From NCBI GenBank assembly GCA_003702495.1, contig REGH01000004.1:2706-46027 (forward strand): 43,322 nt of DNA, read 5' to 3'. Both the position numbers and the translations under genes were made by a program. Positions 1-43,322 of the stretch are shown here, piece by piece (the first letter of the stretch is position 1; each line of letters starts with the position of its first letter). This DNA is from Candidatus Nitrosopumilus sp. GTDB lineage: Archaea > Thermoproteota > Nitrososphaeria > Nitrososphaerales > Nitrosopumilaceae. The notes under the pieces were generated by a model that had not been told where the DNA came from, searched no databases, and saw only the letters and a list, made by a program, of their open reading frames with translations.

Positions 1-146
1 CTAATGATGGATGTTATGCAAACAACTTCCAAAAATTCTCTGGAGAATGTAATGGAGTTGACAAAAATGGCGGATTACTAATCGTACTTCCTGATGAATT
101 GTCAAGACCAATGACAAAGATCTCAGTTAATCTAGTTGAAACATAA
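1..146 (+). CDS. C-terminal end of an unknown protein (partial)
   Basis: An open frame enters from the left edge (first full codon at base 3) and stops with TAA at 144-146. The 47 visible residues end in NLVET and include two cysteines and a hydrophobic stretch LLIVLP. No family can be named from this fragment. It is followed by 60 bases without a gene and then the convergent end of the ATP synthase subunit I gene. That it is a gene at all rests on the open frame and the fitting stop, so confidence is moderate. Confidence 0.55.
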   Translation, partial: NDGCYANNFQKFSGECNGVDKNGGLLIVLPDELSRPMTKISVNLVET

Positions 147-149
147 TCA

Positions 150-206
150 TTTTTAGGAAATTCCTGAAGAAAAAGCTAAAGACGACTATATTCTTTTTTT
201 AAAATT
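150..206. terminator. T-rich convergent intergenic spacer
   Basis: The short gap between the left-edge gene and the convergent subunit I gene holds a small inverted repeat (AGGAA/TTCCT, 155-165) and a long T run (192-200) next to A/T-only sequence. T-tracts are the usual archaeal termination signal, so this probably ends transcription of the left gene. The function is inferred. Confidence 0.4.
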
Positions 207-2306
207 TTATTTTCTTTTCCAAACAAATTGGTTGTAAATTAATTCTGGTCTAATCTGTCTAAATGGCTGTGCGCCACCATCATACCATTTTGTAAAGTAT
301 TCGTACAAGTGCAATCTGAGTGACTGGATATACACAATCAATCCTTCAATCATCATGATTCCCAAGTTACCTCCAATAATCATTGCCCACGCTCCAACTG
401 ATTCGGTGCCTCCAAGTGAATTGAATGCATTGTTTACTGTCAGTAAGAGTGCTGCGTGCACCAATAACATAATTCCAAGTCTTGCATAACTAATTGTGTG
501 AGCTAAGCTTTCTACTGTCTTTCCAAGGAATACTTCCATCACAACATTTGCAGCCGAACCTCCATCCTCAGGATGTTTCTTTGCATGCATTATTCCTCCA
601 ACCATCATCAATGCCATAGATGCAATTACAATAACTACTGCAATTCTTGTAACAATCCATACTTGTGCCCATTCTCCTAGGAATATTGTAACCCATGGAA
701 CAGCTTCTGTGTGAACTTTGGAATACATGTTCATTACATCATATTGTGAACCAATAGCACACATCATGATAACTACAATACCTCCATAGAGTGTGATGTT
801 TGGAATTGCTTCCAAGTACATGACAATCTTGTGACCTTCTCTGGCTAATCTTCTGATTCTAAGAACCATTGCCCAAACCAAATGGATGATTCCGATGAAT
901 AATGAAACTTTGAGAATATTGATAACTTGTTCAAATGTTAATTCTGCAACACTGAGAATTCCTACAATGAAACTTACTGAATGTAACGCTCCTCCTTCTT
1001 CTAACAATCCTTCTAATGGTCCCATATGATCAAGGTGATAACCAAACGCCTCTCCTGCACCAACACCTGCAATAGCTGCTGAAGCACCAGAAATGGCAAT
1101 TAACATTCCCCATCTGGAAAGATTACCTTGTCCTTTGAATTTGAATAACAATCCCATTCCCATCAATAACAATCCGTGACCCAAATCTGCGAACATTAAT
1201 CCGTAGAATATTGGCCACATCAGGGCAATCATTGGTGTAGGATCTGCTTCTCCCCTTCTAGGAATGCCCTGACTTTCAGTGATTACTTCAAAAGTTCTAA
1301 CGAATTTTTTATTATCAAATAAAGTTGGAACTTGTTCTTGGTGTTTTGGATCTGTAATTTCTTCAGTTATTGAAGTCCATTGGTTTGTGATATTCTTGAA
1401 TTTCTCTTCCATCTTGCTTGGGATGAATCCTTGGATAAGTGCAAAATGTTTAGTTCCACCTGGTTTTCTCACAGTCTCTAGAACATCTTTTGCAACAAGT
1501 GCTTCTTCATGTAATACTAGAATGTCACGTCTGATGTTTTTTGTGATTTTTGCAATTTGCTTTGCAATTAGTGACTGTTTTGCAGTAAGTTCTTTTAGTT
1601 TTGCCTCAGCAGTGGCATATGCCTCTGATGGAATTTGTGACATGCCGTCAGGGATTGAAAATGGGTTTGCGTTGAATCCTCTAAGTACTTTGAGTGCTTT
1701 TTCAGAATCGTCAATTCCACAAATTACCAAGACTGCGGCTTTGTCTTTACTTTCTAAATCATATTTGTAAAATGTAATGCCTTCTAATGCTCTACTAATT
1801 TCTTCAAAGTCTGCAGAGTCTATCACAAAGAGATTTGTATAGAAATATTTCATTAATCCAAATCCTGAAAGATCAATGTTGAGTTTTTTGGCAATTTCAA
1901 GAGTCTCTTTTAATGAACGATATTCTTCAATTCCTCTTTTTGTATCTGCTTGCTCTTCTAGGAGTTTTGCTGGTTCGTCAATCACTGATGGGGTCTTCTT
2001 TTTGAGATCTTCTACCATGTCCTCAATTTCGCCGATCTCATAATCCTTCTTTTTGATCATAGTTCCTTTGAACAAAATCTCTAGGATTCCAACAGTTGGT
2101 GGAACTCCGAGTCCTTTAACTACATCATCAATTGATTGGTATGTTTTTTGTGCTTCTAGCAGAAGATCGTCAATTTCTGGTGTGACTAAGTCATTTTCAG
2201 TATCGATTTTGTGGAACCACTCAAATTCTGTTAGTCTAGAAATTGCTCTTGGAGACTCACTTCTCGGTAAAATTACACTTCCAAGTTTCAGATCGGCTAC
2301 TACCAA
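207..2306 (-). CDS. atpI: A/V-type ATP synthase subunit I (stator a-subunit)
   Basis: A 699-residue protein, the normal size for the archaeal I subunit. It forms the stator half-channel beside the K ring and carries ions across the membrane. The N-terminal half (about 1-340) is soluble and charged with coiled-coil-like stretches. From about residue 355 there are seven or eight hydrophobic helices. Near residue 605 the motif ISYARLGIML holds the arginine expected to face the K-ring carboxylate. The start is TTG at 2306, with a TATA-like element on the minus strand at 2331-2340, about 27 bases upstream, which fits a leaderless mRNA. It is divergent from the E-A-B-D genes with a 91-base gap to the chosen atpE start, an unusual arrangement because archaeal operons often keep I with K. 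The family call is firm. Confidence 0.93.
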   Translation of the reverse strand: MVVADLKLGSVILPRSESPRAISRLTEFEWFHKIDTENDLVTPEIDDLLLEAQKTYQSIDDVVKGLGVPPTVGILEILFKGTMIKKKDYEIGEIEDMVEDLKKKTPSVIDEPAKLLEEQADTKRGIEEYRSLKETLEIAKKLNIDLSGFGLMKYFYTNLFVIDSADFEEISRALEGITFYKYDLESKDKAAVLVICGIDDSEKALKVLRGFNANPFSIPDGMSQIPSEAYATAEAKLKELTAKQSLIAKQIAKITKNIRRDILVLHEEALVAKDVLETVRKPGGTKHFALIQGFIPSKMEEKFKNITNQWTSITEEITDPKHQEQVPTLFDNKKFVRTFEVITESQGIPRRGEADPTPMIALMWPIFYGLMFADLGHGLLLMGMGLLFKFKGQGNLSRWGMLIAISGASAAIAGVGAGEAFGYHLDHMGPLEGLLEEGGALHSVSFIVGILSVAELTFEQVINILKVSLFIGIIHLVWAMVLRIRRLAREGHKIVMYLEAIPNITLYGGIVVIMMCAIGSQYDVMNMYSKVHTEAVPWVTIFLGEWAQVWIVTRIAVVIVIASMALMMVGGIMHAKKHPEDGGSAANVVMEVFLGKTVESLAHTISYARLGIMLLVHAALLLTVNNAFNSLGGTESVGAWAMIIGGNLGIMMIEGLIVYIQSLRLHLYEYFTKWYDGGAQPFRQIRPELIYNQFVWKRK

Positions 2307-2330
2307 GATAATCCAACGGTAACTCCTTTG

Positions 2331-2374
2331 ATTTTAATATCTTTCTGAATTGCCAAATTCCCAAACATTAAAAT
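2331..2374. promoter_or_regulatory. Divergent promoters of atpI and atpE
   Basis: ATTTTAATAT at 2331-2340 read on the minus strand is a TATA-like box about 27 bases before the atpI TTG (2306). ATTAAAAT at 2367-2374 is centred about 27 bases before a TTG at 2398, which I take as the atpE start. Both fit archaeal TATA-to-start spacing for leaderless transcripts. No TSS data are available, so this is an assignment by spacing only. Confidence 0.45.
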
Positions 2375-2397
2375 CTATTACGGATTTACGCGACTCA

Positions 2398-2994
2398 TTG
2401 GCAAATTCTGCTTTAGAAACCACTATTAGCAAAATTCTTGAACAAACTGAGAAATCTGTCATTTCAAATGTTGAATCTGCCCTAAATGAATCCCTTAAAA
2501 CCCTTGATGACTCTGTTCCTAAACTTGAACAGGAATATGATAAAATTCTTGCAGATGGAAAGAAAGAGGCAGACAAAATTGAAAAACAGATTATTGGAAG
2601 TGCCGATATTGAGGCTAGAAACAAGCAATTGATGGCATTAGAAGATGCTGTCGATAAGGTATTTTCAAAAGCACTTGAACAAATTGCAAATGCCGATCGC
2701 AGTGGTGATTATTCTAATTTAATTAAAACAATGATTGAAGAAGCAACCCAAATTTTGGGGACTTCAGAAATTACAGTTAGTACAAATGCAAAAGACAAAG
2801 ATGTAGTTCAATCAACCCTATCCCAATTCTCAGGAGCTGAATTATCTTCTGATACAATTGATTGTCTTGGTGGAGTTATTGTAAAATCAAAAGATGGTGC
2901 AATGACATTTGACAATACGATCGATGCAAGAATTGAACGTCTGAAGCCTTTAATAAGGAAAGAGATTGCATCCAAATTCGGAGTAGGAGAATAA
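2398..2994 (+). CDS. atpE: A/V-type ATP synthase subunit E (peripheral stalk)
   Basis: Subunit E forms the peripheral stalk that ties the catalytic head to subunit I. The protein is rich in Glu, Lys and Ala with a long predicted helix in its first half and a compact C-terminal half ending in the VxRL-like region expected of the family ([16 protein letters not shown]). The frame is open from TTG at 2350 (214 aa), but the TATA-like box at 2367-2374 would lie downstream of that start, so I prefer the in-frame TTG at 2398, giving 198 aa, close to the usual length. The stop is one base before the atpA ATG, so E and A are co-transcribed. The family call comes from composition, length and position before A and B. 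Confidence 0.88.
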
Positions 2995-2995
2995 G

Positions 2996-4774
2996 ATGGC
3001 AGCTCAAGGTAGAATTGTTTGGGTAAGTGGACCTGCAGTTAGAGCAGACGGTATGTCTGAAGCAAAGATGTACGAAACTGTAACTGTCGGCGATTCAAAA
3101 TTAGTCGGTGAAGTAATTAGATTAACCGGAGATGTAGCATTCATTCAAGTATACGAATCAACCAGTGGACTAAAACCAGGTGAGCCAGTAGTTGGTACCG
3201 GAAACCCACTCAGTGTTTTGTTAGGTCCTGGAATTATTGGACAACTTTATGATGGAATTCAAAGACCACTTAGAGCATTATCAGAAGCTTCTGGTTCCTT
3301 TATCGGAAGAGGTATTACAACTACTCCAGTTGACATGACCAAAAAATATCACTTTGTACCATCAGTTAACAATGGTGATGAAGTCGCAGCAGGAAATGTG
3401 ATTGGTATTGTTCAAGAAACTGATCTTATTGAACACTCTATCATGGTTCCACCAGACCACAAAGGTGGAAAAATTTCAAACTTAGTATCAGAAGGAGATT
3501 ATGATTTAGAAACTGTATTAGCAACAACTGAGGGAGATGGCGAAACTATCGAACTCAAAATGTATCACAGATGGCCTGTACGAAAACCACGTCCATACAA
3601 GAATAGATACGATCCAACTGTTCCACTACTTACTGGACAACGTGTTATTGATACATTCTTCCCAATTGCAAAAGGAGGAACTGGTTCAATCCCCGGAGCA
3701 TTCGGAACAGGAAAAACTGTCACACTTCACCAAATTGCAAAATGGGCAGATTCTCAAGTTGTCGTTTACATCGGTTGTGGTGAGAGAGGAAACGAAATGA
3801 CAGAGGTACTTGTTGAGTTCCCACACCTCAAAGATCCACGTAGTGGAAAACCACTCATGGACAGAACCGTACTTGTTGCAAATACCAGTAACATGCCAGT
3901 AGCAGCAAGAGAGGCAAGTATCTACACTGGTGTAACAATTGCAGAATATTACAGAGATATGGGTAAAGACGTTGTACTTGTGGCAGACTCTACAAGTAGA
4001 TGGGCAGAAGCACTCAGAGAGATGAGTGGTAGATTAGAAGAGATGCCCGCAGAAGAAGGTTATCCATCATATCTAGCATCAAGATTGGCAGAATTTTATG
4101 AAAGAGCAGGTCGTGTTAGAGCTGCAGGCAGTCCTGACCGTGATGGTTCTGTAACTTTAATTGGCGCTGTTTCACCATCTGGTGGTGACTTTACAGAACC
4201 AGTTACAACTCACACCATGAGATTTATCAAAACATTCTGGGCATTGGATGCAAAACTAGCATACTCTAGACACTACCCATCAATTAACTGGATGAACAGC
4301 TATTCTGGTTATCTTGCAGATATTGCAAAATGGTGGGGTGAGAACATTAACGAAGACTGGTTAAGCCTCAGAAGTGAAGTTTATGGTGTCTTACAAAGAG
4401 AAGATACACTCAAAGAAATTGTCAGACTCTTAGGACCTGAAGCACTTCCAGATGAAGAGAAATTAATTCTTGAAGTTGCAAGAATGGTAAAGATTGGCCT
4501 CTTACAACAAAACTCATTTGATGATGTTGATACTTACTGTAGTCCAGAGAAACAATACAAACTAATGAAATTACTAGTTGATTTTTACAAGAAAGGTCAA
4601 CAAGCAATCAAGGAAGGAACTCCTCTTGCAGATATCCGTGCAATGAAAAGTATCACAACACTTCTCAAAGCAAGAATGGATGTCAAAGATGATGAGATGC
4701 CAAAACTTGATCAACTAGATGCAGATATGCAAGAAGAATTCAAATCAATTACAGGAGTGAAAGTATCAAATTGA
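2996..4774 (+). CDS. atpA: A/V-type ATP synthase catalytic subunit A
   Basis: The catalytic, nucleotide-binding subunit of the A1 head. The P-loop GAFGTGKT sits at residues 234-241. Family sequences such as [15 protein letters not shown] and [12 protein letters not shown] follow, and the non-homologous insert typical of A subunits (about residues 110-200) is present. At 592 residues it is full length and has no intein. ATG at 2996 follows the atpE stop by one base, and its TGA stop overlaps the TTG start of subunit B by four bases, so translation of A and B is probably coupled. Nothing is missing from the catalytic set. Confidence 0.97.
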
Positions 4775-6156
4775 CAGCAGAAGGCGGAGTTCAATACAGT
4801 AAGATTGCAGAAATCAAAGGTCCTCTAGTTATTGTAGATGACGTTGAGAATGCAGCATTTGACGAATTAGTTGAAGTTGAAACTAAAGATGGTGAAAGAA
4901 GATTAGGTAAAGTTCTCGAAGTTGGAAATGGTAAAGCAATCGTGCAAGTCTTTGAGGGAACTACTGGATTATCTATTGCTGCAACAAATGCAAAATTTGT
5001 CGGTAAAGTTATGGAGATGCCAGTTTCAAGAGAAGTACTTGGTAGAGTCTTTGATGGTTTAGGTAGACCAAAAGATGGACTGCCAGATCCTATTGCTGAT
5101 AAATTTATTGACATTAACGGTGAACCAATGAACCCAGAACAACGTGAATATCCAAAAGATTTCATTCAAACTGGTGTTTCAGTAATTGATGGAATGATTA
5201 CTCTTGTAAGAGGACAAAAACTTCCAATCTTTTCAGGTTCTGGTATGTCACACAACCTCTTAGCAGCCCAAATCGCAAGACAGGCAAGCGTTATTGGTAC
5301 ACAAGATGATTTCGCTGTGGTCTTTGCAGCAATTGGTGTGCAATACAGTGAAGCAGAATATTTCAGAAGAAGTCTTGAAGAATCTGGTGCTCTAAAAAGA
5401 AGTGTTCTTTTCTTAAACACAGCAGACGATCCTGCAATTGAGAGAATTATTACTCCTCGTGTTGCATTAACTGTCGCTGAATATTTGGCATTTGAATTAG
5501 GAATGCACGTTCTGGTAATTCTTACAGATATGACAAACTATGCAGAAGCACTAAGAGAAATTAGTGCAGCAAGAGAAGAAGTACCTGGAAGAAAAGGTTA
5601 TCCTGGTTATCTTTACACTGACCTTTCAACAATCTATGAAAGAGCAGGCAAACTAAACGGAAAGAAAGGAAGTGTTACACAAGTTCCAATCTTGTCAATG
5701 CCTTCTGACGATATTACTCACCCAATTCCTGACCTTACTGGTTACATTACAGAAGGACAAATTGTACTTGGTAGAGATTTGTTCAGACAAGGAGTCTATC
5801 CACCAGTAAACATCTTGATGAGTCTCTCAAGACTGATGAAAGACGGTATTGGTGAAGGAAGTACCAGAGCAGATCATGGTGAAATTTCAAATCAAGTTTA
5901 TGATGCATATTCTAGAGCACAAGAAGTCAGAGCACTTGCAGGAATTGTAGGTAAAGCAGGACTTACTGAAATCGATTTGAAATACATGGATGTCGGTGAT
6001 GTCTTTGAAAATGAATTCCTCTCACAAGCAACTGATGAGAATAGAACCATTGAAGAGACATTAGGTATCTTATGGAAGATTGTATCTAAACTACCAAAGA
6101 ACGAAATTACAAAAATCAAAGATAAGTACGTAGAACAATATTACAAGGAAGAGTAG
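4771..6156 (+). CDS. atpB: A/V-type ATP synthase subunit B
   Basis: The non-catalytic head subunit that alternates with A. At 461 residues it is standard length. The P-loop position is replaced by a glycine/serine-rich stretch ([10 protein letters not shown]), as expected for a B subunit that does not hydrolyse ATP, and the family region [24 protein letters not shown] is present in parts. The TTG start (4771) overlaps the end of atpA by four bases and is the only sensible start. Subunit D follows after four bases. Confidence 0.96.
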
Positions 6157-6160
6157 CAAA

Positions 6161-6790
6161 ATGTCATTTGGACAAAATGTTGCTGCTACAAAAATTGAAC
6201 TTTTCAAATACAAAAAATCTAGTCAAGTAGCCGTAATGGTGCAGAAAATTCTAGATGACAAGCGTAAAGTTCTCCTAAAAAACATTGAAGAGATGATTGA
6301 AGAAGCCTCAAAAGCTAGAGGCGGAATATGGGAGCCACTCCAAGACATCTATAGCTCTGTAAATGAAGCATACTTGGCATTGGGTTCTTCAACTGTAGAC
6401 TCTGTTGCCGAATCAACTCCATCTGTAATGGAAGTGGATGTTAATGTCAGAAGAGTTGTAGATGTAAAAATTCCTGCACTATCTGTTACTGAAAAAGATA
6501 CAAAATCAATGCCATATGGATTTGCTGACACAAACTCTTCAATTGACAGAGGTGCAAAACAGATCAAAGAACTCTTACCAAAAATCTGCAAAGCAGCAGA
6601 ATATGAAAATTCTATTTTCAGTCTTGCAAAAGCATTAGAAAAAACTCAGAAATTACTTAACGCACTTGAAAATGTCATCATTCCTCAATATCAACAAAAG
6701 GTACGATTCATCATTGCTACCCTTGAAGAAAGAGAAAGAGAAGAATTCGCAAAGTTAAAAAAAGTCAAGGCTAAGATGGAGAGTAGATAA
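6161..6790 (+). CDS. atpD: A/V-type ATP synthase subunit D (central rotor stalk)
   Basis: Subunit D is the central shaft that couples head rotation to the K ring. The 209-residue protein begins with ATKIELFKYKKSSQVA, typical of the family start, and has long helical N- and C-terminal segments flanking a beta-rich middle. The C-terminus (LEEREREEFAKLKKVKAKMESR) is a highly charged helix. It starts with ATG four bases after the stop of B and is followed after two bases by a 43-codon ORF. Family and operon position make this a firm call. Confidence 0.93.
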   Translation: MSFGQNVAATKIELFKYKKSSQVAVMVQKILDDKRKVLLKNIEEMIEEASKARGGIWEPLQDIYSSVNEAYLALGSSTVDSVAESTPSVMEVDVNVRRVVDVKIPALSVTEKDTKSMPYGFADTNSSIDRGAKQIKELLPKICKAAEYENSIFSLAKALEKTQKLLNALENVIIPQYQQKVRFIIATLEEREREEFAKLKKVKAKMESR

Positions 6791-6792
6791 TA

Positions 6793-6924
6793 ATGGGCAA
6801 AGAAGAAATCAAAAAAATCATTGAAGATTCTAAACGTTCCCTAGAAAGCGAACATGAGAATTTTACCAAGTCTGTTAAAGACGATCTAAGTTCTTTCAAA
6901 AAGAAAGCACTAGAAAAAGTATGA
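6793..6924 (+). CDS. 43-aa charged helical protein in the ATP synthase operon
   Basis: A short ORF starts with ATG two bases after the atpD stop and ends at TGA 6922-6924. Its 43 residues are about half Lys, Glu, Asp and Ser and read as one amphipathic helix or coiled coil (MGKEEIKKIIEDSKRSLESE at the start, FKKKALEKV at the end). I know no name for it. Its position between D and K, the tight spacing and the lack of any visible G/H stalk partner for subunit E make a small stalk subunit a reasonable guess. A chance ORF remains possible. The AhaH/G family is normally about 100 residues, so this would be a reduced form. Confidence 0.5.
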   Translation: MGKEEIKKIIEDSKRSLESEHENFTKSVKDDLSSFKKKALEKV

Positions 6925-6940
6925 AACAATCTTACCATGA

Positions 6941-6963
6941 TTTAAATATGGACTTTGAGGAGG
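6941..6963 (+). promoter_or_regulatory. Separate promoter and ribosome-binding site of atpK
   Basis: TTTAAATA at 6941-6948 is a strong TATA-like box about 29 bases before the atpK ATG, and GGAGG at 6959-6963 lies about ten bases before it. The proteolipid, needed in many copies per complex, could therefore be transcribed on its own as well as from the operon. Assigned by sequence only. Confidence 0.5.
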
Positions 6964-6973
6964 CACTTCATCC

Positions 6974-7282
6974 ATGAAAACTATAGTCTTGTTACTTATG
7001 GCAGCAGCTGTAATTTCTATTTCAGGATCTACTAGTCTTGCTTACGCTGCAGAAGACGGAGCAGCAGGAAGTTCAGACTCATTGAAAATTCTCGGTGCTG
7101 GTCTAGCATTCGGTCTTGCAGCATTTGGTGCTGGTATTGGTCTTGGTCAAGTAGGTGCAGCAGGTCTTGCAGTCATTAGTGAGAACCCAGCTTTACAATC
7201 TAAGGTGTTCATCTTCGTAGGTATGGTCGAGTCAATCGCAATCTACGGTATAGTTATGATGTTTATCATCTTAGGACAGTAG
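6974..7282 (+). CDS. atpK: A/V-type ATP synthase subunit K (proteolipid, c-ring)
   Basis: The membrane rotor ring subunit. Residues 1-26 form a cleavable-looking signal peptide ending SLAYA-AEDG, followed by two transmembrane helices with a glycine-rich first helix (AFGAGIGLGQVGAAG). The ion-carrying carboxylate is E86 in the second helix (GMVESIAIYG). Q59 in helix one and S87 next to E86 match the ligand set known from Na+-binding rings, discussed as a finding. The 102-residue length fits a single-hairpin proteolipid. ATG at 6974 has its own TATA box and a GGAGG site. A hairpin spans the stop codon. Confidence 0.93.
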   Translation: MKTIVLLLMAAAVISISGSTSLAYAAEDGAAGSSDSLKILGAGLAFGLAAFGAGIGLGQVGAAGLAVISENPALQSKVFIFVGMVESIAIYGIVMMFIILGQ

Positions 7283-7319
7283 TCCTAAACAACATATTTT
7301 TCAATTTTTAAAATTTTTT
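7271..7319 (+). terminator. Hairpin over the atpK stop plus T-tract
   Basis: TTAGGAC (7271-7277) and GTCCTAA (7282-7288) form a perfect 7-bp inverted repeat whose four-base spacer begins inside the TAG stop codon region (7280-7282). It is followed by T-runs from 7296 to 7319. A hairpin followed by T-rich sequence resembles an intrinsic terminator. The T-tract also covers the end of the convergent pyrI gene. The terminator role is inferred. Confidence 0.5.
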
Positions 7320-7779
7320 AATTATATTTTAGCTGGTTTACGTCTAGCACCCTAGAACAATATCTGCATTTGAGAACTCGACCTTCCTTGTCAATTACGT
7401 CCATGATTGATTCAATTCGTTCTGTACTGTTTGTGACACAATCAGGATTTGAGCATCGAAATATTCTGTCAATCTCATTTGGTAGTGATACTCTTCTCTT
7501 CTCTACCAATTTGTAATCTTTGATCATGTTGATAGTTGCTTTTGGAGCTATTACTGCCAACTTGTTAGTGTCATCATCTTTTAGAAACTTATTTTCGACC
7601 TTGATGATGTCTTTTTTCTTAAATTTGCCACTAGGTACGTTGAGGGCTATTGTGATGAGACTCCCGTCACTTCCATCGATTCTAAGTGCATTAAGTACCT
7701 GAATACCCTTACCTTCATCAATGTGGTCAATTACAGTGCCTTCTTTGATTCGTCGAACCATAAGTTCGGACTGTTCCAT
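7318..7779 (-). CDS. pyrI: Aspartate carbamoyltransferase regulatory chain
   Basis: PyrI binds nucleotide effectors and, through a zinc site, the catalytic PyrB trimers of pyrimidine synthesis. The allosteric domain opens with the family motif ELMVRRIKEGTVIDHID. The zinc domain has C109, C114, C138 and C141 in a C-x4-C...C-x2-C pattern. A longer frame begins at GTG 7800, but the family motif and a TATA-like TATATAT (7804-7810, read on the minus strand) about 27 bases upstream favour ATG at 7779, giving 153 residues. It is divergent from pyrB, with interleaved promoters, so the two chains of the same enzyme are transcribed in opposite directions. Confidence 0.95.
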   Translation of the reverse strand: MEQSELMVRRIKEGTVIDHIDEGKGIQVLNALRIDGSDGSLITIALNVPSGKFKKKDIIKVENKFLKDDDTNKLAVIAPKATINMIKDYKLVEKRRVSLPNEIDRIFRCSNPDCVTNSTERIESIMDVIDKEGRVLKCRYCSRVLDVNQLKYN

Positions 7780-7786
7780 CAGAATA

Positions 7787-7810
7787 CTTTGTATACCCAC
7801 CTGTATATAT
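7787..7810. promoter_or_regulatory. Interleaved divergent promoters of pyrI and pyrB
   Basis: Only 41 bases separate the ATGs of pyrI (7779) and pyrB (7821). TTGTATAC around 7789-7796 is about 28 bases before pyrB, and TATATAT at 7804-7810 is about 27 bases before pyrI on the other strand. Each TATA box lies on the start-proximal side of the other gene's box, so the two preinitiation complexes should compete or be co-regulated by one event. Confidence 0.45.
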
Positions 7811-7820
7811 CATTGAGAGA

Positions 7821-8750
7821 ATGAACGAGTTCTACCAAAAAGACATAATCTCAATTAAGGATTTTAGCAAGGACCAACTTGAAAAAATCTTTGAATCTAC
7901 TGATAAAATTATCTCCCTTAATCCAATTGATAGAAGGGAGATTTGTAAAGGGAAAACTTTAGGATATTTGTTTTATGAGCCAAGCACCAGAACTAGACTG
8001 AGTTTTGAAGCTGCAATGGCATCAATTGGAGGCAACTCTTTAGGAATATCTGATATTACTTCATCTTCAACTCAAAAGGGAGAGAGTCTTGCAGACACAG
8101 TTCGAATAATCTCAATCTATTCTGATGCAATGGTTTTGCGACATCCTCTTGATGGTTCTAGTAGATTTGCAGCTGAAGTCTCAGACAAACCCGTTATCAA
8201 TGCAGGAAGTGGAACAGAAGAGCATCCGACTCAGGCAATTCAAGATCTGTACACAATTAAAAAAGAAAAGAAAAAGATTGATGGACTAAAAATTGGAATT
8301 ATTGGTGACCTGAAATATGGGAGAACAGTTTACTCACTCTTGCATGGATTAGGAAACTATGATGTTGATGTTAGATTGATTTCTCCTGAATCACTAAGGA
8401 TTAGATCTGATTCAACATATGAAATCAAAAAGAAATTAGACTATACTGAATCAACTAACATTGAAGATCACATTGATGATCTTGATGTCTTGTATGTTAC
8501 AAGAATCCAAAAAGAGAGATTCCCTGATGAAGAAGAATATCTCAAAGTAAAGGGAAGTTATGTTGTTGGATTGGACTTGCTCCAACAAATGAAAGATGAT
8601 AGTATAATTTTACATCCTCTACCAAGAATTGATGAAATCTCAACTGACGTTGATAAAACCAAGAATGCAAAATATTTCGAGCAAGCTGAATATGGTAAAT
8701 ACACTCGTGCTGCATTATTGGGTTTAACATTAAATGAGAACGGATTTTAG
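7821..8750 (+). CDS. pyrB: Aspartate carbamoyltransferase catalytic chain
   Basis: PyrB joins carbamoyl phosphate and aspartate to carbamoyl aspartate, the committed step of UMP synthesis. The carbamoyl-phosphate loop STRTR is at residues 55-59, followed by HPTQAIQDL in the middle and the late HPLPRIDEI loop. At 309 residues it is full length and separate from PyrI, the usual archaeal arrangement. ATG at 7821 suits a leaderless transcript from TTGTATAC. The stop codon lies in the loop of a perfect 8-bp hairpin (8740-8758). Confidence 0.97.
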   Translation: MNEFYQKDIISIKDFSKDQLEKIFESTDKIISLNPIDRREICKGKTLGYLFYEPSTRTRLSFEAAMASIGGNSLGISDITSSSTQKGESLADTVRIISIYSDAMVLRHPLDGSSRFAAEVSDKPVINAGSGTEEHPTQAIQDLYTIKKEKKKIDGLKIGIIGDLKYGRTVYSLLHGLGNYDVDVRLISPESLRIRSDSTYEIKKKLDYTESTNIEDHIDDLDVLYVTRIQKERFPDEEEYLKVKGSYVVGLDLLQQMKDDSIILHPLPRIDEISTDVDKTKNAKYFEQAEYGKYTRAALLGLTLNENGF

Positions 8751-8758
8751 AAATCCGT
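8740..8758 (+). repeat. Perfect hairpin with the pyrB stop codon in its loop
   Basis: ACGGATTT (8740-8747) and AAATCCGT (8751-8758) are perfect 8-bp arms, and the three-base loop is exactly the TAG stop. No T-tract follows. Instead the TATA box of the next gene begins five bases later. It may end or protect pyrB mRNA, or be an operator upstream of the next promoter. The sequence alone does not decide. Confidence 0.5.
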
Positions 8759-8762
8759 ATTC

Positions 8763-8769
8763 CATATAT
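8763..8769 (+). promoter_or_regulatory. TATA-like box of the Lon-domain gene
   Basis: CATATAT at 8763-8769 is centred about 24-27 bases before the tandem TTG codons at 8790 and 8793, giving a leaderless transcript and supporting a TTG start for the next gene. Confidence 0.45.
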
Positions 8770-8789
8770 CTAGAGACGTTTAAACATCA

Positions 8790-9503
8790 TTGTTGGCAGA
8801 AACTAGAGTGATTCCGATTTTTCCGTTGGATTTGGTATTGTTCCCTAGACAGGAATTACCTTTGAGAATTTTTGAGCCTCGCTACAAGCAGCTAGTTGAT
8901 GATTGTATGCTAGGTGATGGTCAGTTTGGTGTTTGTCTTATCGATGAGACAAATTCTGTTAGCGGTTGGAACTCTCCAAAGAACGTGGGCACAATTGCAA
9001 AAATTACAAAATGTGAAGATGTTGAAATGGATGGACTACAACTCCACATTGAGACATTAGGGAGAAATTCATTTAAAATTAAAAAAATTATTCCGCCATC
9101 AATTCCTCAACCTGAAAACTATGATCCACTTTCAGTCGAAGGTCACCAACAAATCTCAGAAATACATGAAAAAGTTGGAACTGAAGCAAAAATGTACATT
9201 CAAGCTGAAGTTGAAATGATTCCTGAAATAGATGAGAGTATTTCTCTTGAGAAATGGGAAAAACTAGTAGATCTGTGGAAGAAGAAGATTGTCCATCAAG
9301 CATTACCCCAAGTAGTTGAACCTCATTCATTAGACCATGTTTTAGAGCAATACTATCTTACAACTGATACCCCTACAATTGATTACATCTATTCACTTTC
9401 TGCACTTGGAGCAAAAGATCCTAATGACTTACAACCAATACTAGAGGCAACTACAATGGAAGAATTGCTCCAAAAAGTTAACGAATTACTGACAATAAAA
9501 TAA
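8790..9503 (+). CDS. Lon-protease substrate-binding-domain protein
   Basis: A stand-alone protein with the N-terminal substrate-recognition domain of Lon protease but no AAA+ or protease part. The start (VIPIFPLDLVLFPRQELPLRIFEPRY) carries the family's FPL...LFP...LRIFEPRY pattern, followed by GDGQFGVCLI. The C-terminal third is helical. At 237 residues it resembles the bacterial and archaeal LON-domain proteins of unknown role; a function in substrate or partner recognition is only a guess. The start is TTG 8790 or the adjacent TTG 8793, chosen by TATA spacing. It is followed by a surface-protein gene that seems to have its own promoter. Confidence 0.88.
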   Translation: MLAETRVIPIFPLDLVLFPRQELPLRIFEPRYKQLVDDCMLGDGQFGVCLIDETNSVSGWNSPKNVGTIAKITKCEDVEMDGLQLHIETLGRNSFKIKKIIPPSIPQPENYDPLSVEGHQQISEIHEKVGTEAKMYIQAEVEMIPEIDESISLEKWEKLVDLWKKKIVHQALPQVVEPHSLDHVLEQYYLTTDTPTIDYIYSLSALGAKDPNDLQPILEATTMEELLQKVNELLTIK

Positions 9504-9521
9504 CCCTTGGTAAGATTTTAC

Positions 9522-10892
9522 ATGATGTCAATTTCTAAAATTTCACTGATGGCCTTGGCAGCATGCTTACTATTTCCTGCTAGCAGCGTTTATGGTCATG
9601 GATTGGGAATTGATACTATCTCATCAGTAGATGTTGCTGGAAAAGAAATCTCAATTTCAGTTGAGATGCCGATGTACTTTGAAAATGAGCAAGAACAGAT
9701 CACAATCACTGCAACTGACAGAGAGACAGATGAGCCTGCAAAAAATGTGACATTTCTCATTGGATTGTTTCATAGTAATGAGATGATTTTTAGAAATTAC
9801 TTTTTCACAGAAAATGGCGTTTTACCAATAACGGTACTATCACAACAAGGATATGATAATTTTGTAATTAATGGAGAGCAAGACTCTCTTCTGGGAGCAT
9901 ATCATGGAACTAAATCATCTCCAATTGAGATTGCCGGCCCTGTTTTTGATTCAGGCGGATTATTCACTTTTGAAATTGAGGTCAGAACCATTGATGAACC
10001 AACAAACATCATAGAAGATTCAGACGTATATCGTGCAGATTTGACACTTGTTGAGACTACTTCTCATCCTCAAGAGGATGCAGAAGGAAATGATGTAGAA
10101 TTTAGAATGAAATCTTATTTTGATAAAATCCAAAATTTCCAATATGACCCTGAGAACAAACAGGTAACTTTTGAGATGCCTTTTGATTGGAGTGAGGGCA
10201 GCATGTCCCATGTCCCAGTTGTTCACGAAGAGGTACATTTTCCAAAAGATTTCATTGAATTTTTGAGCCCCAGTTATACTGGATATGCAAATGGAATTGA
10301 ATTATTCAAAGCTTCAGTATCAATTGATGATTACACAGAAGAAGATGAAAGAATAGTTCACTTTGTTTTGCTGCAGGATCATCTAAGATTCCTAAAAAAT
10401 GAAATGAAAAAATCTGATGAGCCGCTACCTGACAATATTGTTTTTACTTTAAACACAAATGAAAAAATATCTTTTCCATTAGAGGCATTTACAAAGAGTG
10501 AGGAGTTCAAAGTGAATCTGTCATGGGATCCTATAGATCTTGAACCAGGAGTTGAAACAAACTTTGTCTTTACTATTAGGGATGCAAGAACAAACGAACC
10601 TTTGAGAAATTCTGATTACACATTTGTAATAATTCAAAATGGAGATGAGATACATCGTGTATCTGGAGTAGCAACAGTTGGTGGTGAATTTGAAAAATTT
10701 ACGTTTGCTGAAGACCAAACAGGTCCTACAACAATAAAATTTGAAAATATTAGAAATACAGGACAGGAAACAGAATTTGGAATAATGGTTGCACCTGAAT
10801 TTGGTACTATTGTATTACTAATATTGATAGTTTCTATTACATCTGTAATCTTTGTTACAAGAAAGAATTCATTTAGATTGCAACAAGTCTAA
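9522..10892 (+). CDS. PEFG-CTERM secreted surface protein, paralogue 1 of 4
   Basis: A secreted protein of about 456 residues: signal peptide ending near SSVYG-HGLG, Ig-like beta ectodomain, and C-terminal sorting signal APEFGTIV followed by a hydrophobic helix and a basic tail (VTRKNSFR). PEFG-CTERM signals are typical of Thaumarchaeota and are thought to be processed by an archaeosortase. The ectodomain shares GPVFDSGGL, a Y-F-D-K-I-x-N-F segment and MPFDW...VVHEEVHFPKDF with the genes at 19186, 21140 and 32376. The frame extends to TTG 9507, but ATG 9522 (or 9525) fits a TATA-like AATAAAATA at 9494-9502. Function is unknown. The 3' end overlaps the convergent NikR-like gene by 20 bases. 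Confidence 0.85.
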   Translation: MMSISKISLMALAACLLFPASSVYGHGLGIDTISSVDVAGKEISISVEMPMYFENEQEQITITATDRETDEPAKNVTFLIGLFHSNEMIFRNYFFTENGVLPITVLSQQGYDNFVINGEQDSLLGAYHGTKSSPIEIAGPVFDSGGLFTFEIEVRTIDEPTNIIEDSDVYRADLTLVETTSHPQEDAEGNDVEFRMKSYFDKIQNFQYDPENKQVTFEMPFDWSEGSMSHVPVVHEEVHFPKDFIEFLSPSYTGYANGIELFKASVSIDDYTEEDERIVHFVLLQDHLRFLKNEMKKSDEPLPDNIVFTLNTNEKISFPLEAFTKSEEFKVNLSWDPIDLEPGVETNFVFTIRDARTNEPLRNSDYTFVIIQNGDEIHRVSGVATVGGEFEKFTFAEDQTGPTTIKFENIRNTGQETEFGIMVAPEFGTIVLLILIVSITSVIFVTRKNSFRLQQV

Positions 10893-11256
10893 CTGTGTCC
10901 ATGTTCTTGTTTGTCTGAAAATCTTTTGTCATTGTAGAAACTTTTTCAGCGTCTCCATCAATTACAAACAGCTCCATGCACTTTTCTTTTTCAATTTTAC
11001 TGTGAAGGTGTGTTGTAATTAGATCCTCAAAGTTGTGAGTTATCCCTGAAACAATATGATCAAATTCGTCATTGTGCACTACCAAAAGAATTGCGTGTAT
11101 ATTACCTGACAAATCTGATTTTTGCTTTTCTTCAGAAACAAATGCTCTGATTCCTGCACGGATTGCCTCAGACCTTCCTGAAAATCCCATACTTGATTGT
11201 AGTTTGTCTAATTCTGATAGAATCTCCTCATTGAGTGAGATTGAGACTATCGGCAT
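10873..11256 (-). CDS. NikR-like ribbon-helix-helix metal regulator
   Basis: A 127-residue regulator. Residues 1-45 form a ribbon-helix-helix DNA-binding domain (VSISLNEEILSELDKL...GRSEAIRAGIRAF). The rest is an ACT-like metal-sensing domain as in NikR (ILLVVHNDEFDHIVSGITHNF...). Candidate metal ligands are the His in VVHND and a later HLH...C motif. NikR uses H-x-H-x5-C, whereas here seven residues lie between the second His and the Cys, so the metal site may differ. It is divergent from a zinc-type ABC transporter, which makes Zn (or another divalent metal) a more likely effector than nickel. It should bind the palindrome-rich spacer between them. Confidence 0.85.
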   Translation of the reverse strand: MPIVSISLNEEILSELDKLQSSMGFSGRSEAIRAGIRAFVSEEKQKSDLSGNIHAILLVVHNDEFDHIVSGITHNFEDLITTHLHSKIEKEKCMELFVIDGDAEKVSTMTKDFQTNKNMDTVRLVAI

Positions 11257-11347
11257 ATGCCTAATGTTATTAATTATCTTATAAGTTTAGCAATTAATAT
11301 TATTAAGATTTTATAGATTTATTAATAATCCTAGAAGTTTTTTGTTC
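11257..11347. promoter_or_regulatory. Divergent promoter/operator region of NikR-like gene and znuABC
   Basis: This very AT-rich spacer holds CTTATAAG (11278-11285), placed as the TATA box of the minus-strand regulator. It also holds an inverted repeat TTAATA-T-TATTAA (11294-11306) between the two promoters, and a perfect 10-bp palindrome TTATTAATAA (11319-11328) that could be the TATA box of the transporter. The central repeat is the best operator candidate, but repeats are common by chance in such AT-rich DNA. Confidence 0.45.
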
Positions 11348-12295
11348 GTGAACAGTCAAACCAAAATGGCAATTATTGCAATTGCAGTCATAATCCCTCT
11401 TGCATCTCTTGCTGTTTATGGAACCGATTCAGCACGAATTTCAGAATCTGTAGATGATTCTAAATTGCAAGTAATTTCATCATTTTACCCATTACATGAA
11501 TTTTCTCAAAACATTGGACAAGATAGAGTTGATGCAACTTTACTCATACCAGTTGGGGTAGAACCTCATGATTGGGAACCTACAATTAAAGATGTACAAC
11601 AAATGCAATCAACTGATCTAATAATCATTAATGGTATAGGTTTTGAAAATTGGGTTGACAAATTAGAAGAAAACAATTTCTCTGGAACAATAGTTGATAC
11701 TAGTAACGGAATTTTAATTGAAACCCATGAAGAAGAACATGAAGAACATGAAGAACATGAAGAACAAACTACTGATACACATGATCACAGATTAGGTGAT
11801 CCACATATTTGGTTAAATCCTGTACTTGCAAAAATTCAAGTTCAAAACATTGCAAATGCATTTTCAAATTCTGATCCTGAAAATAGAGACTTTTATCAAA
11901 CAAATGCTGCTGCATACATAAAGCAATTAGATTCACTTGATTCAAAAATCCGTACAGAATTATCTTTTTGTTCAAATGATTTCATAGCTTTTCATGATGC
12001 ATTTTCTTATTTTGCAGATGAATATGGATTAACTCAACACACAATACTCTCTGCAAGTGATCCTCATGGAGATGTTTCAGCAAGAACTTTGGAGAAAGTT
12101 ATTTCAGAAGCAAGAGAGTTTAACATAAAAATTATTTTTAGTGAAGAAGCTGTAAATCAAAAAACTTCAGAAATTATTGCAAATGAAATAGGAGGTAAAG
12201 TCTTGATATTATCTCCATTAGAAGTTGTTGATGAGGGAACTTACATTTCTAAGATGAACGACAATCTTGAAAATCTAAAGGAAGCATTGTGTTGA
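11348..12295 (+). CDS. znuA: Zinc/manganese-type ABC transporter, substrate-binding protein
   Basis: An extracytoplasmic metal-binding protein of the ZnuA/TroA cluster. A signal anchor (MAIIAIAVIIPLASLAVYG) precedes ligand motifs GVEPHDWEPT, DPHIWLNP and FHDAFSYF. A His/Glu-rich loop (about residues 127-147, repeated EEH units) is typical of zinc-binding members, and two cysteines (near FCSND and at the C-terminus) may form a disulfide. The frame is open from TTG 11342; I chose GTG 11348 because the TATTAATA box is about 26 bases upstream, and ATG 11366 is also possible. Its end overlaps the start of the ATPase gene. Zinc is inferred from the His loop and family. Confidence 0.9.
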   Translation: MNSQTKMAIIAIAVIIPLASLAVYGTDSARISESVDDSKLQVISSFYPLHEFSQNIGQDRVDATLLIPVGVEPHDWEPTIKDVQQMQSTDLIIINGIGFENWVDKLEENNFSGTIVDTSNGILIETHEEEHEEHEEHEEQTTDTHDHRLGDPHIWLNPVLAKIQVQNIANAFSNSDPENRDFYQTNAAAYIKQLDSLDSKIRTELSFCSNDFIAFHDAFSYFADEYGLTQHTILSASDPHGDVSARTLEKVISEAREFNIKIIFSEEAVNQKTSEIIANEIGGKVLILSPLEVVDEGTYISKMNDNLENLKEALC

Positions 12296-13011
12296 AAGCA
12301 GTAGAAATCAAAAATCTCTCAGTAAAATATCCTGATGTAAAGGCTCTTGATGACGTTAGTTTTGAGGTCAATGAAGGTGATTTTCTAGGCATAATCGGAC
12401 CGAATGGAGCAGGAAAATCAACTCTTTTTGCATCCATGTTGAATCTCCATACTGATTACGAGGGAACAATCAAATTTTTTGGTCAAGATATTAGAAAATC
12501 AAAAAACTATCTAAAACAAATTGGATATGTTCCGCAAAAACCAATTTTCGAGAAAAATTTTCCTGTTACAGTAAAAGATGTTGTTAGAATGGGATTGCAA
12601 AACGAATCTGATGCAGATAGAATTGATGAGATTTTACAGCAATTATGGATTCACGAATTGGGAAATAGAAGAATTGGTGAATTATCAGGAGGTCAACAAC
12701 AACGCGTCTTTATTGCAAAAGCATTGGTTCACAAACCAAAATTGTTGATTCTCGATGAACCTGTAACAGGAATTGATCAGCAAAGCATAGAACTATTCTA
12801 TAGTATATTGCGTGAACTAAATTCTAAACAAAATATTACAATTATTTGGTCTTCTCATGATCTTGATGCTGTTAATCAGTTAGCAAATCATGTAGCTTGC
12901 CTAAATCGTACACTATTCTTCCATGGTGAATCTGAAGACTTCTTTTCGAATGATGAACTTGTTAAACAATATTCTGAAGCATCAATGCAGGAACATATGC
13001 ATCATCATTAA
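12289..13011 (+). CDS. znuC: Zinc/manganese-type ABC transporter, ATPase
   Basis: The ATP-binding subunit that powers the importer. Walker A GPNGAGKST is at residues 37-45, the signature LSGGQQQR near 137 and Walker B LLILDEP near 157, followed by the H-loop SSHD. At 240 residues it is full length. It ends in a His-rich tail (EHMHHH), possibly metal-binding. The start is GTG 12289 (TTG 12292 also possible), overlapping the end of znuA by seven bases. The permease gene starts three bases after its stop. Confidence 0.93.
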   Translation: MLKAVEIKNLSVKYPDVKALDDVSFEVNEGDFLGIIGPNGAGKSTLFASMLNLHTDYEGTIKFFGQDIRKSKNYLKQIGYVPQKPIFEKNFPVTVKDVVRMGLQNESDADRIDEILQQLWIHELGNRRIGELSGGQQQRVFIAKALVHKPKLLILDEPVTGIDQQSIELFYSILRELNSKQNITIIWSSHDLDAVNQLANHVACLNRTLFFHGESEDFFSNDELVKQYSEASMQEHMHHH

Positions 13012-13013
13012 TC

Positions 13014-13832
13014 ATGTCTTTTGAAATTCTAACCTACAGTTTCATGCATAGAGCACTTATTGCAGGAATTGCTATTGCTATTCTTTGTTCAGTTGTTGGA
13101 TTATTTCTTGTACTAAGAAGATATTCATTATTTGGTGATGCTATTGCACACTCTTCATTTGGTGGTGTTGCTGTTGGTTTACTTGCAGGAATTTATCCAC
13201 TTTGGACTGCATATGTTGTTTCAATTGTTAGTGCACTAGTAATAACTAGAGTCAAAGATCGATTCAACATTTCTGGTGATGCATCAATTGCTGTTCTGTT
13301 ATCTTCTGGTATTGCAGTTGGGCTCGTAATTATTGGATTATCAGGCGGATTTACGCTTGATATCTTTAGTTTTCTGTTTGGAAGTATTCTGCTAGTTAGT
13401 GTTGATGATGTAATTTTGATTCTAGCTTTGACAGGTGGAATTCTAATTGTTGTCTTGTTATTATTTAGAGAACTTCTTTATTCTACGTTTAATGAAGAAC
13501 AAGCTAAAGTTAGTGGAATTCCTGTAGAGAAGATAAATTATCTCATAGTGTTTATGGCTGGACTAACTGTTGTTACATCAATTCAACTAGTTGGTGTCTT
13601 GCTAATTTCTGCTCTTTTTGTAATTCCAAACGTTTCAGCAATAATGTATGGAAAAGGATTCAAACAGACTGCAATAATTTCTATTAGTTTTTCAATTTTT
13701 TCAGTTGTTGCAGGAATTTTAATTTCCTATATCTTTGATATTACTCCTGCAGGAACAATTGTTTTGCTTTCTATTGGATTGTTGGCTGGTACTATGGGAA
13801 TAAAGTCAACTGGATTACTTTCTAAGAATTAA
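13014..13832 (+). CDS. znuB: Zinc/manganese-type ABC transporter, permease
   Basis: The membrane channel of the importer, family ABC-3. It has 272 residues with about eight hydrophobic helices. Family features include RRYSLFGDAIAHSSFGGVA near the N-terminus (the DAIAHS loop that contacts the ATPase) and PAGTIVLLS near the end. It starts with ATG three bases after znuC. Its last 11 bases overlap the convergent CopCD-propeller gene. The three genes form one operon opposite the NikR-like regulator. Confidence 0.93.
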   Translation: MSFEILTYSFMHRALIAGIAIAILCSVVGLFLVLRRYSLFGDAIAHSSFGGVAVGLLAGIYPLWTAYVVSIVSALVITRVKDRFNISGDASIAVLLSSGIAVGLVIIGLSGGFTLDIFSFLFGSILLVSVDDVILILALTGGILIVVLLLFRELLYSTFNEEQAKVSGIPVEKINYLIVFMAGLTVVTSIQLVGVLLISALFVIPNVSAIMYGKGFKQTAIISISFSIFSVVAGILISYIFDITPAGTIVLLSIGLLAGTMGIKSTGLLSKN

Positions 13833-16632
13833 TCAAGTCATTTAGTCTTCGTTTGTCTTTAATGCTCTTTACATAAAACAAAGATGTTGCAAGAATTCCT
13901 AATGCAATTAACGGTGATGCAAGTTCTGTATACTTTAATTCAAATCCTTCTGATGATTGAACTTGTGCTGCAGTAACTGGAATCTCTGTCATTTTTATTG
14001 TACCAATCTTACTTGCTTGTTGTTCTACAAACCAGACATTGTTGTCTCCATCTGATGTCATGAATTGCACAAATGATGTTTCTGATGGAACTGGAATCTC
14101 AATCAAATTGTTGTTGTCAGGATCATATGCTCCAATACTATCTATGACATGTTGAGCAAACCACACATTTCCATATCTGTCAAATGTCATTCCAAATGGT
14201 AATGCTTCATCATTAGGCACGGTGATTCTATCAAATGTCTCTAAAACTGGATTAAATCTAGTAATTGCTGTGCCTGTATGCTCTGCAATCCAAAGATTCC
14301 CATCATCGTCAAAGAGCAAGGCCTCTGGTCCTTGTAATGATGGGTCATTTGAGAATTGAGTGATATGGTTATCTTTTGGATCAATGTATCCTATATTTCC
14401 TGCACCAGTAGTTGTAAACCACACATTACCATCTACATCAAGTGCTAGAGCAAATGGTAAGTTTTCTTTTCCAGGCAAAACAATTTCTTCAAATTCATCA
14501 TTTTCTGGTATGTATTTTACAATCGTGTCTTTGTTAACTATAGTTACCCAAATGTTTCCATCAAAGTCTGCTTTGATGAAAAGGGGTGTATTATTTGCAA
14601 CAACATCCAATCCTTTTACAATTCCTTCAGGAATTATTTTGGGAATAGTTTTTGTTGTGATTTCTTTAGTTTGAGGATCCAAGAATCCTATTTGGTTTCT
14701 AGGAGTATCTACAAACCAAATTTTGCCATCTTTATCTTGAGTTAGAAATGTTGTAGTTTCCCCATCAAATGAGTATGGTGTAAACTCTAGAGTCTCAAGT
14801 GAAAACTCCCACAAACGTGGAGCTGATGCATCGCTTATCCAAAGTGTATCTCGTCCATCATATAATGGGAAAAGTGGTTTTGATTCTTCTGGTAAATCGT
14901 ATTCAAAAACCTGTGTTTGAATATCTGTCAGTCTTGGTTTTACTAGCAAATTCAAAAGCTTTGATTCATTTGCATTCTCGGTTCTTTGTGCTTCAACTTC
15001 AACTAACCATTCACCTGAAAATCCAAATGTCATTTCACCTTGGAATTCTATTGGTCTATTCTCCTCCTGTTTGATTTTCACCATTGGAACTTCTATTGGT
15101 GAGATACTTTTTGACGGATTTGATATCTTGACTTTAAGCTGGTCTGAATCGTAGAGTGGATTTCCTTCAAAGTCACTTACTTTGACTAGAATGGTGTTTG
15201 AGCCGCTTGAAAATGGTGAAATATCGATGTCAAATTTTGTATTTTCAGTAAACTCTAGAGTTTTGAAACCATAAACAATCTCTTGTGCATCAACTTTTTG
15301 GATTTCTCCCGCAGGTAATGTTCCATTTGTAATTAGCGCAACAACTCCTAGTAGAATGATTCCTAACACTACGTCAACTTTAAGCGATTTCTTTAATTTT
15401 TTGTGAACAGAAATTTTTCCTGATTGTAGATTCTCTTCTCCATTCTTTTGTAATTTGAATTGAAAGAACCCGCCAAATGTAATTATCACTGCTGCAATTG
15501 CAATCTTTAGAATAATTAATTGACCGTAGACTGATTCTGTAATCAATCCAATATCGCTTTCTAGGAACCACATCAATGTTGGTCCTGTAATTATAACAAC
15601 TCCTACTGCAATAATGAATGCAATTGAGAATCGTGGAATCATTAACAAACTCATCTTTTCTCGCTGTGTTTCTTTTAGTTGGGAAAATGTTGGAAGTAAA
15701 ATAAAAACAAAATAGATAATTCCACCTATCCAAACTCCTGAGACTAAATTGTGAATATAATCAAGCACTAATGCTGGTGTTTGTCCACTAGCTGCACCAT
15801 GACCAATCATACTTGATGTTGCAATTAATGCAAGCATTGCTCCTAACAATGGAATTTGATTCTTTTTTGATAGAGACTTACTTCTATCAAGTCCAAACCA
15901 AATACCTAGTAGAATTATGGTGATACTCATCCTCATCACCCATATTATTCCAAAATCAGTTTGAATTGCATCAAGCGGAGAAACTCCAAGCCTAACACTT
16001 TGTACTGCAATCATCAAAATATTTGAGATGAAAATTAAAACTAGTCCAATTCCTGTAATTGACATAAATCTTCCATGGTGGAATCTTCCAACCTTGTCTA
16101 ATTCTTCTCTAATTAGCTGTTTGTTTTGCGTTCCCCAAATTATGAGAGATGCAATTATTGCACCCAAAACAATTGTTTGGCCTACTAGTCCTGGAAATCT
16201 TGCACCGGCTTCAGGTAAAAATATTAGTTCTGATGGTCGTTCTACATCTTCTAATATTGAAGGATCAATCACAACATCGCCAACTGCAAACAAGAATGCA
16301 TCTGGAACAAGATGCCCATCTACTTTGGAGAGAACTTTAGTTGATACAGTATAAACTCCATCTTCTAGTGGAGGTGTTGTGATGATAAGTGATAACTCTC
16401 CTTCATGATAACTAGTATCCTTGTTATCTATTTGATTTCCATTTGTGTCAAATACTCTGAGTTCACTAAAGTTGATATCAACTGGTTCTGAAAAATATAC
16501 AATTACTTCTGTTGTTCCAGCAGGAGAATTGGACGTTAAACTTGGAATAGTTTCTTCAGTAAATGGGTGAGCAACCGCAAATGGAATTGAAATAAATGAT
16601 AACATTACTAAAACAATCAGAATCTTTTGCAT
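13822..16632 (-). CDS. CopC-CopD-beta-propeller fusion (copper handling)
   Basis: A 936-residue membrane protein in four parts. A signal peptide (1-21) leaves a mature N-terminus starting His-Pro, the first copper ligand of CopC. A CopC domain follows to about 125, with DGH near residue 107. A CopD-like block of about eight helices runs from about 150 to 430. After a beta-rich linker, a Vgb/streptogramin-lyase-type beta-propeller (about 590-880) shows repeated blades such as IWFVDTPRNQIGFLDP, VWFTTTGAGNIGYIDP and VWFAQHVIDSIGAYDP, then a last helix. CopC/CopD proteins handle copper at the membrane, and ammonia oxidation needs much copper. The propeller's role is unknown. It is divergent from the gene at 16726, with a TATA-like box on the minus strand at 16654-16663. 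Confidence 0.87.
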   Translation of the reverse strand: MQKILIVLVMLSFISIPFAVAHPFTEETIPSLTSNSPAGTTEVIVYFSEPVDINFSELRVFDTNGNQIDNKDTSYHEGELSLIITTPPLEDGVYTVSTKVLSKVDGHLVPDAFLFAVGDVVIDPSILEDVERPSELIFLPEAGARFPGLVGQTIVLGAIIASLIIWGTQNKQLIREELDKVGRFHHGRFMSITGIGLVLIFISNILMIAVQSVRLGVSPLDAIQTDFGIIWVMRMSITIILLGIWFGLDRSKSLSKKNQIPLLGAMLALIATSSMIGHGAASGQTPALVLDYIHNLVSGVWIGGIIYFVFILLPTFSQLKETQREKMSLLMIPRFSIAFIIAVGVVIITGPTLMWFLESDIGLITESVYGQLIILKIAIAAVIITFGGFFQFKLQKNGEENLQSGKISVHKKLKKSLKVDVVLGIILLGVVALITNGTLPAGEIQKVDAQEIVYGFKTLEFTENTKFDIDISPFSSGSNTILVKVSDFEGNPLYDSDQLKVKISNPSKSISPIEVPMVKIKQEENRPIEFQGEMTFGFSGEWLVEVEAQRTENANESKLLNLLVKPRLTDIQTQVFEYDLPEESKPLFPLYDGRDTLWISDASAPRLWEFSLETLEFTPYSFDGETTTFLTQDKDGKIWFVDTPRNQIGFLDPQTKEITTKTIPKIIPEGIVKGLDVVANNTPLFIKADFDGNIWVTIVNKDTIVKYIPENDEFEEIVLPGKENLPFALALDVDGNVWFTTTGAGNIGYIDPKDNHITQFSNDPSLQGPEALLFDDDGNLWIAEHTGTAITRFNPVLETFDRITVPNDEALPFGMTFDRYGNVWFAQHVIDSIGAYDPDNNNLIEIPVPSETSFVQFMTSDGDNNVWFVEQQASKIGTIKMTEIPVTAAQVQSSEGFELKYTELASPLIALGILATSLFYVKSIKDKRRLNDLINS

Positions 16633-16695
16633 TTACTCTTCAGGGCAACAATGATAATTTAAACAGTTTTCACAACTTCGATTTTTGTACCAATT

Positions 16696-16715
16696 CACGT
16701 AAAGATAATAACGTG
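16696..16715. promoter_or_regulatory. Spaced inverted repeat in the CopCD / 16726 divergent region
   Basis: CACGT (16696-16700) and ACGTG (16711-16715) form a short inverted repeat with ten bases between, just before the start of the 16726 gene. The 93-base spacer also holds ATAATTTAAA (16654-16663), the likely TATA box of the CopCD fusion. An operator is possible, but five-base arms are weak evidence. Confidence 0.25.
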
Positions 16716-16725
16716 TAATCATGAA

Positions 16726-17364
16726 ATGATAATAGTGAAAATCGCAGTTTTTGGAATTATTGGTTTGTTGTTCTCTATTGGAATGATAGCCCCCTCATTT
16801 GCTCATACTACTGTTCATGTCGAACAATATGAAATTGAAGCAGGATGGGGAATTGAACCTCCAGTTGTAGGAATTAGAAATGAATTCATGCTAAAAGTTA
16901 TTGAACGTGGAGAACAAGAAGGCACTTTTACAGGAGTTACAAGTGCTTTCAAAGATGTTGATGTAACTGCTATGTTTGGCGGTGCAACAAAAAAAATTGA
17001 AGTAAATTCTGACCCTAGACCTGGTTACTATTTTTCACCAGTTATTCCTACTAAAACTGGAACATACATGATTGAACTAAAAGGAGAAATCCGTGGAGTT
17101 CCAGTTGATATTAAAATCCCAATTGAAGATGTAGAGCCAACTGCGGTCTTAGATTTTCCACCTACAAGTAGTGAAGGTGCTGCTGATGTTGCTGCTCTAA
17201 AGAATGCAATCTCATCATTGCAACAAGATGTTTCTAAACTAAAGTCTGGAGAAACTGAAGTAACATCTGATGGTGGTGCAGCATATGACTTTGCAATATT
17301 TGGATTATCAATTGCTGGTGCAGCTATAATCTTAGCGATAATTGCTTTAGTAAAAAGAAAATAG
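16726..17364 (+). CDS. Secreted, C-terminally anchored protein next to copper genes
   Basis: A 212-residue protein: signal peptide (to about SFA-HTTVHV), a beta-rich extracytoplasmic domain with VEQYEIEAGWGIEPPVVG and RPGYYFSPVIPTKTGTYM, a short coiled coil (about 155-180, AALKNAISSLQQDVSKLKSG), one transmembrane helix and a basic tail. The PTKTGTYMIELKGEI pattern recalls YtkA/CopC-like Ig folds, but I cannot name the family. The mature end begins with His, as in copper-binding CopC-type domains. Its position, divergent from CopCD and facing a cupredoxin gene, suggests copper binding or delivery outside the cell. That is an inference. Confidence 0.75.
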   Translation: MIIVKIAVFGIIGLLFSIGMIAPSFAHTTVHVEQYEIEAGWGIEPPVVGIRNEFMLKVIERGEQEGTFTGVTSAFKDVDVTAMFGGATKKIEVNSDPRPGYYFSPVIPTKTGTYMIELKGEIRGVPVDIKIPIEDVEPTAVLDFPPTSSEGAADVAALKNAISSLQQDVSKLKSGETEVTSDGGAAYDFAIFGLSIAGAAIILAIIALVKRK

Positions 17365-17377
17365 AAAAAGAGGATTC

Positions 17378-18190
17378 CTAAAATCTTGGAATTACTCTAG
17401 ATTTTGCAGTTACTGCTACGATGCTTATGATTGCAACAGTTAGTACCATCATTACGATTGTACCAAATTCTGGAACAACTTTTGCAGTTGCAACTGTACC
17501 TGTTGGTCCAGTCCAGTCTGCTTCAGCACCTGGTGCTCCAATTCCTAGAGAAACAACTTCTACATCAATTGGATTATCATCAGAACCAACTGCATCAATT
17601 TGATGAGTTGCTGTTGATTCCATTGCGTGTTGATTAGTTTCTTGTAGAACTACTTCGCCACCTTGTGTTGCAGTAATGTCATAGTTGACATGTAATTCGC
17701 TGAATGTAAGTTCAATTTGTGTTCCACCCATTACTTGTGAATCTGCAATTGAAACCATTAATTCACCGCCATCATCACCATGATCGTCAGCTCCTTCTGC
17801 TTCTGCTATTATCGTACCTACCATCCAAGGATGTACCATACAGAAGTAAGGATATTCACCTGCTTCAGTTGGACTCCACTCAAATGAACCTCCAGCCATT
17901 AACAAACTGGTATCAAAGATACCATCTGGTCCGTTATCTGGTGTTCCTGAAGTGTAAGTGTGTGCTGCAGTGTCAGTGTTTGACATGATTACAGTACCTC
18001 CAACAGCAACTGTTGCAGTACTTGGAATGTAACAGCCGTCTGCAGTTTCTTCACAACCTGGTGCACCAGAACCTGCTGCTGGCACGATTGTGACTTCTGG
18101 ATGATCTGCATATGCAGCTGGTGTTGTTGCAACTAATCCAGCTACCATTGCAAATAGTACGAAGAGAGAGCAAATTGCTATAGTCTTCAT
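17378..18190 (-). CDS. PEFG-CTERM cupredoxin (plastocyanin-like)
   Basis: A secreted blue-copper protein of 270 residues. After a signal peptide (to about residue 29) comes a cupredoxin domain with ligands H77 (AAHTYTSG), C117, H120 and M123 (FCMVHPWM). A Cys pair (C46, C53) may form a disulfide. A second beta domain (about 140-230) follows, then VPEFGTIV and a hydrophobic helix with a basic tail, the thaumarchaeal PEFG-CTERM signal. Cupredoxins are thought to carry electrons in ammonia oxidisers in place of cytochromes c. The start is ATG 18190, with TACATAAAA (18212-18220) as TATA box on the minus strand. The stop lies in a weak hairpin followed by T-rich sequence on that strand. Confidence 0.92.
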   Translation of the reverse strand: MKTIAICSLFVLFAMVAGLVATTPAAYADHPEVTIVPAAGSGAPGCEETADGCYIPSTATVAVGGTVIMSNTDTAAHTYTSGTPDNGPDGIFDTSLLMAGGSFEWSPTEAGEYPYFCMVHPWMVGTIIAEAEGADDHGDDGGELMVSIADSQVMGGTQIELTFSELHVNYDITATQGGEVVLQETNQHAMESTATHQIDAVGSDDNPIDVEVVSLGIGAPGAEADWTGPTGTVATAKVVPEFGTIVMMVLTVAIISIVAVTAKSRVIPRF

Positions 18191-18248
18191 TAAACAGTTT
18201 ACTTGATCGGATACATAAAAACCTCACTGGAATCTCCAATAAGTAATC

Positions 18249-19076
18249 TCAGTTTTTTCTAAATTGGCACAACTTTAGAATTCCAAATATAGGAATTCCA
18301 ACATACATTCCAAGATTTAGTAGTATTATGGAAATACCATATCCTAACATCTCCTGTTCTGAATCAATCTCTACATGATTTAGTAATGATAATGATGATA
18401 ACATTGGAGTAAGTGTTACTTTCATAACTTCTTTGAATAATGGTTGCTCTCTCTCAAAGTCTGCAACAACTGGCGAGAATGAATAATAGAATTGATTAAA
18501 AGTTGTCATAAATGCAATCCCTGAATTTGTTTTCAAAACTGTATTGTCTCTAAGCTCCCTAAGTTGTTGTACTTGTGGTGCTAGTTCTGAACCAAATGTT
18601 GCTGTTGCAATGAGACAACCTCCGTTTTCACCATTTACTTTTTCATCATCCTCTGGAACATCAATTGGTTGTGCATTAGCTTCACCTACAAGAATATCAA
18701 AAGAAACTATTTCTTTAGGAATTGGTTGGAATAAAATACCTTCAATTGAAATTTTCATTGAATAAGTTCCATCCTCTGGAAACTCCACCTTTAACCCTTT
18801 AACTGAACCTTCAGATGTGTGAATCAAATTTGGAGTTTGGAAAATAGTATCCCCACCTTCTTTTGAAATTTCTATTTCATAATCAATGTGTACTTGTATA
18901 TCTTTTGTTTGAGGATTTAGAAAATCTATTCTTAGATTGTTCAAGTCACCTACAACAATTTCACTATGAGTTAATTTTACATCCAAAGTATTCTTGTCTG
19001 TAGGTAGTGTTTGAGTTTCACCAAATGCTGGAACGATTAAAAGTGGAACAAGTAATAACGCAAAAAGAATTTTCAT
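18249..19076 (-). CDS. Secreted CFI-box-type protein
   Basis: A 275-residue protein with a signal peptide (to about FG-ETQT), an Ig-like domain (about 25-130), and a C-terminal region matching the CFI-box: GCLIATATFGSELAPQVQ, LRELRDNTVL and FYYSFSPVVAD. A long hydrophobic helix near the end (IILLNLGMYVGIPIFGIL) anchors it. The CFI-box is a C-terminal domain of unknown function in secreted proteins of bacteria and archaea; its conserved Cys suggests a lipid-like or covalent attachment, but this is unproven. A TATA-like box on the minus strand lies at 19099-19107. It stands downstream of no other gene on its strand, so it is probably transcribed alone. Confidence 0.8.
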   Translation of the reverse strand: MKILFALLLVPLLIVPAFGETQTLPTDKNTLDVKLTHSEIVVGDLNNLRIDFLNPQTKDIQVHIDYEIEISKEGGDTIFQTPNLIHTSEGSVKGLKVEFPEDGTYSMKISIEGILFQPIPKEIVSFDILVGEANAQPIDVPEDDEKVNGENGGCLIATATFGSELAPQVQQLRELRDNTVLKTNSGIAFMTTFNQFYYSFSPVVADFEREQPLFKEVMKVTLTPMLSSLSLLNHVEIDSEQEMLGYGISIILLNLGMYVGIPIFGILKLCQFRKN

Positions 19077-19155
19077 ACTATATTTTAAAAAATGATGAAT
19101 AAAAATTGTACTCTGATTCTTGAAAAAATTTCACGCATAGAAATGCTATGCCAGC

Positions 19156-19163
19156 TTTAAATA
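19156..19163 (+). promoter_or_regulatory. TATA box of the 19186 surface-protein gene
   Basis: TTTAAATA lies about 26 bases before the TTG at 19186, supporting TTG as the start of a leaderless mRNA. No copy of the TGGTACA palindrome is seen in this promoter. Confidence 0.5.
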
Positions 19164-19185
19164 TGGAATTAACATAATTTCAACA

Positions 19186-20898
19186 TTGTATAACAAGTTT
19201 GCATTATTTATCACAATTATCGGAATTTTCACAATACCTGCATTAATCCCTGATGTCTTTGGACATGGTTTGGGCGGAGATCAAGCTCCTGCAATTTCCT
19301 TTGGTGATATGGAAGTAACTGTTAGCACTCAACTAAATCCATCTGACATTACTGTTGGTGAAGTCGATTATGCAAATATGCAGGTTCGTTTCTTTGATAC
19401 AATAACTGATACTAATCTTGACAAAGTAACTTACAGAGTAGAACTTTGGCATAGTGGCGAACTTTTGGCTAGAAACTTGTTTTATGATTTAGATGGAAGA
19501 TTAGATGTTAAGATAACACCAAAAGCTGGTTGTAATGAGGAAAATCTACATCAGTGTACTGTTTACCATGGTTCAGAGCATGTTACTGCTCCTGGTGCCT
19601 TGTTTGTTCAGGGAATAGAATGTAATGATGATAACTTGGATATGTGTGCAAGACCTGGAATTACAGGTCCAATCTTCCTGGAAGGTGGATTGTATCAAAT
19701 CCGTGTTGATATTGAAGCAGCTACCAGTCCGAAATCAGTATTGGCAAATTTGTTAAGCTATGAAACTTTTGTAAGTATTGCACAAGATCAAGACTTTGTA
19801 ATTCAAACTGCCAATGCCGACATTCCAGTTGTTGTCAAAACTTACTATGATCAAGTTGATAATTTCAAATTTGATCAATCAGACAACTCTATTTCATTTG
19901 ACATGCCATTTGACTGGACTCCTGAATATGTTGATTTAGTTCAAGTAGTACATGAAGAAGTTAGAGTTCCAAAAACATTTGCACCATATGCAGAAGGTAA
20001 GCAATTCAAAGGATATGTAAATGGTATAGAAGTCGATCAAAGAGCATTACTAAATGATCCATACACATATGATGATACTAACATTGTTCATTTCCTAATT
20101 ACTAATCAAGAATTAGAAAGAATAAACGAAGCATTAGGTGAATCAAATTACAACAATTCAAAAATGGATTTGAAACTTGTTCCGCTTAATGCAATTGAAA
20201 AACAATCTACTGAATTTTATCTAGTAGATACTACTAACTATGAACCTGTTCCAACAACTGTAAACATCTCCTGGGATGGAAATTATGGTGCAGGTGATGA
20301 AATTCCTTTTGAGATTACTTTCTTTGATGAAAATAGGGAACTCATTCGAGATATGAGATATGTTGTATCATTTATTGATGAAAACGATAAAGTCCTTGAG
20401 TCATTCATGGGAGATGATCCTCAAATGCCAGGAATAGTAGCTACTGAAGGAATTGATATTAAGAAAATCTATGTCCCCTCACAAGGAGTATACAGAATTG
20501 ATGTTAGAGCTTTGGGTACTGGACTAGCATATGATGAAACCTATGCAGGTATTGGTTCAGGAATTATTGAACTTGGACCTAGCCTCGGCAAGCCTACACC
20601 CGTACCAGAAACACAACCACCTGCAGCAATTCCTGCTTGGATAAAGAACAATGCAGAGTGGTGGGCTGCTGGACAAATTGATGATGATTCATTTGTTCAA
20701 GGAATTCAGTATTTAGTTAAAGAGAATATTCTAAAGATCCCACCAACATCACAAGGTGAAGGTACAGGTTCTAATGAAATTCCTGCTTGGATAAAGAACA
20801 ATGCAGAGTGGTGGGCTGCTGGACAAATTGATGATGATTCATTTGTTCAAGGAATTCAATTCCTGATTAAAGAAGGAATCATGAAAGTTCAATCATAG
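19186..20898 (+). CDS. Secreted surface protein with two Trp-rich modules, paralogue 2 of 4
   Basis: 570 residues: signal peptide ending near DVFG-HGLG, a long beta-rich ectodomain, a Pro-rich linker, and two Trp-rich modules at about 482-520 and 532-568 ([19 protein letters not shown]...). The ectodomain carries [22 protein letters not shown] and MPFDW...[12 protein letters not shown], shared with the genes at 9522, 21140 and 32376. It has two extra Cys pairs absent in the first paralogue. There is no transmembrane helix or PEFG signal at the end, so attachment, if any, would rest on the modules. The modules are exactly 150 bases apart and share 80 identical bases. Function is unknown; a surface structural or binding role is likely. 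Confidence 0.82.
20629..20858 (+). repeat. Two 80-bp identical direct repeats, 150 bp apart
   Basis: Bases 20629-20708 and 20779-20858 are identical by eye. They encode the cores of the two Trp-rich modules of the same protein. Identity over 80 bases, including silent positions, points to recent duplication or gene conversion. Confidence 0.8.
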
Positions 20899-20901
20899 GT
20901 T

Positions 20902-20909
20902 TTTAAATA
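20902..20909 (+). promoter_or_regulatory. TATA box of the 68-aa gene and the 21140 gene
   Basis: TTTAAATA is centred about 27 bases before the ATG at 20932. It probably drives both the small gene and the surface protein gene one base downstream of it. Confidence 0.5.
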
Positions 20910-20931
20910 AATTCAGCCAAGTGATATTATA

Positions 20932-21138
20932 ATGAAAGACATCAACGACATCATGCCAAAAGTTCCTAACATGAGATGGGGTGCTTTGATGAACAAAGCT
21001 CCAACTAGTGATAAAGTTGAGGAGATGAACAAAATTTTCCCAAGTAATGGAAAATGGCATACTGTCTTTGAAGAAAAAGATTCAGTTACAATTGATGGAA
21101 AAGAAATCCGTAAAAAAGATCCAAACAAGTGGACATAA
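20932..21138 (+). CDS. 68-aa soluble protein of unknown function
   Basis: A small, probably cytoplasmic protein with no signal peptide or membrane helix. It reads like a folded small domain (MPKVPNMRWGALMNKAP, SNGKWHTVFEEKDSVTIDGK), not like a random frame. I do not recognise the family. Support comes from the TATA box 27 bases before the ATG and from the next start codon lying one base after its stop, so it leads a two-gene operon with the surface-protein gene at 21140. Confidence 0.7.
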   Translation: MKDINDIMPKVPNMRWGALMNKAPTSDKVEEMNKIFPSNGKWHTVFEEKDSVTIDGKEIRKKDPNKWT

Positions 21139-21139
21139 T

Positions 21140-22687
21140 TTGAAAAATCTATTCCTCTTACTTTTACTACCCTTGTTTGTATTTGCATTTGATAATGCAT
21201 TTGGTCATGGTGTAGGAAGCGAGACATTTCCTCCTGTAAATCTTGATGGAAGGCAAGTAACTGTGGAACTCTCTTCGTCACAAAGTGATCCTGAAACAAG
21301 TGATGATCAGCAAATTTCGATTTCAATGATTGATTTTGATTCAAAAATTACATTACGTGATGTTACCTTTCACATAAAAGCTGAGAAAGGAAGCCAATTT
21401 CTTTTTGAACAAGAATTCAAAGCAGATAATGGTTTTCTAGTATTCAATTTTGTTTCAGAAGAAACTGATTCAATTGTAATAGAGGAAGAAAGTGAGAGTA
21501 ATCTCTTTGGTTCCCTGCTAGGATTAGATAGTAGACTGATTCATGTAAAGGGACCTAAACTCAGTGAAGGAGGACTGTACAAATTTGATATCAGTATACT
21601 TACTGCAGATGGCTATTCAAAGACACTTGATGAACCGCTAGTATTCAACGCTGGAATCTCTATTGCCCAAACCTCTAGACATGATTTTGTTGATCCAAAT
21701 TTTGGAAACCAGAAAATTGATGTGGTTACTTACTATGATGAAATTTCTGATTTTGAATATGATTCTGATTCAAAAGAAATCAGTTACTCTATGCCTTTTG
21801 AATGGAGTTATACTAACATCAATCAAACATCAGTTGTACATGAAGAACTAGTAATTCCAAAGACGTTTGGTGATTTACTTGTATCTGGATTCACTATGTA
21901 CGTCAATGGAGTGCAACTATCTGATGATGTTGCAACAATTGATGATTTTTTTGCTGATGGTCGTACAGTTCATTTCATAGTTTACCAAAAAGAACTACTC
22001 AAAGTTCTTGAAAAAGGTTCAAATGAGAATGGTATGAATTTTGTAATTTCTCCTGATAGAGATTATCCTCATTTGAGTTCAGTTACTGAGAACGGACAAT
22101 TCAGAATTCTTGTATTTTGGGAACCTGAAAATTTGAAATCTGGTTCTGATGCAAAAATTCTCTTTGATGTAACTGATGTTTTCTTGAAAAACAAACCTGT
22201 TTCAACAAATTATCAGTTCTCTGTTACACAAAATAACAAAGTAATTTACCAACAAAGTGGAATTAGTACTGATTCAAGAGAAGAACATAATGTTGCAGAG
22301 TTTGTTATTCCACAAGATGTCACAGGAATTGTTTACTTGAATTTTAGTAATTTAGACAATAATGATCTTGCAAGAACAACCATTCCAATTGTTATTGATA
22401 GAGTTACAAACGAAAAAGAAATTACAATTCCTGATTGGATTAGAAATAATGCATTGTGGTGGTCTGAAGAGCAAATTGATGACACTACATTTGTTCAAGG
22501 TATAGAGTATCTGATTAAAAACAAAATCGTTGTAATTCCCCCAACTCAACAGGAAGATTCAGAATCCAAAGAAATTCCATCATGGATTAGAAATAATGCC
22601 GCTTGGTGGGCTGCCGGTCAGATAGATGATCAGACATTTGTTCAAGGATTAGAATATCTGATTCAGAAAGGAATCATTCGTGTTTGA
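21140..22687 (+). CDS. Secreted surface protein with two Trp-rich modules, paralogue 3 of 4
   Basis: The frame is open back to 21047, but that part overlaps the 68-aa gene. TTG at 21140, one base after that gene's stop, gives a clean signal peptide (KNLFLLLLLPLFVFAFDNAFG) followed by HGVGSE, matching the GHG start of its paralogues. The protein is then 515 residues. The ectodomain has GPKLSEGGLYKF, YYDEISDFEY and MPFEW...VVHEELVIPKTF. Two Trp-rich modules (about 430-466 and 479-515, period 49 aa) end the protein, with no membrane anchor. Translational coupling to the small gene is likely. Function is unknown; paralogy to three neighbours is clear. Confidence 0.82.
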   Translation: MKNLFLLLLLPLFVFAFDNAFGHGVGSETFPPVNLDGRQVTVELSSSQSDPETSDDQQISISMIDFDSKITLRDVTFHIKAEKGSQFLFEQEFKADNGFLVFNFVSEETDSIVIEEESESNLFGSLLGLDSRLIHVKGPKLSEGGLYKFDISILTADGYSKTLDEPLVFNAGISIAQTSRHDFVDPNFGNQKIDVVTYYDEISDFEYDSDSKEISYSMPFEWSYTNINQTSVVHEELVIPKTFGDLLVSGFTMYVNGVQLSDDVATIDDFFADGRTVHFIVYQKELLKVLEKGSNENGMNFVISPDRDYPHLSSVTENGQFRILVFWEPENLKSGSDAKILFDVTDVFLKNKPVSTNYQFSVTQNNKVIYQQSGISTDSREEHNVAEFVIPQDVTGIVYLNFSNLDNNDLARTTIPIVIDRVTNEKEITIPDWIRNNALWWSEEQIDDTTFVQGIEYLIKNKIVVIPPTQQEDSESKEIPSWIRNNAAWWAAGQIDDQTFVQGLEYLIQKGIIRV

Positions 22688-22692
22688 TCGAT

Positions 22693-22715
22693 ACTAGTTC
22701 GAGAAATGAACCAGT
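22693..22715. promoter_or_regulatory. Palindromic operator candidate, site A (shortened copy)
   Basis: ACTAGTTC (22693-22700) and GAACCAGT (22708-22715) form an imperfect inverted repeat. Read on the minus strand it matches site B (24874-24900) for 16 bases (TGGTTCATTTCTCGAA) except one base, then loses four bases. It ends three bases before a TATA-like CTTTAAAT (22718-22725) and its centre is 47 bases before the TTG at 22751, the same spacing as sites B and C. Confidence 0.6.
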
Positions 22716-22750
22716 CGCTTTAAATGAATAATTGGCCAAATTACATTACT

Positions 22751-23143
22751 TTGTTTAGGCCTGAAACCATACTTGAAAAAAAGTCTACATTATTCTCAAT
22801 TGTAGTTGCAGGGGTAGTTGCAATTTTGGCTTTACCTGTTATTGCTCCTCATTTATTACATGGTCATCATATCGCTCACATCTTTTTGCATGTTGGAGGA
22901 ATCACTCTAGCTGTTTTCATTTCAATACTTGCAGGATTTGCATATTATAGATTAAGAACAAAACGACTTTTGCTTAGCTCTATAGCATTTACCAACTTTA
23001 TTGCAGCTGAAATTGTTTTGTTAGTTGATGCAACATGGCCAAACATCTACGATCTAGAATTTATGCCTCTTTCTGAGATAGGACATTTATTGACGTTTGC
23101 AACATTGGGATTACTAGCGTTAGGAGTGTTTAGAAATGACTGA
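22751..23143 (+). CDS. Four-helix His-rich membrane protein paired with regulator
   Basis: A membrane protein of about 130 residues with four predicted helices and no catalytic motif I know. The first loop and second helix carry a His cluster (PHLLHGHHIAHIFLHVGG), and a late one reads EIGHLL. The frame opens at ATG 22724, but the TATA-like CTTTAAAT overlaps that ATG, so the in-frame TTG at 22751 is the better start by spacing. Its end overlaps the winged-helix regulator gene by eight bases, so the two are made together. A membrane sensor (metal, haem or redox) that controls the regulator is a reasonable guess, not shown by the sequence. Confidence 0.7.
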   Translation: MFRPETILEKKSTLFSIVVAGVVAILALPVIAPHLLHGHHIAHIFLHVGGITLAVFISILAGFAYYRLRTKRLLLSSIAFTNFIAAEIVLLVDATWPNIYDLEFMPLSEIGHLLTFATLGLLALGVFRND

Positions 23144-23636
23144 TAGAGATTCACAAATTCAAGAAATTATTGAAAAAAACCCAGGAATTCAGTTCCGTGA
23201 AATCATGCGTTCATCTGGATTAAAGAATGGAGTTCTCAGTCATTATCTAGATAAATTAGAAAGAAATGGGATCATCAAAGCTTATCGTGGTCCAAGACAA
23301 GTTAGATTCTATCCTCCACAAATTACAGAAGATGAATCAATTGTAATCAAAGCATTGCGAAAACAAACTCCACGAGATTTGTTACTAGCATTAATCAAAG
23401 AAGATGGTCTAGAGTTCTCTCAACTAGTAAAGGAGGTAAACAAATCACCATCAACTGTTTCACTATACCTATCACAATTAGTTGACGATGGACTAGTTGA
23501 AACAAAATTTATTCAACTCAAAAAAAGATATCATATTAAAGCAAGGGATATGATAGATAAATTAGTTGAAGACTATAGACCAAGCCTACTTGAAAAACCA
23601 ACTTCAGGATTCGAAGATATCATCAACGCTTTCTAG
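23136..23636 (+). CDS. Tandem winged-helix transcriptional regulator
   Basis: 166 residues with two winged-helix domains and no other part. The first (about 1-62) shows IIEKNPGIQFREIMRSSGL...LSHYLDKLERNGII; the second (about 68-140) shows LLLALIKEDGLEFSQLVKEV...STVSLYLSQLVDDGLVE. This resembles MarR/ArsR-type archaeal regulators that pair with membrane proteins. It overlaps the upstream 4-TM gene by eight bases, and its operon has palindrome site A at its promoter, so autoregulation and control of the other three sites are likely guesses. The downstream secreted-protein gene overlaps its 3' end. Confidence 0.85.
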   Translation: MTDRDSQIQEIIEKNPGIQFREIMRSSGLKNGVLSHYLDKLERNGIIKAYRGPRQVRFYPPQITEDESIVIKALRKQTPRDLLLALIKEDGLEFSQLVKEVNKSPSTVSLYLSQLVDDGLVETKFIQLKKRYHIKARDMIDKLVEDYRPSLLEKPTSGFEDIINAF

Positions 23637-24864
23637 TAAATCCTGTAAAACCCTTCTATTTGGAATTCTCTTAACTATACTCTTTGTTCCACAAATAGCA
23701 TTTGCTGATGTCTTTATTCCTGAAAGTGAATACACTGGTTACTATGACTATCAAGGTATTTTCACTGTCGTTGGAAATGTAAAAAATCAAAATGATTTTG
23801 CATTGATCCCAACAATCACAATTTCTGTAATTGATACTGATGATACAAAAATTACAAAACAATTTGTTCACGTGCCAATTCCTCCAATGACTGATATCCC
23901 ATTTAAAATAAAATTTCCTGAAATTCATGGTGTAAATCCTGAACTATTAGAAGCAGAACTAAGTTACACTAAAACTCAAAAAGATCCTATTCCAATTCAA
24001 ATCATTTATGATAAAACTTTGATCACTCATGATGATGGACATGTTACTGGAAAAATTGAGAATATTGGAAATTATACAGTATACAATCCCAAAGTATATG
24101 CAATTGTACATGGTTATGAAAATTACGTCTTAGATGTTGCTCACAACATTGAACGAATTGAAAAAATTGAACCTGGAGAAATTCTAGACTTTGCCATTTA
24201 TCCTGATCCATCTGTATCTGAACCAGTACGCTTCTACTCTTGTTTTGCACCAGTTGATACCACTGTAATTCCAATTTCTACACAAAAGAATGGAGGGAAT
24301 TTTGATTTTAGGTATGATTCACCTGGTACATTCTATTATGGTGCGAAATTTGATGATAAAGGAAATGTTCTTACTATTAGCGGAACAAACAGCTATCCTA
24401 TTCCAACATACGCAAATTTTGAGTTTCCTCCAATTTCTGGAAGTGAAAAATTTTCTGTTACACTAAATGATGAACCAATCGAATTTATTCAAAGTATGGA
24501 TGAAATGGGATTTTGGCATGTTGCGTTTGATGTCAAGCCCCAATCTCAAGGAGTTTTGAAAATTTCAGGATTTGACAAAGGATTGCCACCAGAACTTCCA
24601 ACAATTCCTGTATGGGTAAAACAAAATGCTGATTGGTGGGCAACACAACAAATTTCAGATTCAGAATTTTTAGAAGGAATTGATTTTCTTTTTGAAAAAC
24701 AAATTCTATCTGTTCCTTCACGTGAGGTAGTTACTGAGTCACAATGGGAAATTCCACAATGGGTACAAAATCCTGCAACTTGGTGGTATGAAGAAAAAAT
24801 TACTGACGAACAATTCTTGAACATAATTGAGAATCTAGTTCAACGAGAAATTATTGTAATCTAA
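23590..24864 (+). CDS. Secreted protein with two Trp-rich modules
   Basis: A secreted protein: a hydrophobic signal (KTLLFGILLTILFVPQIAFA) then DVFIPESEYTGYYDYQG, and FxLYD-like/Ig-like domains (GNVKNQNDFALIPTITI; GKIENIGNYTVYNPKVY). Two Trp-rich modules (starting near 339 and 388) end the protein: IPVWVKQNADWWATQQISD and IPQWVQNPATWWYEEKITD. The frame starts at TTG 23566; I chose the in-frame TTG 23590, which still overlaps the regulator by 47 bases, and no ATG or GTG lies between there and the signal peptide. It is therefore the third gene of the site A operon and should be co-regulated. The ectodomain is not part of the four-paralogue family. Function is unknown. Confidence 0.78.
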   Translation: MKNQLQDSKISSTLSSKSCKTLLFGILLTILFVPQIAFADVFIPESEYTGYYDYQGIFTVVGNVKNQNDFALIPTITISVIDTDDTKITKQFVHVPIPPMTDIPFKIKFPEIHGVNPELLEAELSYTKTQKDPIPIQIIYDKTLITHDDGHVTGKIENIGNYTVYNPKVYAIVHGYENYVLDVAHNIERIEKIEPGEILDFAIYPDPSVSEPVRFYSCFAPVDTTVIPISTQKNGGNFDFRYDSPGTFYYGAKFDDKGNVLTISGTNSYPIPTYANFEFPPISGSEKFSVTLNDEPIEFIQSMDEMGFWHVAFDVKPQSQGVLKISGFDKGLPPELPTIPVWVKQNADWWATQQISDSEFLEGIDFLFEKQILSVPSREVVTESQWEIPQWVQNPATWWYEEKITDEQFLNIIENLVQREIIVI

Positions 24865-24873
24865 TCTAGAACC

Positions 24874-24900
24874 ACTGGTACATTTCTCGAATGAACCAGT
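24874..24900. promoter_or_regulatory. Palindromic operator candidate, site B (MoxR operon)
   Basis: A 27-bp near-perfect palindrome: ACTGGTACATT (24874-24884), centre TCTCG, AATGAACCAGT (24890-24900). One position of each arm mismatches. It ends three bases before a TATA-like CTATTTATT (24904-24912), which is about 26 bases before the moxR ATG (24934). A protein here would cover the BRE region, so it could block or recruit TFB. It matches sites A, C and D. Confidence 0.75.
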
Positions 24901-24933
24901 TCTCTATTTATTCCAAAAATGACATTCTAGGAT

Positions 24934-25956
24934 ATGGCACTTAGGGAGAATCATGTAAACTATTCGGTATCAAATGAAGAGATCAAAAAACTCAGTGAGC
25001 AAGCTCAGAAATATGCTGACAAACTAAATGCAGTTTTTGATGAATCGCACAAAGTTGTGATTGGTCAGCAAGACGCTTTACAGAAAATTCTCATTTCAAT
25101 AATTTCAGATGGCCATGTGCTTTTAGAAAGTGTTCCAGGTTTGGCAAAGACTTTGATGGTAAAGACAATGGCACAAATTTTCAATGTTGATCACGTTAGA
25201 ATTCAATTTACACCAGATTTGCTTCCAGCAGATATTCTGGGAACAAAAATTTACAAGAATGCTTCAGGTTCATTTGTAACCCAAAAAGGCCCAATCTTTC
25301 ATAATTTTGTACTTGCTGATGAAATCAACCGTGCACCACCAAAGGTTCAATCAGCTTTACTTGAAGCAATGCAGGAGAGAAATGTCAGTATTCACGGAGA
25401 TACATTTGAACTAAAAAAACCATTTCTAGTCCTTGCAACACAAAACCCTATTGAAAATGAGGGAACATACAAGCTTCCTGAAGCACAAGTTGATAGATTT
25501 GCTTTGAAAATTTTAATTGACTATCCTTCAAAACAAGAAGAGCTTGAAATAATTGAAAAGAATTCATCATCACAAGAAAATACTGTAAAAACAGTAATCA
25601 GTCCTGAAGAAATTTTAGAAATTCAAAAGTTCAATGAGAAAATTTATGCTGATAAAGTAATTACAGAATACATCGCAGACATTGTAAATGCAACAAGAAA
25701 TCCAAAAGACTATGATTTGGATTTAGAAAACATGATAGAGTTTGGAGCATCTCCTAGAGCATCAATCTGGTTAATGAGAACAGCAAAAGCAAATGCCATG
25801 CTTAATGGAAGAGGTTTCATAATTCCTGAAGACATCAAAGCAGTTGCACACGAAGTTTTACGTCACAGAATAATCTTGACATTTGAGGCAGAAGCAAATG
25901 GAATTACTTCTGATAAGGTAATTGACTTTGTTTTAGAAAAAATCAGTCCGCCATAG
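24934..25956 (+). CDS. MoxR-type AAA+ ATPase
   Basis: A 340-residue AAA+ ATPase of the MoxR family, which act as chaperones that help mature or activate partner complexes, often with a VWA protein from the same operon. The P-loop (ESVPGLAKT, residues 65-73) has Ser at the position usually occupied by the first Gly of GxPGxAKT. Walker B is VLADEINRAPPKVQ (D129/E130), followed by LEAMQE and the sensor region LATQNPIENEGTYKLPEAQ. It begins an operon with DUF58, VWA, a membrane protein and a Trp-rich-module protein. The start is ATG 24934, with TATA at 24904-24912 and the palindrome immediately upstream. Confidence 0.95.
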   Translation: MALRENHVNYSVSNEEIKKLSEQAQKYADKLNAVFDESHKVVIGQQDALQKILISIISDGHVLLESVPGLAKTLMVKTMAQIFNVDHVRIQFTPDLLPADILGTKIYKNASGSFVTQKGPIFHNFVLADEINRAPPKVQSALLEAMQERNVSIHGDTFELKKPFLVLATQNPIENEGTYKLPEAQVDRFALKILIDYPSKQEELEIIEKNSSSQENTVKTVISPEEILEIQKFNEKIYADKVITEYIADIVNATRNPKDYDLDLENMIEFGASPRASIWLMRTAKANAMLNGRGFIIPEDIKAVAHEVLRHRIILTFEAEANGITSDKVIDFVLEKISPP

Positions 25957-25965
25957 GTAGGCACC

Positions 25966-26838
25966 ATGACAGAGCTTACAGAACTCTTGAAGCAGGTCAA
26001 AAACCTCGATATCAAGACCAAAAATCTAGTTGAAGGCATGGAATCAGGTGCCTATAGGTCCAGATTTCGAGGTGGAGGTATAGAATTTTCTGAAGTCAGA
26101 GAATATGCTGCAGGTGATGATGCACGAAGAGTCGATTGGAATGTTTCAGCACGATACAATGATCTTTTTGTAAAAGAGTTTGTCGAAGAAAAAGAACTCA
26201 ACGTATATGTCATTATGGACATGTCTGCAAGTAACGATTTTGGTTTTGTTAAAAGTAAAAAAGAACTTGGATTTGAAATAACAGCTTCTCTAATGTTTTC
26301 TGCATTAAAGAACAATGACAGAGTTGGATTGGGTCTATTTACTGACTCTTTAGAAAAATTTGTTCCTGCAAAGAAAGGAAAAAAACACATGATGGAAATT
26401 TTGAAAAAATTATTAGAATACACGCCAAATAGTACTCAAACTGATATCTTTAGATCACTATCAGAGTTACAAAAAAATCTAAAACGAAGAAGCGTTGTTT
26501 TCGTTGTTTCGGACTTTATGTCAGATTCATTTGTAAAACCATTACGATATCTAAAACTAAAACATCAGGTCATTCTAGTAAATATTTCAGATATTCGTGA
26601 AACAGAGATTCCGCAAATTGGTCATGTGTATCTAGAAGATGCAGAATCTGGAGAACAAATTCTAGTCAATACATCTGATAAAAAATTCCAAGAAGAATAT
26701 TCTAATCTCATAAAAAAAACAAGAGAAGAAACTGAATATGAAATGAAAAAGTTAGGAGTTGATTTTTTGAATCTCTCAAATGAAGAACCATTTGACGTTA
26801 CATTTAATCGCTATATTCATAGCAGGAGACGAAAGTAA
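25966..26838 (+). CDS. DUF58 protein of the MoxR operon
   Basis: A soluble 290-residue DUF58 protein. The family signature is complete: FRGGGIEFSEVREYAAGDD and RRVDWNVSARYNDLFVKEF (about residues 34-75), then a VWA-like fold with VIMDMSASNDFG holding a DxSxS metal site. DUF58 proteins nearly always accompany MoxR ATPases and are thought to be substrates or adaptors. The ATG is nine bases after the moxR stop, and its own stop abuts the VWA gene, so all are in one mRNA. Confidence 0.93.
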   Translation: MTELTELLKQVKNLDIKTKNLVEGMESGAYRSRFRGGGIEFSEVREYAAGDDARRVDWNVSARYNDLFVKEFVEEKELNVYVIMDMSASNDFGFVKSKKELGFEITASLMFSALKNNDRVGLGLFTDSLEKFVPAKKGKKHMMEILKKLLEYTPNSTQTDIFRSLSELQKNLKRRSVVFVVSDFMSDSFVKPLRYLKLKHQVILVNISDIRETEIPQIGHVYLEDAESGEQILVNTSDKKFQEEYSNLIKKTREETEYEMKKLGVDFLNLSNEEPFDVTFNRYIHSRRRK

Positions 26839-27789
26839 ATGGAAATTCATTTTGAATATCTTTATGCATTATTTTTGCTTTTGATAATCCCTGGATTGTA
26901 TGTTCTTTATGCAAAATACAATTCTGAGAAAAAAGATTCAATCATGAAGTTCAGCTCGCTAAAAATTGTAAAAAAATCTGTGATGGGTAAAAATTTCCTA
27001 AGAAAGCATTTGCCATTTGTTTTGATGATGGGAATTCTTGGATTGGCAATTATTGGTCTTGCAAATCCTCAGATTCCAACATTATCAGTTGAAAATGGAA
27101 TCAACTTGAGCATAGTTTTGGATGGTTCAGAGAGTATGGCAGCCACAGATTACGAGCCTACACGCCTAGATGCAGCAAAGAATGCCATTAGTAATCTGAT
27201 TTTGAAAATGGGATCACAGCACAATGTGGGAGTTGTTCTCTTTGAGTCTGGTGCTACCACAGTTTCTTATCTTACACCAGACAAAGACAAGTCAATTAAT
27301 GCACTTTCATCAATAGAGCAGGGACTAGGTGCTACTGCAATTGGAGATGGACTTGCACTTGGAATAGACATGGCCTCATCAATTCCTGATAAGAAAGGTG
27401 TTGTAATCTTACTTAGTGATGGAGTTCACAATTCAGGATTTGTAACACCTGAAGAGGCAATAGAGTATGCAAAAAATAACAATGTCCAAATCCATACAAT
27501 CGGATTAGGTTCAGTTGAACCTGTTTTTCTAAGAGATGACATCTATGGTGAACCGCAATATGCAGAACTGGATGAAGATACACTTGTTACAATTGCACAA
27601 CAAACTTCTGGAAATTATTACAAATCACTTGACGACCAAACACTAAATGAAATTTTTGTCAATCTCAGTTCTAATTTAGATTATGAAATGGAATACTCTA
27701 CAATACGAGATTGGTTTATCGCTGCTGCAATTGGACTGTTACTAATTGATGCTTACATAATTTACGGCAGGTATAGAATTGTCGCATAA
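26839..27789 (+). CDS. BatA-like membrane VWA protein
   Basis: 316 residues with two N-terminal helices (about 8-24 and 57-75), a VWA domain outside or inside the membrane, and a C-terminal helix (FIAAAIGLLLIDAYIIY). The MIDAS metal site is intact: D95-G-S97-E-S99, a Thr in GATAIGDG near 166, and Asp in LLSDGVHN near 197. This is the arrangement of Bacteroides BatA, encoded with MoxR and DUF58. VWA domains bind protein partners through a metal ion, here perhaps surface or secreted proteins. It starts with ATG directly after the DUF58 stop and overlaps the next gene by 11 bases. Confidence 0.92.
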   Translation: MEIHFEYLYALFLLLIIPGLYVLYAKYNSEKKDSIMKFSSLKIVKKSVMGKNFLRKHLPFVLMMGILGLAIIGLANPQIPTLSVENGINLSIVLDGSESMAATDYEPTRLDAAKNAISNLILKMGSQHNVGVVLFESGATTVSYLTPDKDKSINALSSIEQGLGATAIGDGLALGIDMASSIPDKKGVVILLSDGVHNSGFVTPEEAIEYAKNNNVQIHTIGLGSVEPVFLRDDIYGEPQYAELDEDTLVTIAQQTSGNYYKSLDDQTLNEIFVNLSSNLDYEMEYSTIRDWFIAAAIGLLLIDAYIIYGRYRIVA

Positions 27790-29122
27790 GTTTTCATTTT
27801 TTAAAAAAGATTTTACCACAATCTTTCTTCTATTACCGCTAATCCTTGTAAATCCTGCATTTGCACAATCTACAGAAATTCAAATGGATTGGTTAATTGA
27901 AGGACAACTTGAAAAAGAAATTGTTACAACACAAGAAGCTGAAATAGTTTCAAATTATGAAGAACTTGTAGAAAAAGAAGTAAAACCAGTCTATGACAAA
28001 TTTATCACTGGTAACAAGTATTCAATGGGTGATTACAAAATTACAATTGATTCTGAAGAAGGTCAAGTTCTAGCTGGAATGCTAATTGAACAACGTGATC
28101 TTCGACAAGATAGTTTTAAACATAAAATAAAATATTATGACAGATTTTCAGATGGCTATGTCCAAATTGCAGAAGCTCTGTTAGATCCTATTGGGGATTC
28201 CAAATATCTCATCAAAGGTCAGGCTTTTGACTATAATCCAAACTCAAATCTGGAGCTTTTTGTGCTTGAGCGTGGCTATACTATGGATAATTTGGAGGCA
28301 ATTCCAAATGATATCTTTACACCAAAGGAATTCACACTAGGACGACAATTAATGGGTGAAGCCACACGTAGTGGTGAAGGTGAATTTGATCTAAGAGAAT
28401 ATTCTCCAAACTATCTCTTACTCAATAAAGAACAAATTCAAGAAAGAATGAATGAAGCATTCTCAGAACAAACTTCACAACTCTTTGATGGAATATTGTC
28501 TGGAGAACAACTTCCACCTGGTAAACTACCTGAACTTGGCATAGGAGTTTCTTCACCTACAAGTGAGTCTGAAAGCATATTTGATAATTTCAAATTTGAA
28601 AAACCAAAATTCGAAAACACAAGACATGTACGTGATTCACTACAGAGCAATCCATTCCAGATAACCGATCCTGCACAAAGCCTTGAAAATATTTCATTGC
28701 TATTGATGATTCCAGTATTTGTTGCATTGGCAGTATTTGGATATCTATTACGCAAGAAATTATCTCAAAGAAAACCTCAAGAACCAGTATTACTTGTATC
28801 AAAACCTCAAACTGACTTTAGGGAATTAACTCAACAAATGATACACAAATCTCAGAGTCTGTTTGATAACAACCAAAGAAAAGAAGCTTTTGAAGCTCTC
28901 AGTCAGGCAATCAGATACTATTATTCACAAAACATGGAAATTTACAAAGAAATGACAAACCATGAATTACTTAGTGTACTCAATAAGTCAAAGTCTGATG
29001 CATATGGTAAGGTAAGAGGCTGGTTGTTGCTTTGTGGAAGTGTAGAGTATGCAAAGTATGATTCTAGTGATGCTGACTTTAAAGATGCACTATCAAAATT
29101 CACAAAGGAGGTTTCTAAATAA
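27779..29122 (+). CDS. Secreted/membrane protein with DUF4129-like cytoplasmic tail
   Basis: 447 residues: signal peptide (to about NPAFA-QSTE), a large extracytoplasmic region (about 30-300), one transmembrane helix (about 305-325, ISLLLMIPVFVALAVFGYLL), and a helical cytoplasmic tail (about 340-447: QQMIHKSQSLFDNN...AIRYYYSQ...LLSVLNKS) resembling DUF4129, which often follows MoxR-DUF58 operons. The extracytoplasmic part starts with a TEIQMDWLIEGQL segment and is not otherwise recognised. TTG 27779 overlaps the VWA gene by 11 bases, and its stop TAA overlaps the ATG of the next gene. The tail may pass information between MoxR inside and substrates outside. Confidence 0.75.
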   Translation: MSHKFSFFKKDFTTIFLLLPLILVNPAFAQSTEIQMDWLIEGQLEKEIVTTQEAEIVSNYEELVEKEVKPVYDKFITGNKYSMGDYKITIDSEEGQVLAGMLIEQRDLRQDSFKHKIKYYDRFSDGYVQIAEALLDPIGDSKYLIKGQAFDYNPNSNLELFVLERGYTMDNLEAIPNDIFTPKEFTLGRQLMGEATRSGEGEFDLREYSPNYLLLNKEQIQERMNEAFSEQTSQLFDGILSGEQLPPGKLPELGIGVSSPTSESESIFDNFKFEKPKFENTRHVRDSLQSNPFQITDPAQSLENISLLLMIPVFVALAVFGYLLRKKLSQRKPQEPVLLVSKPQTDFRELTQQMIHKSQSLFDNNQRKEAFEALSQAIRYYYSQNMEIYKEMTNHELLSVLNKSKSDAYGKVRGWLLLCGSVEYAKYDSSDADFKDALSKFTKEVSK

Positions 29123-30453
29123 TGAATCTCAAAACCACTTCGTTATTTGGAATTACTCTTCTTTTACTTGCAATTTCACTTCAAAGTCCAGCTTTTGGCA
29201 ATAATTCTGAGCCTGAAGTATTCCCTGATTGGGTTAGGCAAGCCACTTCCATCTGGATAAATGGACAAATCTCTGATTCTGAATTTTTAGCACTAATTCA
29301 GAATGTTCTAGATAAAAACATCTTGCCTGATGAGATGGAATCCCGAGAAATTCTACAGAATACTGCAAAAACCGTAATTCAAGATATTCCAGAATTATAC
29401 GAAGAAAAAACTGCAGAATTGATTCCATATTGGGTTAAGGATAGAGCAGAATGGTGGATTGATGGAAAAATAAATGATCAGCAATTTCTTAGAACAATAC
29501 ATTACCTAAGAGAAGTTGGATATTTGGAATACAATGCTGAACAAAGTATTTTTTCAAATGATCAAACATTCCAATTAAGTCTTGAAAAATATTTGTTAAA
29601 TGACAAAGAAATTCTGAATATCACAAAAGAAACAAAGTGGAGAATGTTTTCAACTGCGTATGAATTTGAAGAAAAAGAAGGTGTTGTAGACTCTGTCAAA
29701 GTTATCTTTAATGATATTACTAGAGTGTACGAACCAATTTTTTACAAATTCAAAGTACCTACATTAACATTGGAAATATCTGAATTTAACAACAAAAATG
29801 ATCTAAATAACTATTGGACTTCGTTTGAAAATAAAGATAAGGTATTTGATTTAGCATATCTTACTGGAAACCCAAATAGTAATTCTGAATGCATGTTTAA
29901 TTACACTACAGAAGGTGCATTAACTTCTTGTATCTATGACAATTTCATAGTACACGTTGTAATATTTGATCAACATAATGAACACTACAATTATGATAAT
30001 TCTAATTTAATTTTAGATGAAAACGAGCCTACAACTAGGTTCATGAGTGAAATTTTGAAAAAAATTGCTCATTACAAAAATGATTACATAAACTCTCAAT
30101 TATACCATGTACTACAAGGAGACATTCACGAAAATGTTTCACAAGGAACTTCTAACTTAATCCAAACTGTGCCAAAATCTATTGAACCAGAAAGATCTGC
30201 AATTCAAGGTGTAGAAAATTTTTCATGTCTTCGTGATGACTTTGGTTTGGTAACAATTTCAGGCCAATATCATAATGATAATCTGAAACGATCTCAAGTA
30301 GAACTTGAAATATCATTTATTGATGCTAAAGGGAATATGGTGGGCAAAACTAGTACCACCTTTACTGATTTACAAGAATTTGAATCAAAAAGATTCGTAG
30401 GCCATTCAAAATGGAATGAAAATTTCAGTTCCTGCCAAATTGAGATAAAGTAA
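29122..30453 (+). CDS. Secreted protein with N-terminal pair of Trp-rich modules
   Basis: 443 residues: signal peptide (to about PAFG-NNSE), then two Trp-rich modules, here at the N-terminus (about 34-68 FPDWVRQATSIWINGQISD; about 101-136 IPYWVKDRAEWWIDGKIND). A mixed domain follows (about 145-340), and the end is FxLYD-like (GLVTISGQYHNDNLKRSQVELE). The first module has I-W in place of WW. Last gene of the MoxR operon; its ATG overlaps the previous stop by one base. Having the modules next to the signal peptide shows they are portable units. No anchor is seen. Function is unknown; it is probably a client or partner of the MoxR/VWA machinery. Confidence 0.78.
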   Translation: MNLKTTSLFGITLLLLAISLQSPAFGNNSEPEVFPDWVRQATSIWINGQISDSEFLALIQNVLDKNILPDEMESREILQNTAKTVIQDIPELYEEKTAELIPYWVKDRAEWWIDGKINDQQFLRTIHYLREVGYLEYNAEQSIFSNDQTFQLSLEKYLLNDKEILNITKETKWRMFSTAYEFEEKEGVVDSVKVIFNDITRVYEPIFYKFKVPTLTLEISEFNNKNDLNNYWTSFENKDKVFDLAYLTGNPNSNSECMFNYTTEGALTSCIYDNFIVHVVIFDQHNEHYNYDNSNLILDENEPTTRFMSEILKKIAHYKNDYINSQLYHVLQGDIHENVSQGTSNLIQTVPKSIEPERSAIQGVENFSCLRDDFGLVTISGQYHNDNLKRSQVELEISFIDAKGNMVGKTSTTFTDLQEFESKRFVGHSKWNENFSSCQIEIK

Positions 30454-30459
30454 GGATCT

Positions 30460-30486
30460 AATGGTACATTTATCGAATGAACCATT
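30460..30486. promoter_or_regulatory. Palindromic operator candidate, site C
   Basis: A 27-bp palindrome: AATGGTACATT (30460-30470), centre TATCG, AATGAACCATT (30476-30486), differing from site B only at the outermost base pairs and one central base. It ends four bases before a TATA-like TTATATT (30491-30497), which is about 27 bases before ATG 30521. The centre-to-start distance is 48 bases, against 47 for sites A and B. Confidence 0.72.
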
Positions 30487-30520
30487 CTCATTATATTCAA
30501 AACTAGGTTTTACACTTCAT

Positions 30521-32332
30521 ATGACAAATAGTATGGGCAGAATTGCAATTTTTGCATTTATGATGATTTTAACATCTACAATTACAATGTCGACTGTCTA
30601 TGCTGATACTGGTTTTACTAATGTAAAAAAATCTGCAGGAATTATTATGAAATTCTGTGCAAATGAAACTTTCAAACTACAAGATTGTCATGAAAGATAT
30701 GATGGAATTGGTTGGACTGATAGAGTTAATGTTTTGATTTATGCTCCAGGATGGAATGAAGATGAATACAAAATTGAACAAATAGGAACTTCTTCAAATC
30801 CTATTGTTGTTTATACTGATGCTGCACGTGTAGACAATGTAGAATTTACAGAAACTGGTCCCGATACGGGTGTGTTTATGGGAGTAGTAAAATTAACAGG
30901 AGCAATGATGTATACTGTTCATGATACTTATCTTACTACAGTAAAAACACCTGGAATGACTATGGATGGAGTAATGTCGATGCAGATGGTGATGGGACAA
31001 GGTATGACAATGGTGATGAATGATGTATTATCTGCACATGATAGAGCAGTAATGATTGCAACATCTACCCAAGATGGAAGATTAACAGTTGATTGGGAAT
31101 ACAATGAAGATGAACATGTTTACCGAAGCGCATCCTATACTTGGCAAATAGGTCAAGCTGAATTCCACAAAGACACCTACGATGTAAATGAAAAAGTTAC
31201 ATTCTTCATTAGAGATACTGACTTGTGGAAACACCATAGAGAATTTTTCACAAATTATGTTAAAGTATACTCTGATTCAGATAAAGCAGGAATCTTTGTT
31301 GGTGTACAATATGTAAAAGATATGGATCATGCAACTATTCAGAATGCAGTCTATGAACGTCACTTGACTGAACCAGCTGCAAGTTCATTAACAAAGTATA
31401 CTCCTGATGGCGAATGGAAGACTTACCTTTGGACTGAACCAGGTGGTGTAATTGGTGTTGATCAAGATTACAACTTTAATCTAATGGCTCATGATGGATT
31501 AACAGATATCCATGAAATGGGATTATCATATGATATGGATATTTTCCTTAATGGTGAACTACTTGAATCAAGAAATGATCAATATTGGGTAGATGGACAA
31601 GGTGTAGAACCAGTTCGCTTTGATGAAAGAGGTTCTGCTAAAATTGTAATATCTAACATCTTTGATCAAGGTCAATCAGTAGATTTTTCATTCCAAGTAG
31701 CCCCTGAAGCAATTTTAGAAGAAGTTGTACCTAGACATGGCTCCTTTGAGGAAGGGAATGTTCCAAACTACTTTGTAGGATATGAGCATCCACATCACAT
31801 CAATTACCTTCCAGGAGAGTTCTTTATGACTACTGGTGACTCTTCTCAAGAACAAAATAGATTGAGAGTTGCAAATGGTGATACCATCTACATTGAATAT
31901 GAAGACATTACACTACCACGACCATACACAACAGCTGATACTATGGAAATAGTTGCAAAAGCATTAGTTCTTGATACAGGAGTTCATATGGTTTCAGATG
32001 ATTCAGAATTATTTGTTGAAACACCAAGAACAACAATCACTCCAGTTTCAGCTGATATTGACATTCCAAACTGGGTAAAGAAGAATGCAATGTGGTGGTC
32101 TGATGGACAAATCAATGATCCAGACTTTGCAAAAGGTATTGAATATCTAGTTCAAGAAAACATCATTACTGTTCCAACAACTGAAGAAACAATTGATGAA
32201 GAAGCAAACATAACATCAATTCCTATTTGGGTAAGAAATAATGCCGCATGGTGGTCTGAAGGTCATCTAACTGATGTAGAATTTGCAAATGGAATTAAAT
32301 TCTTGATGGCTTCTGGCTTAATCAAAGTCTAA
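30521..32332 (+). CDS. Secreted protein with Met-rich segment and two Trp-rich modules
   Basis: The frame opens at 30461, but that ATG lies inside site C. ATG 30521 is 27 bases after the TATA centre and gives 603 residues with signal peptide (GRIAIFAFMMILTSTITMST, then VYA-DTGF). Domains in order: an S-layer-like domain (DRVNVLIYAPGWNEDEYKIE, FTETGPDTGVFMGVVKL), a Met-rich stretch (about 143-168, e.g. MDGVMSMQMVMGQGM), a second beta domain (WQIGQAEFHKDTYDVNEKV), a DMDIFLNGELLESRN domain shared with the 32376 protein, and two Trp-rich modules (about 515-551 and 567-603). FTETGPDTGVF recalls thaumarchaeal S-layer-like Ig repeats. The Met cluster could bind Cu(I). It is a single-gene unit under site C. 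Function is unknown. Confidence 0.82.
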   Translation: MTNSMGRIAIFAFMMILTSTITMSTVYADTGFTNVKKSAGIIMKFCANETFKLQDCHERYDGIGWTDRVNVLIYAPGWNEDEYKIEQIGTSSNPIVVYTDAARVDNVEFTETGPDTGVFMGVVKLTGAMMYTVHDTYLTTVKTPGMTMDGVMSMQMVMGQGMTMVMNDVLSAHDRAVMIATSTQDGRLTVDWEYNEDEHVYRSASYTWQIGQAEFHKDTYDVNEKVTFFIRDTDLWKHHREFFTNYVKVYSDSDKAGIFVGVQYVKDMDHATIQNAVYERHLTEPAASSLTKYTPDGEWKTYLWTEPGGVIGVDQDYNFNLMAHDGLTDIHEMGLSYDMDIFLNGELLESRNDQYWVDGQGVEPVRFDERGSAKIVISNIFDQGQSVDFSFQVAPEAILEEVVPRHGSFEEGNVPNYFVGYEHPHHINYLPGEFFMTTGDSSQEQNRLRVANGDTIYIEYEDITLPRPYTTADTMEIVAKALVLDTGVHMVSDDSELFVETPRTTITPVSADIDIPNWVKKNAMWWSDGQINDPDFAKGIEYLVQENIITVPTTEETIDEEANITSIPIWVRNNAAWWSEGHLTDVEFANGIKFLMASGLIKV

Positions 32333-32375
32333 GAATTTTTGTTAACTTAAAATAATTTACAAAATATTGATTTTC

Positions 32376-34253
32376 ATGAATCAGAAATTCTTTCTTGGAT
32401 TATTTTCGCTAGTCCTTGTTTTTGGTTCAATAGATGTGGCATATGGTGGTGGTTCTGGTAGTGAAGAAAGTGATGTTCTCTTTATCAATCAAAATTATTT
32501 CAAAGTACAATTAGAAACAAGTCCATCAATTTTAGAGGGAGATGAAGAACATGTTGTTTTTGATATTACTACAATCAATGACGATATTGGACAAATAGTC
32601 TTAGGTGCTGAACATAGAGTTGAGATTTTTGATGGGCAAGGAAACCTAGTTGTTGAATTTGATGCATATTCTCCTGATGAGAAAATACAGACACTAATTG
32701 TGCCAAGTCAGGCTGTGAATTTTGTGGGTGAAACTGCTGAAAATGGTGCCTGGCTAGCCTCAAATGATTCTCCTCTGATTATTGAGGCTCCTCTATTCTT
32801 GCAAGGAGGTTTGGTTGATGTTCAAATGACATTATTATCAATTGAGAATGAACCTGTATCTGGAACTGAAACAACATTTCAAATTTTGTTTACAATGGGA
32901 GAATTCATTCCATTTTCTATTGATGTTGATGATGTAACTCATGATTTGATGTTTGCAACATACTTTGATAAAATAGAAAACTTTCACTATGATCAAAGAA
33001 ACAAAAAATTAACTGCACATATGCCATTTAATTGGGATGAAGACTTTATTGAATCAATACCGTTTGTTCACGCTGAATATTATATTCCAAAAACCGTAGA
33101 TATCTTTGAAAATTATGAAATCATATTGAGTGTAAATGACATATCTTATTTTGGTACAATTGATCGTTCTGGTGATGAAGAAATTGTAGTTCACTTTTTA
33201 CTTTCATCAAAGAAATTACTAAAGATGATTGATGAAAATACTCCAGAACTAAGTGATAAAATGATCTTTGGTATAGAGTCAGGCAAAAAAAGAGATGTTC
33301 AAAAAAGTGATGCGTCACTAGAAGATGGTGACAAAGTAATTCAATTGTCTTCTGAAGAAGACTGGAAATTTCATTTATCACTATCTCCTAAAGGAAAAAT
33401 CAATCCTGGTAATGATGTTACATTACACATAGAATTTCATGATCCAATTTCTAATGTAATTATTCAACAAAATGTTTATGATCTAGATATTTTTCTTAAT
33501 GGAAGGATTGTAGAATCAAAACAAGGATTAGAGGCATCTGATGGAACAGATTCTGTTAAAATAAATTTTGATCAAACAGGCTCTGCACTTGTAAGAATTT
33601 CAAATGTAAACAACTTTGATACTTCTGGAGAATTTTCATTCCAAGTATCTGAACCAAAAGAAGAATTGATTGGTGATCATCTTGTAGATATTGGCATTGG
33701 AACATCAATACCCGGATGTGAAACCGATGACTCTTGTTACCTGCCTCCAAGCCTGAATATTGAGCCTAATCAAGTCGTATTATGGGATAACAAGGATAGT
33801 TCTGCTCATACTGTTACTTCTGGAACCCCTGATGAGGGCACTTCGGGTATTTTTGATAGTGGAATAATTGCTGCCGGAGAAAAATTTTCCTTCAAATTTG
33901 AAGAAAATGGAAGTTATGATTACTATTGTACTCTTCATCCATGGATGATTGGATCAATTACTGTTGGAGAAACAAAACCTGCAGTTCCTGAATGGATCAA
34001 AAACAACGCTGGTTGGTGGGCAGAAGGTGCAATTGATGATGATGCCTTTGTTCAAGGAATTCAATATTTGATCAAAGAAGATGTTCTACGCATTCCTCCT
34101 ACATCTTCAAGTGATGCTTCAGGCTCTAATGAAATTCCAGCATGGATTAAGAACAACGCAGGTTGGTGGGCAGAAGGTGCAATTGATGATGATGCCTTTG
34201 TTCAAGGAATCCAATATTTGATAAAAGAAGGGATTTTACAAATTCAAAATTGA
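32376..34253 (+). CDS. Cupredoxin-containing surface protein with two Trp-rich modules, paralogue 4 of 4
   Basis: About 625 residues from ATG 32376 (TTG 32367 also possible; TTAAAATAA at 32347-32355 suits the ATG). After the signal peptide (to about VAYG-GGSG) the family ectodomain shows APLFLQGGLVDV, YFDKIENFHY and MPFNW...VHAEYYIPKTV. A DLDIFLNGRIVESK domain follows, shared with the 30521 protein. Next comes a cupredoxin domain with H478 (SAHTVTSGT), C518, H521 and M524 (YYCTLHPWM), then two Trp-rich modules (about 537-573 and 587-623). The cupredoxin matches the 17378 protein in motifs, including the Cys pair before it. It probably carries electrons or copper at the surface. There is no PEFG signal or membrane anchor. 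Confidence 0.86.
   Translation: MNQKFFLGLFSLVLVFGSIDVAYGGGSGSEESDVLFINQNYFKVQLETSPSILEGDEEHVVFDITTINDDIGQIVLGAEHRVEIFDGQGNLVVEFDAYSPDEKIQTLIVPSQAVNFVGETAENGAWLASNDSPLIIEAPLFLQGGLVDVQMTLLSIENEPVSGTETTFQILFTMGEFIPFSIDVDDVTHDLMFATYFDKIENFHYDQRNKKLTAHMPFNWDEDFIESIPFVHAEYYIPKTVDIFENYEIILSVNDISYFGTIDRSGDEEIVVHFLLSSKKLLKMIDENTPELSDKMIFGIESGKKRDVQKSDASLEDGDKVIQLSSEEDWKFHLSLSPKGKINPGNDVTLHIEFHDPISNVIIQQNVYDLDIFLNGRIVESKQGLEASDGTDSVKINFDQTGSALVRISNVNNFDTSGEFSFQVSEPKEELIGDHLVDIGIGTSIPGCETDDSCYLPPSLNIEPNQVVLWDNKDSSAHTVTSGTPDEGTSGIFDSGIIAAGEKFSFKFEENGSYDYYCTLHPWMIGSITVGETKPAVPEWIKNNAGWWAEGAIDDDAFVQGIQYLIKEDVLRIPPTSSSDASGSNEIPAWIKNNAGWWAEGAIDDDAFVQGIQYLIKEGILQIQN
34011..34210 (+). repeat. Two 50-bp identical direct repeats, 150 bp apart
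   Basis: Bases 34011-34060 and 34161-34210 are identical by eye and encode the cores of the two Trp-rich modules of the 32376 protein, again with a 150-base (50-residue) period. Confidence 0.75.
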
Positions 34254-34293
34254 AAAATCTTATTATACAAATTTCATTCAAACTAAATAACTA

Positions 34294-35052
34294 ATGTTAC
34301 CATTACGAGATGAAAATCCTCATCCACCAGGATTCAAACCAAAAATTACAATTGGATTAATCATACTCAATGTTGTAATATTTTTCTATGAAGTAATGGT
34401 CACTGGTCAATTTTGGGAGTTTTCAAATCAAAGAGCTGCGTTCATGTTCTTTGAATGGGGTGCAGTTCCTAGCTGTGTAACTGGTTTTTCATCAATGATT
34501 CAACCCGGAATTTCTTGCCCTGATACTCCATACTTTTCCTTACTTAGCTCAATGTTCATGCACGGTGGTTTAATGCACTTGGGTGGTAACATGTTGTTTT
34601 TGTGGATCTTTGGTGACAACATTGAACTAAAGTTTGGTAAAGCAAAATTTCTTTTAATTTATCTTGCATGGGGAATTGGTGCAGGTCTAGCTCACATTGT
34701 AATTGATCCTACAAGTTCTATTCCTGCAGTTGGTGCCTCAGGAGCAATATCTGGTGTTCTTGGTGCATACTTGGCAATGTTCCCACGAGTTAGAATTACT
34801 ACATTCCTTATGTTGGGATTCTTTTGGAGAATGATGCATATCCAAGCAAGATGGTTCTTGCCATTTTGGTTAGTATTTCAAAACTTGTTGCCGTTTTTCA
34901 TAGGTGGTTTTGGTGTTGCAGGTGGTGGTGTTGCATACATGGCACATATTGGAGGCTTTGCAATAGGATTTGCAACTGGTTATCTCTACAAAAAAACACA
35001 CAGTTCTGAATACACATATGGAACACGATATGGTTACCGTCCAGATTATTGA
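34294..35052 (+). CDS. Rhomboid-family intramembrane serine protease
   Basis: Rhomboids cut membrane helices inside the bilayer. The 252-residue protein has about six helices. The catalytic serine is S149 in GASGAISG, and the partner histidine is H218 in MAHIGGFAIG. The family HGGLMHLGGNMLFLWIFGDN segment is present. It has the conserved start RDENPHPPGFKPKITIGLIILNVV. ATG 34294 has a TATA-like TTATTATA at 34260-34267. Its place after surface-protein genes suggests possible substrates, but nothing in the sequence proves it. Confidence 0.93.
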   Translation: MLPLRDENPHPPGFKPKITIGLIILNVVIFFYEVMVTGQFWEFSNQRAAFMFFEWGAVPSCVTGFSSMIQPGISCPDTPYFSLLSSMFMHGGLMHLGGNMLFLWIFGDNIELKFGKAKFLLIYLAWGIGAGLAHIVIDPTSSIPAVGASGAISGVLGAYLAMFPRVRITTFLMLGFFWRMMHIQARWFLPFWLVFQNLLPFFIGGFGVAGGGVAYMAHIGGFAIGFATGYLYKKTHSSEYTYGTRYGYRPDY

Positions 35053-35085
35053 AAGCATAAATTCCTGACTCTAGTTTGAGTTTTC

Positions 35086-35262
35086 ATGCCATTGATTACA
35101 GTGTCAATGTATCCTGGAAGAACTCAGGAACAAAAAGACGAATACGCAAAAGCAATTACAAAATCAGCAGTAGAGATTCTAAAAACAAAAGAAAATCATG
35201 TTATTGTTGTTTTTGAAGACAATCCAAAAGAAAATTGGTTTTTGGCAGGAAACCAACTTTAA
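35086..35262 (+). CDS. 4-oxalocrotonate tautomerase-family small protein
   Basis: A 58-residue protein starting Met-Pro, as needed for the catalytic N-terminal proline of 4-OT enzymes (MPLITVSMYPGRTQEQKDEY). The helix KAITKSAVEIL and the strand HVIVVFEDNPKENWFLAGNQ also match the family. 4-OT proteins convert keto-enol forms of small acids, and the substrate here is unknown. GCATAAATT (35055-35063) is a TATA-like box about 27 bases before the ATG. A hairpin and T-tract follow at the end. Confidence 0.85.
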   Translation: MPLITVSMYPGRTQEQKDEYAKAITKSAVEILKTKENHVIVVFEDNPKENWFLAGNQL

Positions 35263-35271
35263 TTATTTTTT
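35235..35271 (+). terminator. Hairpin plus T-tract at the end of the tautomerase gene
   Basis: TTGGTTT (35235-35241) and AAACCAA (35250-35256) are perfect 7-bp arms with an 8-base loop, followed within two bases by T-rich sequence (35258-35271). It has the shape of an intrinsic terminator. It lies within the last codons, so it might be coding coincidence. Confidence 0.4.
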
Positions 35272-35370
35272 AAAAAAAATTTGACTGGATGACTCCTGTC
35301 CAGTCGCAGGTGTGACATACACACTATGGTCGGTATGATTCTATTAGAATAACTTTGCATAAGAAGAAAA
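35272..35370. other. Intergenic region with three successive inverted repeats
   Basis: In this gap before the nitrilase gene I see three repeats able to form hairpins: GACTGGA/TCCAGTC (35283-35289 and 35299-35305), GTGTG/CACAC (35310-35314 and 35320-35324) and ATTCTA/TAGAAT (35338-35343 and 35345-35350). No ORF of note or tRNA-like T-loop is visible. A small structured RNA or a regulator binding region are both possible. Confidence 0.4.
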
Positions 35371-35393
35371 TGGTACATTTTGCGATTGTACCA
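35371..35393. promoter_or_regulatory. Palindromic operator candidate, site D (nitrilase gene)
   Basis: TGGTACA (35371-35377) and TGTACCA (35387-35393) are perfect 7-bp arms with nine bases between. Aligned with sites B and C it keeps TGGTACATTT on the left and CGA.TG.ACCA on the right. It lies upstream of a TATA-like CTTTTATT (35404-35411), itself about 26 bases before ATG 35434. It sits about 5 bp farther from the TATA box than B and C. Confidence 0.6.
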
Positions 35394-35433
35394 ATGGTTT
35401 ATCCTTTTATTGTCATTTGATTATTGATTTGCA

Positions 35434-36240
35434 ATGAAAGCTGCAGTTGTACAATTCAAAGCATCAACAAACAAAGAAACTAATCTAAAAAAAATTGTTT
35501 CATACATTGAGAAAGCATCTTCCAAAAATGCAACACTTTGTGCATTTCCAGAGTTTATGATGTTTTATACAAACTCTACACAAACACCAAAACAGCTTGC
35601 AGCTTTATCTGAAACCATTACTGGAAACTTTGTAAAGACTATTGCAAAGGCTGCAAAAGAAAACCGCATTCAAGTTGTAGGCTCTTTTTACGAGAAGAGC
35701 AGAAAAAAAGATAGAGTTTATGATACTTCGTTTGTAATTGACAAAACTGGAAAAGTAATTTCCACGTATAGAAAAATTCATCTCTATGATGCATTAGGCT
35801 TTAGAGAATCAGACAAGATGGCATCAGGCTCTAAAATTGCAAAGCCTGTAAAAACTACCCTTGGCAAAGTTGGAATGATGATATGTTATGATTTGCGTTT
35901 TCCAGAAATGTCACGCTCACTTGCAGCTGCAGGCTCTGAAATATTGGTTGCACCATCAGCTTGGGTAAAAGGAAACATGAAAGAAGAACATTGGATCACA
36001 ATAAACAAAACCCGTGCAATCGAAAATGGTTGCTATGTTATTGCACCTGATCAAGTTGGAAATATCTACTGTGGAAGAAGTCTAGTTGTGGATCCATATG
36101 GAAAAGTTTTGCTTGATATGAAAAAGAAACAAGGAATAGGATATGCTAACATTGATCTCAAAAAAGTAAAACAAACACGCAAAGTCTTACCATTACTTAA
36201 AAACAGAAGAACAGATGTTTATCCTACTTTGAAGGCTTGA
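35434..36240 (+). CDS. Nitrilase-superfamily amidohydrolase (Nit-like)
   Basis: A carbon-nitrogen hydrolase of 268 residues with the catalytic triad E40 (AFPEFMMF), K114 (YRKIHLYD) and C151 (MMICYDLRFPE). The sequence resembles Nit1/Nit2-type enzymes (deaminated glutathione or omega-amidase) rather than true nitrilases. The exact substrate is not shown. It starts at ATG 35434 with TATA at 35404-35411 and palindrome site D upstream. The last 17 bases overlap the convergent zinc-ribbon gene. Confidence 0.93.
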   Translation: MKAAVVQFKASTNKETNLKKIVSYIEKASSKNATLCAFPEFMMFYTNSTQTPKQLAALSETITGNFVKTIAKAAKENRIQVVGSFYEKSRKKDRVYDTSFVIDKTGKVISTYRKIHLYDALGFRESDKMASGSKIAKPVKTTLGKVGMMICYDLRFPEMSRSLAAAGSEILVAPSAWVKGNMKEEHWITINKTRAIENGCYVIAPDQVGNIYCGRSLVVDPYGKVLLDMKKKQGIGYANIDLKKVKQTRKVLPLLKNRRTDVYPTLKA

Positions 36241-36682
36241 CTCTGCTTTTACAATTAAAATTTGAACATTGTTTACTCCATTTTTGTTTTCGTGAGTAAC
36301 GAAAAATTACCATTGGCCATTTACAAACTTCACACGGACTCTTTGTTGCTCTGAGTTTTGCCTTTTGTAGTAAAGGTGATGATGCCTTGCAACCACCATA
36401 AAAGTTTGAACAACCCATGAATCGTTTTCTTGTTGTTCTTGAACGAATTACCATCAACTCTCCTACCTTACATTGGGGACATGGAACCAATCCATTTTTT
36501 GGAGAGTTTGTACCCAGAATCATGTATTTTTTGTCTTTTGATGACCAAGAAAGATAGCCATTTCCATCAAGATATTGAATGATCTCTTTTTTGAAGACGT
36601 CAGTCTTTGACTTTGTAGTTTTAACAGAATGTCTGACTATGGTCTTTTTGATCTGTACTGTTTGTAGTTTCTTTGATGGCAT
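36224..36682 (-). CDS. Topoisomerase-like zinc-ribbon protein
   Basis: 152 residues with a basic N-terminus and two zinc-ribbon-like units resembling the C-terminal C4 fingers of topoisomerase IA: CPQCKVGELMVIRSRTTR..FMGCSNFYGGC (about 79-112) and CEVCKWPMVIFRY...CSNFNCKSR (about 125-148). The ligands pair as CxxC...C-x5-C and CxxC...C-x4-C. There is no catalytic topoisomerase part, so it is a free-standing nucleic-acid-binding module of unknown role. ATG 36682 is divergent from the thiolase gene. It overlaps the nitrilase gene by 17 bases at its end. Confidence 0.83.
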   Translation of the reverse strand: MPSKKLQTVQIKKTIVRHSVKTTKSKTDVFKKEIIQYLDGNGYLSWSSKDKKYMILGTNSPKNGLVPCPQCKVGELMVIRSRTTRKRFMGCSNFYGGCKASSPLLQKAKLRATKSPCEVCKWPMVIFRYSRKQKWSKQCSNFNCKSRVKPSK

Positions 36683-36730
36683 TTTCCTATGTTGAATTTA
36701 CTAAAACGATTTTTATAGGGACTTGGGTCA

Positions 36731-37894
36731 ATGCCATTTGTGGAAAAGGTTTGTGTTCTTGGCGCAGGAAGCACCAAGTATGGAAAATTAGCAGATAGTA
36801 TTGCTGACATTACTACTCAAGCATCCGTTGCAGCTATAGAGAGTGCCGGAATCTCTCCTAAGGATATCAAAGCATCCTATATCTCAAACGTATTTGGAGT
36901 AGCAGACAAGCAGGTACACATTGGTCCTGTCTTGATGAGTAGACTAGGTATTCCAGACAAACCCTCACTAACGATTGAATCTGCTTGTGGAAGCGGCTCT
37001 GTATCTTTTAGAGAGGCATATGCCAACGTTGCAGCAGGATTTTATGATTGTCTTTTAGTAACTGGTGTTGAAAAAGTAACTCACACTGGAACTGAATGGA
37101 CTACAACTTACTTTGCATATTGTTCAGACTTTTTCTATGAAGGTCAAGCCGGTGCATCATTTCCGGGATTGTTTGCATCAATGGCAAGAGCTTACATGAC
37201 AGAGTTTAACACAACTGAAGAAGACTTTGCTAGAGTTGCAGTAAAGAATCACGATAACGGTGTACTAAATCCAAAAGCTCACATGCAGAAAAAAATTACT
37301 ATTGATGACGTATTGAACTCTGCAGTAGTCGCTAGTCCACTAAAACTATTTGACTGCTGTCCATTTTCAGATGGAGCAAGTTCTGTTATCTTGTGTTCAG
37401 AAAAGTTTGCAAAAGAACACGGTGGTGATTATGTTGAATGTATTGGTTCAGGTCGTGGTGGTTCTCCTGCTGCATTGCAAGGACGTGATCATATGACAAC
37501 AATTCCAAGTACAAAACTTGCAGCAGCTGATGCATACAAGATGGCCGGTATTACTGCAAAAGATGTTGACTTTGCAGAAGTACATGATTGCTTTACAATT
37601 GCAGAAGTTGTTGACACTGAAGACTTGGGTTTCTTTGAAAAAGGAAAAGGTGTTCAAGCAGTACGTGAAGGTAGAACTGCATTAAATTCTGATATCTCAA
37701 TTAATCCATCAGGTGGTCTTAAATCAAAAGGACATCCAATTGGAGCTACTGGTGTTGGACAAGTTGTTGAAGTATATGATCAATTAACTGGAAACGCTGG
37801 TGCAAGAACCGTTAAAGATGCAAAGATTGGTTTAACTCATAACTTTGGCGCAACTGGCGCAAGTTGTGCTGTACATGTTTTCCAGAGTGTGTAA
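36731..37894 (+). CDS. Thiolase (acetyl-CoA C-acetyltransferase type)
   Basis: A 387-residue thiolase of the archaeal/SCPx-like branch. The nucleophile is C86 (ESACGSGSV). The late catalytic motifs are VHDCFTIAE, SKGHPIGATG (His near 335) and the C-terminal NFGATGASCAVHVF. Thaumarchaeota use such a thiolase to split or make acetoacetyl-CoA in the 3-hydroxypropionate/4-hydroxybutyrate carbon-fixation cycle and in mevalonate synthesis; which of these is served cannot be told here. It is followed after one base by a DUF35 protein. ATG 36731 fits the longest frame, but a TATA-like TTTTTATA at 36710-36717 is better spaced for GTG 36740 (starting MEKVCVLG). Confidence 0.93.
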   Translation: MPFVEKVCVLGAGSTKYGKLADSIADITTQASVAAIESAGISPKDIKASYISNVFGVADKQVHIGPVLMSRLGIPDKPSLTIESACGSGSVSFREAYANVAAGFYDCLLVTGVEKVTHTGTEWTTTYFAYCSDFFYEGQAGASFPGLFASMARAYMTEFNTTEEDFARVAVKNHDNGVLNPKAHMQKKITIDDVLNSAVVASPLKLFDCCPFSDGASSVILCSEKFAKEHGGDYVECIGSGRGGSPAALQGRDHMTTIPSTKLAAADAYKMAGITAKDVDFAEVHDCFTIAEVVDTEDLGFFEKGKGVQAVREGRTALNSDISINPSGGLKSKGHPIGATGVGQVVEVYDQLTGNAGARTVKDAKIGLTHNFGATGASCAVHVFQSV

Positions 37895-37895
37895 A

Positions 37896-38261
37896 ATGAA
37901 TATTGAAGAACAAGTAATTGAAAATGCCAAAAATGGCAAACTACTAACTCACAAGTGTACTGATTGTGGATATCTCCATCTCTCAACTGCATATTTCTGT
38001 AGAGAATGTGGAAGCAAGGGGTTTGAGGATGTGCTTTTAGATGGTGTTGGTAAAATTGCCACTTATACCATAATTACAGTGCCTCCAGCAGGATTTGAGA
38101 AATATACCCCATATGCCTTTGTCGTGCTCAAACTCGATAATTCAGACTTGAGAATTTCAGGATTTATGGGCGGAATTGCTACCCCTGCCGATCTCCCTGT
38201 TGGAACTCCAGCAAAAATCACTGGTTTTGATGAAAGAGGAATCATCATCGAAAAACAGTAA
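37896..38261 (+). CDS. DUF35 zinc-ribbon/OB-fold acyl-CoA-associated protein
   Basis: A small DUF35 protein of 121 residues from ATG 37896. The frame also opens upstream at 37845 inside the thiolase, but the ATG two bases after the thiolase stop is clearly right. A zinc ribbon (C21, C24, C35, C38) is followed by an OB-fold (GVGKIATYTIITVPPAGFEKYTPYAFVVLKL). In archaea DUF35 proteins form complexes with thiolase, sometimes joining it to HMG-CoA synthase so acetoacetyl-CoA is channelled. No HMG-CoA synthase gene is next to it here. Confidence 0.94.
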   Translation: MNIEEQVIENAKNGKLLTHKCTDCGYLHLSTAYFCRECGSKGFEDVLLDGVGKIATYTIITVPPAGFEKYTPYAFVVLKLDNSDLRISGFMGGIATPADLPVGTPAKITGFDERGIIIEKQ

Positions 38262-38281
38262 AATAATTTGTTTGAATTATT
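38262..38281 (+). terminator. Hairpin after the DUF35 gene
   Basis: AATAATT (38262-38268) and AATTATT (38275-38281) are perfect 7-bp arms directly after the stop. An A-tract follows on this strand, a T-tract on the other. A 3'-end structure is likely, though AT-only arms are weak evidence. Confidence 0.35.
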
Positions 38282-38291
38282 AAAAAAAATC

Positions 38292-38303
38292 AAAATCGAT
38301 TTT
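38292..38303. promoter_or_regulatory. Perfect 12-bp palindrome at the zinc-ribbon gene promoter
   Basis: AAAATCGATTTT is self-complementary and overlaps the start of a TATA-like TTTTTAATTAT (38300-38310), about 27 bases before ATG 38332. It may be an operator for the small zinc-ribbon gene. Confidence 0.35.
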
Positions 38304-38331
38304 TAATTATTCTGTAATACTGATAATTTTC

Positions 38332-38493
38332 ATGTCGGTAGAAGTAACATGTGGAAAATGTGGTGAAAAGATCACAAATATGAAGATGCTAAAATCTCTA
38401 AAAGATGTAATGAATCCTTATAGTGGAAAATGTCCTTCATGTGGACAGAAACTCTCTACATCAGAGTTTTCATTAGATGTTCAAGAAAAATAA
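38332..38493 (+). CDS. 53-aa zinc-ribbon protein
   Basis: A small protein with two CxxC knuckles: CGKC (residues 7-10) and CPSC (34-37), separated by 23 residues, a rubredoxin/zinc-ribbon pattern. It has no other domain. The TATA-like box 27 bases upstream and the clean ATG-TAA frame support it as a real gene. The role is unknown; nucleic-acid or protein binding is usual for such knuckles. It lies alone between thiolase/DUF35 and the NrdD-like gene, with T-rich sequence after the stop. Confidence 0.8.
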   Translation: MSVEVTCGKCGEKITNMKMLKSLKDVMNPYSGKCPSCGQKLSTSEFSLDVQEK

Positions 38494-38500
38494 TCTCTAA

Positions 38501-38599
38501 TTTTTGATCTTTTTCTACAATTTTTAAAAATTTGATCAAAAAGCTTTCAATGCATTTGGAAAAATGATCAAAATTCAAACTGTCATAAGTCTTAATTAG
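38501..38599 (+). promoter_or_regulatory. Promoter of the NrdD-like regulator gene with repeated GATC sites
   Basis: GATC next to A/T-tracts occurs at 38506-38509, 38534-38538 (GATCA) and 38566-38570 (GATCA). A 14-bp AT-only palindrome lies at 38519-38532. CTTAATTAG (38591-38599) is the likely TATA box, 26 bases before ATG 38621. Similar GATC(A) elements occur upstream of the ribonucleotide reductase gene. Confidence 0.4.
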
Positions 38600-38620
38600 T
38601 GCGTTTTTTATGAAAAAGAT

Positions 38621-40789
38621 ATGAAAATGTCCGATGAAGAATTAGAAATGGATCTGGATGGTGATCTAGATGCAGATATGGATGACGATGATGACCTGGA
38701 CATAGATGATGATTCAGATTCTTCAAAACGCGGTGGAATTTTACAATCTACATCAAAACGTGTGAGAATGATCTTCTCTGTAATGGCAAGTCCGAACAGA
38801 ATCGATATCCTGAGAATTCTAAATTCAAAAGGTCCTTTAACTTATTCCGAATTAAAATCCCTAGCTGGATTCAAATCAAAAAAAGAGAGTGGAAAATTTG
38901 CATATCACTTGAGAAAATTACTTAGACAATCACTTGTTGCATTAAACAAATCTGAAAGACGTTATACAATTACAAATCTTGGAAAATTGGTTTTGAGCTT
39001 AGCCAGACAAATTGAAGAAAGATCAATTATTGAAAGTGGAAAGATGTATGTTAGAACATCACACGAATCAATTGAAGAATTCAATTCTCACAAAATTATT
39101 CAATCTTTGGTGCGTGAGGGTAGTCTCCCACTTGAATTGGCACAAAAAATTACTGAAGAAGTTGAAAATAGAATCTACAAATATCAAACCACCTATCTCA
39201 CAGGCTCACTTATCAGAGAAATGGTAAATTCTGTCCTACTCGAGCACGGTCATGAGGAATACCGCAACAAGCTTGCACGCCTAGGCTTGCCAGTTTTTGA
39301 TGTTCAAGAGATGATTACTAACTTGGACAATGTAGATAATGGCGCTGAAGGTCTTTTGTTCAAAACAGGGCAAAAAGTCTTTGCAGAACATCTTCTTACA
39401 AACATTTTACCAAAAGATGTAGCTGACTCTCATCTTTCAGGTGATCTACACATTGCAAATCCTGGAATCTGGTCGATGATTCCTGACACAATATTTGTTA
39501 ACGTTAAAGAATTAATCGAAGATGGAATTGATCTTGGCGGAAAATATCTTGATGTTTCAAGAATCCCTGCATCAAAACAACTAGATGAAATTACAAGTGC
39601 ATTATCTATTGTAATTTCTCTTCTTTCAAAAGAAGCTTCAGAAGAAATTGTACTTGATGGATTAGTTTCATTATTTTCAAAACATTCCAAGTCACTTCCA
39701 GAACTAGAGCAAAAACTAGCTGCAGCATTTGCAACTGCATCTACAACTTCCAAATACAACAAATCAAGTACTAATGTTTCAATTAGATTGCAATTAGGAT
39801 CTGACACAAAAATAATCAACTCTATTATCAATGCATACAAAAACTATGCACAGATCACACCAGTACCAAAAATTGGTTTAATCATTGACAATGAGAAAGG
39901 AAAGATCACAGATGTTTCAGCAGCTGCATCAGAAATAATTTCACTTGGTGGAAAAGTAATGTTTGCTAAAGGAAACACATCAAGTCTTGGTGTTACAAAT
40001 GGATCTGCAAAGAACTCTGGACCACTTTCAATCATGCTTCAATCCGTATCAATTAATCTTCCAAGATTGGCATTTGAATCAAACAAGGATGAAACTTACT
40101 TTAGAGCAAGATTGGCATTGCTCATGAAACCAGCTTTATCTTCAATGGCATTAAGAAAGAAAGACATTTCAGATTTGACTAGACGTGGTCTGAACCCAAT
40201 TTTGGCCAAAAATACCCAGTATATGCAAAAAAGCAATGTCTCACTTGTTGTTAATTTAGTAGGCCTCAAAGAGGCAGTCTTTAACATCCTTGGATTCAAG
40301 GATAACAAGGAAGGACGTGAAATCCTTCACAAAGTAATTGAGACTGCAGTCGACGTTGGAGCCAAAAAAGGCAAAGAATTAGGTGATCCAGTGGCTATTT
40401 GCATGACTGAGACTGAAAGTTCAACCAGATTTGCTACCCTTGATGGTGAGAAATATGGCAAAAACTCCTCTCTAAACTCTATGGAAGGAGATTCTTACTC
40501 TGAAGGAATAACCATTGATGCCTCTGAGGTTTCTGACCTCACTACCAAGAGTGAGCCAATCTCCGAATGCAACAAACTCTCAAAGTTGTTAAACGGCGGA
40601 TTGTTTGTAACACTCAACATTAGTAAAGATGCAAAGGTCGCAGACATCAAAAAGGCAATTGAGAAAACAGCAGAACTCACAACCTCATTCAAACCAGTTC
40701 AAGAGATTGCTATCTGTGGTGAATGTGGTTTCAAAGATGAACCATTTGAAGACAAGTGTCCAAAGTGCAAGTCTCCCTATGTTGTCTGA
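38621..40789 (+). CDS. Winged-helix/ATP-cone/NrdD-like fusion lacking the glycyl-radical loop
   Basis: A 722-residue protein. Residues 1-35 are acidic (Asp/Glu runs). Residues about 45-125 form a winged helix (MASPNRIDILRILNSKGPLTYSELKSL, AYHLRKLLRQSLVAL...YTITNLG). Residues about 142-235 form an ATP-cone (MYVRTSHESIEEFNSHKIIQSL). From about 270 it matches anaerobic ribonucleotide reductase NrdD (HLSGDLHI, STRFATLDGEKYG, LLNGG). It ends with zinc cysteines C699, C702, C713 and C716 and stops six residues later. In NrdD the glycyl-radical loop follows these cysteines, and it is absent in every frame after this stop. The likely reading is a nucleotide-sensing regulator built from a dead enzyme, perhaps of the neighbouring reductase gene. 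An NrdD-like enzyme with another radical source is less likely. Confidence 0.8.
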   Translation: MKMSDEELEMDLDGDLDADMDDDDDLDIDDDSDSSKRGGILQSTSKRVRMIFSVMASPNRIDILRILNSKGPLTYSELKSLAGFKSKKESGKFAYHLRKLLRQSLVALNKSERRYTITNLGKLVLSLARQIEERSIIESGKMYVRTSHESIEEFNSHKIIQSLVREGSLPLELAQKITEEVENRIYKYQTTYLTGSLIREMVNSVLLEHGHEEYRNKLARLGLPVFDVQEMITNLDNVDNGAEGLLFKTGQKVFAEHLLTNILPKDVADSHLSGDLHIANPGIWSMIPDTIFVNVKELIEDGIDLGGKYLDVSRIPASKQLDEITSALSIVISLLSKEASEEIVLDGLVSLFSKHSKSLPELEQKLAAAFATASTTSKYNKSSTNVSIRLQLGSDTKIINSIINAYKNYAQITPVPKIGLIIDNEKGKITDVSAAASEIISLGGKVMFAKGNTSSLGVTNGSAKNSGPLSIMLQSVSINLPRLAFESNKDETYFRARLALLMKPALSSMALRKKDISDLTRRGLNPILAKNTQYMQKSNVSLVVNLVGLKEAVFNILGFKDNKEGREILHKVIETAVDVGAKKGKELGDPVAICMTETESSTRFATLDGEKYGKNSSLNSMEGDSYSEGITIDASEVSDLTTKSEPISECNKLSKLLNGGLFVTLNISKDAKVADIKKAIEKTAELTTSFKPVQEIAICGECGFKDEPFEDKCPKCKSPYVV

Positions 40790-40814
40790 GATTCATAATT
40801 GAAAAACTAGTTAC

Positions 40815-40993
40815 GATCATTTTTGAAACTTTTTTGATCCATTTCAGACTTTCGCGATCATCGTCTATTCTGATAGTTATGCCATTATGAAGTTCATAGT
40901 AGCGTTGTCAAATTTTTTGCACCGAAGTTAAAGACAAAAACTGACAAACCATTTATACCCATATTGATCATAAACCTTTGCGGGGAGATTATA
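40815..40993 (+). promoter_or_regulatory. Long promoter/leader of the ribonucleotide reductase gene
   Basis: The 204-base gap holds GATC(A) elements at 40815-40819, 40836-40839, 40856-40860 and 40966-40970, some flanked by T- or A-tracts like those before the NrdD-like gene. TTTATACC (40951-40958) is the likely TATA box, about 40 bases before the ATG, leaving a short leader with a GGGGAG element at 40982-40987 that may act as a ribosome-binding site. I see no ORF and no B12-box-like riboswitch sequence here. Confidence 0.45.
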
Positions 40994-43322
40994 ATGGATA
41001 ATTCACAACTAGAAAATACTATCACTGAGATCCGTAAGCGCAGTGGCGCAGTAACGGCTTTCAATAAAGATAAAATTTCAAATGCCATTTTCAGGGCATT
41101 GGCAGCCACCTCTAAAGCCGACCGTGGCCTAGCCGATCAGTTAGCAGATAATGTTGTTAACAAATTAGTGGAACAAGGCTTCACTAGTACTAGAAGTCCT
41201 ACAGTTGAAGACATTCAAGATATTGTAGAGTCCACCTTGATTGACAGTGGCAATAGCGATATCGCAAAAGCCTACATTGTTTACAGACATGAAAGAAGAA
41301 AACTAAGAGACGAAAAAATGAAGGTCTTGAATCTAAAGGCCCTTGATCCAGTCTCCAAAAAGTTTGACCTGAATTGTCTTAGAGTTTTAGCATCAAGATA
41401 CCTTTTCAGAAATGGAAAAAATGAGATTATTGAGTCTCCAACTCAAATGTTTGAGAGAGTTGCAATTCTTGTTGGAATTGGTGATCTCATGTACGATTCC
41501 CAAGTCTTTGACAAATCTGGAAACACAAAACAAGATGTGGAAGAAGCAAAGTCTTATCTTGAAAAACTAGATGCCTTTGACTATAAATTCAAAGTTGGAG
41601 ACTATTTCTTCAACAAATGGCATTTCAGATCACTCATCAATCACTATGTAACTCTTGCAAACAAGGGTCACATGAAAGTGAGCTTCAAAGAACTCTTGAC
41701 ATTACTTGCAGCAAAGAAACTAGATAACTATGCTGACAAAATCACAGAGTACTTTGATCTGATGATTTCCCAAGACTTTTTGCCAAACTCTCCAACAATG
41801 ATGAATGCAGGTGGAAGACTAGGTCAACTTTCTGCATGCTTTGTACTTGGAATGAATGATGGCATGGAAGAAATTATGAAATCAACTTCTGACGCAGCAT
41901 TGATCTTCAAGTCTGGTGGTGGAGTTGGAATCAACTATTCTGATCTTCGTGAAGAAGGTGACATTGTAGCATCAACATCCGGTGTTGCATCTGGTCCAGT
42001 GTCTTTCATGAACATCATCAACACTGTAACTGAAGTTGTTAAACAAGGAGGAAAGAGACGTGGAGCTAACATGGGTATCATTGAAGCATGGCATCCAGAT
42101 GTTGAAAAATTCATTACAAACAAAACAGAACCTGGTGTTTTAGAGAACTTTAATGTCAGCGTTGGTGTTTGGGAAGACTTTTGGCATGCACTTGTAAACA
42201 CAAGTGACGGTAACTATGTTTTACGTAGCCCTCGTGATAAAAAACCAGTTAAAGAAATTAATGCACATCAACTAATTGATTTGATTGCATTATCTGCATG
42301 GAAGAGTGCAGAACCTGGTTTGATCTTCTTTGATCAAATTAACAAATACAATGTATTTGCAAAAGCAAGACAAGCACCATTACGTGCAACAAACCCATGT
42401 GGTGAACAAAGTCTTTACCCATACGAATCATGCAACCTTGGTTCTATCAATTTAGTAAATCTCGTCAAGAGACAAGCAGATGGAAACTATGAATTTGATT
42501 GGCAAAGATACGAAGAGACAATCAGAAAGACTACCAGATTCCTTGATAACATCATTGATGTTAATCACTATCCAGTACCAGAGATTAACGTGGCATCAAA
42601 AGAATCTAGAAGAATTGGATTGGGTGTTATGGGAGTAGCAGATCTCTTGTACAAACTAAGAATCCCATACAACTCCAAGGAGGGATATGAACTACAATCC
42701 AAACTATCTGAAGCCCTCACATACTATTCCATGGAAGAAAGTGTAGCCCTTGCAAAGTCTCGCGGTGAATTCCCATTATGCTCCAAGACAGAATATCCTG
42801 AAGGAAAGATTCCTGTTGCAGGCTATTATGAAAAGCCAAAGGAATCTCACTCCTATGAATGGGATGCACTAATTGAGAAAATCAAACAATATGGAATTAG
42901 AAATGTCCTGACAACAACAGTAGCTCCAACAGGTACTTTGTCAATGATTGCAGACTGTTCAAATGGAATGGAACCTGCATTTGCATTAGTATTTGAAAAG
43001 AGAGTTACTGTAGGAAGATTCTTCTACACAAACAAAATTGTCGAACAAGTCCTAAAAGAAAATAACCTATACAACGATGAAATTCTTGCAAAGATTGCAG
43101 ACAACTATGGTTCATTGAAAGGAATTGAAGAGATTCCTCAATGGATGCAAGATGTCTTTGTTACTGCAATGGATATTCACTGGTCTGATCACTTAATGGC
43201 TCAAGGTGTATGGCAAGACTGGATTGGAAATGCAATTGCAAAAACAATCAACATGCCATATGATGTAACTGCAGAAGATGTAAAATCTGCATATCTGCTA
43301 GCACATGAGATTGGTCTAAAAG
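40994..43322 (+). CDS. Ribonucleoside-diphosphate reductase, B12-dependent class II (partial)
   Basis: The gene starts at ATG 40994 and runs off the right edge with 776 full codons visible. Residues about 13-105 form an ATP-cone (SGAVTAFNKDKISNAIFRAL...KAYIVYRHERRKLRDEK), the site for dATP/ATP activity control. The reductase barrel follows, with C282 (LSACFVLG), GGGVGINYSDLR, and the catalytic NPCGEQ (C469, E471) with ESCNLGSINL. It makes deoxyribonucleotides from ribonucleotides. Class II (adenosylcobalamin) is inferred from similarity to NrdJ-type archaeal enzymes and because thaumarchaea make B12; the C-terminus needed to confirm it is outside the window. It sits downstream of the NrdD-like regulator. 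Confidence 0.9.
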   Translation, partial: MDNSQLENTITEIRKRSGAVTAFNKDKISNAIFRALAATSKADRGLADQLADNVVNKLVEQGFTSTRSPTVEDIQDIVESTLIDSGNSDIAKAYIVYRHERRKLRDEKMKVLNLKALDPVSKKFDLNCLRVLASRYLFRNGKNEIIESPTQMFERVAILVGIGDLMYDSQVFDKSGNTKQDVEEAKSYLEKLDAFDYKFKVGDYFFNKWHFRSLINHYVTLANKGHMKVSFKELLTLLAAKKLDNYADKITEYFDLMISQDFLPNSPTMMNAGGRLGQLSACFVLGMNDGMEEIMKSTSDAALIFKSGGGVGINYSDLREEGDIVASTSGVASGPVSFMNIINTVTEVVKQGGKRRGANMGIIEAWHPDVEKFITNKTEPGVLENFNVSVGVWEDFWHALVNTSDGNYVLRSPRDKKPVKEINAHQLIDLIALSAWKSAEPGLIFFDQINKYNVFAKARQAPLRATNPCGEQSLYPYESCNLGSINLVNLVKRQADGNYEFDWQRYEETIRKTTRFLDNIIDVNHYPVPEINVASKESRRIGLGVMGVADLLYKLRIPYNSKEGYELQSKLSEALTYYSMEESVALAKSRGEFPLCSKTEYPEGKIPVAGYYEKPKESHSYEWDALIEKIKQYGIRNVLTTTVAPTGTLSMIADCSNGMEPAFALVFEKRVTVGRFFYTNKIVEQVLKENNLYNDEILAKIADNYGSLKGIEEIPQWMQDVFVTAMDIHWSDHLMAQGVWQDWIGNAIAKTINMPYDVTAEDVKSAYLLAHEIGLK

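Follow-up and report, generated by a model that had tools for sequence, protein, structure and literature searches.

What does an NrdD-like protein without a glycyl-radical loop do next to a class II ribonucleotide reductase? This question is raised by a stretch of 43,322 nucleotides from Candidatus Nitrosopumilus sp. (order Nitrososphaerales; hereafter the window), in which the first-pass annotation had suggested a nucleotide-sensing transcription regulator made from a dead enzyme. Our analysis supports this idea: the catalytic cysteines are gone and the linkage to a reductase gene holds across the order. We put at roughly 0.8 the probability that the gene encodes a transcription regulator that senses nucleotides and controls ribonucleotide reductase, and that it derives from an NrdD in which catalysis was lost and a winged helix added. 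The architecture, the loss of catalysis, the strict linkage, the conservation of the helix-turn-helix (HTH) and the cone, and the signal at the locus are read from sequence; the binding of DNA and of nucleotides and the direction of control are inferred. The features are located in Table 1.

Table 1. Positions in the window of the proposed regulator, the adjoining reductase and the elements around them
Feature	Position	Strand	Basis or remark
Proposed regulator gene, 722 aa: HTH, ATP-cone, catalytically dead NrdD body, zinc site	38621..40789	+	
Winged helix-turn-helix, residues 47-127, most conserved part	38759..39001	+	HTH_20, DUF7347
ATP-cone, residues 142-225	39044..39295	+	PF03477
NrdD-type body, residues 245-690, conservation low (33%)	39353..40690	+	PF13597, E 3e-26
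Val458, where active NrdD has the thiyl-radical cysteine	39992..39994	+	Alignment with nine active archaeal NrdDs
Zinc site C699 C702 C713 C716; no trace of the glycyl-radical loop after it	40715..40768	+	
Candidate operator TTGTCAAATTTTTTGCACC	40905..40923	+	Matrix from other Nitrosopumilaceae; no binding data
TATA-like box TTTATA of the reductase gene	40952..40957	+	By eye; 42 bp ahead of the start codon
B12-dependent ribonucleotide reductase (class II) that includes an ATP-cone; cut by the window edge	40994..43322	+	TIGR02504; PF03477, PF00317, PF02867
GATC array upstream of the regulator	38506..38569	.	No stretch of the window is denser in GATC
GATC array upstream of the reductase	40815..40859	.	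Second densest GATC cluster

The protein had been described from the letters alone as a winged helix, an ATP-cone and an NrdD-type body, and all of these are recovered by Pfam above the curated cut-offs. HTH_20 (PF12840, residues 55-107) scores 32.5 bits against a cut-off of 27 and DUF7347 (PF24038, residues 51-125) 40.7 bits against 27.6; the cone (PF03477, residues 142-214) reaches 34.6 bits against 25.8, and the NRDD match (PF13597, E 3e-26) has its best stretch at residues 470-718. The score against the NrdD equivalog TIGR02487 is 84 bits, below the cut-off of 326. The AlphaFold model of the protein is poor overall (pLDDT 56), with a fair barrel as its sole usable part. From this model of low overall confidence come 33 fold matches in the PDB with E below 0.001, and 33/33 are class III reductases. 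With the ArsR-like winged-helix regulators (PF12840, PF24038) the protein shares a DNA-binding head that matches the profiles above the curated cut-offs. Typical members of that group are either small proteins or have different sensor domains; here an ATP-cone, carried by a dead reductase, is the sensor. Mean pairwise identity within the order, across families, is 75% in the HTH and 66% in the cone compared to 33% in the body, which indicates that selection keeps the regulatory parts and leaves the enzyme part free to drift.

The loss of catalysis extends beyond the missing loop. As the first-pass annotation had stated, the reading frame ends shortly after the zinc site: the stop follows six codons past C716 of C699/C702/C713/C716, and no RxxGY motif is present behind it in any of the three frames. 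The orthologous sequences that have a C-terminus end alike (35/35); in all of them the four zinc cysteines are invariant, with no further invariant cysteine, and the glycyl-radical motif is absent after the zinc site. Because of this common end, the truncation is no assembly error. A frameshifted or split NrdD, already doubted when the sequence was first read, was rejected on the same ground, and no orthologue with an intact glycyl-radical motif, which would have refuted the dead-enzyme claim, was found.

We used nine active archaeal NrdDs, found in the studied loci, as reference for the catalytic site. The thiyl-cysteine pair CC of the active enzymes has become G-[VIL] in 17/17 representatives of the order, and the second catalytic cysteine has given way to Thr in 12 of them and to some other residue, never cysteine, in the remaining five. 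Complementation of the glycyl radical in trans was rejected, since these proteins lack the thiyl cysteine too. The NrdG activase (TIGR02491) is above cut-off in 0/41 genomes of relatives, with positive controls detected.

Outside the order, the thiyl cysteine is missing in 30/32 homologues. The exceptions L168 and L169 have it in the motif TGCR, which aligns with the MGCR of the Streptococcus thermophilus NrdD, in which the thiyl residue is Cys400 (PMC12662201), and they carry SR[VI]SAK at the site of SRVTGY in active enzymes. These two sequences rule out the simpler statement that the thiyl cysteine is lost in every regulator. The most NrdD-like relative, L168, scores 324.7 bits against the equivalog cut-off of 326. 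Loop relics such as TRVYGKYLP are seen in other homologues outside the order, for example L180, which has kept the glycine of the relic loop and lost the thiyl cysteine. Compared with the uniform losses among the order representatives, the retained thiyl cysteine of L168 and L169 and the loop relics show that catalysis was lost by degrees outside the order and entirely inside it. The half-decayed relatives (L168:3134-5479, L169:3628-5937 and L180:4179-6506) are possible intermediates in this loss. Three further HTH-cone-NrdD relatives of 550-617 aa (L172, L173 and L174) have lost the zinc site too.

The neighbouring gene is the class II reductase that the first-pass annotation had named: the frame starting at 40994 (+) scores 686 bits against TIGR02504 (NrdJ_Z), for which the cut-off is 400. 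No other reductase was seen in the genome of the window except a fragment on contig C40, which is probably the end of the window reductase itself. The regulator gene is closed in 155 loci of the order. It is followed on its own strand by a class II reductase in 152 of them, and the remaining 3 are contig ends. The type of partner varies, and includes class II reductases with an ATP-cone, others with Ribonuc_red_2_N and TSCPD, and short forms. Outside the order, an active NrdD lies downstream in 8/32 loci and a class II reductase in 1/32; in the other 23/32, no reductase was found in the stretch read. Several families of the order also include genomes with a second class II reductase of ~700 aa, distant from the regulator (G026:C97, G027:C16, G035:C2, G036:C19 and G039:C153).

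Orthologues of the proposed regulator are present in 39/41 relatives and, more broadly, in 178/182 good genomes and 59/60 genera of the order. One relative (G030) has a reductase of 752 aa without the regulator. Proteins with the same HTH and cone, mostly of 550-790 aa, occur in other classes of Thermoproteota. In a tree of cone plus body, 45 regulators separate from 8 active NrdDs on a single branch with 100/100 support. Contigs with a regulator gene of ~90% identity to that of the window were also met in a Phycisphaerales bin (L077) and a Proteobacteria bin (L130), and are probably archaeal contamination of bacterial bins.

In the gap between the regulator and the reductase gene we found a candidate operator of the form TGTCAA-N6-TTnACA. 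Among all hexamers, TGTCAA shows the strongest over-representation in the 220 bp that follow the regulator (10/17 compared to 2.6 expected, in a discovery set of 17 representatives from 16 families); after correction for all hexamers, P is 0.008 for the forward strand and 0.12 for both strands. New loci from further genera and species, mostly of the discovery-set families and many of them related, gave forward TGTCAA in 16/27 cases outside Nitrosopumilaceae (1.85 expected), and KTGTCAA in 12 of the same 27 in forward and 0/27 in reverse orientation. Plain TGTCAA showed no enrichment in 13 new Nitrosopumilaceae loci. A second arm like TTGACA appears at spacing 6 only; 18/33 sites match it in no fewer than 4 of 6 letters, compared to 7% for TGTCAA elsewhere. 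The whole palindrome, with at least 10 of 12 letters, is found in 21/64 gaps and 16/65 regulator upstreams, compared to 0.6% of control windows. The exact pattern TGTCAAN6TTNACA occurs at nine places in 12 whole genomes, eight of them at the regulator-reductase locus, and one of these eight precedes the regulator itself. In the genomes tested, the palindromic signal is nearly confined to this locus.

Nitrosopumilaceae carry the signal as an imperfect palindrome, GNTGTyAA-N5-TTGA. This degenerate pattern is not specific genome-wide, with only 10/28 places at the locus. Within the window, a matrix built from other members of the family scores 30.2 bits at 40902 and at most 11.1 elsewhere, and places the candidate operator inside the gap at 40790-40993, one of the regions where the first-pass annotation had proposed that binding be sought. 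Some families have a weak signal or none. Outside the order this operator was barely detectable, the matrix test on nine loci giving only P 0.05.

Other elements flank the regulator in this family. The densest 200-bp GATC windows in the 43 kb are its two flanks (38470-38670 and 40770-40990), and GATC arrays occur across Nitrosopumilaceae, with up to 10 GATC in the gap of locus L140, and were seen in no other family. They were rejected as the operator, as no enrichment at the locus was found in other families of the order; genome-wide, GATC triplets are no commoner than a control pattern. A perfect inverted repeat, TATGAAGTTCATA, lies at 40886-40898 directly before the candidate operator and is visible in several further Nitrosopumilaceae. 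Just upstream of the regulator, a 53-aa zinc-ribbon-like frame with two CxxC pairs (CGKC and CPSC) spans 38332-38493 (+), and its 3' end is at the same place in other Nitrosopumilaceae.

Could this locus be explained in another way? The retained NrdD body and zinc site would fit a still-active reductase that receives its glycyl-radical part in trans or through a frameshift. This is already contradicted by the loss of the thiyl cysteine in every representative of the order, by the lack of an NrdG above cut-off in any relative, and by orthologues that share one end with no RxxGY past the stop in any frame. The strict linkage to the reductase gene is also what one would see if the dead NrdD acted at the protein level, binding the class II reductase or competing with its cones and tuning its activity, with the HTH as a secondary feature. 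Pseudoenzymes frequently control their active relatives, and some of the partner reductases are without a cone of their own. Nonetheless the HTH is the most conserved part of the protein and a palindromic DNA signal is present at the locus. Moreover, the partners span several class II types and active NrdD, and are unsuited to one fixed interface. We hold control at the protein level to be quite unlikely.

It is also unlikely that the protein regulates transcription from a different target, such as the GATC arrays of Nitrosopumilaceae, and that TGTCAA-N6-TTnACA is read by another factor. The arrays mark exactly the two regulator flanks in this family, where the palindrome is imperfect. However, they are unenriched in other families even though the HTH is conserved, and the palindrome is almost unique to the locus and recurs before the regulator, as predicted for a local autoregulator.

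Under the preferred reading, a transcription regulator made from a dead NrdD, the protein is most likely the functional counterpart of NrdR, with DNA and nucleotide binding inferred in this comparison. NrdR is rare in archaea (PMC9110341). It was above cut-off in 0/41 relatives, with positive controls detected, and the NrdR model TIGR00244 gave no match to the window regulator at E up to 1 among the NCBIfam models. Because NrdR was not found in relatives, the suggestion in the first-pass annotation of an NrdR-like logic that was built independently fits. Like NrdR, the protein combines an ATP-cone as probable nucleotide sensor with a DNA-binding head, is dedicated to the genes of ribonucleotide reductases, whose class may vary, and probably controls its own gene. 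A palindromic signal also lies upstream of the reductase, its role as a binding site being inferred from sequence alone. NrdR has ~150 aa and a zinc-ribbon head at its N-terminus, whereas the protein described here has a winged helix, ~700 aa with a dead NrdD body, a C-terminal zinc site and a candidate operator of another sequence, for which there are no binding data. Compared with NrdD itself (TIGR02487, PF13597), it shares the homologous body, the ATP-cone, the C-terminal four-cysteine zinc site and, as its only fold matches, the class III reductases; it differs by the added winged helix and by the absence of the glycyl-radical loop, the thiyl cysteine and NrdG.

How might such a switch work? 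The two cones of the active S. thermophilus NrdD pair with dATP and move apart with ATP, a movement of ~40 Å (PMC12662201), and in NrdR the cone alters the oligomer state and hence DNA binding (PMC9110341). We infer that the NrdD body would serve as a dimer chassis and that ATP and dATP would compete for the cone. With a winged helix before each cone, the two heads would be drawn together or apart by the cone switch. This movement would set or break the head spacing that fits TGTCAA-N6-TTGACA, so that a palindrome of fixed spacing reads the switch. Once on the DNA, the regulator would exert its effect from a place upstream of the core promoter of the reductase gene. By eye, the site lies ~38 bp (window) to ~80 bp (family f10) upstream of the reductase TATA-like box, a position that is easier to reconcile with an activator, or with an effect from a distance, than with occlusion. 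This leans to activation at low dNTPs, but the sign of control at the reductase promoter remains open. At the regulator, sites often span its own TATA-like box (TGTTAAATACATTTGACA in L224). In several families the bound protein may thus cover this box as well, and this position suggests autorepression.

Some points stand against this proposal: the retained body exceeds the size needed for a mere dimerisation unit and, outside the order, a reductase adjoins in just 9/32 loci. With slightly better than even confidence, we extend the proposal to a phylum-wide family of archaeal regulators. It would have arisen once, by fusion of a winged helix to NrdD and catalytic death, and would follow class II and class III reductase genes as the archaeal answer to NrdR, with the reductase fold as a nucleotide-driven chassis that spaces two heads.

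We found no description of the HTH-cone-dead-NrdD architecture in the open-access literature, which is no proof of absence. In annotation, proteins of this kind are hits to NRDD and can make class III reductases look too numerous in archaea. If our reading is true, this is a clear case of a pathway enzyme turned into a transcription factor of the same pathway. To our knowledge, no general transcriptional control of dNTP supply is known in ammonia-oxidising archaea. The protein is a near-universal candidate regulator of this supply, for which a candidate operator and likely effectors can be named. In ammonia-oxidising archaea and many related archaea it is most likely the gene switch, so far missing, that senses nucleotides and governs the supply of DNA precursors.
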